A stretch of DNA of 64,000 nt. It comes from Halobacteriovorax marinus (GTDB lineage: Bacteria > Bdellovibrionota > Bacteriovoracia > Bacteriovoracales > Bacteriovoracaceae). The stretch covers positions 248,001 to 312,000 of the forward strand of contig MAAO01000006.1 of assembly GCA_002163155.1 (NCBI GenBank), written 5' to 3'. Under the pieces are notes generated by a model. It saw only the letters and a list, made by a program, of their open reading frames with translations. It had not been told where the DNA came from and ran no database searches. Below are positions 1-64,000 of the stretch, in pieces (the stretch's first letter is position 1; every line of letters starts with the position of its first letter). The translations under genes were made by a program, and so were the position numbers.

Positions 1-5
1 TTTTC

Positions 6-521
6 ATGATTAAAATAGGAATAGATAGAGGATCGGAAGAAGTTGAATATGGTCCTTATAGTTTAAATGAACTTTCTAAAGCTTATAGTGAAAAAAGAAT
101 CAATGAAAAAACACTTTTGTTTGTTCCTGGTCAAATGCAAGAATGGGGCTTTCTAGCTGACATTCCAGTGTTTGAAGAACTCTTTGATACCCTGCCTCCC
201 GTTATAGATGAAATAGATAGAAGAAAAAACTCTCGAAAACCATTTGTTGCGCGAATGTTCTTTCATGATGAAGAGAAATTATTTGAAGGAGTCTGTAGAG
301 ACATTTCAATAGGTGGTCTTCAAATATTAGTTTCTGAATTTCCTGGAAGTGTAGGAGATGATGTCTCAATGAATGTTCATCCTGATAACTCAGACTACTG
401 CTTTACTGCTAAAGGGCAAATTGTAAGAATTTTAGATGGAGGACAAGGCTTTTCTTTAAGGTTTATGAATCTTACTGAAGAGGCGAAGAGTTCAATTGAT
501 AATTATGTTAACAGAAACTAG
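6..521 (+). CDS. GYF-like plus PilZ domain protein (c-di-GMP receptor)
   Basis: 171 residues. The N-terminal 60 residues look like a GYF_2-type domain (YGPYSL at 15-20, EW at 46-47), a fold that usually binds peptides. Residues about 70-165 form a PilZ domain with both signature elements of cyclic-di-GMP binding: an Arg-rich RRKNSR stretch (72-77) and DISIGG (99-104). No signal peptide or membrane segment, so probably a cytoplasmic effector that couples c-di-GMP to a protein partner. The partner is not identifiable. Its end overlaps the start of the next gene, so the two are probably co-transcribed. A GGDEF cyclase and an HD-GYP phosphodiesterase elsewhere in the window could supply and remove the ligand (inference). 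Confidence 0.85.
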   Translation: MIKIGIDRGSEEVEYGPYSLNELSKAYSEKRINEKTLLFVPGQMQEWGFLADIPVFEELFDTLPPVIDEIDRRKNSRKPFVARMFFHDEEKLFEGVCRDISIGGLQILVSEFPGSVGDDVSMNVHPDNSDYCFTAKGQIVRILDGGQGFSLRFMNLTEEAKSSIDNYVNRN

Positions 522-1392
522 AAAGAAATTTAAATATTTAGAAAAAAATTCTTTTAATATAAAGTCTCACTCTAAAGAAGAAAGTCTCTATGTTAAAGAA
601 TGGAAGACGACGAAAAATACAAAGATTCGTCATCATTTCGTTATTTTACATGATATTTGTGATCATCACGGCCGTTATGAGCCTCTCGCTGAGAGTTTGT
701 GGCAACAATTCGATGAAGAAGTTAATATTACATTCATAGATTTCAAGGGACATGGACTTAGTTCTGGTACAAGGTCATATATTGGAAACTTTGACGAATA
801 TATTGATGATTTACACATGGTTTTAAACGAAGACGAAACTCAAGGTGTTAAGAAGGTCTTAATAGGGCAAGGGCTAGGAGCCCTAGTAGCTCTGTCATAT
901 ATTGAATCCTATGAACAGACTGCGAAGAATATTATTGGCTCTGTTGTCCTAAGTAATCCTTTGCTTTTTCTGCACCTTGAATTACATAAAGTTCAGGATA
1001 AAGTCCTTAGATCCATAAATAAATATGCAGGTAAATTACGATTTCCTTATCATATTAATGGAAAAAACCTAACAAGTGATAGAGAGAGGTATGAAAGTTA
1101 TAATTCAGATCCCTTGATAAATCACTATATGTCTTTTTCTCTTGTAGAAGAAATTCTTAGAAAAAGTAGACACCTCCTGGATTATTCCTATTTCTTAGAT
1201 ATTCCCCTATTAATGTTATTAAGTAAGAACGATTTCTTGGTCAATTGGTCAAAGAGCTCTCTCTATATAAAAGGAATGCCTAAACATTTGGCATACGAGT
1301 GTATCTATTCTCATTGCCTACATGATCTCTTTAATGAGAAAATAAGAGACAAGGTTTATACAGATATATATAATTGGTTAGAAAAAACCTAA
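505..1392 (+). CDS. Alpha/beta-hydrolase of monoacylglycerol-lipase type, nucleophile Ser replaced by Gly
   Basis: 295 residues from the ATG at 505. A TTG nine bases upstream is also in frame but less likely. The layout follows the serine aminopeptidase S33/monoacylglycerol lipase family: oxyanion HG pair (55-56), the DFKGHGLSSG strand-turn (79-88), and a nucleophile elbow at 121-125. That elbow reads GQGLG instead of GxSxG, so the nucleophile position (123) is Gly. The Asp (243, SKND) and His (273, in the HDLFNE context) positions are kept. It may be a non-catalytic relative, or use another mechanism. It overlaps the preceding PilZ gene by 17 bases, suggesting translational coupling. Family fold is clear; activity is not. 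Confidence 0.82.
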   Translation: MLTETRKKFKYLEKNSFNIKSHSKEESLYVKEWKTTKNTKIRHHFVILHDICDHHGRYEPLAESLWQQFDEEVNITFIDFKGHGLSSGTRSYIGNFDEYIDDLHMVLNEDETQGVKKVLIGQGLGALVALSYIESYEQTAKNIIGSVVLSNPLLFLHLELHKVQDKVLRSINKYAGKLRFPYHINGKNLTSDRERYESYNSDPLINHYMSFSLVEEILRKSRHLLDYSYFLDIPLLMLLSKNDFLVNWSKSSLYIKGMPKHLAYECIYSHCLHDLFNEKIRDKVYTDIYNWLEKT

Positions 1393-1402
1393 TAGGAAAA
1401 CT

Positions 1403-1915
1403 ATGAAGTCATTAATTTTAATTCTCTCTTTTGCCTTATCTTCTTGCTCTTTTACAAAGAGAAATTTAGTCCAAAGAGATGAATTTGAAATTTATGGAGG
1501 ATCTGCTCACGGGAAAAGTTGGGACGATTCTCTGACTCTGAAAAGAGCATCATGGTATCTTGAAATGACGATGGCCTTTGATTTACTAGTGACAGAAATT
1601 GATGATTCTTCTGAGTTCTTTAATTGGTTTTCAACAAGTGAAAAGGTTGCAATTAATAAATGTAAGAAAAGTTATCTCGCTATCTATTACTCAAATGATA
1701 ATGATTATATTTCTAAAAAAGACTTCTTAGCTAATGTTAAGAAAAGAGGGCTAGATGAAATTGTTGTTAATGGATTTGTTAGTGCTTTCCGATTACATCA
1801 TCAATATGTACTAAATTCATTTAAATTGTATAAGACATCAGTATTATGTTCTCGAGATACAACTCATAAAGAATTCATTATTGAATTTGCAAATTACCCA
1901 TCAGTTAAAATGTAA
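1403..1915 (+). CDS. Putative lipoprotein of unknown function
   Basis: 170 residues. A short hydrophobic leader ends in LSSC at about 12-15, a convincing lipobox, so the mature protein probably carries an N-terminal lipid-modified Cys in the envelope. The rest is mixed alpha/beta with no motif I recognise. It starts 10 bases after the hydrolase gene ends, so it is likely the third gene of the PilZ-hydrolase unit. The 209-base gap that follows separates it from the kinase gene. Function unknown. Confidence 0.75.
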   Translation: MKSLILILSFALSSCSFTKRNLVQRDEFEIYGGSAHGKSWDDSLTLKRASWYLEMTMAFDLLVTEIDDSSEFFNWFSTSEKVAINKCKKSYLAIYYSNDNDYISKKDFLANVKKRGLDEIVVNGFVSAFRLHHQYVLNSFKLYKTSVLCSRDTTHKEFIIEFANYPSVKM

Positions 1916-2124
1916 TAGCAAAGACTGACTTTAATTTGTGTCATAAGCAGAAAATATTTAAAATATTCACATTTGCTATAAAGTTGTAGTTCTAACTGTC
2001 TGATATTCATGGGCTATATCCACTTATTTTGTTTAAAAATACCTTACTTTTTCCTCAAGATTTTCTATTAGGAGCCGAATAGTAGGAAGGTTAAACTTAA
2101 TAAAATAATCTAACTGGGTTTATT

Positions 2125-4158
2125 GTGGAAAGAGAACGATTTGGACGATATTTAATTTTAGACCACCTTGTAGACGGTGGAATGGCAAAGATTTGTAGAG
2201 CACGTTTTCTTGGAGAACAGGCCGATAAGGTTGTTGCTATAAAGATGGTTCAGCCACAATTCTCAAAAGACGAAAATTTTAAAATTATGTTTATGGATGA
2301 AATTAAGACAACTTTTGCTCTTCTTCATCCAAATATTGTACAGACTTATGATTATGGAATGCATAAAGATCAGCTCTTTGTTGCCATGGAATATTGTGAT
2401 GGTAGAAACTTAAAAGAGTATCTCGATAAATTAAAAGAGAGGAAATTTGTTTTTCCTGTTGAGATTTCGGTCTACATCATCACTCAGCTATGTCAGGGGC
2501 TTCATTATGCCCATACTTTAACAGATAAACTTACAGGTAAGGATTTACAAATTATTCATAGGGATGTTTCCCCTCATAATGTCATGCTTACCTTTGATGG
2601 TGCTATTAAAGTCATTGACTTTGGTATCGCAAAAACTGAATCAAACACAGAATCTACTCAGGCGGGAACAATAAAAGGGAAGTTATCTTACCTTGCTCCT
2701 GAATACCTAGAAGGACATGAACTAGATCCAAGGTATGATGAGTTTGCTGTTGGTATTTCCATGTGGGAAATGCTTTGTTCTAGAAAACTCTTTAAAGCTT
2801 CAAACGATCTTGCCGTTTTGAAGAAGATACAAGAGTGTAATATTCCTGCTCCTTCAAGTATAAATCCTAATGTACCAAAAGAGCTTGATGAAATAGTTTT
2901 AAAGGCCCTTAGTAAAGATAGAAACAAACGATATGACAACTTAGATCAGCTCAATAGAGCATTAGTTAAGTTCTTATTTTCTACTTACCCTGATTTTAAT
3001 TCATCAGATTTAGGTTATTTTGCCAAAGAGCTTTTTAAAGATGAGATTAAAAAAGACAGAGCTAAACTTTTTGAATTCGGTAAAATTGATTTAAAACCAT
3101 ACTTAGCGGATTTAAAAAGAGAACAAACTGGTGGAACAGCCCCAGCTGAAGCTCCTGCTGCTACTTCCGAGAGTGTCGCAGCTTCAGAGAAAGAGAGACA
3201 GAGGGAAACAGCTTTCGATTTTGGTTTTGAAGAAGAAGAAGCACAAACTAAAACTAGAACTAGAGCAACTCGAAAGTCTGCTGCAACAAAATCTAAAGTA
3301 GATATTGATGAAAAGTTTGGTCACTTAGAAGAAGATAGTGAGCTATCGATAGATAAAGTAAAAGTAAAACCTCAGGTTGATAATGAAGGCAATGTTAAGC
3401 CAAGAATTCCTGATGCCACAAAGACCATTAGAAGAAAAAAATCAGCTAAAACGGCTACTAGAAAAATAACGATTAAACAGAAGAAAAGTCCTCTTCCAAA
3501 AGTCGCTTCAATTGCTATTATTGCGGGACTTGTTGCATTTGGTGCTAAGAATATTGACATGATTAAAGAGCTCGCAGGTCTTCAAGAGAAGAGAGTTGTA
3601 AAAGCTCCAAGTCAAAAGAAGAGAGTTCCTTCTTCTAATAAGAATGTTGAAAAAGATGAGGTTATTACTGACTCTAGAGGAGAAGTATCTGTAGCGTTAA
3701 ATAACTTTAATAAGCATAAGCAGAAAGTATTTGTTGATGGAAAGAGAATGAAAGTTGATTTTCTAAATTCAATAAAAATATCTTCAGATAAAGCTCATTG
3801 GATTAGGGTTGAGAGTAGTGGGCGAAAACATTTTATTCAAAAAGTTAATTTTGAAAGTAGTGGAAACGAAAGCATTTCTGTTACAGAAAGTGTTTTTCAA
3901 TCATATGGATATCTTAAAATGTCGAGAAGTTGTGCTAAGGGTAGTATAAGCTTCACTTTATTTGGAGAACCTAGAGTTGAAAAATTACCAATAAGGTCTC
4001 GCATAGGAATTCCATTTCCTGTTGAGTCTGAAGCAACTGGTGGTAAACCGACAGTGCATAGTGTTTATTTTAAGCTTGGAAAGCAAAATATTGAAAGGAA
4101 GATTGAATTTGAATTAACAGAAGATTCATCTGTTGATTTTTGCGAATTAATTCTATAA
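2125..4158 (+). CDS. Membrane-anchored Hanks-type Ser/Thr protein kinase
   Basis: 677 residues from a GTG start. The kinase domain spans about 8-285 with a Gly-rich loop (LVDGGMA), Lys40 (VAIK), Glu59, catalytic HRD at 145-147, DFG at 165-167 and APE at 191-193; all catalytic elements are present, so it should be active. A low-complexity, charged linker (about 330-450) follows, then a single hydrophobic segment near 458-475, and about 200 C-terminal residues that would lie in the periplasm. This is the receptor-kinase architecture of PknB-like enzymes, although the periplasmic part is not PASTA and I do not recognise it. It converges on the transporter gene, overlapping its 3' end by 6 bases. 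Substrates unknown. Confidence 0.92.
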   Translation: MERERFGRYLILDHLVDGGMAKICRARFLGEQADKVVAIKMVQPQFSKDENFKIMFMDEIKTTFALLHPNIVQTYDYGMHKDQLFVAMEYCDGRNLKEYLDKLKERKFVFPVEISVYIITQLCQGLHYAHTLTDKLTGKDLQIIHRDVSPHNVMLTFDGAIKVIDFGIAKTESNTESTQAGTIKGKLSYLAPEYLEGHELDPRYDEFAVGISMWEMLCSRKLFKASNDLAVLKKIQECNIPAPSSINPNVPKELDEIVLKALSKDRNKRYDNLDQLNRALVKFLFSTYPDFNSSDLGYFAKELFKDEIKKDRAKLFEFGKIDLKPYLADLKREQTGGTAPAEAPAATSESVAASEKERQRETAFDFGFEEEEAQTKTRTRATRKSAATKSKVDIDEKFGHLEEDSELSIDKVKVKPQVDNEGNVKPRIPDATKTIRRKKSAKTATRKITIKQKKSPLPKVASIAIIAGLVAFGAKNIDMIKELAGLQEKRVVKAPSQKKRVPSSNKNVEKDEVITDSRGEVSVALNNFNKHKQKVFVDGKRMKVDFLNSIKISSDKAHWIRVESSGRKHFIQKVNFESSGNESISVTESVFQSYGYLKMSRSCAKGSISFTLFGEPRVEKLPIRSRIGIPFPVESEATGGKPTVHSVYFKLGKQNIERKIEFELTEDSSVDFCELIL

Positions 4159-5430
4159 GAAACGTTGTATACCTTCGTAGTATATAAGCGCTCCATTTAC
4201 TAAAAGCATTAATAAAACAATTCCATAACTTATAACATTATAAGTTGTGGAGTTTGTATATTCTCCCATGACATCAGGATCATTACATAGATTAATGATG
4301 AATAATAAGATTATAGGAATAAGAACTCCATTTATTACCTGAGACCAAATTAAAATATTAAACAAATTAATTCCTGGAAGCAGTACCATTGCAGCTCCAA
4401 TTATAATGAGAGATGTAAAAATTGTAAAAAAGTTAGGGGCTTCTTTAAAAGTCTTATCAACGCCAGACTCCCAACCCATGCCCTCACAAACATAATAACT
4501 CGTAGCTAGTGGGAGCAGTGCCGCTGCAAAAATAGAGGCATTGAAGAGACCAATCCCAAATAGAATGCTTGAGTACTTACCTGCTAGGGGTTCTAAGGCC
4601 ATCGCTGCGTCAGCTGCAGTTGTGATGTGTACACCTGAGGTATGAAGAGTTACAGCACAACAAATAATAATGAATATGGTGACAAGGAACATAAAGAAGC
4701 AGCCAACTATGACATCAACTTTAGAGTGCCAAAGATGTTTTGTGGTGATTCCCTTTTCTACAACTGCTGATTGTATATAGAATTGCATCCATGGGGTAAT
4801 AGAAGTTCCAACAAGTCCTACCACAAGAGGCATATTTTCAGCCGTTAAGATTTCTAAATTGGGAACAAGGGTAGCATGAATAACTTCTCCCCAGTCGGGA
4901 CCAATTATAAACCCTGATACGATATAGGAGAGATAAACAGTACAGCCTGCAATAAATATACGTTCTACTGTTTTATAATTTCCTTTGGTAATAAGAAGCC
5001 ATACAAAGAGTGAACATATAGGAACTGAAATATATCTTGAGATACCAAAGATTTCCCCTGCTGAAGCAATTCCTGCAAATTCTGCCATAGTATTACCAAG
5101 ATCAGCAAAAACTAGAAGAAAGAGTGAGTAGAAGGTAACTTTCAGGCCAAACTTCTCTCGGATTAAATCAGCGAGTCCTTTTCCGGAAGCAATTCCCATT
5201 CTTGCAGACATTTCTTGTACCATGATTAAAGCAACAGTTATGGGCATTAATGTCCAAAGAAGACCATATCCAGTTTTTGCACCGACAAGTGAGTAGGTCG
5301 CTATCCCTCCTGCATCATTATCAATATTCGCTGTGATAATTCCAGGACCAATTATCCCTAGGAGAATAATCATTCTTTTATAAAAAGAAGGGATCTTCTT
5401 TTTTTCTTTTTTTACTTTCTTATCTTTCAT
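4153..5430 (-). CDS. NRAMP-family divalent metal transporter, non-canonical metal-site variant
   Basis: 425 residues with about eleven hydrophobic segments. The first segment carries GPGIITANIDNDAGGIATY, the NRAMP helix-1 region, but the classical DPGN is replaced by DNDAGG. In helix 6 the classical Met before the Pro (as in VMPHN) is replaced: the text here is GTSITPWMQF. Loss of that Met is a feature of NRAMP relatives with altered metal preference, including described Mg2+ transporters (family knowledge). The gene starts 11 bases inside the end of a soluble MgtE_N/CBS gene, which points to Mg2+ or a similar ion as substrate (inference). The N-terminus is Lys-rich. Mn2+ or Fe2+ transport is not excluded. 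Confidence 0.88.
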   Translation of the reverse strand: MKDKKVKKEKKKIPSFYKRMIILLGIIGPGIITANIDNDAGGIATYSLVGAKTGYGLLWTLMPITVALIMVQEMSARMGIASGKGLADLIREKFGLKVTFYSLFLLVFADLGNTMAEFAGIASAGEIFGISRYISVPICSLFVWLLITKGNYKTVERIFIAGCTVYLSYIVSGFIIGPDWGEVIHATLVPNLEILTAENMPLVVGLVGTSITPWMQFYIQSAVVEKGITTKHLWHSKVDVIVGCFFMFLVTIFIIICCAVTLHTSGVHITTAADAAMALEPLAGKYSSILFGIGLFNASIFAAALLPLATSYYVCEGMGWESGVDKTFKEAPNFFTIFTSLIIIGAAMVLLPGINLFNILIWSQVINGVLIPIILLFIINLCNDPDVMGEYTNSTTYNVISYGIVLLMLLVNGALIYYEGIQRFL

Positions 5431-6757
5431 TTAGTAGCCAAGGCAGTAAATCATCAACTGAAATAATACCTAAAAGTTCCTTTGATTCATTAATAATTGG
5501 AGCATACATGAGATTATATTTGCTCATGAAACTAGCGACTTCTTTCCAGCCCGAATCGACTTGCATAGATTTAACATCTTTGGAGTTCATGACTTCTCCA
5601 ATCTCAATATTATCTTTTTGAGTGATGAGTTTTCTAAGAGAACATTGGCCAATCAGTTTCTCATTTTTATCAACTATGTAAATAGAGTAAATAGTTTCTA
5701 GATCTTCATGTTCTTTGTATATTTTTTTTAAAATATCATCTTTCTTATCGTCCGCTAAAACAGACAAATACTCTGTGGACATTAATCCACCTGCTGTATC
5801 GTCTTTGTATTCAAGTAACTCTTGAATTTCTTCTTGAATCTCATCATCATCAATCCTAGAAATAATGTCTTCTGCTCTCTGTTCGCCTAGTTCATGGAGA
5901 AGGTCAGCAGCATCATCAGTATCCATTTCTTCGATAATGTCCGCTGCTCTCTCTAGATCTTCATTCCGAAGCATTGTGACTTGAAGATCATCATCGACTT
6001 CAGATAATGTTTCAGCAGCAGTTTTGGGATCAAGATTTTTAAAAATAATTCCTCGACCATGGCTATCTAGGTCCTCTAAAATATCTGCTAGATCGGCTGG
6101 ATGAAGTTCTTTTATATCTTCATTGGATAAGTTTAATTTAACTGAAGACTGAATACTTTTATTGGGGATTGCGTGAACAAATTTCCAATTAATTAAAGCT
6201 TCACTTGTTAAATATTTCGAATTTGGTTTCACTAATTTAATAATTGAATCAATGGCACTTTGATAACCTAATCTTCTCATCATTGATCTAAGACCAATCG
6301 CTGCATGAGTCACTCTCAGGTTTGTTCCGGCCTTAATGAGTTGAATGTCATTTACTCTTACAACTTTCTTTCCCGCCGTATCAACAATTTGTCTATCGAG
6401 AACAATTTTTCCAAGGGGAGGGTACTCTACAGTATTTCCTGTAAATTGACTGGCCAGTATTGATGTTATTATTTTATTAGTTGTTACTTTTGGATAGGTC
6501 CTACTTCTTCCTTTAAAAGCATTATTTTTTACAATAATTTTCTTATGAGAATACTCATTTATATCATCCCAGGAAATATAGAAATATTGCCCTGAGTTCT
6601 TAAACTGAATGGCCAAGACAAGTGGGTAGACCTCTTCATAATCGACAAAGAAGTCTGAAAGGTTGCCTATCCTTATTCCATCTTCATTAAAGATTTTTGT
6701 CCCTAAGGCATCAGAAAAATGAATTTGGATTTCATTAAATCCTTTAAATATACCCAT
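5420..6757 (-). CDS. Soluble PRC-barrel/MgtE_N/CBS protein, putative Mg2+ sensor for the adjacent transporter
   Basis: 445 residues with no membrane segments. The N-terminal part (about 10-140) resembles PRC-barrel domains. Residues about 195-310 form an MgtE N-domain, a superhelix of acidic repeats containing HPADLADILEDL and EEMDTDDAADLL. Residues about 315-440 form a CBS pair beginning with the TAGGLMSTEYL motif typical of MgtE. In MgtE these two domains bind Mg2+ and gate the channel, but the MgtE pore domain is absent here. The downstream gene, overlapping by 11 bases, encodes an NRAMP-type transporter. I infer that this is a detached regulatory subunit for it. It lies 3 bases after ppsR. 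Confidence 0.87.
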   Translation of the reverse strand: MGIFKGFNEIQIHFSDALGTKIFNEDGIRIGNLSDFFVDYEEVYPLVLAIQFKNSGQYFYISWDDINEYSHKKIIVKNNAFKGRSRTYPKVTTNKIITSILASQFTGNTVEYPPLGKIVLDRQIVDTAGKKVVRVNDIQLIKAGTNLRVTHAAIGLRSMMRRLGYQSAIDSIIKLVKPNSKYLTSEALINWKFVHAIPNKSIQSSVKLNLSNEDIKELHPADLADILEDLDSHGRGIIFKNLDPKTAAETLSEVDDDLQVTMLRNEDLERAADIIEEMDTDDAADLLHELGEQRAEDIISRIDDDEIQEEIQELLEYKDDTAGGLMSTEYLSVLADDKKDDILKKIYKEHEDLETIYSIYIVDKNEKLIGQCSLRKLITQKDNIEIGEVMNSKDVKSMQVDSGWKEVASFMSKYNLMYAPIINESKELLGIISVDDLLPWLLNER

Positions 6758-6759
6758 CT

Positions 6760-7626
6760 CTATTCACGCTCATCATTTCTCTTGTTTTGTTTAAAAATAT
6801 TATTCTTTCTCATATTAAGAAGTCTTAATATTTCTGACGCCGTCTCTTCAATTGCCTTATCTGTTACATTAAATATGGGCCATCTCTTATTTTCTTTGAA
6901 AATTTCATTTGCCCATTCTAGTTCATCTATAACTTTTCTTTGGTCAGCGTAGTCTCCAGTATGATTAGCGGCCCCAAGATTTGAGAGTCTCTTCTTCCTA
7001 ATCTCTAGTAGGGCATCAGGATCAATGGTTAAGCCGAATACTTTTCTTTGATCGACTTTAAAAAGAGTGTCAGGGATTTGAGTTCCTTTAACTAGTGGAA
7101 CATTTACAACTTTTATACTGTGTTGGCTTAGGTAAACAGATAGGGGAGTTTTTCCTGTTCTGGAAATTCCTACTAGAACTACATCGGCAAGGTTTAATGT
7201 GTCTAAGTTTCTTCCATCATCATGGTTAAGAGTAAACTCCATTGCCGCTACTCTATTAAAGTATTCATCGTTAACTGCGTGTAAAAGTCCAGGTTCTGCC
7301 ATGGGCTCTTGCTCAAAATAGTTTGAAAATGCAGTAAGAGCGGGACCAATCAGATCTAGGGCTCGAACATGTCTTTTTCTTGCCGCAACTCCTATGTAGT
7401 CACGTAATTCATTTGTAACAATTGTATAAATAATGAGGTCATGATGAATTGCTGCTTCAGTAAAAATAGCATCCACTTGTTCATTTGTTCTGACATTTTT
7501 AAATCTAGTGAAATAAACTTCACGATCAGGAAATTGGGTCATTATCGCCCTAGAAATAGCTGTAGCTGTTTCACCAGTTCCATCAGATATGATAATAATT
7601 TTTAACTTCCTAGGAAGTGACGCCAT
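6760..7626 (-). CDS. ppsR: Bifunctional regulator of phosphoenolpyruvate synthase or pyruvate phosphate dikinase (DUF299)
   Basis: 288 residues, close to the usual length. The opening IIIISDGTGETA and the P-loop GISRTGKTP (153-161) are hallmarks of the PDRP/PpsR family, which uses ADP to phosphorylate a Thr on PEP synthase or pyruvate phosphate dikinase and removes the phosphate by phosphorolysis. It therefore switches gluconeogenic PEP formation on or off in the cytoplasm. The target enzyme is not in this window, so I cannot tell which of the two it controls. It sits 64 bases downstream of miaA and directly upstream of the MgtE_N/CBS gene, probably in the same transcript. Confidence 0.92.
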   Translation of the reverse strand: MASLPRKLKIIIISDGTGETATAISRAIMTQFPDREVYFTRFKNVRTNEQVDAIFTEAAIHHDLIIYTIVTNELRDYIGVAARKRHVRALDLIGPALTAFSNYFEQEPMAEPGLLHAVNDEYFNRVAAMEFTLNHDDGRNLDTLNLADVVLVGISRTGKTPLSVYLSQHSIKVVNVPLVKGTQIPDTLFKVDQRKVFGLTIDPDALLEIRKKRLSNLGAANHTGDYADQRKVIDELEWANEIFKENKRWPIFNVTDKAIEETASEILRLLNMRKNNIFKQNKRNDERE

Positions 7627-7690
7627 TTTTAATCCTTTTTAATAATTTTAACAAATTTAAGTATTTAGCATGTGAGAAAGAAAAAAACGC

Positions 7691-8659
7691 CTAGTTGTTT
7701 CCTATGAAATCTAGAGTTTGTTTGAGTATTTTATCTTGATCATGTATTGGATGAAAACAGTTCTTGGGGGTTACCTTCTTAAAGAAAGTTCTTTGGGATT
7801 TTGCCAATTGTCTGGTTGATATCGCCATCCTTTCTATATATTCATCTGTAGATTTAAATTCACCGTTAATAAATTGAATTGTTTCTTTATACCCAATTGA
7901 TTTGAGAGGTTTTTCTTCTCCAGTAAATCCATTAGCGAGAAGATTTCTAACCTCTTCGACCAGTCCCTCTTTAACCATTTGAGTAGACCTATCAAGAATG
8001 ATCTTCCAGTGCTCATCTTTTTCAAGATCTAAATATATATGAAAAATATTGAAATTATCGAGTCTGTTTATTGAAAAATCGTAGGGACTAAGTTGATCGA
8101 GCTTCTCTCGCTGTTCACTAATGGGAGAATTGGTCGAAATGAAATGCTCATAGGCCCGAAGGTTTCGATAATGATCATTTTCATGAAGAGTTTCATATGA
8201 CTTAGGGTCATGCTCTTTTAGAAAATTTCTAAAAAAATGAATACCTTCATGTTCAAATTTTTTCTGAACTTCATTTCTTAAACTTTGGTCAACAGGAGCA
8301 GAGTCATACATACCTTTTACAAACGCCCTAATATAGAAGGCGGAACCTCCTGTGAAAATAGGTATTTTTCCATCTTGAGTTAAAGATTCAAGAAGTTCAT
8401 CGGCACTTTTTAAAAAATCAGAAGCATTAATGGGGTCTTTTGCTGATTGAATACCAACTAAGTGGTGTTCACACATTGATAACTCATCATTAGTGGGTTT
8501 CGCTGTTCCTATATTTAATTCTCGGTAAAACACGAGAGAATCAAAATTGACAATAGCACTTGGATTTCCACTCTTATTGAGTTCTCTACATAGTCTTATA
8601 CTAGTAGATGTTTTTCCACTTGCTGTTGGTCCTGAAATGATAATAATATTTTTCTTCAT
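7691..8659 (-). CDS. miaA: tRNA dimethylallyltransferase MiaA
   Basis: 322 residues, typical length. The P-loop GPTASGKT lies at 10-17, followed by the conserved NFDSLVFYRELNIGTAKP region that binds substrate, then GGSAFYIRA. The enzyme adds a dimethylallyl group to A37 of tRNAs that read codons starting with U. Its ATG overlaps the mutL stop codon by 4 bases, the common mutL-miaA order, so the two are translationally coupled. Nothing looks altered. Confidence 0.96.
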   Translation of the reverse strand: MKKNIIIISGPTASGKTSTSIRLCRELNKSGNPSAIVNFDSLVFYRELNIGTAKPTNDELSMCEHHLVGIQSAKDPINASDFLKSADELLESLTQDGKIPIFTGGSAFYIRAFVKGMYDSAPVDQSLRNEVQKKFEHEGIHFFRNFLKEHDPKSYETLHENDHYRNLRAYEHFISTNSPISEQREKLDQLSPYDFSINRLDNFNIFHIYLDLEKDEHWKIILDRSTQMVKEGLVEEVRNLLANGFTGEEKPLKSIGYKETIQFINGEFKSTDEYIERMAISTRQLAKSQRTFFKKVTPKNCFHPIHDQDKILKQTLDFIGNN

Positions 8660-10377
8660 TTAAAAAACTTTGCAAGGGTCTGAGAGTCAAGAGTTACAAT
8701 TGATTTACTCTCTAAAGCTTCTACCACTGATATGTCAGCAAGAATATGAAAAATGGCTTGTTCACTCAAAAAGAAATCTCTTAGAGAGAGTTTTTTTCCA
8801 ATACTTAAAAGAGTGTTTTCAAAATTTTCTTCTGTGACAATACTGTGTTGCATTTCTAAAATAATATCGTTTAAGACTTCTCTAATGTTAAATGTATCAA
8901 AACATTTTGGAATGGTTCTCAGAGCATAGGTTGTTTCGTCTAGAGCATCTATTTCTAAACCTGAATGTCGTAGAAATACAAAATTCTGTTTAGCGATTGT
9001 TTGCAATTCAAAGGGTTCGCTAATCAGCAGGGGAGTGGTATTTTCCTCAATATAGGGAAAGTCAACTTTCCAACTTTTTAACCAGTAAGTTAAAAATAGA
9101 GCAAAAGAATCTAAGAGGAAAACATTATTTCCTTCTAACTCATAAATTAAATATCTTTGATCTATTCTTTGGAGTTTTTGTTTTTGCTCCAAAGTCTCTG
9201 AGATATGTGTAGAGGAAGGTAGATTTACGGGATTTGAAAAACTATTCCTTTCTGGAGTGTATGTTTGAAAAGGGCTATTAGAGAACATTTGAAGATCACT
9301 TCCTCTTCTTTCATCGGAAGAAAAAAGTTGCTCTTGGGGTCCTTTTTTAGGGGTATGTCCTTCTAGAAATTTCTTTATACTTGCGGAAACTACTGAGAAA
9401 ACTATATTTGCTTTAAAGAATTTAACCTGTGTTTTATTTGGATGAACATTAACATCAACTTGTGAAGCAGGGACTGTTAACATAACACAATAATGTCCTG
9501 TTTCTCCAAATGGCCATGCTTTTTCCATATTTCTGATTATTGTCTGGTGAATTTGTCTGTCAGTAAATAAGCGTCCATTAACAAAGAGGAATTGTTGTTT
9601 CCCAGCGTTCCCTCTACTAGTGAGAGATGAAGTATAACCAATCACACTATGACCTTCGTATTCACCTTCAAATTTATAGAACTCTTTATCGGGAGCTTTC
9701 TTTGCGAGAATTGTTTGAGCAATACGCTGACTTAAGTTTTCAGTTTCAACAGGTTTAAAAATAGTTTTTTCTTTATCATCCCATTTTACAGAAAATTGAA
9801 CATGGGGGTTAGTTAAGATAAACGCATTTATAATTCTCTTAAGAGCATTCTTTTCACTCGTCTTAGATTTTATAAACTTAAGTCTAGCAGGAGTATTATA
9901 GAATAGGTCCTTGATAAAGATGGATGTTCCAGGCTTCTTTCCACCCGCAGGGGTATGAGAAATTTCCTGAGCTCCGTGGATAACTATTTTTCCACCAAGT
10001 TCTAGATTGTCCCTAGGTGTTGAAACACAAGTTATTCTAGATATTGAGGCCATAGAGGCAAGTGCTTCTCCTCGAAATCCAAAACTATGTAAGTTATAAA
10101 TATCTTCGAAACGAGATATTTTTGAAGTTGCATGACGACAAAAGGCGTAAGGTAGATCTTCAAAAAGAATTCCGTCACCATTGTCTTCAATAGAGATTAA
10201 ATCTAGTCCATTTTCTATAAGAGTAATTTTTATGTGTGTTGCGCCGGCATCGAGAGAGTTTTCTAGCAACTCTTTAACTAAAGAGGCCGGTCTTTCAATA
10301 ACTTCACCGGCCTTTATTTGGTCAATTAAATGTTCTGGAAGGAGATTAATTCTATGTTGTTCTACATCAGTAATCAT
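8656..10377 (-). CDS. mutL: DNA mismatch repair protein MutL with divergent C-terminal domain
   Basis: 573 residues. The N-terminal GHKL ATPase is intact: KELLEN with Glu36 and Asn40, DNGDGI (65-70), GFRGEAL (100-106), and VNVHPNK further on. The C-terminal dimerisation domain is poorly conserved. Where nicking MutL proteins have DQHA-x2-E, this protein has DSFALFLTYW near residue 420, and the C-terminal CPHGRP motif is not visible. It should therefore bind ATP and couple MutS to downstream steps, but not cut DNA itself. Flanked by the dgcB-like gene (4-base overlap) and miaA (4-base overlap). No MutS or MutH gene is in the window. Confidence 0.93.
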   Translation of the reverse strand: MITDVEQHRINLLPEHLIDQIKAGEVIERPASLVKELLENSLDAGATHIKITLIENGLDLISIEDNGDGILFEDLPYAFCRHATSKISRFEDIYNLHSFGFRGEALASMASISRITCVSTPRDNLELGGKIVIHGAQEISHTPAGGKKPGTSIFIKDLFYNTPARLKFIKSKTSEKNALKRIINAFILTNPHVQFSVKWDDKEKTIFKPVETENLSQRIAQTILAKKAPDKEFYKFEGEYEGHSVIGYTSSLTSRGNAGKQQFLFVNGRLFTDRQIHQTIIRNMEKAWPFGETGHYCVMLTVPASQVDVNVHPNKTQVKFFKANIVFSVVSASIKKFLEGHTPKKGPQEQLFSSDERRGSDLQMFSNSPFQTYTPERNSFSNPVNLPSSTHISETLEQKQKLQRIDQRYLIYELEGNNVFLLDSFALFLTYWLKSWKVDFPYIEENTTPLLISEPFELQTIAKQNFVFLRHSGLEIDALDETTYALRTIPKCFDTFNIREVLNDIILEMQHSIVTEENFENTLLSIGKKLSLRDFFLSEQAIFHILADISVVEALESKSIVTLDSQTLAKFFK

Positions 10378-11285
10378 TGTGCTCTATAAAATTGAACTTG
10401 ATTTCTTCCACATTCCTTTGCTTTGTAAACTGCTTCATCGGATCTCTTAAATAGGTCCGTTCCGTTATTTACACCTTGGCGGTAATCAGCAACGCCAATC
10501 GAGGCGGTAACAGGAAGAATTTTTCCTTCGTAGTTGAAGTCATGTTCTTCAACTAATTTTCTAAGTCTTTCTGCAATCTCAAACGCTTGTTTCAAGTTTG
10601 TTGAAGGTAGTAAGATAACGAACTCTTCTCCACCATATCTAGCGAAGATATCATTGTCTCTAACACCATTATTTCTAATAATATCTGCAAGATCTTTTAA
10701 AACAAAATCCCCTGCATCGTGACCGTAGTTATCATTTAAATTTTTAAAGTGATCTAGATCGAAGAGAATTAGTGAAAGAGGTTGTCCTGTCACTTTTGAT
10801 TTTTTAACTTCTAATTCATTTCTATTATTAAAGTATGTCTTATTAAAACAACGAGTGTGACCATCAGTATTTGCTTCCATATTTAACTTATCGTAAGTCA
10901 GTCTTTCTGGATCCCCCTTAGGGAGATATTTTAGCGCCACACTACCAAGTTTAATCATGTCAGCTTTATTTAATACAACTGAACCCTCAATTTTTTTATT
11001 ATTTAAGAAAGTTCCGTTCTTAGATCCTGTATCTTCTACACTCCAAGTTCCGTTATTATTATCAACTAACTTAAAGTGATGTCTTGAAATACCATTAAAC
11101 TCTAGAGGAATTGTATTATCTGCATTTCTACCACAAGATATTTCTGGTTTATCTAAATCGAAAATAGTTCCGTTTAAATCTCCGCCTACAACGAGTAGGG
11201 CAGCTGGCTTTGACTCAGCTTCTTTTTCTGCAGAGGCTAGGGCCGCTTTAATGTCGGTTAGTACAACTGTGGCATCGTCATTCAT
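10374..11285 (-). CDS. dgcB: FHA-GGDEF diguanylate cyclase, DgcB-like
   Basis: 303 residues. FHA domain about 28-122 with the phosphothreonine-binding residues GR (52-53), SRHH (67-70) and the GSKNGT turn (87-92). The GGDEF domain follows, active site GGEEF at 218-222, with an RxxD inhibitory site five residues before it (Arg209, Asp212), so synthesis of c-di-GMP should be feedback controlled. A short Thr-containing tail (Thr6, Thr10) precedes the FHA domain. This architecture matches Bdellovibrio DgcB, needed for prey invasion, whose FHA domain reads phosphorylation of its own N-terminal tail (family knowledge). Head of the dgcB-mutL-miaA string. Orthology is inferred from architecture. Confidence 0.88.
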   Translation of the reverse strand: MNDDATVVLTDIKAALASAEKEAESKPAALLVVGGDLNGTIFDLDKPEISCGRNADNTIPLEFNGISRHHFKLVDNNNGTWSVEDTGSKNGTFLNNKKIEGSVVLNKADMIKLGSVALKYLPKGDPERLTYDKLNMEANTDGHTRCFNKTYFNNRNELEVKKSKVTGQPLSLILFDLDHFKNLNDNYGHDAGDFVLKDLADIIRNNGVRDNDIFARYGGEEFVILLPSTNLKQAFEIAERLRKLVEEHDFNYEGKILPVTASIGVADYRQGVNNGTDLFKRSDEAVYKAKECGRNQVQFYRAQ

Positions 11286-11326
11286 TTCTTTATACCTTTC
11301 TTATCAAATTCCGAGAAATTCACGGA

Positions 11327-11338
11327 ACAATATATTGT
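11327..11338. promoter_or_regulatory. 12-base palindrome upstream of the dgcB-like gene
   Basis: ACAATATATTGT reads the same on both strands and lies about 42 bases upstream of the cyclase ATG, inside the 232-base gap between it and the acyl-CoA dehydrogenase gene. It could be an operator. AT-rich palindromes of this size also arise by chance, so confidence is low. Confidence 0.3.
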
Positions 11339-11517
11339 AAACTAAGCTCAATTTTAGCCCTAAGAGCTACCAAATACAATAGGTTACATTCGTTCCTTTC
11401 TCCGAGTGTTTGACTCAAATTTAGGCCATCAAGTCATAAGTCCTTATTATCTAGTTACTTGGTATGACCTAATAAAGACTATATATTTTTTAAGTAATAA
11501 CAGTATGTTATATGCTT

Positions 11518-12651
11518 TTATGAGTATTCATTCTTAAGACATCTGCCGATAACTACTTTTTGTATCTGGTTGGTTCCCTCAACAATTTGTAAAACCTTAG
11601 CATCCCTCATAAATCTTTCTGTCGGGTATTCGCTAGTGTAGCCAACCCCTCCAAGTATTTGTACTGCATCAGTTGTGACTTTCATGGCGGTATCAGTTGA
11701 TTTCAATTTTGCCATACAGGCGATCTTTTGATTTTTTCTGCCCTCGTCATAGTTTCTAGCAGCTTCTTCAACTAGTAATCTAGAGCATTCAATATCAGTG
11801 GCCATGTCGGCCATCATAAATTGAAGACCTTGAAATTCAAAAATCGGTTGTTTAAATTGTTTTCTTTCTAGTGAATATTTAACGGCTTCATCAAGAGCAC
11901 GTTGAGCAAGACCAACGGCAATTGAGCCAATAGTGATTCTTCCTTTATCGAGAGCGGAAAGTGCAATTTTAAAACCAAATCCTTCTTCCTTTAATAAGTT
12001 TTCTTCTGGTACAAAACAATTTTCAAAAACAAGTTCTCTGGTTGGGGATACTTTCCAACCCATTTTTGTTTCTTTTTTTCCAAATGAGAAGCCTTCAATT
12101 CCATCACGAACGATAAATGCCGAAATTCCCTTGTGCCCTTCTACTCCTGTTCTTGCCATAACTATATAAGTCTTAGCTATCCCTCCAGAAGTGATCCACA
12201 TCTTTGTTCCATTTAGAAGATATCCACCTTCAACTTTCTTCGCCGTTGTTTTAAGTGCAGCAGCATCTGAACCTGAATGAGATTCAGAAAGAGCAAAGGC
12301 TCCAATTTCTTCACCGCTAGTTAGCGCTGGAAGAAATTTCTTTTTTTGTTCTTCATTTCCAAATTCATTGAGAATTGATTGAGTCATTGTTGAAACTGAA
12401 ACAGTTACAGCATAGGAAACAGAAGATTTTGCAAGCTCTGAAAGGACTATACATAAGTCCTGATAAGAAAGAGCAGCTCCTCCATATTCTTCAGGAAGAG
12501 TCACGCCCGCCAATCCAAGGGCACCAATTTCTTTAAAGAGATCCATACGAAAGTGTTCATTCTTGTCGTCTTCTTCCATAAAAGGTTCGATTTTATCGGC
12601 GCAAAATCTTTGGATTTGGCTGCTTAGTTCAAGTTGTAATTCGCTTAGCAT
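11518..12651 (-). CDS. Acyl-CoA dehydrogenase, short/medium-chain type
   Basis: 377 residues, normal length. Recognisable FAD/acyl-CoA elements: FALSESHSGSDAA, WITSGG, LGGVGYTSEYP, and VEGTNQI near the end, where Glu358 occupies the catalytic base position of short- and medium-chain enzymes. It oxidises an acyl-CoA to the 2-enoyl-CoA and passes electrons to electron-transfer flavoprotein. CAGGAG eight bases before the ATG is a good ribosome site. It appears to be a single-gene unit. Exact chain-length preference cannot be read from the sequence. Confidence 0.93.
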   Translation of the reverse strand: MLSELQLELSSQIQRFCADKIEPFMEEDDKNEHFRMDLFKEIGALGLAGVTLPEEYGGAALSYQDLCIVLSELAKSSVSYAVTVSVSTMTQSILNEFGNEEQKKKFLPALTSGEEIGAFALSESHSGSDAAALKTTAKKVEGGYLLNGTKMWITSGGIAKTYIVMARTGVEGHKGISAFIVRDGIEGFSFGKKETKMGWKVSPTRELVFENCFVPEENLLKEEGFGFKIALSALDKGRITIGSIAVGLAQRALDEAVKYSLERKQFKQPIFEFQGLQFMMADMATDIECSRLLVEEAARNYDEGRKNQKIACMAKLKSTDTAMKVTTDAVQILGGVGYTSEYPTERFMRDAKVLQIVEGTNQIQKVVIGRCLKNEYS

Positions 12652-12752
12652 TTGTTGGACTCCTGAATATTTATTTCAGAAATAACCTATCAAAGAAGTG
12701 AGGGGATTAGCAAAAATAACGCATCGCTAGCTGGGTGAATATGGGCGTTAGT

Positions 12753-13439
12753 TTATTGCAAAAAAGGGTTATTTCTCTTTTCGGCTCCAATCGTCGTTGT
12801 TGGGCCATGACCACAAATAACGATAGTCTCTTCAGGAAGAGAGAGTAGCTCATTTTTAATTGAATCTAGAAGTTGTTGCTGATTTCCACCGGGAAGATCG
12901 GTTCTTCCAACAGATCCTAGAAAGAGTGTATCTCCTGCAATCAGAATGGGAGTAACGCCTAGATCTTCAGTGTAAAAACAAGTCCCTCCTGGAGTGTGTC
13001 CTGGAGTGCAGATGGCCTTAAGGGAAAAGCCCTCAACATTTTTAAAAGATATATTTTCTCCGTGGACAAAGTAGTGATCAACTTTATTTGGAGCAGGTGC
13101 CTGCATGCCAAAGTATAAGGCCTGTTGTGGAAGAATTGAGTAGAGGAAATCCTCTTCCTTATGCATCCAGATATCTGCACCGTACTTATCAGACAGATCT
13201 TTTGTGGCCAGACAATGGTCAAAGTGGGTATGAGTATGAACAATTTTTTCAAGCTTAAGGTTATTGTCTTCAATGATTTGAAAACTTAATTCCTTTTGGT
13301 GTCCACCGTCAAAGATAATCAAATCTTTAGTTTCCGTATTAAAGAGAAAAGTAGAATTAGTCCCGAGTTGACCTGTAGGGTAGGTGTGCATTTCGAAGCT
13401 ATTAAAGGATTTTGAAAAGTAAGTTTGTTGTATTGCCAT
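12753..13439 (-). CDS. Glyoxalase II-like metallo-beta-lactamase-fold hydrolase
   Basis: 228 residues. Metal-binding motif HTHFDH at 70-75, then PGHTPGG, the bridging Asp in IAGDTLF, and CGHGPTTTIG near the end: the full ligand set of the hydroxyacylglutathione hydrolase branch. Probably hydrolyses a thioester such as S-lactoylglutathione or a related cytoplasmic metabolite. Persulfide dioxygenase is less likely because GDTLF..GRTDLPGG fits the hydrolase subgroup. No Shine-Dalgarno sequence precedes the ATG; a -10-like TACATT ends six bases upstream, so the mRNA may be leaderless. Confidence 0.88.
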   Translation of the reverse strand: MAIQQTYFSKSFNSFEMHTYPTGQLGTNSTFLFNTETKDLIIFDGGHQKELSFQIIEDNNLKLEKIVHTHTHFDHCLATKDLSDKYGADIWMHKEEDFLYSILPQQALYFGMQAPAPNKVDHYFVHGENISFKNVEGFSLKAICTPGHTPGGTCFYTEDLGVTPILIAGDTLFLGSVGRTDLPGGNQQQLLDSIKNELLSLPEETIVICGHGPTTTIGAEKRNNPFLQ

Positions 13440-13496
13440 AGGAAAAATGTAGTCTATAAAATGAGAAAATACAAAGCCTCACGTAACTTTTTCAAG

Positions 13497-14438
13497 TTAT
13501 TTTATAAACATTCCATTTAATACGGCTAAAATTTTGGTATCGAATTTCCCGGTTTCTTCCGCCATGATTGATAAGGCTTTTTCACAGGAGAATGAGTCTC
13601 TAAAACTTCTTTTTACAATAAGTGAAGAGAAGGTATCTGCAACGGCTACAATTCGCGCAGGTAAGAAGATATTTAGACCTAACAGTCCATTGGGATAACC
13701 TCTTCCATTTGGTTGTTCATGATGTTGTGTCACAATTTGCAAGACTTCAGTCCTTATTCCTTTGATTTGATCAAGTTGTTGACGTCCTAGTTCTGGATGT
13801 CTCCAAACTTCTTTTCTTTGTTCTGGTGTTAGAGTTTCAACATCTTCAGGATCAAAAGTAAGTTGTCCTACTCCTACGTCATGTAGAAAACCTCCAAGAC
13901 CTATGTGAGAGATAGTACTTTCACTTTCAATTCCATATTTCTTAGCAAGCATGACAGAAAATAGGCTCACAGCTATAGAGTGTTTAACAATATATGGTTG
14001 ATTGGACATGAGAGATAATATTTTTACAAATCCCTTGGGATTAGTATTAAGAGTATCAATACAAGAGGAAACAACATTTCCAGCACTCTTGATAGTTCTC
14101 TCATCAATATTATTTTTAAGAATCATTTCGTGCATTGTGAAATTAACAAGTTCTTTAATAAAAGCTGAAGATTCTTCAGGAGTAAACTTTCCAATACTAC
14201 CAGCTAAAACATCACCTATCTTTTCGACATAGAGACAGTAAATAGAGTAATCATTTTCTTCAACATAGAATGAGTTGACACCTTTTTTTCGATATTGAGC
14301 GACTCTCTCTCTATCAATGACATCATCACTTTTAAATATTTTTGTGTAAGAAGTCTCTGTTCGTTTGATATAGACATCAAACTTCAAAGGTCTCTTGAAT
14401 TTTTCTAGTATTTCTAAACTAATCTCTAAATATTCCAT
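13497..14438 (-). CDS. HD-GYP domain cyclic-di-GMP phosphodiesterase
   Basis: 313 residues. The N-terminal 130 residues are an uncharacterised regulatory region. The HD-GYP domain holds KHSIAV (first His), FLHDVG (HD pair), RHPELG, QHHEQPNGRGYPNG (HH and GYP) and a VADTFSS metal-site Asp. All catalytic residues are present, so hydrolysis of c-di-GMP to GMP/pGpG is likely. No membrane segment. It counterbalances the DgcB-like cyclase and may set ligand levels for the PilZ protein at the left edge (inference). It stands between two unrelated genes with short gaps. Confidence 0.92.
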   Translation of the reverse strand: MEYLEISLEILEKFKRPLKFDVYIKRTETSYTKIFKSDDVIDRERVAQYRKKGVNSFYVEENDYSIYCLYVEKIGDVLAGSIGKFTPEESSAFIKELVNFTMHEMILKNNIDERTIKSAGNVVSSCIDTLNTNPKGFVKILSLMSNQPYIVKHSIAVSLFSVMLAKKYGIESESTISHIGLGGFLHDVGVGQLTFDPEDVETLTPEQRKEVWRHPELGRQQLDQIKGIRTEVLQIVTQHHEQPNGRGYPNGLLGLNIFLPARIVAVADTFSSLIVKRSFRDSFSCEKALSIMAEETGKFDTKILAVLNGMFIK

Positions 14439-14509
14439 ATACCTAATATTTAAGCAAAATATTCATTTTTATTCAAGGGAGTACCAAATGGTACGGCATA
14501 CCTTTTTAC

Positions 14510-15808
14510 TTATGAGAGAAAAATTGAAACTAGGCAAAGAGCATCAATTATATATAGGCCCACGTGAATTTCTTTTGCTTTTCCAGTGATAATTTTCAAT
14601 ATGGTATAGCTTAGAAAACCCCAGATAATTCCTTGGTTAATTGAATAACTAAGAGGAATGAGAACGATACTTAAAAAGGCTGGAACACCTTCAGAGATAT
14701 CATCAAAGTCTATCTTGGTAACTGACCTCATCATTAAAAAACCAACGAGAACCAGAGTAGGAGCTGTTGCTAGAGGAGTCAGAAGAGATAGAAGCGGGGA
14801 GAGAAAGAGAAAAGGGAGAAAGAGAAAAGAGCAGACAACCGCTACGAGTCCAGTTCTTCCTCCTTGTTCAATACCTGCTGCTGATTCTATATAACTAGTG
14901 GCCGAACTTGTTCCAAAAATTCCCGATATTAAAGTTGCAAATGAATCTACGAGAAGAGATTTTCTTAAATTTTTAGGATCACCAAATTCGTCTTTTAAAT
15001 TACCTGCCTCACTAACGGCTACAAAAGTAGAGAGACTATCAAAGAGGTCAGTGAAAACTAAACTAAACACTACGTGCAACATACCAAGACCAATTGAATT
15101 TTTGATATCTAAGGCACCTATTAAAGAAAAATCTGGCATGGCAAAGAAGTGACTCAAGTTAGTCGCTTGCGAAAATTGGGGGGGCATACTAATAGTAAAT
15201 GACATTAGAGCGGTGGAAATAATTCCTAGTAGTAGTGCACCATTTACTTTTTTATAAAATAGAAAAGCTGTAAAAAGAAGTCCAAGAAAAAAGACCCACA
15301 CACTAGGAGTAAATCCTGCACTAGTGATTAAGGTTGCCTGATGTTTAATAATAACACCTGCATTAACAAGACCTATGAGTGTAATAAAGAGTCCAATACC
15401 ACATGAAATTGAAATTCTTAAGTTCTTAGGAATCGCTTTAGTTAGTAACTCTCGAATATTAAAAATACTCATGATAAAGAAAACTACTCCCGACCAAAAT
15501 ATGGCCCCGAGAGCTATCTCTGGTGAGACATTCATGCCTTTTACAACACTGAAAGTGAAGAATGCATTTATTCCCATTCCGGGAGCGAGAACAATAGGAT
15601 TCTTTGCGTAAAGACCCATAGCTAAAGTAGAAAAGAAACTCACAAGGATAGTTGCCGTGAGAACTCCGTTGTAGGAGAGTCCGGCTATGGAGAGTATGGA
15701 AGGATTGACAACGATGATGTAAGCGGTGGCTAGAAAAGTTGTGACTCCTGCTAAGAGTTCAGTTTTTACTGTTGTACCATTCGCTTTTAAGTCAAAGAAC
15801 TTTTCCAT
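14510..15808 (-). CDS. NCS2-family purine permease (AzgA-like)
   Basis: 432 residues from the ATG at 15808, preferred over an ATG 21 bases upstream because GGAG sits six bases before it. Opening features are KTELLAGVTTFLATAYII and NPIVLAPGMGINAFF, characteristic of the hypoxanthine/guanine/adenine proton symporters of the AzgA group. About 12 to 14 hydrophobic segments follow, with TSYIESAAGIEQGGRTG near the middle, a conserved signature. Likely imports purine bases across the inner membrane, consistent with a nucleoside-salvage set elsewhere in the window. Which purine is carried is not determined. Confidence 0.9.
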   Translation of the reverse strand: MEKFFDLKANGTTVKTELLAGVTTFLATAYIIVVNPSILSIAGLSYNGVLTATILVSFFSTLAMGLYAKNPIVLAPGMGINAFFTFSVVKGMNVSPEIALGAIFWSGVVFFIMSIFNIRELLTKAIPKNLRISISCGIGLFITLIGLVNAGVIIKHQATLITSAGFTPSVWVFFLGLLFTAFLFYKKVNGALLLGIISTALMSFTISMPPQFSQATNLSHFFAMPDFSLIGALDIKNSIGLGMLHVVFSLVFTDLFDSLSTFVAVSEAGNLKDEFGDPKNLRKSLLVDSFATLISGIFGTSSATSYIESAAGIEQGGRTGLVAVVCSFLFLPFLFLSPLLSLLTPLATAPTLVLVGFLMMRSVTKIDFDDISEGVPAFLSIVLIPLSYSINQGIIWGFLSYTILKIITGKAKEIHVGLYIIDALCLVSIFLS

Positions 15809-15894
15809 TACTTTCTCCAGAGAATTCATTTAATTAATTCTCTTAGGAAAATGGCAGAAAGTAAATTAAATTGAAGAAGGAAAGTTGCTAAAAA

Positions 15895-16362
15895 CTAGTC
15901 CCTTACATCGAGAATTTCTAACTTATCACCTCTCTGATCAAAGAAGAATATGGCTGTTCTCTTTCTTTCTCTCTTTCCCTTTAAATAATCAGAGCAGAGA
16001 ACGAAGTCATTCTCATGATCAACGACACTTGGATGATCTTCAAGAACTTCATAATCACACTTAGAAAGGGAAGAGAACTTTGAACCATGTAGTATGAAAA
16101 TGACTAAATCGACTTTCATCGCTTGTGACATATCCGCTTGAAAGTATTTAGACATACAGTCTGTAACTTTTGAAAAGTATTCTTTATTCTTTTCTACGTT
16201 TTTACATTTCATAAGTTTTGAAAAAACTTTATTTCCACGCCTCGATTGAAACACTGAAGCGACTTTTCTTGAAACTTTCTTTTTATACGAAACTTTGTCA
16301 GCGAATGTATATTCAGCGCTTAAAAGAAAGAAACTACTTATTAAAAAGACTATTACTTTCAT
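15895..16362 (-). CDS. Small secreted protein of unknown function
   Basis: 155 residues from the ATG at 16362, chosen because GGAGGAAG lies immediately upstream and a signal peptide (about 1-20, hydrophobic, ending SAEYTFA) follows directly. The mature part is basic with four Cys residues that could form disulfides in the periplasm. No family recognised. The start lies inside the 3' end of the next upstream gene (29-base overlap), so the pair is coupled. Both lack recognisable catalytic motifs. Confidence 0.7.
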   Translation of the reverse strand: MKVIVFLISSFFLLSAEYTFADKVSYKKKVSRKVASVFQSRRGNKVFSKLMKCKNVEKNKEYFSKVTDCMSKYFQADMSQAMKVDLVIFILHGSKFSSLSKCDYEVLEDHPSVVDHENDFVLCSDYLKGKRERKRTAIFFFDQRGDKLEILDVRD

Positions 16363-17419
16363 GACTTCCTCCATTGCTTTGATCTCTATTATATTTATAA
16401 GGTGAATTGGTATTACGTGTGACCTTAAGTACACTTGTAAGGCTATTAACTCTACACTTATTATAGGTAACTACTTTTCTAAGACACTGAGGTGAAGTAA
16501 AGTAGTTTGCACAATTTCTCTTTGATACAGTTTTACATTTATTCAGCTCTGATGGACATGCCATTGGAGGTCTCAAACCTTGTAAATACTTCTGCAAGTG
16601 ATCCCCTTCATCAGTTTTTTTGATATTAAATCTACTTGTTCTTCCTGTGAATGGGTTGTCCACTTTATAAAAGAAAGAACAGTTGACTCCTTCATCCCAG
16701 CTATCATCAACATAGTCTGACCAGTCAAAATCATAATCCATTGTATATTTCTTAGTTCTTGAATCACACTTTAATTGAGGATTAGCTCCAAAAAGGAGGT
16801 TATAGTAAAAACTTAATCCTGAGAAATTTGCTGCCATATCGCCATAAGACTTAACTCCAGAGGAAGAAATTCCGTAAAAACCATTTTCCAAGTCATTACT
16901 CTCTTCCATACTGGCAAAAAATCCTTCTTTATTTATTCCTTTTTCAATCATCACTTCCATGAGGTCAAAACCTTGATCCACAAAGTGACCAAGTTTATCT
17001 GGACCAATTACATGACCATTTAAATTGAAAGATCCTTGTAGCCCATAGTTCTTACTGTAGATATTTTCTTTCGCTAGCCACGCTCGACTATGGTCGTAGA
17101 GCTTAGCTCCTCCCTCTTCAGCAAATTCTTCTATTGCTGCGTGAGTGCCTCCGAGTACATCATCTATATGTGAGTAGATTCTAGGAACTTTACCTTTTTT
17201 TATTCTTGCCATATCTTCCTGGCAGTCATAATCATCATTGACTCCCTCTATAACTTGTAACATTTTCTTATTCATTTCATCATTGAGATTAAATAAATTA
17301 GAATTCTTCTCTTCCTCAGAAGCCTTGAGGATCTTACGACGACTTGTAAAGTTGTCTGTTTCCCAGGCAATACTTGATGCCGTCACTAGGGTAAGTAGTA
17401 GTAATAGTAATTTTCTCAA
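16334..17419 (-). CDS. Secreted Cys-rich protein of unknown function
   Basis: 361 residues with a signal peptide (about 1-18, ending ASSIA). The middle contains GPDKLGHFVDQGFD, a DKxGHF pattern also seen in some uncharacterised envelope proteins, and the C-terminal 120 residues hold about nine Cys, suggesting a disulfide-rich exported protein. A Ser/Asn-rich tail closes it. I cannot assign a function. First gene of a two-gene unit with the small secreted protein that follows. Confidence 0.7.
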   Translation of the reverse strand: MRKLLLLLLTLVTASSIAWETDNFTSRRKILKASEEEKNSNLFNLNDEMNKKMLQVIEGVNDDYDCQEDMARIKKGKVPRIYSHIDDVLGGTHAAIEEFAEEGGAKLYDHSRAWLAKENIYSKNYGLQGSFNLNGHVIGPDKLGHFVDQGFDLMEVMIEKGINKEGFFASMEESNDLENGFYGISSSGVKSYGDMAANFSGLSFYYNLLFGANPQLKCDSRTKKYTMDYDFDWSDYVDDSWDEGVNCSFFYKVDNPFTGRTSRFNIKKTDEGDHLQKYLQGLRPPMACPSELNKCKTVSKRNCANYFTSPQCLRKVVTYNKCRVNSLTSVLKVTRNTNSPYKYNRDQSNGGSHESNSLFNK

Positions 17420-17504
17420 TTCTAACTCCTTAGATAATATATCGGAGTAGAAAAGTAGGAGCTTGAATAAAATTGAGGTAATTTAACTGCTATGTAGAAA
17501 GTTC

Positions 17505-18128
17505 CTACCAAATATCAATATCTCTATAACAAGACTCAATATTCTTCTTCACTCCATGCGGTCCAATATGGAGATCTTTACTAGTGTAGCCAATTGTTAT
17601 GTGAGGATAGTAGTCTGTTGCTGAGAACTGCTGTGGATTACCACCGCGAGAAATGTAGAGGTCTCTAATCTCTTCTCTTAATTTATTAAGAGCATTAGAT
17701 TGAATAACTAGATAGTAGGTTTCTTCTAGTTCTCCTGAAATTTTTGCTTCACCTTTTCCAATGCAGACAATATCAAAGGTAGAATGTTGAATTCCTTTAG
17801 CTAGTGCCAATTGATGAATTTCTTCAATGGATATGAACTCTGCTAATTTACTATCGAATTCAGGAGGAGTGATGACCGTTATATGTGCTTCTATTCTCGC
17901 ATTTCTCTTCGTGAGTTTTCCTTTAAGTTCCTTATCAAGAGTTTTAAAAATATCTTGAACTGCTGGAAAATTAACATTCATTTGTAAGCTTCTTTGAAAG
18001 GCGCCACTTCCCATATGGTATTTAAAAGGAGCGACATCAAAAATAGAGGAGTCTACAGTATATCGTCTTTGAGCAAAAGAGAGAGTATTTAGGGAGAATA
18101 TTATTAGAATTAAAAGTACCTTTTTCAT
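17505..18128 (-). CDS. Secreted 2H-phosphoesterase-like protein
   Basis: 207 residues with a signal peptide (about 1-19, ending LSFA). Two HIT motifs, EAHITVI near 102 and YPHITIG near 176, match the paired H-x-T/S catalytic motifs of the 2H phosphoesterase superfamily, which acts on cyclic phosphates of RNA and nucleotides. The spacing of about 75 residues is right for that fold. Export is unusual for this family, so the substrate may be extracellular or prey RNA fragments (inference). It is divergent from the adjacent LysR regulator, which may control it. Confidence 0.75.
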   Translation of the reverse strand: MKKVLLILIIFSLNTLSFAQRRYTVDSSIFDVAPFKYHMGSGAFQRSLQMNVNFPAVQDIFKTLDKELKGKLTKRNARIEAHITVITPPEFDSKLAEFISIEEIHQLALAKGIQHSTFDIVCIGKGEAKISGELEETYYLVIQSNALNKLREEIRDLYISRGGNPQQFSATDYYPHITIGYTSKDLHIGPHGVKKNIESCYRDIDIW

Positions 18129-18210
18129 AAGACTTCCTTAGCTGTTTAAAGTGTTAAAGAAATATAATTGAGAAACTTCTATATAGAAAATACATAATGT
18201 CGATACTGCT

Positions 18211-18227
18211 TATAACAATATGTTATA
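18211..18227. promoter_or_regulatory. LysR-type operator candidate
   Basis: ATAAC and GTTAT form a perfect inverted repeat with a 5-base spacer, giving the T-N11-A pattern of LysR binding sites. It sits 8 bases before the LysR start and about 90 bases from the divergent phosphoesterase gene. Probable autoregulatory site (inference). Confidence 0.5.
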
Positions 18228-18234
18228 GTAAGTT

Positions 18235-19119
18235 ATGAATTACAATTTTAATTACTTACACTGTTTCACCGTTCTTGCAGATACTCTAAATTTCTCTAGA
18301 GCTGGGAAGCTCTTAAAGATTGCTCAACCGGCAGTCTCTAGAAATATAAAAAATCTAGAAGAACAAATGGGAGTGGACCTCTTTTTTAGGACGAATAAAC
18401 AAGTGACACTCACTCCTGCTGGACTAAAGTTGAAGGGGGAATTAAGTGGAGTTCTCGAATCTATAAATGATTCCTTAAAGATCGTGGCCGAGGGGGCGAG
18501 AGAAATTAGTGGGCACATCAGAGTTGGGGCGATGCCTGAATCTGGAAGATTTGATATTGCTCCTCTTATGCAAAAATTTGTAAAAAATAACCCTGGGGTC
18601 ACTTATCAGTTAGAACTTTTAAGTAATGTTGAACTTGATAGGAAATTAAAGTCGAATGAATTAGATTTTATTTTCGGTTTAACAGAGAATATTTCTGAAG
18701 GGAAGAGATCTTATAAATTGGTAGATCAAAAATCATACTTAGTGACTTCTCCAAAGTCTGATTCATTTTCTAGTGGAAAAATATCTGATGTGGATTTTGT
18801 TGGTTATAGGATAAATGATCCATTACTAGAGATATATTTTAAAGAGCACTATCCCAAATCATCTTATAATAAAGCCTCTATCAAATTTATCATTAATGAT
18901 CATGAGGCGTTAATTGAACTCATCAAAAAAAATACCAACCTCTATGGTGTTCTTCCTGAGCATAGCTTTCCTGTTAAGGAAGCTCTTAAAAAGAGAAGTA
19001 TAGTCATTGTGAGAAATAAATTTGTGGCAAGCTCGATCTACTTATCAACAAATGAGATGAATCAATATACTAAATTATTTAAAGAGTTTATTGGATTTAC
19101 TTTGAATAGGTACAAATAA
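18235..19119 (+). CDS. LysR-family transcriptional regulator
   Basis: 294 residues. The N-terminal winged helix-turn-helix covers about 1-60 (LNFSRAGKLLKIAQPAVSRN is the LysR signature). A substrate-binding domain follows (about 90-290) but its ligand is not predictable. Normal length. A perfect inverted repeat with LysR T-N11-A spacing lies 8 bases before the ATG, so autoregulation or control of the divergent phosphoesterase gene is plausible. No Shine-Dalgarno sequence precedes the start. Confidence 0.93.
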   Translation: MNYNFNYLHCFTVLADTLNFSRAGKLLKIAQPAVSRNIKNLEEQMGVDLFFRTNKQVTLTPAGLKLKGELSGVLESINDSLKIVAEGAREISGHIRVGAMPESGRFDIAPLMQKFVKNNPGVTYQLELLSNVELDRKLKSNELDFIFGLTENISEGKRSYKLVDQKSYLVTSPKSDSFSSGKISDVDFVGYRINDPLLEIYFKEHYPKSSYNKASIKFIINDHEALIELIKKNTNLYGVLPEHSFPVKEALKKRSIVIVRNKFVASSIYLSTNEMNQYTKLFKEFIGFTLNRYK

Positions 19120-19124
19120 GTATA

Positions 19125-19165
19125 AAGTTCTTTTTGGATTTAGAATGTAAGACCAAAAAGAACTT
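19125..19165. terminator. Bidirectional hairpin terminator between convergent genes
   Basis: A 13-base perfect inverted repeat (AAGTTCTTTTTGG and its complement) with a 15-base loop sits between the ends of the LysR gene and the acyl-CoA dehydrogenase gene. The T-rich arm serves one strand and the A-rich arm the other. Confidence 0.6.
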
Positions 19166-19176
19166 CGTACTAAATA

Positions 19177-20325
19177 TTATTTTGAAGTACTATTTAATTT
19201 TAATAGTTCTTTAGCGATGATCATAATCATAACTTCATTAGTACCAGCACCGATTTCGTTAAGCTTATTATCTCTCATCATTCTCTCAACTGGGAACTCT
19301 CTAGAGTAACCGTACCCACCGTGAAGTTGGATAGCATCAAGAGCGATCTTAGTCGCCATCTTAGGAATCTGCAGTTTTACTTGAGCAGCTACAACTGCGC
19401 CTTTCTTACCGTCATCATATTCTTTAGCAACTGTGTAAAGAAATCTTCTCATCATTTCAGTTTCAGTGGCCATCTCTGCCACCATCTTTTGAATCATTTG
19501 GTAGTTTCCAATAGGTTTTCCAAACTGCTCTCTTTCTCCTGCATATTTGATACATTGATCAACACAAGCTTGAGCAATTCCTAGAGAAATACCAGCAATA
19601 GTTATTCTCTCTAGTTCAAGGTTCTTCATCATGTGATAAATTGAATCACCTTCATTACCAACAAGAGCGGTATGAGGAACTTTACACTTATCAAAAACAA
19701 GTTCACCAGTAGGGGATGCTCTCATACCCATTTTATGAATTGGCTTTCCAATTGAAAAACCTTCAGCACCTTTTTCTATAATGAAAGTCGAGAGGTTCTT
19801 TCTCTCTGGTCCAGTTCTCGTATAGACGTAAGCAAGATCTGCATACTCAGCATTTGTGATCCACATTTTTGACCCATTAATTAGGTAGTGGTCATCTTTT
19901 CTTTCAGCTTTTGTTTGGATACCAACAGCGTCTGAACCATATTCAGGTTCACTCATTCCCATACAGCCTATGTGCTCACCAGAAATAAGTTTTGGGAGAT
20001 ATTTTGCTTTTTGTTCTGGGCTTGCATTATTTTGGATATTGTTCACGCAAAGAATTGTGTGGGCTAAATAGCTTAGAGTTGATGAGGCACATGCCTTACC
20101 AAATTCTTCCATAACAATAGTTGCAGCAACTGCACCCATTCCTGCTCCACCATATTCTGGATCAGCAGTAATTCCTAAAACTCCAAGCTCTCCCATTTTT
20201 TTGAAGGCCTTAAGGTTAAAGGATTCTTCTGTATCATGCTTTTCAGCGACAGGAGCGAGTTCGTTCTTTGCGAAGTCTGCGCAAAGTTCTTTAATTTGTT
20301 TTTCTTCTTCAGTAAAAAACCACAT
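19177..20325 (-). CDS. Acyl-CoA dehydrogenase, isovaleryl-CoA dehydrogenase-like
   Basis: 382 residues. Typical motifs: MSEPEYGSDAVG, WITNAE, LHGGYGYSREFP. The position of the usual C-terminal catalytic Glu is Gly (NEIGAGTNEV), while Glu239 stands in LELERITIAG. This shift of the catalytic base to helix G is the signature of isovaleryl-CoA dehydrogenase, so leucine breakdown is the best guess. No carboxylase or other leucine-pathway gene is adjacent. It ends facing the LysR gene across a strong inverted repeat. Confidence 0.88.
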   Translation of the reverse strand: MWFFTEEEKQIKELCADFAKNELAPVAEKHDTEESFNLKAFKKMGELGVLGITADPEYGGAGMGAVAATIVMEEFGKACASSTLSYLAHTILCVNNIQNNASPEQKAKYLPKLISGEHIGCMGMSEPEYGSDAVGIQTKAERKDDHYLINGSKMWITNAEYADLAYVYTRTGPERKNLSTFIIEKGAEGFSIGKPIHKMGMRASPTGELVFDKCKVPHTALVGNEGDSIYHMMKNLELERITIAGISLGIAQACVDQCIKYAGEREQFGKPIGNYQMIQKMVAEMATETEMMRRFLYTVAKEYDDGKKGAVVAAQVKLQIPKMATKIALDAIQLHGGYGYSREFPVERMMRDNKLNEIGAGTNEVMIMIIAKELLKLNSTSK

Positions 20326-20511
20326 GTGGAATACCTCTTTCTTGAGTCTTTTTTTGTGTCTCCATTGTGAGACGAATGAGCTTTTGACGCACTTTTATAT
20401 CAAAATCTAAGAAAGTCTGACAAGTGTCACTTGCTTGAGTCATTTCATTTAAAAGATGCTTTACATCATTTTAAACAAATTGATAGAATTTTAGGGGTTT
20501 AAGGGATAATC

Positions 20512-22272
20512 ATGGAAGATTTAAGTACAGACAAGAGGTATTCATTGAGTCTAACGACACCCGTCGCGCGGGACGCTGACGCAGTATTTCCAGGTGAAAA
20601 CTGGTTTCTCTATTGGAAGACATCGTCTTCTCTATGGAAGTCTAAATTAGAAGAGTTTAGTAAGGGCGTAAAAATTCTCGTTCCTATTAATTGGGCATTT
20701 CATTCAGACACTGGTGATAATTACGATTTTGCAGAAACAAAACCAGAAACAGATTTAAAAAAATTATTCAACATAGCTGGTGAGCTTGGGAAAGAGTTAA
20801 TTTTCCTCATGCCTATAACACCGGTTCCTTTTTTACCCAACGGTGGAATTCCACATTTATTGGCCAGGTCTATAGCTCTAAATAGTGAGGGGATGGCCTA
20901 TGGAATTGTAGACAATGAAGAAAATCTCCATAAGTTATTTTCTTTTTACGATCCACGAGTCTTTCAAGCCTATTCAAAGTTTTGCGCCAAGTTTGGTCAA
21001 TACATTTCTGAACAAGGTATCTCATGTGATATCTATGGTTATGTTTCGGGAAGAATGGAAAAAGAAGAATATGTAAGTTTTGTTGATGATCACTCTCAAG
21101 TTTTTGACCAAGCTTTTGGAAGATTCCTAAGAGCTAGAGCTGAAAATCAACAAACTGATTTTAAGGGAATTGAATCCTTAGAGGAAGAATCTCTAGTAAA
21201 AGCAGAATTTAAAAATACGATATCTTCACTTTATCAAGATTCACTTTCTTCGAGTGTATCTGCCAACTGGGAAGGAGTGCTGGAGTTCTCTTTTCTAGGT
21301 AGCTCTTCGAGAGACCTTTTAAATCGCATGAGCGGAAACGATCACACCAGTGATTACTCCCATGACATATCGACAATAATTGGAAAGGGCTTTATTCCTT
21401 CTTCTATTTTACTACCACAGAGAAAGAAGAAAGGGGTGCTTGGAAGACAGCTTGTTGAAATGGTTAACAATACCTTAGTTGGTCAGAAATTAGCTCTTGA
21501 TGATGCTTATGAAAGAGAAGGAGTTCAATTTTCTTTTTTGAACACATTTAATCTCGTTCAACTCGATACTAGAAAAAATAAGTGGAATGACTTTGGTCTA
21601 GTTAATTATTTAGATAGTACCTATCACAATTGTTTTTCTTACTTGAATGAAGAGTCCTTCTCATGGAATGAGGAAACACCAATTGAAGAGCAATTTTACT
21701 TTGTCTTAGGAAGAGAATTAGATGAAAAGAAATTTAGAACTATTTTAAAGATATTCATGAACGGAGGAAAGGTCATCCTTGATAACTCTGATCTAGATAT
21801 AACTTTAAAAAGAAGATTAGAATCCTTTTTTCTTGAGAATAATTTAGAAGTTGAAAAAGTAAACTTTCTTACTGATGTAAGCTATACACATTTAGGAGAA
21901 GGGCAGCTTGTTGTTTTTAATGGTGAAAAATTATCAACGAGAAGTTCCAATGATAGATATAATTTTTGGTTAAAACTCATAGGGACTTTTGAAATTCAGC
22001 ATATTATTGTAGAGGCCAGTGACCAGTTAGAGTATTTTTGGCGAACGAGAAACTCTTCAACGAATGAGTTGAACTACGAAGAAGTGAGAAGGGTTAGTGT
22101 TTATAATCCCACAAGTTATAAGAAGAAGTTTAGATTAAAGTTTGCTAAGAACTTTGCTCTTTTAAAAATAATAGATGAAATAAATTGTAATGTAACAAGC
22201 CAGCCACATGAAGTGACAGGTGAACTTCTTCCTGATGGATCAGTATCGGTTGATTTTGGTGTATTTTCATAG
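20512..22272 (+). CDS. Putative glycoside-hydrolase-like TIM-barrel protein
   Basis: 586 residues, no signal peptide. Residues about 28-115 resemble the start of a clan GH-A barrel (GH42/GH35): a Trp-x-x-His near the end of an early strand, then YDFAETKPETDLKKLF and LGKELIFLMPITPVPF. I cannot place the two catalytic Glu residues, so enzymatic activity is uncertain, and the resemblance may be only of fold. The C-terminal half has beta-rich segments. It precedes a small unknown gene by 6 bases. The name is tentative. Confidence 0.5.
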   Translation: MEDLSTDKRYSLSLTTPVARDADAVFPGENWFLYWKTSSSLWKSKLEEFSKGVKILVPINWAFHSDTGDNYDFAETKPETDLKKLFNIAGELGKELIFLMPITPVPFLPNGGIPHLLARSIALNSEGMAYGIVDNEENLHKLFSFYDPRVFQAYSKFCAKFGQYISEQGISCDIYGYVSGRMEKEEYVSFVDDHSQVFDQAFGRFLRARAENQQTDFKGIESLEEESLVKAEFKNTISSLYQDSLSSSVSANWEGVLEFSFLGSSSRDLLNRMSGNDHTSDYSHDISTIIGKGFIPSSILLPQRKKKGVLGRQLVEMVNNTLVGQKLALDDAYEREGVQFSFLNTFNLVQLDTRKNKWNDFGLVNYLDSTYHNCFSYLNEESFSWNEETPIEEQFYFVLGRELDEKKFRTILKIFMNGGKVILDNSDLDITLKRRLESFFLENNLEVEKVNFLTDVSYTHLGEGQLVVFNGEKLSTRSSNDRYNFWLKLIGTFEIQHIIVEASDQLEYFWRTRNSSTNELNYEEVRRVSVYNPTSYKKKFRLKFAKNFALLKIIDEINCNVTSQPHEVTGELLPDGSVSVDFGVFS

Positions 22273-22278
22273 GTGTAA

Positions 22279-22689
22279 ATGATGAATAAATTAATCGCAA
22301 TTTATAAGTATAAGTCTCATGTTGTTGAAGGTGAACTCTCTGGAGGAGCTTACTTTTTGATGAGTATGCTTTCTGAAGATGGACCCCTAGAAAAAAATCT
22401 TCTTGATAAAATTAGTAACGACTTTTTCTTAGTCTCTAGCACTGTCGGCGAAGATTACGGTCCCTTTGAAAGCCTAGAAGATTTAAGTAAATTTTGCTTC
22501 TCAATATGCACTGAGCTTAAGTCTCCATATGTAACACTTCATTCTTTAGAAGAGTTCAATGCTCTAATTGAAAAATCAGCCAATTTAACTGAGTTACTTT
22601 CTGACCTTCAGAGTGAAGGAAACCTGTTGGAGAATGTAGCTATTACGCAGAAGAAATCTCTGATGCAAAGAGTATTTGATAGAGTCTGA
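22279..22689 (+). CDS. Small protein of unknown function
   Basis: 136 residues, acidic, no signal peptide or membrane segment. Two adjacent ATG codons (22279, 22282) are possible starts; the AGGTG upstream fits the second slightly better. It follows the glycosidase-like gene by 6 bases and is presumably co-transcribed with it. Nothing in the sequence identifies a family. The next gene starts 130 bases later. Confidence 0.7.
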   Translation: MMNKLIAIYKYKSHVVEGELSGGAYFLMSMLSEDGPLEKNLLDKISNDFFLVSSTVGEDYGPFESLEDLSKFCFSICTELKSPYVTLHSLEEFNALIEKSANLTELLSDLQSEGNLLENVAITQKKSLMQRVFDRV

Positions 22690-22820
22690 TTGTTCCCGTC
22701 CGCTATGTAACACCTTAATAATAGGTTTATTATCAAGAAAAATTGCGGATTCTCTTAATTATTTTCTTGGCCCCTTTTGTTAAAATCTTAAGAACCACTT
22801 GAGTTTTATAAAAGGATTCT

Positions 22821-23525
22821 ATGAAGACAAGATTAATTTACTTCGATGAAAATACTGAAAACCACGATTGTTTTAATACTATCTTAAAAAATGATTTTGA
22901 GGTTTCTCTATTTAGTGACCGTGAAAAATTATTAAAAACCCTCTCTCTAAACAATAGGGTTGATATTATTCTCATTGATAATCACTTCGAGAGTGGAAAC
23001 TTCTTTGAGTTTTTAAAGGACATTGAGGTGACTGTAGATCGCTCTGTAGTTGGAATAGTACTGATCTCTAGTGAGAATAAAGTTCTAAATAGGATCAAGG
23101 CCTTTGAGTTTGGGGTTGATGATTTTCTTATAAAACCAATTACAACAGCAGAGATAATCGTTCGCTTATTAAATAAAGCGAATAAACATAAAGTATCTAA
23201 GAATAACTTAGTGAAGTATGGAAATCTTCTTATAGATTTTTCAAAACAAAGAGCAACCATTGGAAGTAAATTAATTTCTCTGACTCCTATAGAGTTTAAA
23301 ATTCTCACTGCACTCGTTAAGAAGCCAAACAGGATTCACTCTAAAGAAGAGTTGTGTAATCTATTTTGGAAAGATGAAGAGAAGAGGAAATGTCACTCCA
23401 TAGATACTCATATCTGTAATCTTAGAAGGAAAATTTCGAACTTTAATTACTCAATCAAGGCGAGTAAGGGCAAAGGGGTGAGCCTTCTAAAAAAAGATAT
23501 GAGGACTAATTTTCAGAGTATCTAA
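22821..23525 (+). CDS. OmpR-family response regulator (orphan)
   Basis: 234 residues. Receiver domain about 1-125 with the acidic pair at 9-10, phospho-acceptor Asp53 (LIDNH), and the conserved Lys in LIKPI. The output domain, about 130-225, is an OmpR-type winged helix (LTPIEFKILTALVKKPNRI and SIDTHICNLRRKI). No histidine kinase lies nearby, so its partner is unknown. Its 3' end overlaps the convergent phosphodiesterase gene by 20 bases. AAAGGA precedes the ATG. Confidence 0.88.
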   Translation: MKTRLIYFDENTENHDCFNTILKNDFEVSLFSDREKLLKTLSLNNRVDIILIDNHFESGNFFEFLKDIEVTVDRSVVGIVLISSENKVLNRIKAFEFGVDDFLIKPITTAEIIVRLLNKANKHKVSKNNLVKYGNLLIDFSKQRATIGSKLISLTPIEFKILTALVKKPNRIHSKEELCNLFWKDEEKRKCHSIDTHICNLRRKISNFNYSIKASKGKGVSLLKKDMRTNFQSI

Positions 23526-24333
23526 GTTTAGCACTTATAGCTTTATGATCAGAGCCATCTAATTCATCATGTACTTTCGAGTCGATGACTTCTAAGTCTC
23601 TGACGAAGATGAAATCGAGAATCCAACCTAGCATTCTCTTTCTAGTATCATTCTTGAAAAGAACTTCTTTAAAGCCAAGTTTCTGAGTTATCTTTCTAAG
23701 GAAGACTTGTTTCTCTAAGGTCCATGTATTGAAGTCTCCTGCAAAAATGGCAGGACCATCGTGATCTTTAATTATTTTTGCAGCATCATTTAATTGAGAA
23801 TAGAGAGAAAATGAGGGCACAAAGTTAATGGCATGAATGTTTACAACCATTAACTCCCTTTCTGAGTTTTTGATAGGGTACTTGGTAAAGAGAGTTAATT
23901 TTGGCGTACCTACTATAGGCTCTCTTTTTTTACTTCTTAGGTATCTCTTCCATGAAGTTTTAACTTTTGAGCCTGTGGCAATCCCTGTATGAAATCCCGA
24001 TTTTTTAAAGACGAAGGATGTGGCTGTTTCATAGGAAATGCTATCGTTACTACTGAAGATATCAATCAGTTCTGGTTTCGTGAGCATTTCTTGGATGAGG
24101 AAGAGATCGAATTTATCTAATTGAGACTCATATTGTTCAAACCATTGAACGTACTCTGCTTTATAAATATTCCAAACAAATAAATTGATTTCATCTCCGT
24201 CAATTTCATTTAATTTCGTTTGACCAAAATGTTTTAGGACTTGGCTGTCTTTAGGAACGTAGATTCCCGGCCATGCCAACAGGGAAGTAGAGCTGAAGAT
24301 GAGTAAATAAAAAAACATTAACCTTAGCTTCAA
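23506..24333 (-). CDS. Secreted endonuclease/exonuclease/phosphatase-family protein
   Basis: 275 residues from a TTG start with AGAGG five bases upstream. A signal peptide (about 1-20, ending SLLA) is followed by the EEP fold: VWNIYK, LIQEM (metal Glu), MVVNIHAINF, AGDFNTW (catalytic Asp/Asn), LDFIFVRD and GSDHKAISAKL. All main catalytic positions are present. The secreted EEP group includes DNases and phospho- or sphingolipid-hydrolysing enzymes; I cannot say which. Such an enzyme could act on prey material (inference). Convergent with the upstream response regulator, 108 bases from the next one. Confidence 0.85.
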   Translation of the reverse strand: MKLRLMFFYLLIFSSTSLLAWPGIYVPKDSQVLKHFGQTKLNEIDGDEINLFVWNIYKAEYVQWFEQYESQLDKFDLFLIQEMLTKPELIDIFSSNDSISYETATSFVFKKSGFHTGIATGSKVKTSWKRYLRSKKREPIVGTPKLTLFTKYPIKNSERELMVVNIHAINFVPSFSLYSQLNDAAKIIKDHDGPAIFAGDFNTWTLEKQVFLRKITQKLGFKEVLFKNDTRKRMLGWILDFIFVRDLEVIDSKVHDELDGSDHKAISAKLRYSEN

Positions 24334-24406
24334 GAAAACCTCTAGGATGCGGGTGAAATGCTATCTTCTAATTAAATAGATCCTTTGTAAAATATTGTTC
24401 CGTGTC

Positions 24407-24435
24407 TTGTAAAATGGGAGATAAGTTGTTGTAAT
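24407..24435 (+). promoter_or_regulatory. Sigma-70-type promoter, probably leaderless, for the response regulator
   Basis: TTGTAA, 17 bases, TGTAAT, then six bases to the ATG at 24442. No ribosome site lies between. Transcription would begin at or near the start codon. Confidence 0.5.
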
Positions 24436-24441
24436 GTATAA

Positions 24442-25125
24442 ATGGATAAGACGAAGAAAAGAGTTTATATAATTGATGACGAACAGGATATGATTGATTC
24501 ATTTTCAGAAGTTCTCTCTAATGAATTTTATGTCGAAAGTGAATCGGATTGTTTAAAGTCTTTAAAATATTTAAAAGATCATCAATTTGACGCCATTCTC
24601 TTGGATATTAATATGCCTATGATGAATGGCTTTGATGTTTTTAGAGAAATTTCTAAATTCATTGATTTATCTTCAACTGCCGTCATGTTTCTTTCCAGTA
24701 TTACAAGTATTCAAACAAAAGTTAAGGGGCTTGATCTCGGAGCTGATGATTACATCATTAAGCCGGTTCTCTCTAAGGAGCTTATTGCTCGAATAAAGAA
24801 TCGAATCAAAAGGTTAGAGCAAAGACCGGTTAAAAATTATAGACATGGTAAGACGACTCTAAATACTGATATCCAGAAAGTTGAATTTGAAGGGGGATTG
24901 GTTGATCTAACTCCCACTGAATATAAACTATTTCTCTTTCTTTGGAAGAGGGCCGATAAAATAGTTTCTAAGGAAGATATTTCAGAAGCTATCTGGGGCC
25001 CAATACAAGTTGGTTACCATACGATAGATACACATATCTCAAATCTGAGAAAAAAAATCCAAGATCCAAGTTTAGAAATCAGGTCTATTAAAAATCAAGG
25101 TGTTATACTCGACTGTCGAATGTAA
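24442..25125 (+). CDS. OmpR-family response regulator (orphan)
   Basis: 227 residues. Receiver with DDE pocket (12-14), Asp55 in LLDINMPMMNGF, and Lys in IIKPV; winged-helix output with LTPTEYKLFLFLWKRADKIV and TIDTHISNLRKKI. Fully canonical, more so than the other regulator on the far side of the phosphodiesterase gene. No Shine-Dalgarno sequence is seen; a -10-like TGTAAT ends exactly six bases before ATG with TTGTAA 17 bases before that, so the transcript may be leaderless. No kinase gene nearby. Confidence 0.93.
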   Translation: MDKTKKRVYIIDDEQDMIDSFSEVLSNEFYVESESDCLKSLKYLKDHQFDAILLDINMPMMNGFDVFREISKFIDLSSTAVMFLSSITSIQTKVKGLDLGADDYIIKPVLSKELIARIKNRIKRLEQRPVKNYRHGKTTLNTDIQKVEFEGGLVDLTPTEYKLFLFLWKRADKIVSKEDISEAIWGPIQVGYHTIDTHISNLRKKIQDPSLEIRSIKNQGVILDCRM

Positions 25126-25202
25126 TCTTTGCTCTCCTGCTTGAATAATCCCTCTGAAACAGTTATGTATCTAGTTGATATATAACAAACCGGAGAAGGA
25201 AG

Positions 25203-26273
25203 TTGAGCGCGACAAAACGTTCTTTATATTCATTTACGCTCGAGGAGCTTCAAGATCATTTAAAAGAAAATGGTTTTGCTAAATTTGCTGCTGATCAAGT
25301 TTATAATTGGATTTTTAAAAGATACACATTTGATATGAGTGAGTGGTCTAATGTCTCTAAGAAGATCAAAGATCACTTAACTGAAACATTTGATTTATCT
25401 CTTCCAAAAATTGTTTGGAATGGATTGAGTACAGATGGTACGAGAAAGTACCTCCTTGGAATGGGAGATTCTAATACAGTTGAAGCTGTTGCAATTCCTG
25501 CAAAAAATAAAAGGTTAACTCTTTGTATCTCTTCGCAAGTTGGCTGTGCAATCGGTTGTACTTTTTGTCACACAGGAACTATGGGATTAACAAGACACCT
25601 TACTACGGGTGAAATTGTTGGTCAGTACCTAGCTGTCACAAAATGGTTACGTGACAAAGTTGATGCAGAAGCTAGGCTCACTAATATTGTCTACATGGGA
25701 CAAGGTGAGCCTCTACATAATTTTGAGAATGTTAAACAAGCAACAAGGTTATTTTTAGAAGAACAGGGGATAGCTCTTGGTCAAAGAAAGATCACTCTTT
25801 CTACGTCTGGTCTCGTTCCACAGATTGAAAAATTACAAGACTTTCCTCCTGTTAATATTGCTATTTCTCTACATGCTGCCCACAACAATATTAGAACAGA
25901 GCTGATGCCAATTAATAAGGCCTACGATTTACAACGTCTCTTTGATGCAATTAAAACAATTCCTTTAAAGGCACATCGTTTTATCACTTACGAATATATT
26001 GTAATTGCGGATCTTAATGACAGACAAGAAGACATCGATGGATTGTGCGAGCTACTTGATACGAAAGTTTCAAAAGTTAACCTTATCCCATTTAACGAAT
26101 ACCCAGAATCGAAATTTAAAAGTCCAAGTGGAGCGAAAGTAGAATGGTTTCAAGAATCTCTAATCAATAGAGGTTATATTTGTACAACTAGAATTACAAA
26201 GGGTGCTGATATTTTAGCGGCATGCGGGCAATTGAAGAGTGAACACGATAAGTTAAATCTTTGGGATGATTAG
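25203..26273 (+). CDS. rlmN: Dual-specificity RNA methyltransferase RlmN
   Basis: 356 residues from a TTG start with GGAGAAGGA just upstream. Radical-SAM cluster Cys115, Cys119, Cys122 (CxxxCxxC), with the methyl-carrying or resolving Cys pair at 108 and 341 (AACGQL). The enzyme methylates C2 of A2503 in 23S rRNA and A37 in some tRNAs. Typical length and motif order. Its last codons overlap the convergent small secreted gene by 4 bases. Confidence 0.95.
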   Translation: MSATKRSLYSFTLEELQDHLKENGFAKFAADQVYNWIFKRYTFDMSEWSNVSKKIKDHLTETFDLSLPKIVWNGLSTDGTRKYLLGMGDSNTVEAVAIPAKNKRLTLCISSQVGCAIGCTFCHTGTMGLTRHLTTGEIVGQYLAVTKWLRDKVDAEARLTNIVYMGQGEPLHNFENVKQATRLFLEEQGIALGQRKITLSTSGLVPQIEKLQDFPPVNIAISLHAAHNNIRTELMPINKAYDLQRLFDAIKTIPLKAHRFITYEYIVIADLNDRQEDIDGLCELLDTKVSKVNLIPFNEYPESKFKSPSGAKVEWFQESLINRGYICTTRITKGADILAACGQLKSEHDKLNLWDD

Positions 26274-26575
26274 TTTTCAGATGATGGATCAAATGGCCAA
26301 GGTTCTACACCTGGCTTTTTGATTTTTGAAGAGGGTGTTCTTTCTGATGAAGGTCCTCTTTTTTTCATAGGTTGTTCATCTTCTTCTGAAGCAACATCTC
26401 TATCGGGGATAGATTTTTCCTCAACCTTATATCCTGATTCCCATTGTCCTTCTTGTACTACTTGACCAGAATGGTCAGGATGTCTCGCAATTTTGATATC
26501 TGGGGCCTTATAACCCTCTGCTGAAGCTTGAAAAGCTATCAAAAAGATGAAAGTACTAAGTAGGGACCATTTCAT
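26270..26575 (-). CDS. Small secreted protein of unknown function
   Basis: 101 residues. A clear signal peptide (about 1-19, ending QASA) precedes a short hydrophilic, Pro/Ser/Glu-rich region that looks intrinsically disordered. No family recognised. It faces rlmN tail to tail and lies about 145 bases from sppA on the other side. Coding status rests on the signal peptide and the open frame; expression is unproven. Confidence 0.6.
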   Translation of the reverse strand: MKWSLLSTFIFLIAFQASAEGYKAPDIKIARHPDHSGQVVQEGQWESGYKVEEKSIPDRDVASEEDEQPMKKRGPSSERTPSSKIKKPGVEPWPFDPSSEN

Positions 26576-26720
26576 ATCGACTCCAAATAAGTTAACTCAC
26601 TCATTTATCGACAAATAAATCAAAAAACCTTAGGGAAACTTTTGGGTTAAGTTTACGTAACCTAATGTTTTTGGGAAGATATAGTTAAATAATAGTATTT
26701 TTTCCTATTTGGAGAATAAA

Positions 26721-27659
26721 GTGCAAACAAAGAACAGAGCAGTCATCGGTATCCTTTTAATGGTTTTCCTCTTTTTTATCATCTTAATGGTCTTTGCTAC
26801 CTATACGGTAAAAGTTTTTAATGATGAGTCTAAAATTTTTGATTCAAATAGTAAGAAAGGTCAGATTGCTGTTGTTGAAGTGACAGGCCCTATAATGAAT
26901 GCGAGGCGAACAGTTGAATTACTTCTTAAGGCGGAAGAGGATAAAACTGTTAAGGCCATAATTATTAGAATTAATTCACCTGGTGGGGCTGTAGGTCCCA
27001 CTCAAGAAATTTACGAAGAGATTAGAAGAATAGATGGTGCATGGGATCCCAAAGATAAAAAATCTAAAGGTAAACCTATCTATGCAAGTTTTGATGCTAT
27101 TGCTGCTAGTGGAGGTTACTACTTGGGAGCTGCTGCTAGAAGAATTTATGCTTCTGCTGGGACGTTGACTGGATCCATTGGCGTCATTATGAATTTTACT
27201 GATTTATCGAAACTTTACGAATTTGTAAAAGTTTCTCCTACTCCTATAAAGGCTGGGAAGTATAAAGATATAGGTTCACCTCATAGACAAATGACTAAGG
27301 AAGAACAAGATATCATGAATGGAATGATCACTGTTGTTCACAAGCAATTCATGAGAGACATCATGGCCACGAGAAAAGATAAAATTAAAGGTGATATAAT
27401 TGATATTGCTCAAGGACAAATTTTTTCTGGAGAAGAGGCCATGAGGCTAGGACTTGTGGATGAACTTGCGGGGCTATGGAAAGCCGGAAGAGCTATTCAT
27501 AAAGAGCTCGGACTTGAAGGGGAGTTTGCTCTTAAGTATATTAAGAAAAAGAAGAAGAGTAACCTCTGGGACTTGATTGATAATTTAGATCAGGCCACAA
27601 GTAATGTAAGATTAAATACAATGGTTAATTATATGCCAATGATGATTTTCGGAAGATAG
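26721..27659 (+). CDS. sppA: Signal peptide peptidase SppA (family S49)
   Basis: 312 residues from the GTG at 26721, preferred over an in-frame TTG 12 bases upstream because GGAG lies six bases before the GTG. One N-terminal membrane segment (about 8-30) anchors it in the inner membrane. The catalytic part contains INSPGGAVGPTQEIYEEI, ASGGYYLGAAA with the nucleophile Ser, and GKYKDIGSPHRQM with the probable base. It cleaves leftover signal peptides and membrane fragments. Single-domain short form. It starts a gene string that runs into lapB. Confidence 0.92.
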   Translation: MQTKNRAVIGILLMVFLFFIILMVFATYTVKVFNDESKIFDSNSKKGQIAVVEVTGPIMNARRTVELLLKAEEDKTVKAIIIRINSPGGAVGPTQEIYEEIRRIDGAWDPKDKKSKGKPIYASFDAIAASGGYYLGAAARRIYASAGTLTGSIGVIMNFTDLSKLYEFVKVSPTPIKAGKYKDIGSPHRQMTKEEQDIMNGMITVVHKQFMRDIMATRKDKIKGDIIDIAQGQIFSGEEAMRLGLVDELAGLWKAGRAIHKELGLEGEFALKYIKKKKKSNLWDLIDNLDQATSNVRLNTMVNYMPMMIFGR

Positions 27660-27674
27660 ATCTAAGGATAGAAG

Positions 27675-28904
27675 TTGGAAATTTATTTAGCATGGATTCA
27701 GGAATACTTATTGGCCATTGTCGCTGTTGTGATAATGATTGTCCTATTTTTCCATTATCTTGTAGAGAAAGATACAGGTGTTAAGCTCTCAAAGAGGTAT
27801 AGAAACTCTATATTCGAAGCACAGTCAAAAGTTTTCTTGAATGCTACTCAGTACCTTATTTCAGGAAATAAAGACCTCGCAATTAAAGAATTTTTAAATG
27901 CTGTAGATATTAATAGAGAAACAATTGAGACTTATTTTGCCCTCGGAGGGCTATTTAGAAGTAATGGAGAAATAGAAAAAGCCATTAGTATTCATAGATC
28001 GCTCATTGCAAGAGAAAATATTTCAGAATCACATCGCTTAAGGGCACTAAAGGAATTAGCGATTGATTTTGATAAGGGTGGCTTTATTGATAAAGCCGTA
28101 GAGACATATAAAGATGTATTGAAAATAAACCGTGATCAATATGAAGTTATTCAATCCTTATGTCGTATATATGAAGATATAGAAGATTGGGATCAAGCTT
28201 ACCATTATAGAATTATGCTATCTAAGGTCGGTCATAATAATCAAGCTGAAACGATTTCTCATATCTTAGTTCAAAAAGCCAAAATCTATTTTGAAAAAGG
28301 TGAGTTCGCAAAGAGTAGGGAAGATTTAGAAGATGCCTTTAGATTTGCTCCTTCTGTTTCTGCTAAGATTCTTAGGTTAAGAGTTCAGCTTCATGACGGA
28401 GACCTTGAACAAGGAAAATTTTCTCTACTAGAACTACTAAAAGAGCATCCTATGTATGCCTCGTTTATTTTTGAATCACTTGAAGAGGGATTTAAAGGAA
28501 ATGAAGATCAGCTAAAAGAATATCAAGCTAGATTATCAATGCTTAGAGACTACTTTCTAAATCTTGATGATAGTGAATTTATAAATTCTCCTTCAGTTAT
28601 TCTATCAAAAGTAAGGCTTTTAAAGTCGAGAGGTTTTTTGGAGAAAGCTTATAATGTTATGAGTCCTTGGGTTCAGAGCAATCCACATTCTTCTCAGGCG
28701 ATTCATAGTGAATACATAAAACTTTTGATAGACCTTGAAAAAAGTGAAGAAGTTGTAAAGTACACGAAAGATTTTTTGAATAGTTTTCATCAAACATTAA
28801 CAAAACATTATTGTAATGAATGTGGATATAATTCAGATGAAATCTTTTGGCGTTGTCCCCAGTGTTATTCTTGGGAAACAATTCAATTTCGTTGGAAAAT
28901 ATAG
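27675..28904 (+). CDS. lapB: Lipopolysaccharide assembly protein LapB (YciM-like)
   Basis: 409 residues from a TTG with AAGGA upstream. One N-terminal membrane segment (about 8-28), a run of TPR repeats (about 45-370), and a C-terminal rubredoxin-type metal site, CNECG...CPQC, with the four Cys expected. In E. coli this protein limits LpxC through FtsH and helps assemble LPS at the inner membrane. LapA is not adjacent. The stop codon shares its last base with the start of the SH3-like gene. Family assignment is firm; partner proteins are not in view. Confidence 0.9.
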   Translation: MEIYLAWIQEYLLAIVAVVIMIVLFFHYLVEKDTGVKLSKRYRNSIFEAQSKVFLNATQYLISGNKDLAIKEFLNAVDINRETIETYFALGGLFRSNGEIEKAISIHRSLIARENISESHRLRALKELAIDFDKGGFIDKAVETYKDVLKINRDQYEVIQSLCRIYEDIEDWDQAYHYRIMLSKVGHNNQAETISHILVQKAKIYFEKGEFAKSREDLEDAFRFAPSVSAKILRLRVQLHDGDLEQGKFSLLELLKEHPMYASFIFESLEEGFKGNEDQLKEYQARLSMLRDYFLNLDDSEFINSPSVILSKVRLLKSRGFLEKAYNVMSPWVQSNPHSSQAIHSEYIKLLIDLEKSEEVVKYTKDFLNSFHQTLTKHYCNECGYNSDEIFWRCPQCYSWETIQFRWKI

Positions 28905-29326
28905 TGAAGAGATCTGTTATCTTAATAAATTTATTTTTTCTATGTAATTTTAATATCGTCGCAGATACTAAAATTTTAAACAAAGTCATGTATATTAAGA
29001 GTCTCTTTTCTCTAGTTCATAGAAATCCTTCAACTCATTCCAATTCACTCACAACGATTGAATGTGGACACCCTATAAAAACTTTTAAGATGGTTTCTAA
29101 AAAGCGAAACACTACAAGAATCGTTTTTAATAGAAACTGGTACCTTGTGAAAGTGGGTCCCTATGAAGGCTATATAAATGGAAAACAACTTTCTAATAGA
29201 AAAGTTAGTTGTTTTCAAGATAAATTTCCTAAGTTCTTTGACACTCTGGATATAGGAATTAACGACATGTTTTATTGGGGAAAGTTACATGACCAATATG
29301 TAACTGGAAAATCAAAAGCGAATTAA
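28904..29326 (+). CDS. Secreted SH3-like domain protein
   Basis: 140 residues from the GTG at 28904, which shares a base with the lapB stop; the longer frame that begins inside lapB is unlikely because a signal peptide (about 1-18, ending FNIVA) follows this GTG. The rest resembles bacterial SH3 domains of the SH3_4 type: NPSTHSNSLTTIECGHPIKT, then NWYLVKVGPYEGYINGKQL. Such domains often bind cell-wall peptides. Overlap with lapB and 1-base gap to the next gene suggest a co-expressed envelope set. Confidence 0.72.
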   Translation: MKRSVILINLFFLCNFNIVADTKILNKVMYIKSLFSLVHRNPSTHSNSLTTIECGHPIKTFKMVSKKRNTTRIVFNRNWYLVKVGPYEGYINGKQLSNRKVSCFQDKFPKFFDTLDIGINDMFYWGKLHDQYVTGKSKAN

Positions 29327-29327
29327 A

Positions 29328-30191
29328 ATGAAATATCTACTATTGTTAACATTTATTTTCTCATCAGCACTAGCTGCTCCTTCTCAAAAGTCTAAAACAG
29401 AGTTGGAGAGTGAGCTCGTCGACTTTAATAAAATAAAAGATGTCATTAAAAGTGACGGATTGGAAGATGTCGCAAGAAAGAAGTCTCTCCAAGCTTTAGC
29501 TAGTAAAAAGAAAAGATTGGAAAAGAATATTTCTAGATACAACTTCCCAACAGAGGAAGATTTCTGGCCTTTCGTGAGTGAACTTTGGTTGGTGAAAAAT
29601 GCTTCCATTTTAAAATGGGATATGAAAAAACCAGATTATGGGTTGAATAAATCTTTTGAATATTATTTAAAAAGTGTAGGAGTCTATGAAGTTAAATTTA
29701 AGATACTACTTGTTGATTCTCCAAATATCACTCATTTTTCTCTTCCCTTTAAGAAGAATGAATTTCTATTTTTAATTTCAGTTCCCTTCATCAGAACAAT
29801 GGATTTAACTAAATTAGAAATTTCGACTCTTTTATTTGAAAATTATATAAGATCAAAAAAGGGATTCTTTAAACAAATGGCCCTTGGTAAGGATGTTTCT
29901 AAAATACTTGGAACAAACTTTCATGGTAAAAAACAAAAGAGTTTAATCGTAGAGAAAACGCTTAAAAAATACGATGAGATTATCTTAGGTAAAGGATTCA
30001 ATTTTCAACAACAATTTAAAGTGACAAAAGATATGGAAAGAGTCTTGAAAAATAATATGAAATTATGGAATTCCTATTTTTCCTTGTTGAAAAAGATTGA
30101 TAACCTTGTGAAGAGTAACTCTTTATATGAAACTTACACTAAAATTTACCCTTCTCCTGAACTTCAACTAAACTGGCTCAAGCCAAACTAG
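29328..30191 (+). CDS. Secreted protein, possibly a degenerate M48-type peptidase
   Basis: 287 residues with a signal peptide (about 1-16, ending SALA). The middle part, KNEFLFLISVPFIRTMDLTK then LEISTLLFENYI, has the order and spacing of M48 peptidases just before their HExxH helix, but the zinc motif is FENYI here. The tail IYPSPELQLNWLKP resembles the end of that family. If the match is real, the metal site is lost and it may act as a chaperone or regulator. This is pattern-level inference only. It follows the SH3-like gene by 1 base. Confidence 0.6.
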   Translation: MKYLLLLTFIFSSALAAPSQKSKTELESELVDFNKIKDVIKSDGLEDVARKKSLQALASKKKRLEKNISRYNFPTEEDFWPFVSELWLVKNASILKWDMKKPDYGLNKSFEYYLKSVGVYEVKFKILLVDSPNITHFSLPFKKNEFLFLISVPFIRTMDLTKLEISTLLFENYIRSKKGFFKQMALGKDVSKILGTNFHGKKQKSLIVEKTLKKYDEIILGKGFNFQQQFKVTKDMERVLKNNMKLWNSYFSLLKKIDNLVKSNSLYETYTKIYPSPELQLNWLKPN

Positions 30192-30192
30192 T

Positions 30193-31041
30193 ATGAATTT
30201 TTTAGTAAACGAAAAATTAAATAAAAAGAAAAATGTAATTCATATATCATTTATCTTTTTTTATTTCTTTTCCATTTGGGCCATCTTTCTTATTATTTCT
30301 TCAGTGATAACTTTTTTTCACTTGCAGTTAGGACACACTCTTACAGTTGTTGAAAACTGGAATTTTGATCAAGGGTGGGAGATATCTTCATTAGTAAAAG
30401 TTTTCGCGTTTTTTCTTTTGGTTAAATTTATCTCCATTCGCTCAGTGTCTAGAAAACCTCTTCGAGAGTTCTTTATCACTAAATTCCAACTACCAAATAA
30501 AGAACTATTTGTTCTTATCGTTTTTAATTTACTTTTTTCAATATTATTTTTAAAACCTGTTGTAGCCGAGAGAGTAAGTTTTGAAGTTTCAAAACTTTTC
30601 TCCTCGTATATAGGTTCTTTTATTTATATTTTTACTGATGTTCTCTTTTTGTTATTTCTTCAGCATATCTACCCTTTAAGTAGAAAAAGAAGACTGGTTG
30701 AAAGCACTTTATTTATATTGTTAAGTTACTACTTAAACTTAAAAGTTTTTACTCATTCAAACTACGTAAATATCTCTCTTGTTTATTTCCTCACAATTTG
30801 TCTTGGAATTTCATATTGGAGGAAATCTAATTGGAGCTTTCCCTTTATTTTTCTAATACTCTTCGTTTGTCCAATAGTCTCATTTTTAGGAATAGATTTT
30901 ATTTGGGGTACTGAGTTTTCATATCTTTATCCTACGACTGGAGTACCAATTTTCATTTTGTTTATTTCATTATTAATTGTTTCTATTTGTTATATGCAGT
31001 TCTTTAGAAAAACCATCGCAGAGAGAGATGATCAAGTATAA
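30193..31041 (+). CDS. Multi-pass membrane protein of unknown function
   Basis: 282 residues with about eight hydrophobic segments, highly enriched in Phe, Leu and Ile. No catalytic motif such as EExxxR of CPBP proteases was found. It starts 1 base after the M48-like gene ends, so it is the last member of the sppA-lapB-SH3-M48-like string. It could be a partner of those envelope proteins, but nothing in its sequence says so. Confidence 0.7.
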   Translation: MNFLVNEKLNKKKNVIHISFIFFYFFSIWAIFLIISSVITFFHLQLGHTLTVVENWNFDQGWEISSLVKVFAFFLLVKFISIRSVSRKPLREFFITKFQLPNKELFVLIVFNLLFSILFLKPVVAERVSFEVSKLFSSYIGSFIYIFTDVLFLLFLQHIYPLSRKRRLVESTLFILLSYYLNLKVFTHSNYVNISLVYFLTICLGISYWRKSNWSFPFIFLILFVCPIVSFLGIDFIWGTEFSYLYPTTGVPIFILFISLLIVSICYMQFFRKTIAERDDQV

Positions 31042-31052
31042 TTCGTTTCCTC

Positions 31053-31080
31053 TTGCAGCATACTATTTTCCGTATAAAAT
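31053..31080 (+). promoter_or_regulatory. Sigma-70-type promoter of the tol operon
   Basis: TTGCAG, 16 bases, TAAAAT. It lies between the unknown membrane gene and tolQ, with AAGGAG and the TTG start about 25 and 37 bases further on. Confidence 0.5.
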
Positions 31081-31116
31081 GATAGTAATAGTTTAATCAA
31101 CTTTAAGGAGTCCATT

Positions 31117-31809
31117 TTGACGTCAGGTGAATTAGATATTGTTCAAATAATGCTAGAAGCAAGTCTAGTTGTAAAAGCTGTTTTAGTTTCTTTAGTATTT
31201 GCGTCAGTTGTATGCTGGGCCATAGTTCTTAAGAAGAAAAAACTATTTAGTGAATTTAAGGAAAATAGTAACGACTTCTTAGATGTATATAAAGGAGCCT
31301 CTTCTTTAAAAGAGGTGATGGAAAGTTGTAAAAACCTTCCAATGTCACCTTATCGCTCATTGTTTACAAATGGATATACTGAGCTCACAAAGTTAAAAGA
31401 ACATTTAAATGATGATCGTGATCGTCTAGAGAAACACTTTTCACAATATGGTCTCAATATTCTAGAAAGAGGTTTGAAGAAAGGTGTTCATGAAGTGAAT
31501 GTGGAATTAGAGAAATTTCTTTCAACTCTAGCAAGTATTGGATCAGTTTCTCCCTTTGTGGGACTCTTTGGGACTGTTTGGGGAATCATAGGTTCCTTTA
31601 CGGGTCTTGCTGGTGGAGGAGCTACCATAGATGCAGTCGCTCCCGGTATTGCCGAGGCTTTAGTGGCCACTGCTGTTGGGCTTCTCGCTGCAATACCAGC
31701 TGTTTGGTTCTACAATAAATTTAATAATGAAAATGCTCACATACAGTCGGAAATGGATAGTTTTGGTCAGGAATTCTTAAATGTTGTAGAGAGATCTTTA
31801 GCAAAGTAG
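31117..31809 (+). CDS. tolQ: Tol-Pal motor protein TolQ
   Basis: 230 residues from a TTG with AAGGAG six bases upstream. Three membrane segments of the TolQ/ExbB/MotA type; the middle of the protein holds VSPFVGLFGTVWGI and the last segment AEALVATAVGLLAAIPA, both conserved. With TolR it forms a proton-driven inner-membrane motor that powers outer-membrane constriction during division. First gene of tolQ-tolR-tolA-tolB, behind a good promoter (31053-31080). Confidence 0.93.
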   Translation: MTSGELDIVQIMLEASLVVKAVLVSLVFASVVCWAIVLKKKKLFSEFKENSNDFLDVYKGASSLKEVMESCKNLPMSPYRSLFTNGYTELTKLKEHLNDDRDRLEKHFSQYGLNILERGLKKGVHEVNVELEKFLSTLASIGSVSPFVGLFGTVWGIIGSFTGLAGGGATIDAVAPGIAEALVATAVGLLAAIPAVWFYNKFNNENAHIQSEMDSFGQEFLNVVERSLAK

Positions 31810-31816
31810 GGAACTT

Positions 31817-32233
31817 ATGGGATTTAATGTAGGAAATAAGAAGGGCGCAATATCTGAAATTAATGTAACTCCATTTGTGGATGTTATGTTAGTTCTGCTT
31901 GTTATATTTATGATAACGGCACCTTTAATGTTAAACGGAATTAAGCTAAACCTTCCAAAAACTAAAGAGGTTAATCAAATTAACCTCTCTACTTCGCAGG
32001 TAGTTTTGTCTTATACAAAGAGTGGAGACTTTTATATAGGGCAAGATAAAATTCTAAAAAATGAAATAATTTCTGAAATAAAAACACTCTTTTCTAAAAA
32101 CAAGTCTGAAACATTATTTTTGAGGGCCGATTTTGGTATGGAATATGGAAAGGTTGCAAATCTTATGTCCTTCCTAAAGAGGGCGGGAATTTTAAAAATT
32201 GCACTTGTTACTGAGATTAAAGCTAAAAAATGA
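31817..32233 (+). CDS. tolR: Tol-Pal stator protein TolR (ExbD/TolR family)
   Basis: 138 residues. Single N-terminal membrane segment directly after EINVTPFVDVMLVLLVIF, including the conserved Asp that carries protons. A short periplasmic domain follows. It lies 7 bases after tolQ and overlaps tolA by 4 bases, the standard arrangement. The other ExbD-type paralogues that predatory bacteria often have are not here. Confidence 0.93.
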   Translation: MGFNVGNKKGAISEINVTPFVDVMLVLLVIFMITAPLMLNGIKLNLPKTKEVNQINLSTSQVVLSYTKSGDFYIGQDKILKNEIISEIKTLFSKNKSETLFLRADFGMEYGKVANLMSFLKRAGILKIALVTEIKAKK

Positions 32234-33030
32234 ATGTAGGTATCTCTGAAAACAAAACATTTAAATACTACTTCAGCTGGTCTATGTTTTTCCATATTAG
32301 TCTGGTTCTCCTATTTCTTCTTATAGGAAAACTTTTTCACGATAAAATTAATAGTACTAGAGATTTTAACATGAAGCTCATAGAAGCTTCTGTAAAGGTT
32401 GACCTCGTCGCTATGCCTAAGTTTACACTTAAGGAGCTAAAAGCTCTCCCTCCTGTTGCAAGAGGTGAGGATATCGAAGTCGTTAAGAAAGAAATAGTTC
32501 CGGATAAAATTTCAAAGGACGATGTTGTTTTTGAAAAAAAAGTAAAGAAAGTTAACTTCTTAGATATGATGAAAAGTCTTTCAAAAAAGAAAGTAAAAAA
32601 ATCTAAGGTTAAGAAAGTCAAAAAGAAAAGAGGTCAAAGAAATGGCTTGAATATTGATTCCAGAACCCTAGACAAATTAGTGGCCGAAGGAAATAAAGTT
32701 TCAAAGGGATTAGCCCTTTCTGGAACAGGTTCTTCGAATACGGATATGACAGAATTTAATCTTTATATGTCTAGTCTTCCGGTCCATATTAAAACTCATT
32801 GGAATATTCCTCGTTACTTAAAGGTTCAAAATCTAAAATGTCGAATAAGAATATATTTAAAATCGAATGGCGCACTATTAAAGGCGGAAGTCTTTGAAAC
32901 AAGTGGTGTTACCGAATTTGATGAAAAAGCAATGAGGGCTGTAAAAGCTGCAGCTCCTTTTCCAACAGTACCAAATCAGAATACTTCAAACGCTTTAAAG
33001 GGTGAGATTGTTCTAGGTTTTCCTTTATAG
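32230..33030 (+). CDS. tolA: TolA/TonB-type energy transducer
   Basis: 266 residues. One N-terminal membrane segment (about 17-36), a Lys/Val-rich periplasmic linker with repeated KKVKK-type units, and a C-terminal TonB-like domain (about 175-266) containing HWNIPRYL and AVKAAAPFPTVP. Gene order makes it TolA rather than TonB: it follows tolR with a 4-base overlap and precedes tolB by 9 bases. It links the TolQR motor to TolB and the outer membrane. Confidence 0.86.
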   Translation: MNVGISENKTFKYYFSWSMFFHISLVLLFLLIGKLFHDKINSTRDFNMKLIEASVKVDLVAMPKFTLKELKALPPVARGEDIEVVKKEIVPDKISKDDVVFEKKVKKVNFLDMMKSLSKKKVKKSKVKKVKKKRGQRNGLNIDSRTLDKLVAEGNKVSKGLALSGTGSSNTDMTEFNLYMSSLPVHIKTHWNIPRYLKVQNLKCRIRIYLKSNGALLKAEVFETSGVTEFDEKAMRAVKAAAPFPTVPNQNTSNALKGEIVLGFPL

Positions 33031-33039
33031 AGGTAATTC

Positions 33040-34362
33040 ATGAAGACGTTAATTTTATTACTATTGTCGTTTGCGACACTACCTATCTTTGCGGAGTTAA
33101 ATATCGTAGCAATAGGAGAAGCTGGATTAGAACTTTCTAAAATTCAAGTTTCTAGACCATTGTTTCAAGGTACTGTGCAATCAAAGAACCAGAGAATTGC
33201 TGATGAGATAATGAATGTTCTTAAGAGTGATTTTTCTTTTTATGCGAAGGAATTTTCAGTTGAAGAGAATCTAGTTACTGTAAGTGAAGGTTCAATCAAA
33301 TATTCTTCTTTAGCCACGAGAAATGTGAATTACCTTTTTAGAGGAATTTTTAGAGAATTGCCAAATGGTCTTCGTTTCACATTAGAAGTTTTTGATATAG
33401 AAAATAGCAAGAAACTAATAGAGCAGAATTTTACTTTAGCGAGTAAAAACGCAAGACATCTTGCCCATGAATTTGCGTATCAAACTTTTAAAGTGATAAC
33501 GGGAAAGGAATCAGTATTTAGATCCAAATTGATTTTCGTTACTGGAAGACATGGAACAAGAAAGAAACCTGTTAAAGAGCTTTATATTATGGACTTTGAT
33601 GGTGGGAATAAGAAAAGACTGACTTTTCATAAAGGAGTTGTCATTTCTCCTGGCGTTTCTCACGACGGAACGAAGGTGGTTTATTCACTTATAAAGAATA
33701 ATAGAAATAAGCACAGAAATATAAACTTATATTTACTTGATATTACAACAGGTGAGATCACCTTACTCTCAAACAGAAAGGGGCTAAACTCTGGAGCTGT
33801 ATTTATGCCAGATGGTAAGTCTATCGCCCTAACTTTAAGTCATGTGGGTAATGCTGAAATCTTTATAATGAACTTAAAATCTAAGAAATTGGAGAGACTT
33901 ACAAAGAGTTATTCTCCAGATGTAGATCCCTCTATTAATAAAGATGGTTCAATGATGACTTTCTTATCAGGACGTGGTGGTAAGCCCATGATTTACACTC
34001 GTAACATGCAGACTAAGAAGGTTCAGAGGATCAGCTATGTAGGGAAGTTTAACGCCACTCCACGCTTTTCTCCCGATGGAAGTAGTATCGTTTTTAGTTC
34101 CTGGTTAGATAGTCGCTTTGATATTTTCAGAATAGATAGTAATGGTAATAATTTGGCCCGTTTAACTAAAGATTTTGGTTCTAATGAGGATCCTACCTAT
34201 TCAAATGATGGACAGTTTATAGCCTTTTCAAGTCAGAGAGTCCTCTCTCGTACCAAGGCCGTCCAAAATATATACATAATGGACAATGATGGAGAAATTA
34301 TTGGGTCAATTACCGATAATTTCGGAAATTGTATAACTCCTAGATGGACTAAGTCCTTATAA
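33040..34362 (+). CDS. tolB: Tol-Pal periplasmic beta-propeller protein TolB
   Basis: 440 residues with a signal peptide (about 1-18). N-terminal TolB domain (20-150), then a six-bladed propeller with repeated blades such as SPGVSHDGTKVVYSL, PDGKSIALTLS and FSPDGSSIVFSSW. It binds Pal and TolA in the periplasm. Pal does not follow; the next gene is a regulator. The gene ends at 34362 and a separate promoter precedes the next unit. Confidence 0.94.
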   Translation: MKTLILLLLSFATLPIFAELNIVAIGEAGLELSKIQVSRPLFQGTVQSKNQRIADEIMNVLKSDFSFYAKEFSVEENLVTVSEGSIKYSSLATRNVNYLFRGIFRELPNGLRFTLEVFDIENSKKLIEQNFTLASKNARHLAHEFAYQTFKVITGKESVFRSKLIFVTGRHGTRKKPVKELYIMDFDGGNKKRLTFHKGVVISPGVSHDGTKVVYSLIKNNRNKHRNINLYLLDITTGEITLLSNRKGLNSGAVFMPDGKSIALTLSHVGNAEIFIMNLKSKKLERLTKSYSPDVDPSINKDGSMMTFLSGRGGKPMIYTRNMQTKKVQRISYVGKFNATPRFSPDGSSIVFSSWLDSRFDIFRIDSNGNNLARLTKDFGSNEDPTYSNDGQFIAFSSQRVLSRTKAVQNIYIMDNDGEIIGSITDNFGNCITPRWTKSL

Positions 34363-34407
34363 TTACGAAAATTATGTAAAAAAAACAAACACCCGAGCAC
34401 TTTAGTC

Positions 34408-34436
34408 TTGTAAAAAATTCAGACACAGTGTATTAT
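34408..34436 (+). promoter_or_regulatory. Sigma-70-type promoter of the GAF/AAA+/Fis gene
   Basis: TTGTAA, 17 bases, TATTAT. It is the only good candidate in the 137-base gap after tolB and separates the regulator gene from the tol operon. Confidence 0.5.
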
Positions 34437-34499
34437 TTTCTTAGTTTAACGCATCACATTATTTAATTTGAAGTTAATAAAATGACTAGGAGATGAACA

Positions 34500-36044
34500 A
34501 TGAGCGAGATTATGGCTAAAAACTCTACAAGAATTGAAAAACTATCGTCAATTCTATTATCAACACTTGATGAACAAATTTTCTTTAGTGAGATTTCAAA
34601 ATGTCTTAATGACATCGTAGATTCTGACAGAGTTAGAGTTTTTAGAGTTAGAGAAAACGGATCAAGCTCAATGATCGCTGAGAATGGAAAATCTTTAGCT
34701 AACGGACAAGTTGTTGAAAAAGGTGCTGGTATCGTTGGTTACGTTCTAAGAACAAAGAAATCATACTTTTCAAATAACGTTTCAAGAGACCCAATCTTCG
34801 CTTCAAATGATAATGGAGACACTGTCGCTGAATTATGTGTGCCAATCGGTTGCGATGGTTTCATGATTGGAACATTACATATTCAATCCTTAAGTGAAGA
34901 GAAAACTTTCAAAAGAGAAGATATAACAGAAGTCTTAGAAATTTTAGCGGCCATTGAAAAGCCCATTAAAAATATGAAGATTTACCTCTCTGCTAAGTTT
35001 CTAAACGAATCACTTGCTAGACAAATTGAAGTTAAAGAAAAAGAGCTCGAAGAAAGTAAATCAAGTGTGAATATTCTTGATACATATAAGATCGAAGAAA
35101 GAGATATCATTGGAAAATCTAACTCAATGAAAGAAATACTGGCCATCGCAGATAAGGTTGCAAGTGCAGACGTAGCCACTCTAGTATTAGGAGAGTCTGG
35201 AACAGGTAAAGAAATGATTGCTAGAAGAGTTCACTGTAGAGGTCCAAGAAAAGAAGGGGCATTTATCTCAGTTGATTGCTCAGCTCTAAGCGAACTTAAT
35301 CTAGAAGTGGAACTATTTGGAGAAGAAGCTAGAGATTTTTCTCAAACAGTAAGGCCTGGTCTTCTTGAACAAGCAAATAACGGAACATTATTTATCAATA
35401 ATATTGAATCAATGCCAATCATGATTCAATCAAAACTAATTAAGTTTTTAAATGAAAAGATGGGCTTCAGAGTAAGAGGACAAGTTCCATTTAGATCTGA
35501 TGTTAGAATCATAGCTTCAAGTGCAAAAGATTTTTCTGAGTTAGTAGAAAAAGGACTTTTCAGAGAAGACCTATTCTACGCCCTTAATACAATGTCATTA
35601 AGAGCGCCGTCTCTTAGAGAAAGAACTGAAGATATCGAACTACTTGCTTCATTCTTTTTAAATAAAGGAAAGAATGCTGAATCTCAAAAATCATTATCTC
35701 CAGGAGCTCTAAAATCGCTACAAGATTATAGATGGCCAGGAAATGTTAGAGAATTACAATCAGTTATGGAAAGAGCATTTATTCTTTCTGATGGAATGAT
35801 TGTTGAGAAAGATCATCTTTCTGAAAGTGTATCAAAAGCAGAAAAAGAAGAAGAAGTTAAGGATAGTAAGGTTATCGAGTTTAGAGAAATGAGACTAGAT
35901 GAGCTAGAAAGAAAACATATTTGTCATACCTTAGAGCATTTAGGTGGAAATAAAACGAAAACAGCTAAGACTCTTGGAATTACTGTTAAGACTCTTTATA
36001 ACAAGCTTCACTCATATGGAATGATTGAGCCAAAAGAAGCTTAA
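34500..36044 (+). CDS. GAF/AAA+/Fis regulator of sigma-54-activator type with degenerate ATPase
   Basis: 514 residues. GAF domain about 15-155, a short coiled coil, AAA+ domain about 200-425, and a Fis-type helix-turn-helix at the end (LGGNKTKTAKTLGITVKTLY). Walker A is intact (GESGTGKE, 231-238). The GAFTGA loop that touches sigma-54 reads RDFSQT (278-283), and Walker B, normally LDE, is INN (299-301), so both acidic residues are lost. It probably cannot hydrolyse ATP or open sigma-54 promoters, and may instead bind DNA and act as a repressor or sensor. AGGAG lies six bases before ATG. Confidence 0.9.
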   Translation: MSEIMAKNSTRIEKLSSILLSTLDEQIFFSEISKCLNDIVDSDRVRVFRVRENGSSSMIAENGKSLANGQVVEKGAGIVGYVLRTKKSYFSNNVSRDPIFASNDNGDTVAELCVPIGCDGFMIGTLHIQSLSEEKTFKREDITEVLEILAAIEKPIKNMKIYLSAKFLNESLARQIEVKEKELEESKSSVNILDTYKIEERDIIGKSNSMKEILAIADKVASADVATLVLGESGTGKEMIARRVHCRGPRKEGAFISVDCSALSELNLEVELFGEEARDFSQTVRPGLLEQANNGTLFINNIESMPIMIQSKLIKFLNEKMGFRVRGQVPFRSDVRIIASSAKDFSELVEKGLFREDLFYALNTMSLRAPSLRERTEDIELLASFFLNKGKNAESQKSLSPGALKSLQDYRWPGNVRELQSVMERAFILSDGMIVEKDHLSESVSKAEKEEEVKDSKVIEFREMRLDELERKHICHTLEHLGGNKTKTAKTLGITVKTLYNKLHSYGMIEPKEA

Positions 36045-36072
36045 TCTATAAAGCACCGAGTAAAAATTAAAT

Positions 36073-36101
36073 TTGTATTATTGGATCATCAAAAGTATTA
36101 T
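36073..36101 (+). promoter_or_regulatory. Promoter of the small basic protein gene
   Basis: TTGTAT, 17 bases, TATTAT. The predicted start of transcription falls just before a stable hairpin (36110-36131). Confidence 0.55.
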
Positions 36102-36109
36102 TTTATTTC

Positions 36110-36131
36110 GCCCCGAAAGTAATTTTGGGGC
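36110..36131 (+). other. Hairpin at the predicted 5' end of an mRNA
   Basis: A 9-base-pair stem (one G-U pair) closes a GTAA loop of the GNRA class. It lies between the promoter and the GTG start at 36155 and has no T-run after it, so it looks like an mRNA-stabilising 5' structure rather than a terminator. Confidence 0.45.
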
Positions 36132-36154
36132 CATACTCTTTAAAGGGAGGCCCT

Positions 36155-36373
36155 GTGAGTACGATAACAGAAGCACCATCAACTGATGGAAAGATCTTAA
36201 GAAACTTCCGTAATTCAGCAGATGTAGAAAACTTTTATAGATTTGTTCACGAAAATGGACTAAGAAGAGAAGCTGGTCTTATTATGTCTACCATTGTTAA
36301 GGCCCTTAAAGATAATGAGAAAAAGTCTAAGAGAAAAAGAAAAGCAAAAGCAAAAAAGAAAAAAGTACAATAA
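36155..36373 (+). CDS. Small basic protein with Lys/Arg-rich tail
   Basis: 72 residues from a GTG at 36155, chosen because AGGGAGG lies four bases upstream. The first 50 residues look helical; the last 17 are nearly all Lys, Arg and Ala, as in histone H1-like or nucleoid-associated tails. A longer reading from a TTG 30 bases upstream would cross the ribosome site. It has its own promoter, a hairpin near the 5' end of the mRNA and a downstream hairpin. I infer DNA or RNA binding but no family is recognised. Confidence 0.72.
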   Translation: MSTITEAPSTDGKILRNFRNSADVENFYRFVHENGLRREAGLIMSTIVKALKDNEKKSKRKRKAKAKKKKVQ

Positions 36374-36384
36374 ATATATTTCAT

Positions 36385-36402
36385 GCCGACCTTAGGGTCG
36401 GT
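36385..36402 (+). terminator. Weak terminator-like hairpin after the small basic protein gene
   Basis: CCGACC and GGTCGG pair around a TTAG loop, 12 bases after the stop codon. Only a broken T-rich stretch follows, so it may end some transcripts or work as a 3' stabiliser. Confidence 0.4.
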
Positions 36403-36422
36403 TAGTCTTCCTAGGACCACAC

Positions 36423-37859
36423 ATGGACGTTGCGAAAAAGGGAAGAGTCGTTTTTGACCCCATCTATGGTTTCATTAAACTAACTCCCGTAGAATACGAA
36501 ATAATTCACTCACCATTTTATCAAAGATTGCGTTGGATCAAACAACTTGGTTTTAGTTTCTATGTGTTTCCAGGAGCTGAGCATTCCCGTTTTGGTCACT
36601 CTATTGGTGTTATGTTTAATGCCCATAGAATTCTACAGTCATGTTCCCGAGCAGTCTCAGACGAAGATTTAATGGATCCAGATTGTCTTACAAGTGAGGC
36701 GATTTATCACAAGTCTTTAAGGATTGGTGCTCTCTTACATGATTTAGGGACGTTTGTCTTTTCTCATACTACTGAGTCTGCCTATATCACTTTTGGAGAG
36801 ACAACTAATAGTAAGGGTGGGAAAGGTCTCAAGGATGATCACGAAAATCTTGGAGCTTTTATAATTAAGAATACTGATTATGAAGGTGGAATTACTTTTA
36901 TCCTAAAGAAGTATGGACTGGACCCTCAGAATATTTCAGACCTCGTTAAAGGTGTTGATCCTTCTATTCTTGCCAATCAAATTCTTCACTCTGAAATAGA
37001 TTGCGATAGAATGGATTACTTATTAAGAGATGCGCATTACACAGGTCTTAAGTACGGTGCCTATGACCGTGATTACTTATTACATCATTTTGAAGTAGTT
37101 AAGGTTGATCAGCATGATATTTTAACAATTCGTCACAATGCTCTTCACTGTGTGGAAGACTTTCTCATGTCACGTTTTGCATGGTATTCACAAGTTATTC
37201 GTTCTCCCAGAGGATCAAAATATGATGCCATTGCAGAGAGAATTACTTTTCACTTCTTAGAGAAAGGCTATATTTATAGATATAGTGATCTCTTGGATAT
37301 GATTGCCAATAATTCAATGAAGTTTTTTGGATTCAACGATAATTACTTCATGAACCTAGTTCAAGAGCATTTTATGAATGGGGATTTAGATAAAGTTCCT
37401 CACATAAAAGATATGGCCAATACACTCTTATTAGAAAAAGGCTCTAAAACGATTAGATGTAATGAATTTAAGCAAATACTCTTTGATCAAGATAAGTCTG
37501 CAGATAATGAGAAAATTATAAGAAGAGCACAGGTTAAAGTGAAAGAGCTTGAGGACTATATTGCAAAGAATGGGAAACCGAGTGATTGGATTCTTCCAGA
37601 TCTTCCTAAGAAAGATATTATATACGTAAAATCTCCCAAGGTTCTAGCTAAGAACGGTAATAAGACAAACCTTCTCTTAGAAAGAGATCCCGTAAAAATT
37701 AGTTATGACAATGGAGATATAAAACTCTTAGCTGATGTTGAAAACTCTGTTATATCAAGCTTGCATAAGAAAATGAATTACACTCCAAACGTCTTTTGCT
37801 CAGAATCGACTCATAAACTTTTAGTCGATGCTGGTCTTATAGATGAAGATTTGAGTTAG
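36423..37859 (+). CDS. HD-domain phosphohydrolase of the dGTPase/SAMHD1 type
   Basis: 478 residues. The beginning, VVFDPIYGFIKLTPVEYEII, and RLRWIKQLGFSFYVFPGAEH are typical of the COG1078 group. Metal ligands: HSRFGHS, LLHDLGTF (HD) and SEIDCDRMDYLLRD (second Asp). All are present. These enzymes hydrolyse dNTPs or related nucleotides. Typical length is 400 to 450, so there is an extension of unknown role at the C-terminus. Its end overlaps the convergent unknown gene by 23 bases. Confidence 0.88.
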   Translation: MDVAKKGRVVFDPIYGFIKLTPVEYEIIHSPFYQRLRWIKQLGFSFYVFPGAEHSRFGHSIGVMFNAHRILQSCSRAVSDEDLMDPDCLTSEAIYHKSLRIGALLHDLGTFVFSHTTESAYITFGETTNSKGGKGLKDDHENLGAFIIKNTDYEGGITFILKKYGLDPQNISDLVKGVDPSILANQILHSEIDCDRMDYLLRDAHYTGLKYGAYDRDYLLHHFEVVKVDQHDILTIRHNALHCVEDFLMSRFAWYSQVIRSPRGSKYDAIAERITFHFLEKGYIYRYSDLLDMIANNSMKFFGFNDNYFMNLVQEHFMNGDLDKVPHIKDMANTLLLEKGSKTIRCNEFKQILFDQDKSADNEKIIRRAQVKVKELEDYIAKNGKPSDWILPDLPKKDIIYVKSPKVLAKNGNKTNLLLERDPVKISYDNGDIKLLADVENSVISSLHKKMNYTPNVFCSESTHKLLVDAGLIDEDLS

Positions 37860-38706
37860 CACACAATTCTTTTGATCTTTGCCAGTCTATGATGGGCATA
37901 AAAATAGTATCTATACTATTCCCATCATAGTTAATTTGGTGAAGGTCGCCAGTTTTAATTTTCAATTCACTTGTGACAAAAATAATATCACTATGGTTAT
38001 CGAGAGTTCTATAGTTCCTGATAAATGCAGTCTCTTCCATTGAATTTTCTAAATTTAAAATCACACAAAGAATTGAACCGCTTCCTTTTTTTATTGGAAC
38101 TCTTGAGCTGTAAAAAGAAAGTTCATTAATCTTTTCGTTGAGGATACCTTCTCTTTCTTCAAACGTGTCTGGAAGATTTTTGTTGGTTAGACAATAGAAT
38201 ACGATTTCCATTCCAAGTCTTTTCTCATCTTCGGATTTAATTGCTAGAAGTGCCATACCTTCTTCTGGAGAAGTTAGGATACTTTTTCCTGTCAAAGAAT
38301 CTTTAATCGGAACTACAACAATTTGCTCGTGAAGAAGAGTAGAAGAGTCTTCACTTTTAAAGAGGATAGGATTTATTTTAATAAATCTAATCTCTTTGCT
38401 ATGACATAAACTAGAAGTTAAATCACCAACCATGTAAGCTTTTAAGTTTACTTTCTTATTTGTTATTCCATAATCACTAGAAATAATATCTTCCAGCTCA
38501 AAGGCCTTGCCTGTTCTGATGACGAGCTCTTCTTTTGTAAAAGCACTAAATGATCTACCGTCACTATTTATAAGAGGAGATCCTTGATTATCTACTTCAA
38601 CGTATACTAAGTCGTAGTAACCCAATCTCTTAGAGCAATTAGAATAATTTTTTACTTTAGAAGTGATATCTAGGTTTTTTTCAATTTTCCAGAATAATTT
38701 ACTCAT
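37837..38706 (-). CDS. Protein of unknown function next to cheR
   Basis: 289 residues, no signal peptide or membrane segment. The N-terminal half is mixed alpha/beta; I see no receiver, HAMP, CheB or adaptor motif. It follows cheR by 84 bases on the same strand and may belong to that chemotaxis-like unit. Convergent with the HD gene, with a 23-base overlap. Function unknown. Confidence 0.7.
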   Translation of the reverse strand: MSKLFWKIEKNLDITSKVKNYSNCSKRLGYYDLVYVEVDNQGSPLINSDGRSFSAFTKEELVIRTGKAFELEDIISSDYGITNKKVNLKAYMVGDLTSSLCHSKEIRFIKINPILFKSEDSSTLLHEQIVVVPIKDSLTGKSILTSPEEGMALLAIKSEDEKRLGMEIVFYCLTNKNLPDTFEEREGILNEKINELSFYSSRVPIKKGSGSILCVILNLENSMEETAFIRNYRTLDNHSDIIFVTSELKIKTGDLHQINYDGNSIDTIFMPIIDWQRSKELCANSNLHL

Positions 38707-38790
38707 ACAGACTCCGCATTGGTGAGCCTAATTTCTATCATAGAGCGCTTTACAGCTCAAGAGTGAAAGGGGAAATATTGATGGATGGTT

Positions 38791-39633
38791 TCAGGGTTCT
38801 CGTCTATAAACAGTAAGATTATTGAACGTTTCACGCTTAAGTTTTGTTTCTAATCCTATAAAGCTCTCTCCGTTCCCAAGAACGAGATAGCCCCCAGGTT
38901 TCATTGAAGCATACAGCTTATTTACAATTAATTGCTTATTTGGCATATCCTGATAGATTAACACGTTGCGGCAGTAGATGATATCGTACTTCGCCTTTGG
39001 ATATTCTTCCTTTAAAAGATTGAATTTAAAGAAATTTACCTTACGCGTAAACTCTTGTTTAACCTGCCAATTTTCATCACTGAGCTGCTCAAAATACTTC
39101 ATGAGTTGGGCAATAGGAAGACCTCGTTGAACATCTAGTCCATTGTATAATCCTAGCTTCGCCTTGTCTAATGCTTCGCACGATATGTCTGATGCTTCAA
39201 AAGTCATCTTACTTAATAGGTCAGGGTATTTCTCTGAGAGAGACATGAGTATAGAGTATATTTCCTGCCCCGTTGAAGCTGCAGCACTCCAAACATTGAT
39301 TGTTCCCACTGCCTTTGTTTCTTGAATATTTGGAATAAGATATTCTGTAAGTATTTTAAAAGGAACTATATCTCTAAAGAAATAGGTTTCATTATTTGTA
39401 GAAATATTGATGAGTACAGCGTGCATGTCAGGTGTGACGGATCCTTGATACAAGTCAAAGACCTCATTAACTGATTTTAATTCAAATAATTTGACCAGAC
39501 TCCTAAGTCTTGTTTCAAGTCTATAGTAATCTTTTTCTAGGTAGGTCATACCTGAATGGTTATATATGTAATCAGCAAAGAACTTATAAATTTCTAGACT
39601 AATCTCATGTTTTTCTGAAACTGCTATACTCAT
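38791..39633 (-). CDS. cheR: CheR-type protein glutamate methyltransferase
   Basis: 280 residues. N-terminal all-helical CheR domain, then the SAM-binding domain containing NETYFFRD, NVWSAAASTGQEIYS (the SAM loop, normally with Cys or Ser after SAA), YDIIYCRNVLIY and LGNGESF. Methylates Glu side chains on chemoreceptors, or in this genomic setting possibly another signalling protein. The ATG overlaps the preceding receiver gene by 4 bases. No receptor or CheB is in the window. Confidence 0.92.
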   Translation of the reverse strand: MSIAVSEKHEISLEIYKFFADYIYNHSGMTYLEKDYYRLETRLRSLVKLFELKSVNEVFDLYQGSVTPDMHAVLINISTNNETYFFRDIVPFKILTEYLIPNIQETKAVGTINVWSAAASTGQEIYSILMSLSEKYPDLLSKMTFEASDISCEALDKAKLGLYNGLDVQRGLPIAQLMKYFEQLSDENWQVKQEFTRKVNFFKFNLLKEEYPKAKYDIIYCRNVLIYQDMPNKQLIVNKLYASMKPGGYLVLGNGESFIGLETKLKRETFNNLTVYRREP

Positions 39634-39995
39634 GCTAGACCATCTACAAGTTCAAATTTTCCATTGAGTATGTCATTAGTGAAAGGCTTCATTATGTATT
39701 CAACAGCTCCTAGACTTAGGGCCTTCTTGATGTTGGCAGGTTTATTTTCGGTGGTCATCATAATGACAGGAGTCTCAGTGAAGCTCTCTGTGAGGTTTTT
39801 TTCAAGGAATTCTGGACCATTCATGTTTGGCATATTCCAATCTAATAGAATGACATCAATATCATTATTACCGGATAGGTACTCAAAGGCTTTTTGACCA
39901 TCTTCTGCCCACACTCCGGTGTGCCCACTCTCTTCAAGCATTTGAGAAACCATTAAAAATATGGCCTTAGAATCATCTACAATGAGTACTTTCAT
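39630..39995 (-). CDS. CheY-like single-domain response regulator
   Basis: 121 residues, a bare receiver: VDDS acidic pocket (6-9), phospho-acceptor Asp in VILLDWNMPNMNGPEF, MMTTEN with Thr, and IMKPFTND with Lys. Canonical. Overlaps cheR by 4 bases, so its product may interact with that methyltransferase or with the flagellar motor. The gene name cheY would fit but orthology is not shown. Confidence 0.92.
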   Translation of the reverse strand: MKVLIVDDSKAIFLMVSQMLEESGHTGVWAEDGQKAFEYLSGNNDIDVILLDWNMPNMNGPEFLEKNLTESFTETPVIMMTTENKPANIKKALSLGAVEYIMKPFTNDILNGKFELVDGLA

Positions 39996-40182
39996 AAATT
40001 TCCTCTTTAACTTTAAAATGTTTATCTATGTTACGGGTTAGTAAAAAAAAATATAATTCAATTAAATCTCAATTTTTACAATGAACTTGATCGGGATAGT
40101 CAGGCTTGGGCGCCAACACCTTGAAAAACCGACAAAATCGCTAAGTAATTCTTTCAAATCGAACTCTTTCTTCCTAAGAATC

Positions 40183-40211
40183 TTTACTAAAATTCAGCTA
40201 TTAGGTAGAAT
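40183..40211 (+). promoter_or_regulatory. Candidate promoter for ftsE-ftsX-envC
   Basis: TTTACT, 17 bases, TAGAAT, about 75 bases before the ftsE ATG, in the 290-base gap from the CheY-like gene. Apart from this I see nothing clear in that gap. Confidence 0.4.
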
Positions 40212-40285
40212 AAAAGAGCTGCAAATGAAGATTTGTAGTTTCAAATTAGGATGATTTGAATTTCACGTATTAAGGAAAGGTCAGG

Positions 40286-40993
40286 ATGATCAGAAATAGC
40301 TCTTTAAATAAAGCTTTCAACACTCAAAATCAATCTCATAAATCACTTCGGAATTTATTCTATTTAGAAGATGTAACCGTAAACTATGGTGCTAATAGAG
40401 GCTTGAATCATGTTCAATTCTCAGTGGAAAGAGGGGAGATCGTTTTTATCACTGGTGTTTCTGGTGCGGGTAAATCTACACTTCTTAGAGTTTTAGCCGG
40501 TGAAATTGAACCAGATAGTGGAAGAATAAAAAGACCTGATTCTTCAATATTCATTTCACAAGTTTTTCAAGATTTAAGACTTATGGGAACACTTACTTGT
40601 AGAGAAAATTTAAAGATTTGCTATGACCCCGCTTTCTATTCATCTCGAAAGGAATTTGAAAAAGACTTAAATGAACTTTCTCGAATTCTTGGAATCTCTG
40701 ATCGCTTAGATATTTTAGTAAAAAATGCAAACGGTGGTTTGAAGCAAAAAATCGCTATTATTAGAGCACTACTTTCAAGACCTGACATTATCATTTGTGA
40801 TGAACCAACAAGTTCATTAGATTCAGAATGCGCTAGAAAAATATTTGAAATTTTAAATTTATATAATGTTAAAAGAAAGCTAACAGTCATATGGGCTTCA
40901 CATAATAAAGAACTGGTAAAGCAATTCTCTGGAAGAATTGTTCATATTGATAGTGGAAAACTCGTTTACTCAGGACATGCATGTTTTATTTAA
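40286..40993 (+). CDS. ftsE: Cell-division ABC transporter ATPase FtsE
   Basis: 235 residues with about 24 extra residues before the ABC domain. Walker A GVSGAGKST (57-65), Q-loop near FISQVFQDLRLM, signature ANGGLKQK in place of LSGGEQQ, Walker B IIICDEPTSSLD. The signature is unusual (Asn for Ser) but the Gly pair is kept. With FtsX it controls peptidoglycan hydrolase activation at the septum. Overlaps ftsX by 13 bases. Confidence 0.9.
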   Translation: MIRNSSLNKAFNTQNQSHKSLRNLFYLEDVTVNYGANRGLNHVQFSVERGEIVFITGVSGAGKSTLLRVLAGEIEPDSGRIKRPDSSIFISQVFQDLRLMGTLTCRENLKICYDPAFYSSRKEFEKDLNELSRILGISDRLDILVKNANGGLKQKIAIIRALLSRPDIIICDEPTSSLDSECARKIFEILNLYNVKRKLTVIWASHNKELVKQFSGRIVHIDSGKLVYSGHACFI

Positions 40994-41772
40994 ATAATTT
41001 TATTCAAAATATTAAAAGACATCCTTTATGGGGTGGAATGTATTTATTGGCCACTTTGGTCTTACTAATTAGTGCGATGAATTTTACTACATTAGAGTCT
41101 GTAGTCTTTAAATCATCAAGAAATTTAAACTCTGGACCATATTTTCATGCGCTTATATCAGGAGCAGAAAATCATAAGAGAATTTCGAGAAAACTCTTAG
41201 AACTTCCTGGAGTGCATAGAGTAGAAATCTTGGGTGAGAATGAAATACAAGCTCAAGTATCAAGTGTTTTATCAAATTTAAATCTTGATATGAAAATTGA
41301 AGACATTGATCTAAATTATGCAGGATTAAAAGTTGTTTTAAATAGGAATTTACAACTTAGGAGCCAAGAATTAATTAGAGATTATCTCGTCAGGCTTGTA
41401 GGTGAAAGTAAATTAACACTTGGAGCAATTAAGGCCATCACAAAAGCAGAAAAGCTTAAGAATCAACTTTTTTCACAATTTAGAGAGTGGGGAGTTACGG
41501 TTGTTAGTCTTGGTTTTATTATAATTTGGGCGCTTGTGGGAATAGTTTTTTCTACGTTAGTTAGAAAGAGTTCATATATCATCGAGCACTTTCAAAGAAG
41601 AAAGAAAGTAGGATTAAAAGTTATGTTAACTGGCAGTTTGCTGCTTTTTGTATCTAGCTTATTGATAACTCTACTTGTTGGACAACTGTCGTTGATCGGA
41701 ATGCTTGTTGGAGGAGTTTTTATACTCGCTATTTCATCTCTTCAGGTAGGAAAACTACAATGGCAAGAATAG
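40981..41772 (+). CDS. ftsX: Cell-division membrane protein FtsX
   Basis: 263 residues. Topology matches FtsX: one membrane segment near 19-36, a periplasmic domain of about 130 residues, then three segments near 170-190, 205-235 and 240-258. The sequence is divergent, but position between ftsE and an EnvC-type gene (overlaps of 13 bases on both sides) makes the call secure. It transmits ATP-driven changes from FtsE to the periplasmic partner. Confidence 0.87.
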   Translation: MFYLNNFIQNIKRHPLWGGMYLLATLVLLISAMNFTTLESVVFKSSRNLNSGPYFHALISGAENHKRISRKLLELPGVHRVEILGENEIQAQVSSVLSNLNLDMKIEDIDLNYAGLKVVLNRNLQLRSQELIRDYLVRLVGESKLTLGAIKAITKAEKLKNQLFSQFREWGVTVVSLGFIIIWALVGIVFSTLVRKSSYIIEHFQRRKKVGLKVMLTGSLLLFVSSLLITLLVGQLSLIGMLVGGVFILAISSLQVGKLQWQE

Positions 41773-42821
41773 GATCATTAGTCCTTTTATTTTCCTTAAT
41801 TCTGGCGAGCTCAAACCTTGTTATGGCCGCAAAGAACTTATCTATCTCTCAGATAAGAAAGAATTTAAGATCTCAAGCAAGAGTCTTAAAAAGAATTAAT
41901 AAGAAAATCATTAAGTTGGAAAGTAGGCTTGGTCATCAAAATAAAGGATATATAAATATCCTTGAAAATAAGCGCCAAATAGAATCACAAATCTATAAGA
42001 ACTCTGAAAAAATTACTAAATACCTTGAACTTGTGGCCCTAGAAAAGAATAGAGTGAAGAAGCTACTCGGATCTGTGGTGGCCAACTTAATGAGTAATGA
42101 GGAGACAAGTGCAGATATTCTTAGTAAGAAAATAATGTCGAGAGCTCTTTCTCAAGAACTTGTAAAACTAAAATCTTTTGAAGATATTTTAAAAATTAAG
42201 AAAATGAAGCTTGAAGAAGTACAGAAGTACTTTAATTCACTTGAAGTAAAAGAAACAGAAATACTAACTCTCATTAATGAATTGGAAAATAGGAAAAAAG
42301 AGTACGCTTCAGAATATGTAAAAGTGGAAAAAAAGAAATCTGAACTCTCTGGAAAACTTTCTTCAGTGAAGTCTAGTCTTTCATTTAAAAAGAGAAAGAA
42401 GAAATCTATTGAGAAAATTTTAGTTCGCTATAGATTTAAGTCTCCAATTGAAAAATACTCAGGTTTAGAATATAGAAAAAAGGGTATAACTTTTAAATTT
42501 AATAACAAACAAACTGTAAAAAATACGATTAATGGTAAAGTTTCATATGTTGGGAGTTTATCAAATTACGGAAAAGTTATCATGATTGATCATGGAAATC
42601 AGACGAGATCAATCTTCCTAGGTGATGTAGAGACAAGGGTCAGGCAAGGACAAGCAGTGAAAAGTGGTCAGATCATCGGCTACACTCATGTGAAATCTAA
42701 CTCTAGTGAACTGAGCAAGTTGTATTTTGAAGTGCGAAAAAATAATAAAGCACAAAATACTTTTCTTTTGATGGACAAGAAGTTTTTAGCAAAGAATAAT
42801 TTAAACAGTGTAAATTTATAA
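41760..42821 (+). CDS. envC: EnvC-like murein hydrolase activator
   Basis: 353 residues with a signal peptide (about 1-22). Residues about 25-230 are a long coiled coil, and the C-terminal 120 residues form a LytM domain (GKVSYVGSLSNYGKVIMIDHGN). Every zinc ligand is lost: the HxxxD position reads KKGITFK and the HxH position KLYFE. That is the EnvC pattern, an activator of amidases rather than an enzyme. FtsE-FtsX-EnvC overlap, which supports one complex for septal wall splitting. Confidence 0.88.
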   Translation: MARIGSLVLLFSLILASSNLVMAAKNLSISQIRKNLRSQARVLKRINKKIIKLESRLGHQNKGYINILENKRQIESQIYKNSEKITKYLELVALEKNRVKKLLGSVVANLMSNEETSADILSKKIMSRALSQELVKLKSFEDILKIKKMKLEEVQKYFNSLEVKETEILTLINELENRKKEYASEYVKVEKKKSELSGKLSSVKSSLSFKKRKKKSIEKILVRYRFKSPIEKYSGLEYRKKGITFKFNNKQTVKNTINGKVSYVGSLSNYGKVIMIDHGNQTRSIFLGDVETRVRQGQAVKSGQIIGYTHVKSNSSELSKLYFEVRKNNKAQNTFLLMDKKFLAKNNLNSVNL

Positions 42822-42835
42822 TCTAAGGAATAAAA

Positions 42836-44257
42836 ATGAGTAAAAAGAGAGCACGCAGCTTCAAAGCTGTTTCACTATGTTTGGCTCTTTCGGTCGGTGG
42901 ACTTTTCATGGGTTTCGTAGGAACTCAAAAAGTTATGGCCGTTTCAAAATCAAGGTTTGAAAAATTAGAACTCTTTAATAAGGTTCTATTTTTAGTAGAG
43001 TCTCAATACTACCGTGATGTTGATACTGACAAATTAATTCAAGGCGCTATTAAAGGTATGATGAGTACCTTAGACCCTCACTCCGCTTTCTTGGACAAAG
43101 ATGTTTTTGCTAAAATGCAGGAAGAGACTAAAGGTGAATTTGGAGGACTTGGACTTGAAGTTACTCAAAAGGATGGATACCTTATAGTCGTTACTCCTAT
43201 TGAAGATACTCCGGCCTTTAAAGCGGGAATTGAGCCAGGGGATAGAATTGTTGAGATTAATAATGAATCAACAATTGGTATCACTTTAGAAGATGCTGTA
43301 GATAGAATGCGTGGTAAAAATGGAGATAAGATCTCTATTGGTATTATTAGAGATGGACTTGAAGGAGTTAAAACTTTTGTTTTAAAGAGACAAGTCATAA
43401 AAATCAAACCAGTTAAGTCTGCAGTGGTTAGAAAGAATTATGCTTTTGTTCGACTTAAGCAATTTCAAAAAAGGTCAGCAGAAGAAATTATTAAGGCGCT
43501 TAAAAAAGCACGGAAAATCACTAAGAAGAATGGCGGACTCAAGGGAATTATTCTTGATTTAAGATCTAACCCTGGTGGCCTACTTGATGAAGCTGTAGAT
43601 GTTTCATCAATCTTTCTTAAAGATGGTGTTGTTGTAAGTACTGAAGGTAGAGATCCTAAGAACAAAGAAATAAGATATGTTAAAAAATCAGGATATAAAG
43701 AAGTAGATGTTCCATTAGTAGTTCTGATCAATTCATCTTCAGCTTCTGCAAGTGAAATTGTTGCTGGAGCCATTCAGGACATGAAGCGTGGAATTATTAT
43801 GGGAACTCAGTCTTTTGGTAAGGGCTCTGTTCAAACCGTTGCTAAGATTGATGACGAAAAAGGTGTAAAACTAACTATTGCTCAGTACATGACTCCAAAT
43901 GGGAGAAAAATTCAAGCTGTAGGAATCATTCCTGATGTTGAGGTTGATGAAGTTGAAGGAAACTGGGTTGATGAAAATAAGAAAGAGCAAAGGTTCATTA
44001 GAGAATCAGATTTAAAAAATCACTTAACTGCAACGATTGAATCGAATGAAGAAAAAGGGCTTCGTTTAATTAAAGAGAAAGCAGATAGAAAGAAAAGAGT
44101 AGAAAAACTTAAAAAGTTAAAACAAGCAAAGAAAGACAAGAAAGGTAAAAAGAAGAAGAAGTGGATGGTTAAATATAAACCTAGTGAAGATTACCAGGTC
44201 TTACAAGCAATCAATTATATTCGTTCATTTGATTTATTCAAAAAAATGAACAAATAA
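42836..44257 (+). CDS. ctpA: S41-family C-terminal processing peptidase (CtpA/Prc type)
   Basis: 473 residues. Signal or anchor segment (about 12-35), a PDZ domain (about 95-170), then the S41 catalytic part with NSSSASASEIVAGA (nucleophile Ser) and GTQSFGKGSVQTV (catalytic Lys). The C-terminal 60 residues are Lys-rich and probably extended. It trims periplasmic proteins, often cell-wall hydrolases, which fits its place 14 bases after envC. AAGGA precedes the ATG. A good hairpin terminator follows. Confidence 0.92.
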   Translation: MSKKRARSFKAVSLCLALSVGGLFMGFVGTQKVMAVSKSRFEKLELFNKVLFLVESQYYRDVDTDKLIQGAIKGMMSTLDPHSAFLDKDVFAKMQEETKGEFGGLGLEVTQKDGYLIVVTPIEDTPAFKAGIEPGDRIVEINNESTIGITLEDAVDRMRGKNGDKISIGIIRDGLEGVKTFVLKRQVIKIKPVKSAVVRKNYAFVRLKQFQKRSAEEIIKALKKARKITKKNGGLKGIILDLRSNPGGLLDEAVDVSSIFLKDGVVVSTEGRDPKNKEIRYVKKSGYKEVDVPLVVLINSSSASASEIVAGAIQDMKRGIIMGTQSFGKGSVQTVAKIDDEKGVKLTIAQYMTPNGRKIQAVGIIPDVEVDEVEGNWVDENKKEQRFIRESDLKNHLTATIESNEEKGLRLIKEKADRKKRVEKLKKLKQAKKDKKGKKKKKWMVKYKPSEDYQVLQAINYIRSFDLFKKMNK

Positions 44258-44280
44258 GTCATTTCATAAATAGTAAAAAT

Positions 44281-44308
44281 AGGTCCAATTTATTTGGACC
44301 TTTTTTTT
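44281..44308 (+). terminator. Rho-independent terminator after ctpA
   Basis: GGTCCAA pairs with TTGGACC across a short loop and is followed by eight T. It separates the division/wall gene string from xseA. Confidence 0.8.
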
Positions 44309-44351
44309 GACTAAATTCTAAGATCTTTCTGGATTGATTTTCTGCGTCACT

Positions 44352-44380
44352 TTGGCATTTCATGTTTAACTTGCTAAAAT
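44352..44380 (+). promoter_or_regulatory. Sigma-70-type promoter of xseA, probably leaderless
   Basis: TTGGCA, 17 bases, TAAAAT, then six bases to the xseA ATG. No Shine-Dalgarno sequence fits, so the transcript probably starts at the ATG. Confidence 0.6.
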
Positions 44381-44386
44381 TCTGTC

Positions 44387-45679
44387 ATGGCAAATGGTAA
44401 CTACGTAACAATATCTACCCTTGTAGGGAAAGTTAAAAATCTTCTTGAAGGTCAATTTAGAACTGTGGCGATTGAGGGCGAAGTGACAAACTTCTCTCTC
44501 TCTTCCTCTGGTCACTATTACTTTACACTTTCAGATCGAAATTCTTCCATCTCAGCTTGTCTCTTTAAGATGGATGCCATGAGAAATCCTGGAGTTAAGA
44601 CTCTTAAAGATGGGGATATCGTTCAATGCTTTGGAAGTCTTGGTGTATATGCCAAGAGGGGATCTTTTCAAATCATAGTGAAGAGAATCTCTAAGGCCTC
44701 TGGAGTAGGGGATTTAAAAGAAAAATTTGAATTATTAAAAAAGAAATTATCTCTTGATGGATTATTTGATTTAGAAGCAAAGTTAAAAATACCAGAACTT
44801 CCAAAAAGAGTTGCCGTCATTACGGCCCTAAGAGGTGCAGCTCTAGCTGACTTCTTAAATATCATGAAGAGAAGAACTCACTGGATTGATATAATGGTTG
44901 TTCCTACTTTAGTTCAAGGTGATGGAGCTGCGGCGGCACTTAGAAAGTCCCTCTTTAATACAATTAAATTTTCCATGGAAGCTGTTCCCGAAAAAAAAAT
45001 CGATGTTATTGTTCTCACAAGAGGTGGTGGTAGTTTAGAAGACCTATGGGCCTTTAATGACGAAGCGCTAGCTTGGGATATATTCAATTGTCCTATCCCA
45101 ACTATAAGTGCTGTAGGTCATCAGGTGGACTATAGTATTAGTGATTTTGTATCAGATTTACGATGTGAAACACCATCAGCAGCTGCTCAAATTCTTAGTG
45201 AAGGGCAAACTAAAATTCTCTCTAAACTTGATAATGCTAGAAAGCATCTAAACTCCAACGCAAGAAATATTATTCTAAATCGAAGAGAGAAAGTTTCTAG
45301 TGCTAGTCCCGAGGCCATGCTGAGAATGGTGTGGAATAAGTTTCAAAATTACAAACTTAGAGTTGAGAAATGTTCCCTCGAGAAACGGGATACTGAACTT
45401 ATAGGACTTCATGATTATTGGTTTAGATTAGATGATAGTGTAAAGAAAATGACTCATTTAATGGATCAAAAAATTCAAAATAGTAAATATAGAGTGGGTA
45501 AATCAAATGAACTTCTTTCTGCTTTAAACCCAAATAATGTTCTAGACCGTGGATATAGCTATTTAACCACAGATAGTGAAAAAGTTGTTTCAAGTAAGGC
45601 CGATTTTTCTAAACTAAAACAGGATGAAATATTAAAAATACGTTTCCATGATGGAGTAGGCAAGGTTAGTAAGGTATGA
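44387..45679 (+). CDS. xseA: Exodeoxyribonuclease VII large subunit
   Basis: 430 residues. N-terminal OB domain (VEGEVTNFSLSSSGHYYFTL is close to the family signature), then the catalytic part with VAVITALRGAA, DVIVLTRGGGSLEDLWAFNDE and AVGHQVDYSISDFVSDLRCETPSAAA. These are the conserved blocks. Degrades single-stranded DNA together with XseB, which is not in view. A promoter whose -10 box ends six bases before ATG suggests a leaderless mRNA. It overlaps the next gene by 4 bases. Confidence 0.95.
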   Translation: MANGNYVTISTLVGKVKNLLEGQFRTVAIEGEVTNFSLSSSGHYYFTLSDRNSSISACLFKMDAMRNPGVKTLKDGDIVQCFGSLGVYAKRGSFQIIVKRISKASGVGDLKEKFELLKKKLSLDGLFDLEAKLKIPELPKRVAVITALRGAALADFLNIMKRRTHWIDIMVVPTLVQGDGAAAALRKSLFNTIKFSMEAVPEKKIDVIVLTRGGGSLEDLWAFNDEALAWDIFNCPIPTISAVGHQVDYSISDFVSDLRCETPSAAAQILSEGQTKILSKLDNARKHLNSNARNIILNRREKVSSASPEAMLRMVWNKFQNYKLRVEKCSLEKRDTELIGLHDYWFRLDDSVKKMTHLMDQKIQNSKYRVGKSNELLSALNPNNVLDRGYSYLTTDSEKVVSSKADFSKLKQDEILKIRFHDGVGKVSKV

Positions 45680-47193
45680 ATTTAAAAGAATACTCATCAG
45701 ATATTAGCGATCCTATTGTTCATGAAATATTCACAGAAAGTGGATGGAGGAAAACACTGAACTCTTCATTAAAAATTTCTTCAGAAGAAGACTCTAGTTT
45801 TGATGAATGGCAAGTTGTACTTAAAGGAACAACAAACCGAGAGAAAGTTATCGTTATCCCTGAGTTTTCTAAGATGTATCTTGATTACGTTTTAAATCTT
45901 GTTGAAAAATCGTTCCAACATGATTATTGGAATAATTTATTAATTGAAGAAAGCACCATGTTTGATTCATTTTTAAAAGATAAACTAACAAGCTATAATG
46001 ATTTCCCTCTTAACGAGTCCTTGGCTTTTCTTTCTACTTGGGGGGATATTTTTGAACCCTCTGAACAAGACAAGGTCAGTTACTTTCTATTATCAATTTC
46101 AGATGTAGAGGCCTGCGTTCTTACTTATGATGAGCTCGTTTTAAATGGCGAGTTTTTAAAATATAAGAAAATTCTTAGAGCTCATTCAAAAATGTCCAAT
46201 ATCTTCTATTGTTTCAAACATGATTTTGAAGTTGAGGATGATTTTAAGTTGTTGTTAACAATCCTTTTAATTTATCAGGATCAAAAACAAGAGAAAGAAG
46301 TCTTTGAGAAGTATTCGAAAAGTGACTGGGAAATTATTCTAAATTCACTTACTTATCCCACCTGCCTTGTTTCATTAAATGGAGAGCTAGTTCTACATAA
46401 TAGCAGTTTCTCTTCACTAGGGCTTTATGCGAAAGATTGCTTAAAATTAAAAAATGAAGAAACTTTTGAGCAGTCTGATAAGATTTATAAAGTCTTAAAA
46501 ACGTCTCAACGAGTTAGAGGAAGAGACTACGAGTCCTTTGTGTTTATTTCTGATGGAAATTTACAACGTGAAGGAAATATAAATATTTCTTCTGAAGAAT
46601 TAGGAATTATTTCTGGTTCCATTGCACACGAGTTAAATAATCCTCTAGCGGGTATATTAGCGGCCCTAACATTATTAAAAATGGAGGATGATATAGGAGA
46701 TGAATCTCAATCATTACTTCAAGATATGGAAGTAGGGGCCATAAGGTGTAAAAAACTCATTGAAGTTTTTCTTGGATTTTCAAGACTTGATCCCACTCGT
46801 TCTCAATTTGATACTTTAGAAAGTTCTCTGGAACAATCTCTCCACCTTTTAAGGTCCAGAATGGTTGAATCAAATTTGAAGATGAATGTTCAGTATAAGA
46901 AAGAAGAATTATTTTCTAAACCCTTGAATAATTCAATCGCTGCAATGATTTTCTATTTAATTTTGAGTGATGGCTTCACTCTTGGTCACCATCAAAAATT
47001 ATTGATGAGTGATTTAAATAAAATAGAGGTCAGTGTTATTGAAAAAAGTCATGAAATGAGCTTTGTGTTCTTCCCTGAAGTTAAACTCTTCGATCAACTA
47101 TTGAGCTCGAAACTTCTCTTACACCTTGTGAATTTACTAGGACTTGAAATGCAAGGTGCTGATAATAAAATAATCATTAAATTGAATTCGTAA
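45676..47193 (+). CDS. Histidine-kinase-like protein with degenerate ATPase domain
   Basis: 505 residues. The long N-terminal region has no motif that I can name. Near residue 316 is an H-box, IAHELNNPLAG (phospho-acceptor His318), in a normal dimerisation helix pair. The expected ATP-binding domain follows, but the N-box and the G1 and G2 glycine boxes are not visible, only NNSIAAMIFYLILSDG. It probably cannot bind ATP, so it may be phosphorylated by another kinase or act as a scaffold. Overlaps xseA by 4 bases. Confidence 0.78.
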   Translation: MNLKEYSSDISDPIVHEIFTESGWRKTLNSSLKISSEEDSSFDEWQVVLKGTTNREKVIVIPEFSKMYLDYVLNLVEKSFQHDYWNNLLIEESTMFDSFLKDKLTSYNDFPLNESLAFLSTWGDIFEPSEQDKVSYFLLSISDVEACVLTYDELVLNGEFLKYKKILRAHSKMSNIFYCFKHDFEVEDDFKLLLTILLIYQDQKQEKEVFEKYSKSDWEIILNSLTYPTCLVSLNGELVLHNSSFSSLGLYAKDCLKLKNEETFEQSDKIYKVLKTSQRVRGRDYESFVFISDGNLQREGNINISSEELGIISGSIAHELNNPLAGILAALTLLKMEDDIGDESQSLLQDMEVGAIRCKKLIEVFLGFSRLDPTRSQFDTLESSLEQSLHLLRSRMVESNLKMNVQYKKEELFSKPLNNSIAAMIFYLILSDGFTLGHHQKLLMSDLNKIEVSVIEKSHEMSFVFFPEVKLFDQLLSSKLLLHLVNLLGLEMQGADNKIIIKLNS

Positions 47194-47194
47194 C

Positions 47195-47221
47195 CTTCCC
47201 TAAATATAGTCTTTAGGGAAG
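47195..47221. terminator. Hairpin between convergent genes
   Basis: A 10-base inverted repeat (CTTCCCTAAA and complement, 7-base loop) overlaps the end of the DnaQ-like gene and follows the kinase-like gene by one base. There is no long T-run, so termination efficiency is uncertain. Confidence 0.45.
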
Positions 47222-48519
47222 TTATGAGCATTTGGATTATTTGCTAGAAATATTTCAAGCTCTTCATAGAACTTCTCAGTATGCTTTAGGGGTAAACTTT
47301 TTTTAAAGAGGAATATCCCTTTATTTCTTCTCTTAGTATCCATTAAATAAGTATCAATGAAGGCCTTATATTGAGGATTAAAGTGAGCTTTCTTTAATTT
47401 ATTACTACTTAGTTTACTTGCTTTGGAGTTTATATATTGTTGAAGCTTTTTCTTGTGCCCAGGGTATCTAAAAATGAGTTCAGATTTTTGGTTAAGCGAA
47501 TTTATGGGATAAATTATATATTGCTCTGGAACAATATGATTTGTAATCAAAAAGTCGCCTGAACCATTTTCAAGAATGTGACCCGCTCTAATATCATCTT
47601 TTAGAGGAGCTTTCTCTTCAGGTAAGTGTTCTTTCCAAAGGAAACGAATAATCTCGCCTTTTTCGGAGGAGTCAATTTTGTTAAAGAGGTTATTATAGTT
47701 TATAAGGGCCTCAAGATAGGGACCAATAAGTTTAATAGTTAAAGTTTTCCATGGCAGTGTTTCGAGCTTTTGAAAGAGTAGTTCTTTTTCATTTTCTGTA
47801 TTCTGGCATGGAAGGGCAAAGAGGATTATTCCATTTTCACCTTTAATTGTTACAATATGTGGAGTGTGCAGATTATTAAATTTTTCTTTGATCTTACTTA
47901 AATCATCTCCAGCTTTGTAATTTGCTCTGTCTAGTTCGTATCGACCCCTAGGGTAGTAGAGGTGGTTTATTTTATTGATACCTTTATCAATATATATATT
48001 TAAGTATATAAGTAATAGTTCTGCTGTAGCGAGAGCATCGTCTAAAGCTCTGTGAGCTTTCCTATGTTTAATTCCAAAAATCTTACTCATGTAATTTAAA
48101 TTAGAGTTCATTAAGTTGGGAATTAAATATTTTGTCATTAAATTTGTGCAGAGACTTTTATTTTTTAATAAGGGTTTATCTAGTCTCTTTAGAACAGAGT
48201 TGAAAAAGGGAACATCAAAACTAGTATTATGGGCCACAAGAATTGAATCACCCATAAACTCTACAATTTCTTCTATGAGATCTTCAATGATTGGTTTTCC
48301 CTTCACGTCTTCTTGAGAGATGGAGGTAAGCTTTTGAATAAAGTCAGGAATTCTGATTTCTGGTTCAATGAGAAAGTTCTTTTGATCTATGACTTTAAAA
48401 TTACTAATTTTTACAAGCCCAATTTCAATGATTTTATCATTTTTATGATTTCCACCTGTCGTTTCTAAATCGAAAACACAGAAATCTAAGTTTTTAATTA
48501 ATTCTAAGGATTCATTCAT
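47200..48519 (-). CDS. DnaQ-type 3'-5' exonuclease with unknown C-terminal domain
   Basis: 439 residues from the ATG at 48519, preceded by GTGAGG. DEDDh exonuclease in the first 180 residues: FDLETTGG (Asp17, Glu19), HNTSFDVPFF and HRALDDALAT. It resembles the proofreading epsilon or PolC exonuclease. The remaining 260 residues have no GIY-YIG or UvrC motif I can see and are unrecognised. It may be a repair or RNA-processing exonuclease rather than the replicase subunit. Convergent with the histidine-kinase-like gene. Confidence 0.86.
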   Translation of the reverse strand: MNESLELIKNLDFCVFDLETTGGNHKNDKIIEIGLVKISNFKVIDQKNFLIEPEIRIPDFIQKLTSISQEDVKGKPIIEDLIEEIVEFMGDSILVAHNTSFDVPFFNSVLKRLDKPLLKNKSLCTNLMTKYLIPNLMNSNLNYMSKIFGIKHRKAHRALDDALATAELLLIYLNIYIDKGINKINHLYYPRGRYELDRANYKAGDDLSKIKEKFNNLHTPHIVTIKGENGIILFALPCQNTENEKELLFQKLETLPWKTLTIKLIGPYLEALINYNNLFNKIDSSEKGEIIRFLWKEHLPEEKAPLKDDIRAGHILENGSGDFLITNHIVPEQYIIYPINSLNQKSELIFRYPGHKKKLQQYINSKASKLSSNKLKKAHFNPQYKAFIDTYLMDTKRRNKGIFLFKKSLPLKHTEKFYEELEIFLANNPNAHNFPKDYI

Positions 48520-48634
48520 TTTGGCCTCACCGAACATTCGTTCGCGTGTTTTTGGTTGTTAATACTTTATTCTATTTGAATAGAACTACTTATATAAGGG
48601 GGATAATTCTCCACCCTTAAATTATATGTATTTA

Positions 48635-49456
48635 TTAGAGTTGATCAAACTTTTTTACAACACTTTTCAAGATATTAGAGAACTTTTCCATGACTTTTAA
48701 AGCTTCGTCTTTAATATCCTCATGTTTTAACTCTGTATCTTCAATTCCCGCGGCCATGTTAGTGACACAGCTGATACCGCAAACTTTTAAGCCAATGTGG
48801 TTAGCCGCTATACATTCAGGTACTGTGCTCATTCCTACAAGGTCTGCACCAAGAATTCCTAGCATTCTAACTTCGGCAGGAGTTTCATAGGTAGGGCCGA
48901 GAACTCCCACATAGATTCCTTTTTGCATAGAATAGTTAAGCTCAATAGCTGAGGCTTCGATGATTTCACGAAGTTTAGGGTTATAAGCTTTAGTCATGTC
49001 TGGAAAACGAGGACCCATTTCTGAAATATTTGGTCCAATAAGTGGGTTCTTGGCCATTAAGTTAATATGATCTTCAATGATTACGAGATCACCTGGATTA
49101 TAATTCTTATTAATTCCACCAGCTGCATTAGTTAAAATAAGTGTATCAATTCCTAGAGTAGAGAGGAGTCTCGTGGGGAATACAACATCTTCCATTGGAA
49201 GACCTTCATAGCAATGAAAGCGTCCTTGAAGAATGGCAATCTCAACCCCTGAAATTTTCCCAATAATAAGTCTTCCCTCATGCCCTTCGACAGTTGTTTT
49301 ATGAAAGTAAGGAATTTCATCGTAGGGAATGACTGTTTTATCTTCAACTTGGTCAACAAATGCTCCAAGTCCTGAACCAAGAATGATTCCAATTCTTGGG
49401 CTACAAGGTTTAATATTTTGAATGTGTTTTGCAGCCGTAGCTAATTTTTCATACAT
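48635..49456 (-). CDS. Purine nucleoside phosphorylase
   Basis: 273 residues of the trimeric type (PunA/XapA group): GIILGSGLGAF phosphate loop, TVEGHEGR, QGRFHCYEG, LTNAAGGIN and EDHINLM. It cleaves inosine or guanosine with phosphate to base plus ribose-1-phosphate. It lies 13 bases downstream of the thymidine phosphorylase gene, so the two form a nucleoside-breakdown operon, with a CNT transporter nearby. Length and motifs are normal. Confidence 0.93.
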   Translation of the reverse strand: MYEKLATAAKHIQNIKPCSPRIGIILGSGLGAFVDQVEDKTVIPYDEIPYFHKTTVEGHEGRLIIGKISGVEIAILQGRFHCYEGLPMEDVVFPTRLLSTLGIDTLILTNAAGGINKNYNPGDLVIIEDHINLMAKNPLIGPNISEMGPRFPDMTKAYNPKLREIIEASAIELNYSMQKGIYVGVLGPTYETPAEVRMLGILGADLVGMSTVPECIAANHIGLKVCGISCVTNMAAGIEDTELKHEDIKDEALKVMEKFSNILKSVVKKFDQL

Positions 49457-49469
49457 GTTCTAATCCATT

Positions 49470-50819
49470 TTAACATTTATTATTTTCATCAATATCGTAT
49501 ATAAGAGGTTTTAATACTTTTGGTTTTGTGGCCTTAATTTTTATATTCTGAGTTAGAATTTCTTCTGCGATACCTTCTACTAATTTTTCTTGTCCGTCAT
49601 TATAATGAATTGTAACAAGAGTTTCTCCGACCTTAACTTTGTCACCAGTATTTTTTACAATTGTAATACCAACTCCAAAATCAATAACATCATCAGTTTT
49701 TCTTCTACCACCACCGAGGCTAACTACATGCTCCCCAAATTCTTGGCAAGTTATTGCAGAAATATAGCCGGCTTTAAGAGACTGAACCTCTTTAATATTT
49801 TTTGCCTGTGGAAGTCTAGAGTAGTCGTCAACAATTTTCTCATCGCCGCCCTGTCTCTTTATAAGATCTCTAAAACTCTCTAGAGCTTTTCCATTTTTCA
49901 AAACTTCTTTTGCTTTTCTGATTCCTGCTTTGTGTGACTTGGTAATTCCTGCCAAGTAAACCATGCCACCTGCTAATTGAATTGAAACCTCTGTAATGTC
50001 TTTTGGTCCTTTATTCTTTAGAGTTTCAACGCTCTCAATGATTTCAAGACTATTTCCAATGGCATTCCCAAGAGGTTGATTCATGTCTGTAATGATAGTC
50101 ATCATTTTCTTATCAAATCGACTTGCCGTATTTCTAAGACTCTTTCCAAGGGCCCTAGCACGTGCCCTTGTTTTCATAAAAGCACCAGAGCCAACTTTAA
50201 TGTCCATAACAATTCCATTAGCACCTTCTGCTAATTTCTTACTCATTATAGAGGCAGTGATAAGAGGAATACTTTCAATTGTTGCAGTCACATCTCTCAG
50301 TGCGTAAATTTTCTTATCTGCTGGAGCGATATCTTTAGTTTGTCCAATTAGCGCCAGTCCATCTTCAAGAACAGATCTTTTAAATTCATCAAGAGGCAGT
50401 GCGGTTTTAAAGCCTGCGATGGCTTCGATTTTATCAATCGTTCCTCCTGTATGACCGAGACCACGTCCGGCCATCATAGGAATTTTTACGCCACATGCAT
50501 GTGCTATGGGAGCGAGAATAAATGTCGCTTTATCGCCAACTCCACCTGTGCTGTGCTTGTCTACAACACACTCTTCTTCAAAACTTACTGTCTTTCCGGA
50601 GTAGAGCATTGCATCTGTGATGGAAGCAGTTTCAGCTGTATCAAAGCCTTGAATGTAAATGGCCATTAAGAGAGCACTCATTTGATAGTCAGTTATAGTT
50701 TTAGCTGTAACTCCAGCAATAAACCATTTGATTTCAGCATCAGAGAGTTTTTCTCCATCTCTTTTTTTAGAGATGATTTCATAAGCAGAGAATTTATATT
50801 CAGTTTCTTGATTTTTCAT
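49470..50819 (-). CDS. deoA: Thymidine phosphorylase (pyrimidine-nucleoside type possible)
   Basis: 449 residues. Conserved blocks: DKHSTGGVGDK with the phosphate-binding residues, MMAGRGLGHTGGTIDK, and MSKKLAEGANGIVMDIKVG. It phosphorolyses thymidine or deoxyuridine to base and deoxyribose-1-phosphate. Uridine-capable forms (Pdp) share these motifs, so substrate range is open. First gene of the two-gene operon with the purine enzyme. No deoB or deoC is in view. Confidence 0.92.
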   Translation of the reverse strand: MKNQETEYKFSAYEIISKKRDGEKLSDAEIKWFIAGVTAKTITDYQMSALLMAIYIQGFDTAETASITDAMLYSGKTVSFEEECVVDKHSTGGVGDKATFILAPIAHACGVKIPMMAGRGLGHTGGTIDKIEAIAGFKTALPLDEFKRSVLEDGLALIGQTKDIAPADKKIYALRDVTATIESIPLITASIMSKKLAEGANGIVMDIKVGSGAFMKTRARARALGKSLRNTASRFDKKMMTIITDMNQPLGNAIGNSLEIIESVETLKNKGPKDITEVSIQLAGGMVYLAGITKSHKAGIRKAKEVLKNGKALESFRDLIKRQGGDEKIVDDYSRLPQAKNIKEVQSLKAGYISAITCQEFGEHVVSLGGGRRKTDDVIDFGVGITIVKNTGDKVKVGETLVTIHYNDGQEKLVEGIAEEILTQNIKIKATKPKVLKPLIYDIDENNKC

Positions 50820-50939
50820 GTACTTGACTCATTATTAAAAAAAAAGCATCGTATATATATGCAAACTTTCTTGTTGAAAGGAGTGCACATCATATTCTTC
50901 GGGCCTTTAACTGTAAATGCCCGTTTTGGGCGGTTTTTA

Positions 50940-51374
50940 ATGTTAAATCATATTCGTAAAGTTACCCTGATTACAATCAGCTTTTTCTCTCTTCTTTTTA
51001 CGCCGTGCGCGTTTGCTCAGAGTGAAAACTCAACAGATATTTTAGAAGAGTCTCTTGGTGATATCACTACAGTTGCTGCCATGGGGATTGGAGGAGCGAT
51101 ACTGGGTCTTTCAACACTTTCTTTTGTAGAGGAACCTAAGGACCACTTGAAGAATGTTCTTGTTGGTGGTGCCATGGGTGTTATTCTTGGCGTTGGTTTT
51201 GTTGCATGGCAACAGGCTACGAAAAGTAAAGGTAGCTATGAAGATCAAGCTCTAAAAGTGACACCTAATTTTGGAACGACTCAACGTGTTGCGTGGCAGC
51301 AGACTGAAATTAAAAAAGTTTTCATGTCTCAGACTAAGAGCATTTCAAACTTCAGCTACTCTTTTTCCTTTTAA
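50940..51374 (+). CDS. Small secreted or membrane protein, Gly/Ala-rich
   Basis: 144 residues from the ATG at 50940, where a signal peptide begins (about 1-24, ending PCAFA). A longer reading starts antisense to the thymidine phosphorylase gene and is unlikely. The mature part has two hydrophobic, Gly-rich segments (about 38-55 and 65-80), so it may sit in a membrane. No family recognised. It lies between two nucleoside-related genes but nothing ties it to them. Confidence 0.65.
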   Translation: MLNHIRKVTLITISFFSLLFTPCAFAQSENSTDILEESLGDITTVAAMGIGGAILGLSTLSFVEEPKDHLKNVLVGGAMGVILGVGFVAWQQATKSKGSYEDQALKVTPNFGTTQRVAWQQTEIKKVFMSQTKSISNFSYSFSF

Positions 51375-51471
51375 TTTCCTATCTTTAAAATCGATTACGC
51401 CATGCAAAGCATTTTCCATATGAATGAAGCTTTGCTATTCTTGTTTAGATAATTTAACGGAGTCATTTACT

Positions 51472-52692
51472 ATGGAAAGAGTCATCTCTTTTGTTGGACT
51501 GATCTTTATGATCACAGTCGCTTATCTTTTAAGTTCAGATAAGAAGAAAATTAATTGGAAAACAGTTTTTTCAGGTCTTGGGTTACAACTTTTCTTGGGA
51601 CTAATAATTTTGAAAACAGATTTTGGGAAAGGTGTCTTCGAATATGCCCGTACATTCTTCTCGGGAATCTTAAGTTACACGAACGAGGGTTCTAAATTTA
51701 TTTTTGGAAGTTTCACTCAAATAGATAAATTTGGATTTATTTTCTTTGTACAGGTCTTACCAACAATTCTTTTTATGAGTGCTTTAATGGCCATCCTTTA
51801 CCACTTGGGAATTATGCAAGTTGTGATTAGGATAATGGCCAAGCTCATGGTTAAGGTCATGGGGACTTCTGGATCAGAGTCGCTAGCTGCAGCAGCCAAT
51901 GTGTTCGCAGGTCAAACTGAAGCACCTCTGGTTATTAGACCCTTTATTAGTAAGATGACTAAGTCTGAACTTATGGCGTTAATGACAGGGGGAATGGCCA
52001 CTGTTGCTGGTGGTGTTCTTGCTGCCTACGTTGGGTTTGGAATTGATGCCGCTCACTTATTAGCAGCTTCTGTTATGTCGGCTCCCGCCGCTCTTGTTTG
52101 TGCCAAACTACTTGTGCCTGAGACTGAAGAGTCTGAGACAATTGGAGACATAAAGTTTGAAGTTGAAAGAACGACTGCCAATCTCGTTGATGCCGCTGCA
52201 CATGGTGCAGGAGAAGGATTAAAATTGGCCATGAATGTTGGGGCCATGCTCTTAGCCTTCATAGCACTGATTGCAATGTGTAATGGTTTACTTTCTCTTG
52301 TTGGTGGGTGGTTTAGTTATCCTCAATTATCAATGGAAGTTATTTCGGGATACTTATTTGCTCCGATTGCGTGGCTTATGGGAGTTCCTTGGGCAGATTG
52401 TATGATTGTAGGAAGTTTACTTGGTAAGAAAATGATTCTAAATGAATTCGTTGCCTACTTGGATTTAAAAGTTGCTATTGAAGCAGCTTCTATTGGACCA
52501 AGATCAATTGCCATTTCAACATATGCACTTTGTGGTTTTGCAAACTTTAGCTCTATTGCCATTCAAGTGGGTGGTATTGGTGTTCTTGCACCTGAGCGAA
52601 GACAAGACCTGGCTAGGTTAGGGGTTCGATCAATGATAGGTGGAACTCTTGCCTGCTTTATGACTGCCTGTATTGCTGGTATGTTTTTATAA
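51472..52692 (+). CDS. nupC: NupC-type concentrative nucleoside transporter
   Basis: 406 residues from the ATG at 51472, since CGGAG lies upstream and the family begins here; a frame starting 48 bases earlier is less likely. Ten or so hydrophobic segments, with conserved GQTEAPLVIRPFI (nucleoside site), AAHGAGEGLKLAMNVGAML and GFANFSSIAIQVGG. It is a CNT-family symporter that brings nucleosides in with H+ or Na+. Together with the two phosphorylases 1-3 kb away it makes a salvage pathway. Confidence 0.92.
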   Translation: MERVISFVGLIFMITVAYLLSSDKKKINWKTVFSGLGLQLFLGLIILKTDFGKGVFEYARTFFSGILSYTNEGSKFIFGSFTQIDKFGFIFFVQVLPTILFMSALMAILYHLGIMQVVIRIMAKLMVKVMGTSGSESLAAAANVFAGQTEAPLVIRPFISKMTKSELMALMTGGMATVAGGVLAAYVGFGIDAAHLLAASVMSAPAALVCAKLLVPETEESETIGDIKFEVERTTANLVDAAAHGAGEGLKLAMNVGAMLLAFIALIAMCNGLLSLVGGWFSYPQLSMEVISGYLFAPIAWLMGVPWADCMIVGSLLGKKMILNEFVAYLDLKVAIEAASIGPRSIAISTYALCGFANFSSIAIQVGGIGVLAPERRQDLARLGVRSMIGGTLACFMTACIAGMFL

Positions 52693-52713
52693 GAAAATTA
52701 ATTAAGGATAGTC

Positions 52714-54294
52714 ATGAGTAAGCAGTTAATTATAAGTCAAACCTTGAATGAGTGCAGAGCTGCTCTTGTTGAGAACGGGGAAATTCTAGACTTTCTTATG
52801 GAGCGAACTGTTGAGGGAGTGAAGAAAGTTCCTCAGGTTGGAGATATTTTTAAAGGTAAAGTTGTCAGGGTTTTACCTGGGATGCAATCAGCCTTTATTG
52901 ATATTGGTTGGGAAAAAGCAGCTTTTCTTTATGTAGATGATGCTTATATTCCAACTCTTGCTGAACAGAGAGAGATGGCAGATAAAACTAAGAGGATGCT
53001 TCAGTCTCAAGAGAGAGTAGGGGAAATTATCCCTGATGAATTCAGTACTCTTGGAGAGTCTGTAAATATGCGTTTTCGTCCTGATCACACAACTATTGAA
53101 TCTTTTTTAAAAGAAGGTCAAGAGATACTAGTGCAGGTTGCAAAAGAGCCCATTTCCACTAAAGGTCCCCGTGTTACTAGACAGGTAACATTAGCAGGAA
53201 GGCATGTTGTTTTCATGCCTTTTATTGAGCACACAGGGGTTTCAAGAAGAATTGAAAATGAAAAAGAAAGAGAGCGACTTAGGCTTGTTCTAGATTCTAT
53301 TCGTCCCGAAGGTAAAGGTGTTATCGCCAGAACTGTTGCTGAAGGACAAACAAGTAAAACATTGAAGTCAGACTTCAATATGCTTGTAAAAATTTGGAAG
53401 GATGTTCAAAAGAAGGCGGAGAAGGCTAAGCCGGCGACAGCTTGTTACCGAGATTTAAATTTCATTCAAAGAGTGCTGCGCGATATTACTGACGAAGATG
53501 TGTCAGAAATAGTTCTTGATTCAAAAGATAATCAAAAAGAAGTTGAAAAATTTACCTCTAAGTATCTTCCTTCAATGAAAGGTAAAGCGACTCTCTATTC
53601 TGAGACAGTGCCTATATTTGAAAAATATGGCGTTGATATGGAAATAGAAAGAGGTATTAGCAACAAGGTATACCTTAGGTCGGGTGGATCTTTAAATATT
53701 GATCAAACAGAAGCACTTGTTTCAATTGATGTGAATACTGGAAAGTTTGTTGGTCGAAAAAATTTAGAAGAAACAATTTTAAGAACAAATATGGAAGCGG
53801 TCAAAGAGATTGCTTATCAATTACGTCTTAGAAATTGTGGTGGAATTATTGTTATTGATTTCATTGATATGGAACGAGAAGAAGCAAGAGAGACTGTTTA
53901 TAATCAGTTGATAGAAGCTTTGAAAAAAGATCGCTCCAAAACAAATGTTCTTCCAATTTCTGGTCTAGGCCTTGTGGAAATGACTAGAAAGAGAACAAGA
54001 GACACTCTCACAAGGGTTCTCTGTGAGCCTTGTCCTTATTGTGAAGGTACGGGGAGAGTTAAATCAACTCTAACTGTTTGTTACGATTTGATTAGAGAGC
54101 TTATAAAAGTTTTAAATAAGGCTACAGGCACTAAAGTTTATATCTATGCTCACCCTGAAGTGACAGCAAGACTTTGTGGAGATGACCTTGATCTGATTGA
54201 TAATCTCGAAGAAGCATTTGGGAAATCATTACAAATTAGGTCCGAAAATAATTATCATATTGAGCAGTATGAAATCTTTTCTCAAGAGTACTAG
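52714..54294 (+). CDS. rng: Ribonuclease G/E
   Basis: 526 residues, the RNase G size. S1 RNA-binding domain near 38-130 (KGKVVRVLPGMQSAFIDIG), the catalytic part with VSIDVNTGKFVG and IVIDFIDM (two metal-binding Asp), and the zinc-link CEPCPYCEGTG. No long RNase E-type scaffold tail. Endonucleolytic RNA processing and decay. AAGGA precedes the ATG; it starts 21 bases after nupC and has its own terminator hairpin at its end. Confidence 0.93.
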   Translation: MSKQLIISQTLNECRAALVENGEILDFLMERTVEGVKKVPQVGDIFKGKVVRVLPGMQSAFIDIGWEKAAFLYVDDAYIPTLAEQREMADKTKRMLQSQERVGEIIPDEFSTLGESVNMRFRPDHTTIESFLKEGQEILVQVAKEPISTKGPRVTRQVTLAGRHVVFMPFIEHTGVSRRIENEKERERLRLVLDSIRPEGKGVIARTVAEGQTSKTLKSDFNMLVKIWKDVQKKAEKAKPATACYRDLNFIQRVLRDITDEDVSEIVLDSKDNQKEVEKFTSKYLPSMKGKATLYSETVPIFEKYGVDMEIERGISNKVYLRSGGSLNIDQTEALVSIDVNTGKFVGRKNLEETILRTNMEAVKEIAYQLRLRNCGGIIVIDFIDMEREEARETVYNQLIEALKKDRSKTNVLPISGLGLVEMTRKRTRDTLTRVLCEPCPYCEGTGRVKSTLTVCYDLIRELIKVLNKATGTKVYIYAHPEVTARLCGDDLDLIDNLEEAFGKSLQIRSENNYHIEQYEIFSQEY

Positions 54295-54313
54295 TTTTAC
54301 TCTTGAGTCTTTT
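54281..54313 (+). terminator. Terminator overlapping the rng stop codon
   Basis: CTCAAGAGT and ACTCTTGAG form a 9-base stem around a 9-base loop containing the stop codon, followed by TCTTTT. Confidence 0.6.
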
Positions 54314-54378
54314 ACTTCCCTAAAAAATTAAGAATAAATTCCATTGAGTGAATGCTCAGTGGGATTTACTCTACTAAA

Positions 54379-54984
54379 ATGAGTTTAAAAACCTTCTTAT
54401 TTCCATTGCCAAATATTTCATTGCAAATAGGTTCGCACAAACCTCTCAATATTTATGAGCCTCGTTACTTGCAAATGGTAGAAGACTCTATTAATCAGGA
54501 AATACCTATTTCACTTGTCTTCGCAAAGACTCAATTTGAAGTAGGAGACCAGGAGATTCCCCATGAAATTTTTCATTTCATTAAGCCCATCACAGGTCTT
54601 GGTCATCCTAGAATGATCTCTAGAAATATTGATGGCTCAGTGATTATTATGTTACCTGGAGAGTATAAGGGGCGTATTACAAAAGTTTTGAAAAGTGATA
54701 CGCCGTATATCATTTGTGAATATGAAAAAATTGAAGAAGTGCAAAAACTTAGAAATGAAAACATTCTTCTACTTAGAAACCTTCAATTAGAACTCGAGGA
54801 GTGGATTTCAAAATCGATCGACTTGACTGATCAACGGGATATATTACGGACCGAGTTAAGTGAGGCTGGACGCATAGTAGGGCTATATACAGAATTTATT
54901 GTCATGAATCCTGAGGCTCGTCAAAAGGTCCTCGAGATGGATAATATTAACGAAAAAATTCACTTTCTTGCCCTTAATGGTTAA
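54379..54984 (+). CDS. LON substrate-binding domain protein
   Basis: 201 residues from the ATG at 54379; another ATG 27 bases upstream is in frame, and neither has a clear ribosome site. The start FLFPLPNISLQIGSHKPLN and IYEPRYLQMVEDS is the typical opening of Lon N-terminal domains, without the AAA+ or protease parts. Free-standing versions are common and their roles vary. Stands alone between rng and the ribosomal operon. Confidence 0.83.
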   Translation: MSLKTFLFPLPNISLQIGSHKPLNIYEPRYLQMVEDSINQEIPISLVFAKTQFEVGDQEIPHEIFHFIKPITGLGHPRMISRNIDGSVIIMLPGEYKGRITKVLKSDTPYIICEYEKIEEVQKLRNENILLLRNLQLELEEWISKSIDLTDQRDILRTELSEAGRIVGLYTEFIVMNPEARQKVLEMDNINEKIHFLALNG

Positions 54985-55073
54985 ATTCAGTAATTTCGAT
55001 AGGTTATGATTTTGGGTAAACAGTATCAGGCCATTTACCTTTTAAGCAATTCTTGCTATCTTTGCCAAACATT

Positions 55074-55101
55074 TTTACATAAATCTCGCTCTAGTTACAA
55101 T
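55074..55101 (+). promoter_or_regulatory. Promoter of the S6-S18 operon
   Basis: TTTACA, 16 bases, TACAAT, 32 bases before the ATG at 55134. The predicted leader is only about 26 bases and includes the GGGAGG ribosome site. Confidence 0.55.
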
Positions 55102-55133
55102 AATTAGGGCCGTAAATTGTCCGGGAGGTTTTT

Positions 55134-55757
55134 ATGATTTATGAATTGGCCATCGTGGTTAAGACAGAAGCAACAGAAGAGCAGAGAGCTGCTATTCAAA
55201 CAATGTTGGCTGAAGTAGTAGCTACTGACGGAGGAGAAATCCTTCTATCTGATGACTGGGGAAACAAGCATTTCGCGCAAGCGACTTCAAAAGGTGTTAA
55301 AACAGGTCACTACCTATTTTTCATCTATTCTGGAAACGGAACTATCAATCTTGAAGTTGCCAGACGTATTGGTATTAATGAAACAATCATTAAAACTATG
55401 ACTATCAAACTTGCTGATTCGAAAGAAGAAGGTGAGGCAATTGTTAAGAAATTTAAGTCTCCATTCTCTAAGAAATTCAATGGAAGCATTGTTGACGACG
55501 GTGATGCAGACAACGATCTTGAAAAAGATAAGAAAAGATTTGCACGTAGAAAAACTTGTTGGTTTGCTTCAAATTGCATCACTCCAGATTGGAAAGATCC
55601 AAAAACTTACGCTTGGTTAGTTAACGAGTTTGGTAAGATCAATCCAGGTCGTGTTTCTGGTATTAGTCGTAAAGCCCACAGAAGAGCTGATACTGCGATT
55701 AAAAGAGCAAGAAACATGGGTGTTGTGAGTCATATTACAAATAACCTTGCAGAGTAA
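55134..55757 (+). CDS. rpsF-rpsR: Ribosomal protein S6 fused to ribosomal protein S18
   Basis: 207 residues in one uninterrupted frame. Residues 1-95 follow bS6 (MIYELAIVVK, DWGNKHFAQATSKGVKTGHY, INETIIKTMTIK). An acidic linker (about 110-133) leads into residues 134-207, a full bS18: RRKTCWFASNC, EFGKINPGRVSGISRKAHRR, AIKRARNMG. S6 and S18 are neighbours on the 30S platform and form a heterodimer, so the fusion makes structural sense. Where separate genes are normally adjacent, here no stop lies between them. GGGAGG precedes the ATG. The remaining question is whether the protein is cut after synthesis. Confidence 0.92.
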   Translation: MIYELAIVVKTEATEEQRAAIQTMLAEVVATDGGEILLSDDWGNKHFAQATSKGVKTGHYLFFIYSGNGTINLEVARRIGINETIIKTMTIKLADSKEEGEAIVKKFKSPFSKKFNGSIVDDGDADNDLEKDKKRFARRKTCWFASNCITPDWKDPKTYAWLVNEFGKINPGRVSGISRKAHRRADTAIKRARNMGVVSHITNNLAE

Positions 55758-55776
55758 TTCTTAGGAATAATGTAGA

Positions 55777-56841
55777 ATGGATAACCAAAACGATAAAGAT
55801 AATTACGTAAAGTCTTCAAAGGGATCGGAAACGAACTCTAAAGAGAAGATCTTTGGGCAATTAACTAATGGGAAGCTTCTTTTTTTAGGAGTGATCTCAT
55901 TGCTATTATCTGTTTTAGGACCACTTTGTATTTTTGCTCCAGTCCCAATGGCCGTAGCATTCTTACTTTATGGAAAGTCTAGATCATGGATCATGTCCCT
56001 GAGTCTTAGTGCAATTGTACTTATAGTATCTCTTGTATTTAAGGATTTAGCAGGACTTTTAAGTGTGTCTATTTCGTACTTTATTGCCACTTTAGTTGCC
56101 TTTTTAACGGCAAGGGTAGTGTGGAATAAAACGAATCCTGTAACTGGTCTTATAAAGAATGGTTTATTTGTTTTTACGTTAATTGCATTGTTATTTGGAG
56201 CTGCGCAAATCGTTTCTGAAAAGCCGGTACTTGATCTTGTTACAGAACAAGTAAAGCACTTTGGAGACGTCTTAAAGCAAAGCCCAGACTATGATAAGTT
56301 GATTGCAACTGGCGGAGAGCAAGCTGAGAGCTGGAAATATATAGTAGAGCAGCCAAAAGAAATTGCTTCAAAATTTCTGAAAATGGCCTTTGCTGGAGTT
56401 TTCGTAGGAGTCTTCTTTGTTTTTTGGATGTCACAATTTATGCTAATGAGAAACACTCTTATTTGGCGTGAGTTACATGACTATCCTTACACAATGAAAG
56501 ATTTCGTACGTTTCAAAATTCCAGAACAATTTGTTTTTGTATTACTTGGCGCTATGGCGATGATTCCTCTTGGAACACATGTATTAGAAAATGAAATGTT
56601 ACAGGTTGTTGGATGGAATATTGTTTATTCTTTAGGAGTGTTTTATTTCTTCCAAGGTTTTGGCATTGTTTCAGAAGCACTAGATGCATTTGGTATTTTT
56701 GGATTTTTTAGAAGTGTCCTTATTATACTTACTATCTTCATGGGGTACCAATTCGTATCTCTTTTAGGTGTAGTAGATATTTGGGTTAATTTTAGAAAAT
56801 TCTTAAAAAAAAAGAATAATAATGAAGGAGATATAATATGA
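55777..56841 (+). CDS. DUF2232 membrane protein (YybS-like)
   Basis: 354 residues. About eight hydrophobic segments with a soluble loop near 150-200. The location between the S6/S18 gene and rplI, with a 4-base overlap to rplI, is typical of DUF2232 genes in other bacteria. No catalytic motif known. Role unknown; the place in a ribosome/replication operon suggests only co-expression. Confidence 0.8.
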   Translation: MDNQNDKDNYVKSSKGSETNSKEKIFGQLTNGKLLFLGVISLLLSVLGPLCIFAPVPMAVAFLLYGKSRSWIMSLSLSAIVLIVSLVFKDLAGLLSVSISYFIATLVAFLTARVVWNKTNPVTGLIKNGLFVFTLIALLFGAAQIVSEKPVLDLVTEQVKHFGDVLKQSPDYDKLIATGGEQAESWKYIVEQPKEIASKFLKMAFAGVFVGVFFVFWMSQFMLMRNTLIWRELHDYPYTMKDFVRFKIPEQFVFVLLGAMAMIPLGTHVLENEMLQVVGWNIVYSLGVFYFFQGFGIVSEALDAFGIFGFFRSVLIILTIFMGYQFVSLLGVVDIWVNFRKFLKKKNNNEGDII

Positions 56842-57446
56842 AAGTCATCTTAACAGAGAGAGTTAACACTCTTGGTAATGTTGGTGAGATCGTTAACGTT
56901 TCTCAAGGCTATGGTAGAAACTACCTGATTCCTAATAGATTCGCGGTACTTGCTGACGAAACAAATACAAAACAACTTAAGCATCAACAAAAAGTTCTTG
57001 CTTCTAAAGTTGCTGGTGAAAAAACTACTGCAACTGACCTAGCTAAGAAAGTTGAAGGATTAACATTAGAGTTCGTAAGAAGAGTTGCCGGAACTGGAAA
57101 ACTTTTTGGAACTGTTAATGCTCTTGAAATTTCTAAGGAACTTGCTAAGCAAGACGTTCAAGTTGAAAAGAGATTGATCGCTGTTGGTAACCCAATTAAA
57201 GCTCTTGGAACATTTAATGTTACAGCTAAGCTTTTTGACGGTGTTGAAGCAAGCTTCAAAGTAAACGTTACTCTTGATCCTGTTCAAGCAGAAGAAATCA
57301 AGAAGAAGAACGAAGATGCTGAGAAGAAGAAAGCTGCAGCTATTGCTGCTGGTGAAAATGTTTCTGAAGAAGCTGCTGAAGAAGTTAAAGAACTTACTGA
57401 AGAAGAAAAGCTTAAAGAAGAAGCAAACAAAATCTTAAGATCATAA
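56838..57446 (+). CDS. rplI: 50S ribosomal protein L9 with long acidic C-terminal extension
   Basis: 202 residues, about 50 more than usual. The first 45 residues are the canonical L9 N-domain (VILTERVNTLGNVGEIVNVSQGYGRNYLIP), followed by the connecting helix and C-domain to about 148. The rest is a Lys/Glu/Ala-rich tail (EEIKKKNEDAEKKKAA, then EEAAEEVKELTEEEKLKE) not present in most L9 proteins. It belongs to the rpsF-rpsR, DUF2232, rplI, dnaB string. Confidence 0.95.
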   Translation: MKVILTERVNTLGNVGEIVNVSQGYGRNYLIPNRFAVLADETNTKQLKHQQKVLASKVAGEKTTATDLAKKVEGLTLEFVRRVAGTGKLFGTVNALEISKELAKQDVQVEKRLIAVGNPIKALGTFNVTAKLFDGVEASFKVNVTLDPVQAEEIKKKNEDAEKKKAAAIAAGENVSEEAAEEVKELTEEEKLKEEANKILRS

Positions 57447-57471
57447 AAGATTTGTTTAAATAATTTGAATG

Positions 57472-57509
57472 GGCCCAGGAGTTTACTCTCTGGGCCTGTT
57501 TAATTTTAG
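57472..57509 (+). terminator. Hairpin terminator or attenuator between rplI and dnaB
   Basis: GGCCCAGGAG pairs with the following CTC-T-CTGGGCC (one bulge, TTTA loop), then a T-rich tail. It would limit read-through from the ribosomal genes into dnaB and pabB. Confidence 0.6.
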
Positions 57510-57532
57510 CCTCATTTTCTGGAGACCCATCA

Positions 57533-58873
57533 ATGGAAAGAAATATCAAACAATTACCCCATGACCTTTTAGCTGAGAAATCATTGCTCGGGTGTTTGAT
57601 TATTGATGGAGGTTCATTCGATGAAATGAGTGATTTAAAACTTAAAGGTGAAGATTTCTATCATCCTCAATACGATGTTATTTACGAGGCGATTAACGAT
57701 CTTCACAACTCAAGTCAGCCAATCGACTTTGTGACCGTTTGTTCAAAATTAACTGAGCAAGGGAAACTAGAGAATGTTGGTGGTCAAACATCAGTTATGG
57801 AAATTGTTGAAGACCAAGCTTCTGCAGCGAATATTTATCACTACGCAAAAGTTGTAAAAGATAAATCTAGTATGCGCGAAGTTGTGAGAACTGCGGAGCG
57901 TGTCGCGTCCATGGGTTACGAATATGGTGGAAAGGCTGAAGACTTCATTCAAGAAGTTGAGTCTAGTTTCTTTAAACTGACAAACGAAGCCAAGTCAGGA
58001 AAAATGCAGAAGTTAAATTCTTGTTTAAGGTCAAACTTAAAAGAACTTGAAGACACTTCTAGAGTACCAGGTGAAATTAATGGACTACCTACAGGTTATC
58101 CAAAACTAGATGAGATGCTTCTTGGGATGCAACCTGGTCAATTAATAGTATTAGCTGCTCGTCCTGCCATGGGGAAAACTGCCCTGGCTTTAAATATTGC
58201 ACAAAATGCTTGTGCAACTTCTGGTTTACCAGTGGCCTTATTTTCACTGGAAATGTTATCAAACGAACTTTCAATGCGTCTTCTCTCTCAAAAATCAAAA
58301 GTTGATTCTAAGAGAATTAGACAGAAGAACTTCTTAGACACAGATTTAAGAAGTATAGGGAAAGCTGTTCAGGAGCTCTCTCAGTATCCAATTTTTATCA
58401 ATGATTCAGGGGACACAACAGTTCTCGATATCCTATCCCAGTGTCGTAAAATTAAAACGGAGCAGGGGATTGGTCTTATCATTATTGATTACTTGCAATT
58501 GATGGGAACAACAAATAAGAATCTTCCTAGGGAACAACAAATTTCAGAGATGTCTCGTGGGCTTAAGTCTATGGCCAAGGAACTTGGTTGCCCAGTTATT
58601 GCACTTTCTCAGCTTAACCGTGGGGTTGAATCGAGACCAAATAAACGTCCGATGACCAGTGACCTTAGGGAATCAGGAGCAATTGAGCAGGATGCGGATA
58701 TCATTATGTTCGTATATAGGGATGAGTACTACAATCCAGATACTAAAGAGCCTGGTATCGCTGAAATTATTGTTGGGAAAAATCGTGCCGGTGAAACGGG
58801 GACAGCGAAACTCTCGTGGATAGGTCCTTATACGAGTTTTGAAAACCCTGCTTTTAATATCGACAACGAATAA
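57533..58873 (+). CDS. dnaB: Replicative DNA helicase DnaB
   Basis: 446 residues. N-terminal DnaB domain (PHDLLAEKSLLGCLI), a linker, then RecA-like domain with Walker A RPAMGKTALAL, SLEMLSNELSMRLLS, IIIDYLQLM (Walker B) and AKELGCPVIALSQLNRGVE. No intein or inserted domain. Unwinds DNA at the replication fork. It starts 87 bases after rplI, beyond a hairpin that could partly end the ribosomal transcript. Confidence 0.96.
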   Translation: MERNIKQLPHDLLAEKSLLGCLIIDGGSFDEMSDLKLKGEDFYHPQYDVIYEAINDLHNSSQPIDFVTVCSKLTEQGKLENVGGQTSVMEIVEDQASAANIYHYAKVVKDKSSMREVVRTAERVASMGYEYGGKAEDFIQEVESSFFKLTNEAKSGKMQKLNSCLRSNLKELEDTSRVPGEINGLPTGYPKLDEMLLGMQPGQLIVLAARPAMGKTALALNIAQNACATSGLPVALFSLEMLSNELSMRLLSQKSKVDSKRIRQKNFLDTDLRSIGKAVQELSQYPIFINDSGDTTVLDILSQCRKIKTEQGIGLIIIDYLQLMGTTNKNLPREQQISEMSRGLKSMAKELGCPVIALSQLNRGVESRPNKRPMTSDLRESGAIEQDADIIMFVYRDEYYNPDTKEPGIAEIIVGKNRAGETGTAKLSWIGPYTSFENPAFNIDNE

Positions 58874-58878
58874 TTGAA

Positions 58879-60030
58879 ATGTGGTCTCTCTTTTGGCTTG
58901 GTGACAAATTTGTAAAATACACAATACCTATAAGTGCCAAGCTCTACTTCTTAAATCATTCTATTGATTTGCTAAGTGGAGAGACTCATAAAGAGGGGAT
59001 CACTTCTCTTATAAAGCGCATCGACAAAACTCAGCTTAATCAAGAAATCGAAAAATATATATGTCACTTTTATTATGAGTGTGGACTCATACTAAATGAG
59101 ATTGAATTTTTAAATCCAGAGATTCCTCTCGCGATTGAAGTGCAATACTCTGAGGTGGAGGATTGGCGACCACTGAGAGAAGTGCCTTCTCTTGAAATGA
59201 CTGAAGTGTCGGGAGTTTCAATAGAAGAGTACGCAAAGGCCTTTGACAAAGGTCATGAACACCTCTTAAGAGGTGATTGTTATCAATTCAATCTCACTTA
59301 CCCTTTCAAGTTTAAATGGCAAAATAACCTTAAGCCTTTAGAAATTTGTTCAAGACTGTGGGAAGATGTGGGATCAATCGCTCCCTATGCCCATGCTACT
59401 TACATACCTTTTCTAGATACCCTTTATTTGAGCAATTCTCCGGAGTGCCTTTTTCAGATGAAGAAAAGGTCTCAGTCTTTTGATATATGGACTATGCCTA
59501 TCAAGGGAACCTTGCCTAGAGGTACTAACTGGAAAGATGCCTGGAGAGAGCTTAGGAGCTCTAGAAAGGATCGTGGAGAGTTGGACATGATAACTGACCT
59601 GCTTAGAAACGATCTCTCCAGAATAGAGGAACAAGTGAGCAGAGTGATCAAGAGACGCTCTCCCTTGCTAGTTCCTGGAATTATTCATCAATACTCACTT
59701 ATAAAATCAACATTGAGTCTCTCTGTGAGCCTTGGAAGAGTGATGCGTTCCATGTTTCCAGGTGGAAGTATTACAGGTGCTCCAAAAAAGAACTCCATTA
59801 AAATTTTAAAGAATTTAGAAAGTAGTCCGCGAGGCTTTTATTGCGGTAGTACTGTTATTATTGATAAAAGCATAATTGCTGCTTCAGTAAATATTCGCTC
59901 AGCCTGTATTGAGCTCGATAAAAAGCAGCTCGAGTATCATGCGGGTGGCGGCGTAACACTACTCAGTCATTGCCATGACGAGTATTCAGAGATGCTTTTG
60001 AAGAAAAAAAGCTTTGTAAGAAATCTATAA
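58879..60030 (+). CDS. pabB: Aminodeoxychorismate synthase component I
   Basis: 383 residues. Chorismate-binding domain with DMITDLLRNDLSRI and MFPGGSITGAPKKNSIKI. The PIKGT motif has Lys209; this Lys forms a covalent intermediate in aminodeoxychorismate synthase, while anthranilate synthase has Ala there, so PabB rather than TrpE is the better call. Makes a precursor of p-aminobenzoate for folate. The N-terminal 90 residues are short compared with full PabB. It starts 6 bases after dnaB. PabA and PabC are not in the window. Confidence 0.9.
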   Translation: MWSLFWLGDKFVKYTIPISAKLYFLNHSIDLLSGETHKEGITSLIKRIDKTQLNQEIEKYICHFYYECGLILNEIEFLNPEIPLAIEVQYSEVEDWRPLREVPSLEMTEVSGVSIEEYAKAFDKGHEHLLRGDCYQFNLTYPFKFKWQNNLKPLEICSRLWEDVGSIAPYAHATYIPFLDTLYLSNSPECLFQMKKRSQSFDIWTMPIKGTLPRGTNWKDAWRELRSSRKDRGELDMITDLLRNDLSRIEEQVSRVIKRRSPLLVPGIIHQYSLIKSTLSLSVSLGRVMRSMFPGGSITGAPKKNSIKILKNLESSPRGFYCGSTVIIDKSIIAASVNIRSACIELDKKQLEYHAGGGVTLLSHCHDEYSEMLLKKKSFVRNL

Positions 60031-60113
60031 TTTTTCTTAAGATAGACTTGAGCTAATTCTAATTAATCCCGTAAAATCAACACTTTAGATATTTTTTGTT
60101 TATCTAATAAAGT

Positions 60114-60131
60114 CTTACAATTCGCTGTAAG
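60114..60131. promoter_or_regulatory. Inverted repeat upstream of a strong promoter
   Basis: CTTACA and TGTAAG, 6-base spacer, ending 13 bases before the -35 box at 60145. It may be an activator or repressor site for the small gene at 60288, or a remnant of a pabB terminator without T-run. Confidence 0.35.
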
Positions 60132-60144
60132 AACACACATTTGT

Positions 60145-60174
60145 TTGACACAGTGAAAAGCGGCTAGCTATGAT
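60145..60174 (+). promoter_or_regulatory. Near-consensus sigma-70 promoter
   Basis: TTGACA (exact consensus), 18 bases, TATGAT. It is the closest to consensus in the window and drives the 72-residue gene at 60288. Confidence 0.75.
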
Positions 60175-60287
60175 TTTAATGCACCATAAGAATCAATGGG
60201 CCTTCGGCAAGGATAGGCTTAACTAATAAAGAGAATTAGAACTTTTTATTTTTTATAGCAGCTGAAGTAGGTACAAAGGAGTGTAAA

Positions 60288-60506
60288 GTGTCACAACAAA
60301 ATTTGGCCACGACGGCAGAATTGAAATCGAATAGCGCCAGTACGGAAGAACAGGTATCTTTTTCGACTCTTTCTAAAATGACAGGTTTCCCAGTTGAGTT
60401 TATTAAAAAGGAACTTCTCCTGGAAGATGAACCTATTTCCATGTCCCAGTTAAGAAGCTCTATGGCAATTTACCTAGAGTCGACTATCGATCATGTAAGA
60501 GGTTGA
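60288..60506 (+). CDS. Small protein, possible helix-turn-helix
   Basis: 72 residues from a GTG with AAGGAG six bases before it. Residues 25-50 (FSTLSKMTGFPVEFIKKEL) have the look of a helix-turn-helix, with a Gly at the turn. No family assigned. The unit has the best promoter in the window (60145-60174), a leader of about 107 bases and a strong terminator 75 bases after the stop, so it should be highly transcribed as a monocistronic RNA. Confidence 0.7.
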   Translation: MSQQNLATTAELKSNSASTEEQVSFSTLSKMTGFPVEFIKKELLLEDEPISMSQLRSSMAIYLESTIDHVRG

Positions 60507-60578
60507 TGACACTTTTAAGCCTTGGGCGGGGAAACATAGGAGTTGTTTTCAATTTAAGAGTAGACATCTAATTATATG

Positions 60579-60605
60579 GACCCGGCTTCGGCCGGGTCTT
60601 TTTTT
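60579..60605 (+). terminator. Strong rho-independent terminator with TTCG loop
   Basis: GACCCGGC and GCCGGGTC close a TTCG tetraloop and are followed by a run of eight T. It ends the transcript that begins near 60181. Confidence 0.9.
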
Positions 60606-60676
60606 GTAAAATTTATCCACCCTCTATTCACCACTCTCTATTAATGGTTTAACCCGCCTTTAATTTGGAGGTCTTT

Positions 60677-61006
60677 ATGAAAAAGATTATTTTAGTATTT
60701 TTATTTTTAAATTTATCAGTATTCGCTCAATATAGTTTTAATCTTGAATGCAAGAATTCACATGCCTTATCTAGCTCAGTTTCAATCGAATTTTTAGAGG
60801 GTCATCAAGGTAAAATTACTCTTAAAGAAAATTCAGTATCCACTTCAAAGTATTTTGAAGTTTTGGCCGAAACTAGAGAAGAAGTGATTTTAAAAACAGA
60901 TGAGGGTTCTCTCTTAATACTTTCTTCTACGGTAAAGGGAATTCTTTTAAAGAATATTGACGAGAGCTTTTTGGTCAACTATGAAGTCGCCCTTTGTAGC
61001 AAGTAG
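60677..61006 (+). CDS. Small secreted protein of unknown function
   Basis: 109 residues from the ATG at 60677, where GGAGG lies upstream; a GTG-free longer reading of four residues is not needed. Signal peptide about 1-16 (ending SVFA), then a short beta-rich sequence with two Cys, one near each end of the mature chain. No family recognised. First of three consecutive genes for exported proteins. Confidence 0.68.
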   Translation: MKKIILVFLFLNLSVFAQYSFNLECKNSHALSSSVSIEFLEGHQGKITLKENSVSTSKYFEVLAETREEVILKTDEGSLLILSSTVKGILLKNIDESFLVNYEVALCSK

Positions 61007-61061
61007 CTGCGGCACTTTTATCTGGAGTGATTTGAACTAATTTATTTAGTAAAATCACTCC

Positions 61062-61763
61062 ATGAATAAACTTATCTTAATTTTCTCATTTCTGATTTCA
61101 TCTCCCATAAATTCTAGCGAAGTGAAGTCGCTTCTAAGTAATCTTCCTTGTGCTGATCAGGTTTTTAAATCTATTGCTGCTATTGGTACTCCAAAGAAGT
61201 GGAGTAAGGGAAAAAAGAGCACTGTCTCAACTTCTATGGAAGAGGGGGGAGTAGTTGTTATCTCTGTGAGCAAAAATATCTCTAGGCTCTCTTCTGATGC
61301 CCATGGGGTGAAGTTACAATTAGAATTTTCAAGGCCCACTTGTAAAATGAAAATTACCAATCTCACTTCTTCAAAGGGAGGTTTCCAGGATGTTGATCTA
61401 GGTGATTTACTTCTAAAGAATAAGTACGGAGTTATTTATCTCTGGTCTCCCCACATGTCACTGTCACTCTTCGAGTTGGTAGAATTACAAAAATACGTAA
61501 AGAGTCTAAAAATTCCCTTTACTATTTTAATGGACCTACATGCAGATGATAAATTTGCGGCTAAATTATTAAAAAAGTATGACCTTCCGCTGGAGTATTT
61601 AAATAGAATGAACTCTCGAGAGTTAGAGAAGTTCGGTATCACTGTTCATTATCCGAGTACCGTTTTCTATAAGGATAAAAAATTAGTGAAAAGAGTACCT
61701 GGTTATAATGGAAAGAAGAGTTTTAAAGATCTGATTAAAAAATACTTGGAAGTGAAATTATGA
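61062..61763 (+). CDS. Secreted thioredoxin-fold protein without CxxC
   Basis: 233 residues, signal peptide about 1-18. The C-terminal 115 residues follow the thioredoxin pattern: YGVIYLWSPHMS, a long helix, FTILMDLHAD, and YPSTVFYKDKKLV with the cis-Pro. The redox site WCxxC reads WSPHM (128-132), so both Cys are absent and redox activity is unlikely. The N-terminal half carries unrelated sequence with two Cys. It overlaps the cytochrome-c gene by 4 bases. A TAAAAT box ends six bases before ATG. Confidence 0.72.
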   Translation: MNKLILIFSFLISSPINSSEVKSLLSNLPCADQVFKSIAAIGTPKKWSKGKKSTVSTSMEEGGVVVISVSKNISRLSSDAHGVKLQLEFSRPTCKMKITNLTSSKGGFQDVDLGDLLLKNKYGVIYLWSPHMSLSLFELVELQKYVKSLKIPFTILMDLHADDKFAAKLLKKYDLPLEYLNRMNSRELEKFGITVHYPSTVFYKDKKLVKRVPGYNGKKSFKDLIKKYLEVKL

Positions 61764-63238
61764 AAATGGTAATTTTATTCTTGGCCCTTACTTCCATGGT
61801 ATATGGAGAAGTTGATAAGTCTCTTTGTCTTGTGAAAAACACAGGGGTTACTAGAAGATTTACTCCAAAAGGAACTCCTAATTACTTCTTTAAGGCCTCT
61901 CCTGAAGGTCGTTATATATACTATATTACTGGTAATAAGAACTTTAGAATTGATACGGCGACTGGTGAAGAAGTTCTTCTTCCGGGAAATGCGGACCCTG
62001 TTCCAAGTAGCGATGGGAATTTACTTTCATCAATTAATTGGAGAAATCATGGGAAAAAAGATTGGTCTTTAAACCTCATGCCTATGAATGATTGGGATGT
62101 CATTCGCGATAGTAGTGGTCGATTAGATGAATTAACTTTATTCACTGATGAAAGCACTAGAAGAACCTATCAAAGTGTAGGAACACTTGGAGATAATAAA
62201 TACCGGGTTTTAAGTTTTGATGATGGAACTAAGAAACTTGTGATTAGAGATTATCTTTTAGAGAATGGAAAGATTACACCTCTTGGGGAAAAAGATATAT
62301 TTCTAACAAGACATTTCTTACGTTTACCAATGATTTCTAGGAATGGGCAGGAGCTTATTTCACTTGATGTAAATACAAATGAAACAGTCATTTATAAATT
62401 TAAAACTGGATTATTTAGCAAAAAATTAAATGGCCTCGATGAAGTAGATCGACTGCCATTTCCTTCCGGGAAAGGGGACTTTAGTTTTGACGGAAAGAAA
62501 GTCGTTTTTCATGTGACTGAGACAGTAGATAAATGGAAAAAAAGATCAGGGAGTGACGAAGTTGCTCTCCCTCCAAATTTTAAAAATAATGCCGAAGTAA
62601 GAAATATCTTTATCTATGATAGAGAAACAAAGAGCGTAACTCCGGTAACTCAAAATAAAATTGGAAATTCCTATTTTCCAGTTTTCTTAGAAGACGGGAG
62701 TCTTATTTATCTAGATCAACAAGAAGGTCAGAAGTTAAGCTTTGTTTATTCTGAAGTTCCAAAGATTGCTCCTAGATCACTTGAAAAAGCTAAGTCTTGC
62801 TACTCTGGTAGAAAATTTGATTCTGTTTTGACTAAGCTCTCTAATCTCTGGATGAAAGTTTGTACAAACTGGGATGGGGCGGATACAGGTGCTAGTAAAG
62901 TTATGATGATGAATATGCCCATAAAGCTTTGTTTGCAACTGGCAAAAGAATCACAAGATAAGAATGTTGAGAAAATGTGTCAGGCGCTTAAGAATTCTGA
63001 AATTAAAACTCCATCTATTGTCATAGAAGAAAATCCAGTTAAGAAAATGATTAAAGTGAAGTGCCAAATCTGTCATCAGGGAAATATTCCTTTTGACGAC
63101 GAGAAAGATCTCGCAAAGTATAAAGATAAAATTTTAAAGAGAATTAACTCAAGTGACCCCGCGTATCGTATGCCACTAGGGGGCAGTCTTTCTAAACAAG
63201 AAATTCAAGATTTCAAAAGTTACCTTGAATCTCTTTAG
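61760..63238 (+). CDS. Secreted beta-propeller protein with C-terminal cytochrome c domain
   Basis: 492 residues with a signal peptide (about 1-16). Repeated strand patterns ending in Ser/Asp-Gly turns (SPEGRYIYYITG, SSDGNLLSSINW, FDGKKVVFHV) suggest a TolB/WD40-like propeller over about 40-340. The end holds a heme-binding CQICH (Cys435, Cys438, His439) and a Met at 471 that could be the sixth ligand. One heme c per protein is expected. Likely a periplasmic electron carrier or enzyme, coupled to the thioredoxin-fold gene by a 4-base overlap. Confidence 0.78.
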   Translation: MKMVILFLALTSMVYGEVDKSLCLVKNTGVTRRFTPKGTPNYFFKASPEGRYIYYITGNKNFRIDTATGEEVLLPGNADPVPSSDGNLLSSINWRNHGKKDWSLNLMPMNDWDVIRDSSGRLDELTLFTDESTRRTYQSVGTLGDNKYRVLSFDDGTKKLVIRDYLLENGKITPLGEKDIFLTRHFLRLPMISRNGQELISLDVNTNETVIYKFKTGLFSKKLNGLDEVDRLPFPSGKGDFSFDGKKVVFHVTETVDKWKKRSGSDEVALPPNFKNNAEVRNIFIYDRETKSVTPVTQNKIGNSYFPVFLEDGSLIYLDQQEGQKLSFVYSEVPKIAPRSLEKAKSCYSGRKFDSVLTKLSNLWMKVCTNWDGADTGASKVMMMNMPIKLCLQLAKESQDKNVEKMCQALKNSEIKTPSIVIEENPVKKMIKVKCQICHQGNIPFDDEKDLAKYKDKILKRINSSDPAYRMPLGGSLSKQEIQDFKSYLESL

Positions 63239-63411
63239 TAGAGGTCTTCTCCATCGTACCCGACCACTCTAGTCAGGTGCTCACTAGGTAAAAGCTATCA
63301 TAGCGAAAATACATGAAATTTTAATTATAATAAACATACAAAGGTATTTTTATTTGTAGGAATGGTCCATGGGGAAATTTCGTACAATCAATAGCTTAGT
63401 AGAGATTAACT

Positions 63412-63438
63412 TAAAGTGACTTTTCTTATTTCCGATAC
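63412..63438 (+). promoter_or_regulatory. Sigma-28 (FliA) type promoter of motA
   Basis: TAAA, 15 bases, TCCGATAC. This matches the flagellar TAAA-N15-GCCGATAA consensus at 10 of 12 positions and stands 38 bases before the motA GTG. Confidence 0.7.
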
Positions 63439-63475
63439 TTGAAGTAGGTAAAGACAAATCACAAGGAAGTAAACT

Positions 63476-64000
63476 GTGGATATAGCATCCATCATTGGAA
63501 TTGTAGTAGCAGGTGGGGCGATCATAGCATCCATTTTAGTTGGTGGGGATCTGATGATCTTTGTCGATGTTCCCTCGCTACTAGTGGTTGGGCTTGGTTT
63601 AGTTGGGGTAACCTTTTTTAAATGGCCCATGGAAATTTTAAAAAATATAGCTGGCTTTGGGATGAAGGCGTTTTTCTTCTCTCCTGCAGATCCAAAATCA
63701 ACAATTGAAGAAATTGGAAACCTAGCTGAAACAGCGAGAAGGGAATCAGTTTTTGCTCTTGAAAAAGTTCCCATCGATGACCCATTTCTTAAAAAGGCAA
63801 TGACTCTGGCCGCTGATAACAGACCGCCTGAAGTTATTGCTTCTATATTACAACTTGAAATTGACGCTTTAATTGAAAGACATAAGGTTGGTGCTGATGT
63901 GTTCCAGTGTATGGCCGATGATGGTCCTGCCATGGGAATGATTGGGACCTTGATTGGTCTGGTACAGATGCTTCAGAACCTTTCTGATCCTTCTGCCATT
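63476..64000 (+). CDS. motA: Flagellar motor stator protein MotA (partial, runs off the window)
   Basis: The first 175 residues are present, from a GTG with AAGGAAG just upstream; no stop before the edge. DIASIIGIVVAGGAIIASIL is the MotA first membrane segment, followed by DVPSLLVVGLG and, further on, MADDGPAMGMIGTLIGLVQML, which is the conserved third segment with the proton-path region. Stator of the flagellar motor in the inner membrane. A sigma-28 type promoter lies 38 bases upstream. The antisense open frame here is a shadow. Confidence 0.93.
   Translation, partial: MDIASIIGIVVAGGAIIASILVGGDLMIFVDVPSLLVVGLGLVGVTFFKWPMEILKNIAGFGMKAFFFSPADPKSTIEEIGNLAETARRESVFALEKVPIDDPFLKKAMTLAADNRPPEVIASILQLEIDALIERHKVGADVFQCMADDGPAMGMIGTLIGLVQMLQNLSDPSAI

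Follow-up and report, generated by a model that had tools for sequence, protein, structure and literature searches.

In Halobacteriovorax marinus, the genes for two ribosomal proteins, rpsF (bS6) and rpsR (bS18), are fused, and comparison with the sequences of related genomes confirmed that this fusion is genuine and fixed. We consider it probable that the product stays uncleaved, works in the 30S platform as an S6:S18 pair that is joined from the start, and also serves as a repressor at its own leader, although the absence of cleavage and the repression are both inferred. That two core ribosomal proteins should be covalently joined, and that this state should be fixed across a large bacterial family, was unexpected, given how conserved the set of ribosomal proteins is. 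Features of the locus are collected in Table 1; their coordinates refer to the window, i.e., the whole stretch of 64,000 nucleotides that was analyzed (contig MAAO01000006.1, positions 248,001 to 312,000).

Table 1. Features of the rpsF-rpsR fusion locus and its surroundings, with the basis for each
Feature	Position	Strand	Basis or remark
Possible promoter, TTTACA-16-TACAAT	55074..55101	+	2 found vs 2.4 expected
Leader hairpin	55085..55127	+	Covariance model match 55083-55136, E 0.016; covariation
Outer pairing of leader hairpin	CTC 55085-55087 with GAG 55125-55127	+	GAG is part of the Shine-Dalgarno sequence
Apical stem of leader hairpin	55088-55097 with 55101-55110	+	
Conserved CCG in 3' loop of leader hairpin	55121-55123	+	
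Shine-Dalgarno sequence of fusion gene, GGGAGG	55123..55128	+	Good to strong
rpsF-rpsR fusion gene	55134..55757	+	207 aa, bS6-linker-bS18; ATG start, single frame
bS6 domain and C-terminal tail, residues 1-116	55134..55481	+	Pfam, structural alignment, tail of unfused relatives
Acidic linker, residues 117-132	55482..55529	+	Net charge -6; no in-frame ATG/GTG/TTG
bS18 domain, residues 133-207	55530..55754	+	Pfam; PDB profile matches; alignment (C142 kept)
DUF2232 membrane protein gene	55777..56841	+	Downstream of fusion, usual order
rplI (bL9)	56838..57446	+	Downstream, usual order

Domains of the fusion protein and the linker between them

The sequence-only reading of this locus had proposed a single frame of 207 codons containing bS6 and bS18, with an acidic linker at approximately residues 110-133. 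The frame and its two domains are borne out by Pfam, where both score above the gathering cut-offs: Ribosomal_S6 (PF01250) at residues 3-92 (E 2.8e-17, 63.1 bits against a gathering score of 27) and Ribosomal_S18 (PF01084) at residues 149-196 (E 4.7e-14, 52.6 bits against a gathering score of 21). The acidic stretch that we found lies close to where it had been placed. In NCBIfam, the fusion protein passes the S18 model TIGR00165 (48.4 bits, cut-off 38.75) and falls short of the equivalog cut-off of the S6 model TIGR00166 (35.7 vs 42.9 bits); the latter is a curated naming threshold, and the Pfam and fold tests for bS6 were both met. Thus, automatic annotation would probably label the fusion protein as S18 only, in which case S6 is hidden and appears to be missing from the genome.

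The AlphaFold model of the fusion protein (61 sequences) has a pLDDT of 87 and a pTM of 0.82, and its top Foldseek matches are ribosomal S6 chains. In the structural alignment to ribosome-bound S6 (VIA), residues 1-112 to 1-117 superimpose with a Z of about 16 and an rmsd of 1.4 over about 102 residues; the S6-like structure, including its tail, ends at approximately residue 112-117. Only S6 chains were among the structural matches listed, and the bS18 assignment rests on sequence, not on a fold comparison; PDB profile matches to S18 cover residues 133-203. No solved chain with both domains was found among the best 60 matches, and profile matches were to S6 or to S18 singly.

The origin of the linker can be read from unfused relatives, in which S6 has a tail like LVKNYKCPLQKNS and S18 has an acidic N-terminal extension whose last residues are DMDKDRRMFSRKKSCWF; the fused protein reads ...AIVKKFKSPFSKKFNGSIVDDGDADNDLEKDKKRFARRKTCWF at the junction. 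The VKNYKSPFS-like C-terminal tail is common to S6 of the unfused relatives and to the S6 part of the fused protein. These matches to both tail and extension place the join near residue 116 and indicate that the linker was built from pieces that both proteins already possessed. They show that the residues up to about 116 represent the C-terminal tail of S6 and residues from about 117 to 140 represent the acidic N-terminal extension of S18, and that the fusion arose when an almost complete S6 was joined to this extension, the two genes then being neighbors. The actual tether comprises approximately residues 117-133.

The linker could also be the place where the product is cut; the ribosome would then contain S6 and S18 as two ordinary proteins, and the fusion would secure only their equal synthesis. 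Eukaryotic ubiquitin-ribosomal protein fusions are cut in this way, the length of the linker varies among fused relatives, and AlphaFold confidence is low around residues 121-135, where the linker is predicted to be disordered. However, no recognizable conserved protease site is present in the linker alignment, and the conserved K-x-P-F/Y-S-K just upstream of the linker belongs to the S6 tail; we regard cleavage as a doubtful alternative to a product that stays in one piece.

There is still less room for a free S18 that would arise by internal initiation in the linker, alongside the fused chain. Of the 79 named fused genes, 55 have some in-frame ATG, GTG, or TTG in the region from residue 91 to the S18 cysteine, and one subclade shares an ATG immediately 5' of S18, but the methionine shared by this subclade is a residue of S18 itself, as it is present within unfused S18 proteins too. 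The remaining genes (24 of 79) have no such codon, and even a loose Shine-Dalgarno sequence precedes a candidate codon in only 11 of the 79. In the H. marinus gene, the region from residue 91 to C142 contains none of these three codons in frame; thus, separate initiation of S18 at the junction is impossible there. Judging from these codons, S18 is unlikely to be produced separately by internal initiation.

Distribution and origin of the fusion in Bacteriovoracaceae

The fusion alignment was used to survey 369 genomes of the phylum; 129 of these belong to Bacteriovoracaceae, and 119 of the 129 were matched. One intact frame spanning both domains was found in about 110 of the 129 Bacteriovoracaceae genomes searched. 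A search with the H. marinus protein as a query detected the uninterrupted frame throughout the genus (five genomes) and in most of the family. Exceptions among the 119 matched family genomes are few: the frame is cut by contig ends in three (G011, G070, and G140), S6 and S18 are separate ORFs in five (G005, G022, G028, G101, and G031), and in one (G029, locus L101) the linker contains an in-frame TAA (JAPONP010000061, about 1864-1866), with no in-frame start codon in its S18 part downstream of the TAA. The five genomes with separate genes and the one with the in-frame TAA indicate that the fusion is not indispensable. Among the 80 named loci, which are the best matches of the scan and hence not an unbiased count, 79 have an intact frame, with product lengths of 198-215 aa; the names of these loci identify the family as Bacteriovoracaceae (Bacteriovorax, Halobacteriovorax, and MAGs). 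In other families of the phylum, S6 and S18 are separate, and no match as strong as the joined one was seen among the matches listed, in the per-genome table, or at the loci that were read. A candidate second fusion in family f4 (G039) was rejected: it consists of two ORFs in one frame with a stop between them.

The host genome, which is 99.99% complete in 16 contigs, has one S6 and one S18, both within the fusion ORF, and no further rpsF or rpsR was found elsewhere in it. S18 is also single in each of 118 Bacteriovoracaceae genomes, i.e., in every family genome with an S18 match. The sequence-only reading had suggested searching related genomes for the same continuous frame, and this frame proved to be kept in most of the family. 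It had also named three findings that would refute the fusion, namely a free-standing rpsR, a sequencing error, and relatives with separate genes at the locus. The first is absent from the genome, and the second is excluded because about 110 independent assemblies, isolates included, carry an intact frame. Relatives with separate genes do exist, both in other families and in five genomes of this family, but they represent the unfused state, and the fusion described here stands. The junction stop in one MAG (G029) could be taken to suggest an artefact, but explanations of this kind (an overlooked stop, an error in the sequence, or a pseudogene accompanied by a true rpsR elsewhere) are already refuted by the genome survey, with its single S18 and its intact frames.

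Fused and unfused proteins also differ in the zinc ribbon of S18. In the alignment, unfused S18 proteins of Bacteriovoracaceae have all four ligands (CxxC...CxxH), whereas fused S18 proteins, including that of G029, have only the first cysteine, three of the four ligands being lost. In the H. marinus fusion gene, C142 is the sole ribbon ligand kept within residues 142-183, a region in which fused S18 does not meet the CxxC...CxxH criterion. Fusion and ribbon loss thus co-occur. G029 looks like a gene of the fused lineage that either acquired its stop later or was misassembled; readthrough and a true split are further possibilities for this TAA. The zinc ribbon is not required of every S18, as two outgroups (G326 and G050) are also without it.

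It remains unsettled whether there was one fusion event or two, because the trees disagree. On the one hand, in the rpoB+rpoC tree, which is a quick tree with a long outgroup branch, the fused genomes form two groups with the unfused ones placed between them, and monophyly of the fused genomes is rejected (AU p 0.018). On the other hand, in the S6+S18 tree the fused proteins form one clade, albeit with weak support (65/79), and the unfused ones are basal lineages. Reversal from the fused to the unfused state is inferred to be less likely, because the zinc ligands would have to return.

The leader RNA upstream of the fusion gene

Leaders of fused genes have a common layout: a CUC-GC...-loop-...GC hairpin, an internal loop with a conserved CC, then GGAGG, and then the start codon. 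A covariance model derived from 17 of these leaders matched 75 of the 80 leaders tested, including the one in Table 1. The matched element reaches the start codon or stops a few bases from it, and E rises to 0.3 in the weakest matches. Over 75 distinct rows, 96.0% of the cells were paired, and 113 both-side changes were counted, compared to 30.7 (sd 4.3) in shuffles. Covariation was 0.418 vs 0.159, with a collapse once the alignment was slid. Because the alignment had been fitted to the structure, the counts are biased in favor of the helix, but the size of the effect and the controls with a slid alignment speak for the helix being real.

In Rfam, RpsF_leader (RF02893) did not match the leader of the fusion gene even at an E of 5, and no leader examined from the family or the phylum was scored; as a positive control, the E. 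coli rpsF leader scored 110 bits. Because this model is silent, we refer to the leader as RpsF_leader-like and not as a member of that family. Its layout nonetheless meets the description of RpsF_leader, namely a hairpin, a 3' internal loop with CC, and a Shine-Dalgarno sequence in the outer pairing, located directly before rpsF. The unbroken 5' strand, the apical helix, the 3' loop with conserved CC (UCCG in E. coli), and the outer stem with the Shine-Dalgarno sequence are shared, whereas the outer stem has approximately 3 pairs (CUC:GAG), fewer than in E. coli, and the ligand would be one protein. Leaders from the phylum's other families resemble that of E. coli in form (CCUU...AAGG). An outgroup leader from family f4 (L139), in which the Shine-Dalgarno pairing is E. 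coli-like, is matched by the Bacteriovoracaceae model (E 0.001). The leader of the fusion gene is apparently a remodeled rpsF leader.

A link between the fusion and autoregulation by S6:S18 had been suggested before any search was made, and the conserved hairpin strengthens it. In E. coli, bS6 and bS18 heterodimerize before joining the 30S subunit, and the S6:S18 complex represses translation via the rpsF leader, which neither protein does alone (PMC4647458). Since the E. coli repressor is the complex and not a single protein, the fused protein could, by inference, act alone. According to the mechanism that we propose, the translated S6-S18 chain would stay uncut, for which there are no protein-level data, and its S6 and S18 parts would dock on each other and join the 30S platform as a unit. 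Docking within one chain would make the heterodimerization step intramolecular and would fix the S6:S18 ratio at 1:1. The fused protein would then bind its own leader hairpin upstream of the start and repress its own translation; this is inferred by analogy with the S6:S18 complex of E. coli. With a Shine-Dalgarno stem of only 3 pairs and no Rfam match, repression may differ from that in E. coli. We lean, if only slightly, toward the view that ribosomes of this family have a permanent S6-S18 polypeptide, a single chain responsible for both platform assembly and feedback on the remodeled rpsF leader. A pair that elsewhere needs a partner search during ribosome assembly appears pre-joined in nearly all Bacteriovoracaceae, which are predatory bacteria. 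The fusion offers a natural test of two questions: is 30S assembly limited by the cooperative S6:S18 step, and does the feedback exerted by the complex require free subunits?

The promoter candidate in Table 1 is weak, because it overlaps the hairpin and its frequency is not above chance. Leaders of three unfused family members (L134-L136, from G022, G028, and G101) are shaped differently and have longer hairpins, and G031 is the only unfused family member with the family-type CCAGGAG leader.

Known systems and gene neighborhood

The fusion locus shares its domains, gene order, and downstream rplI with bacteria that have the rpsF-(priB/ssb)-rpsR-(rplI) operon. It differs from separate bS6 and bS18 genes in encoding one chain, without a stop or a second start, and in the loss of three zinc ligands of S18. 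Ribosomal proteins are also made within longer chains, and later cut free, in ubiquitin-eL40 and ubiquitin-eS31. In those cases the partner is non-ribosomal, whereas in the S6-S18 fusion two touching ribosomal proteins are joined.

In E. coli, S6 is modified at its C-terminus by RimK and S18 is modified at its N-terminus by RimI; the fusion removes both of these sites. RimK-like matches in the fusion-bearing genome were all below the cut-off. The search for RimI as a correlate of the fusion produced noise from the GNAT family: in genomes with and without the fusion, most of the best matches failed to reach the cut-off.

No published account of an S6-S18 fusion was found in the PMC literature, a search that left out most subscription papers and preprints, and the available portion of a 2020 paper in Protoplasma does not mention one. 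In E. coli, rpsF is reported to be dispensable, unlike most genes for 30S proteins (cited in PMC2837039); a protein that is dispensable in E. coli is thus tied to S18 here.

RNase G and the fusion gene are separated by a gene for a free-standing protein with a LON substrate-binding domain (54352-54984). The downstream bL9 continues past its Pfam domain with an additional charged tail of about 55 residues at the C-terminus.
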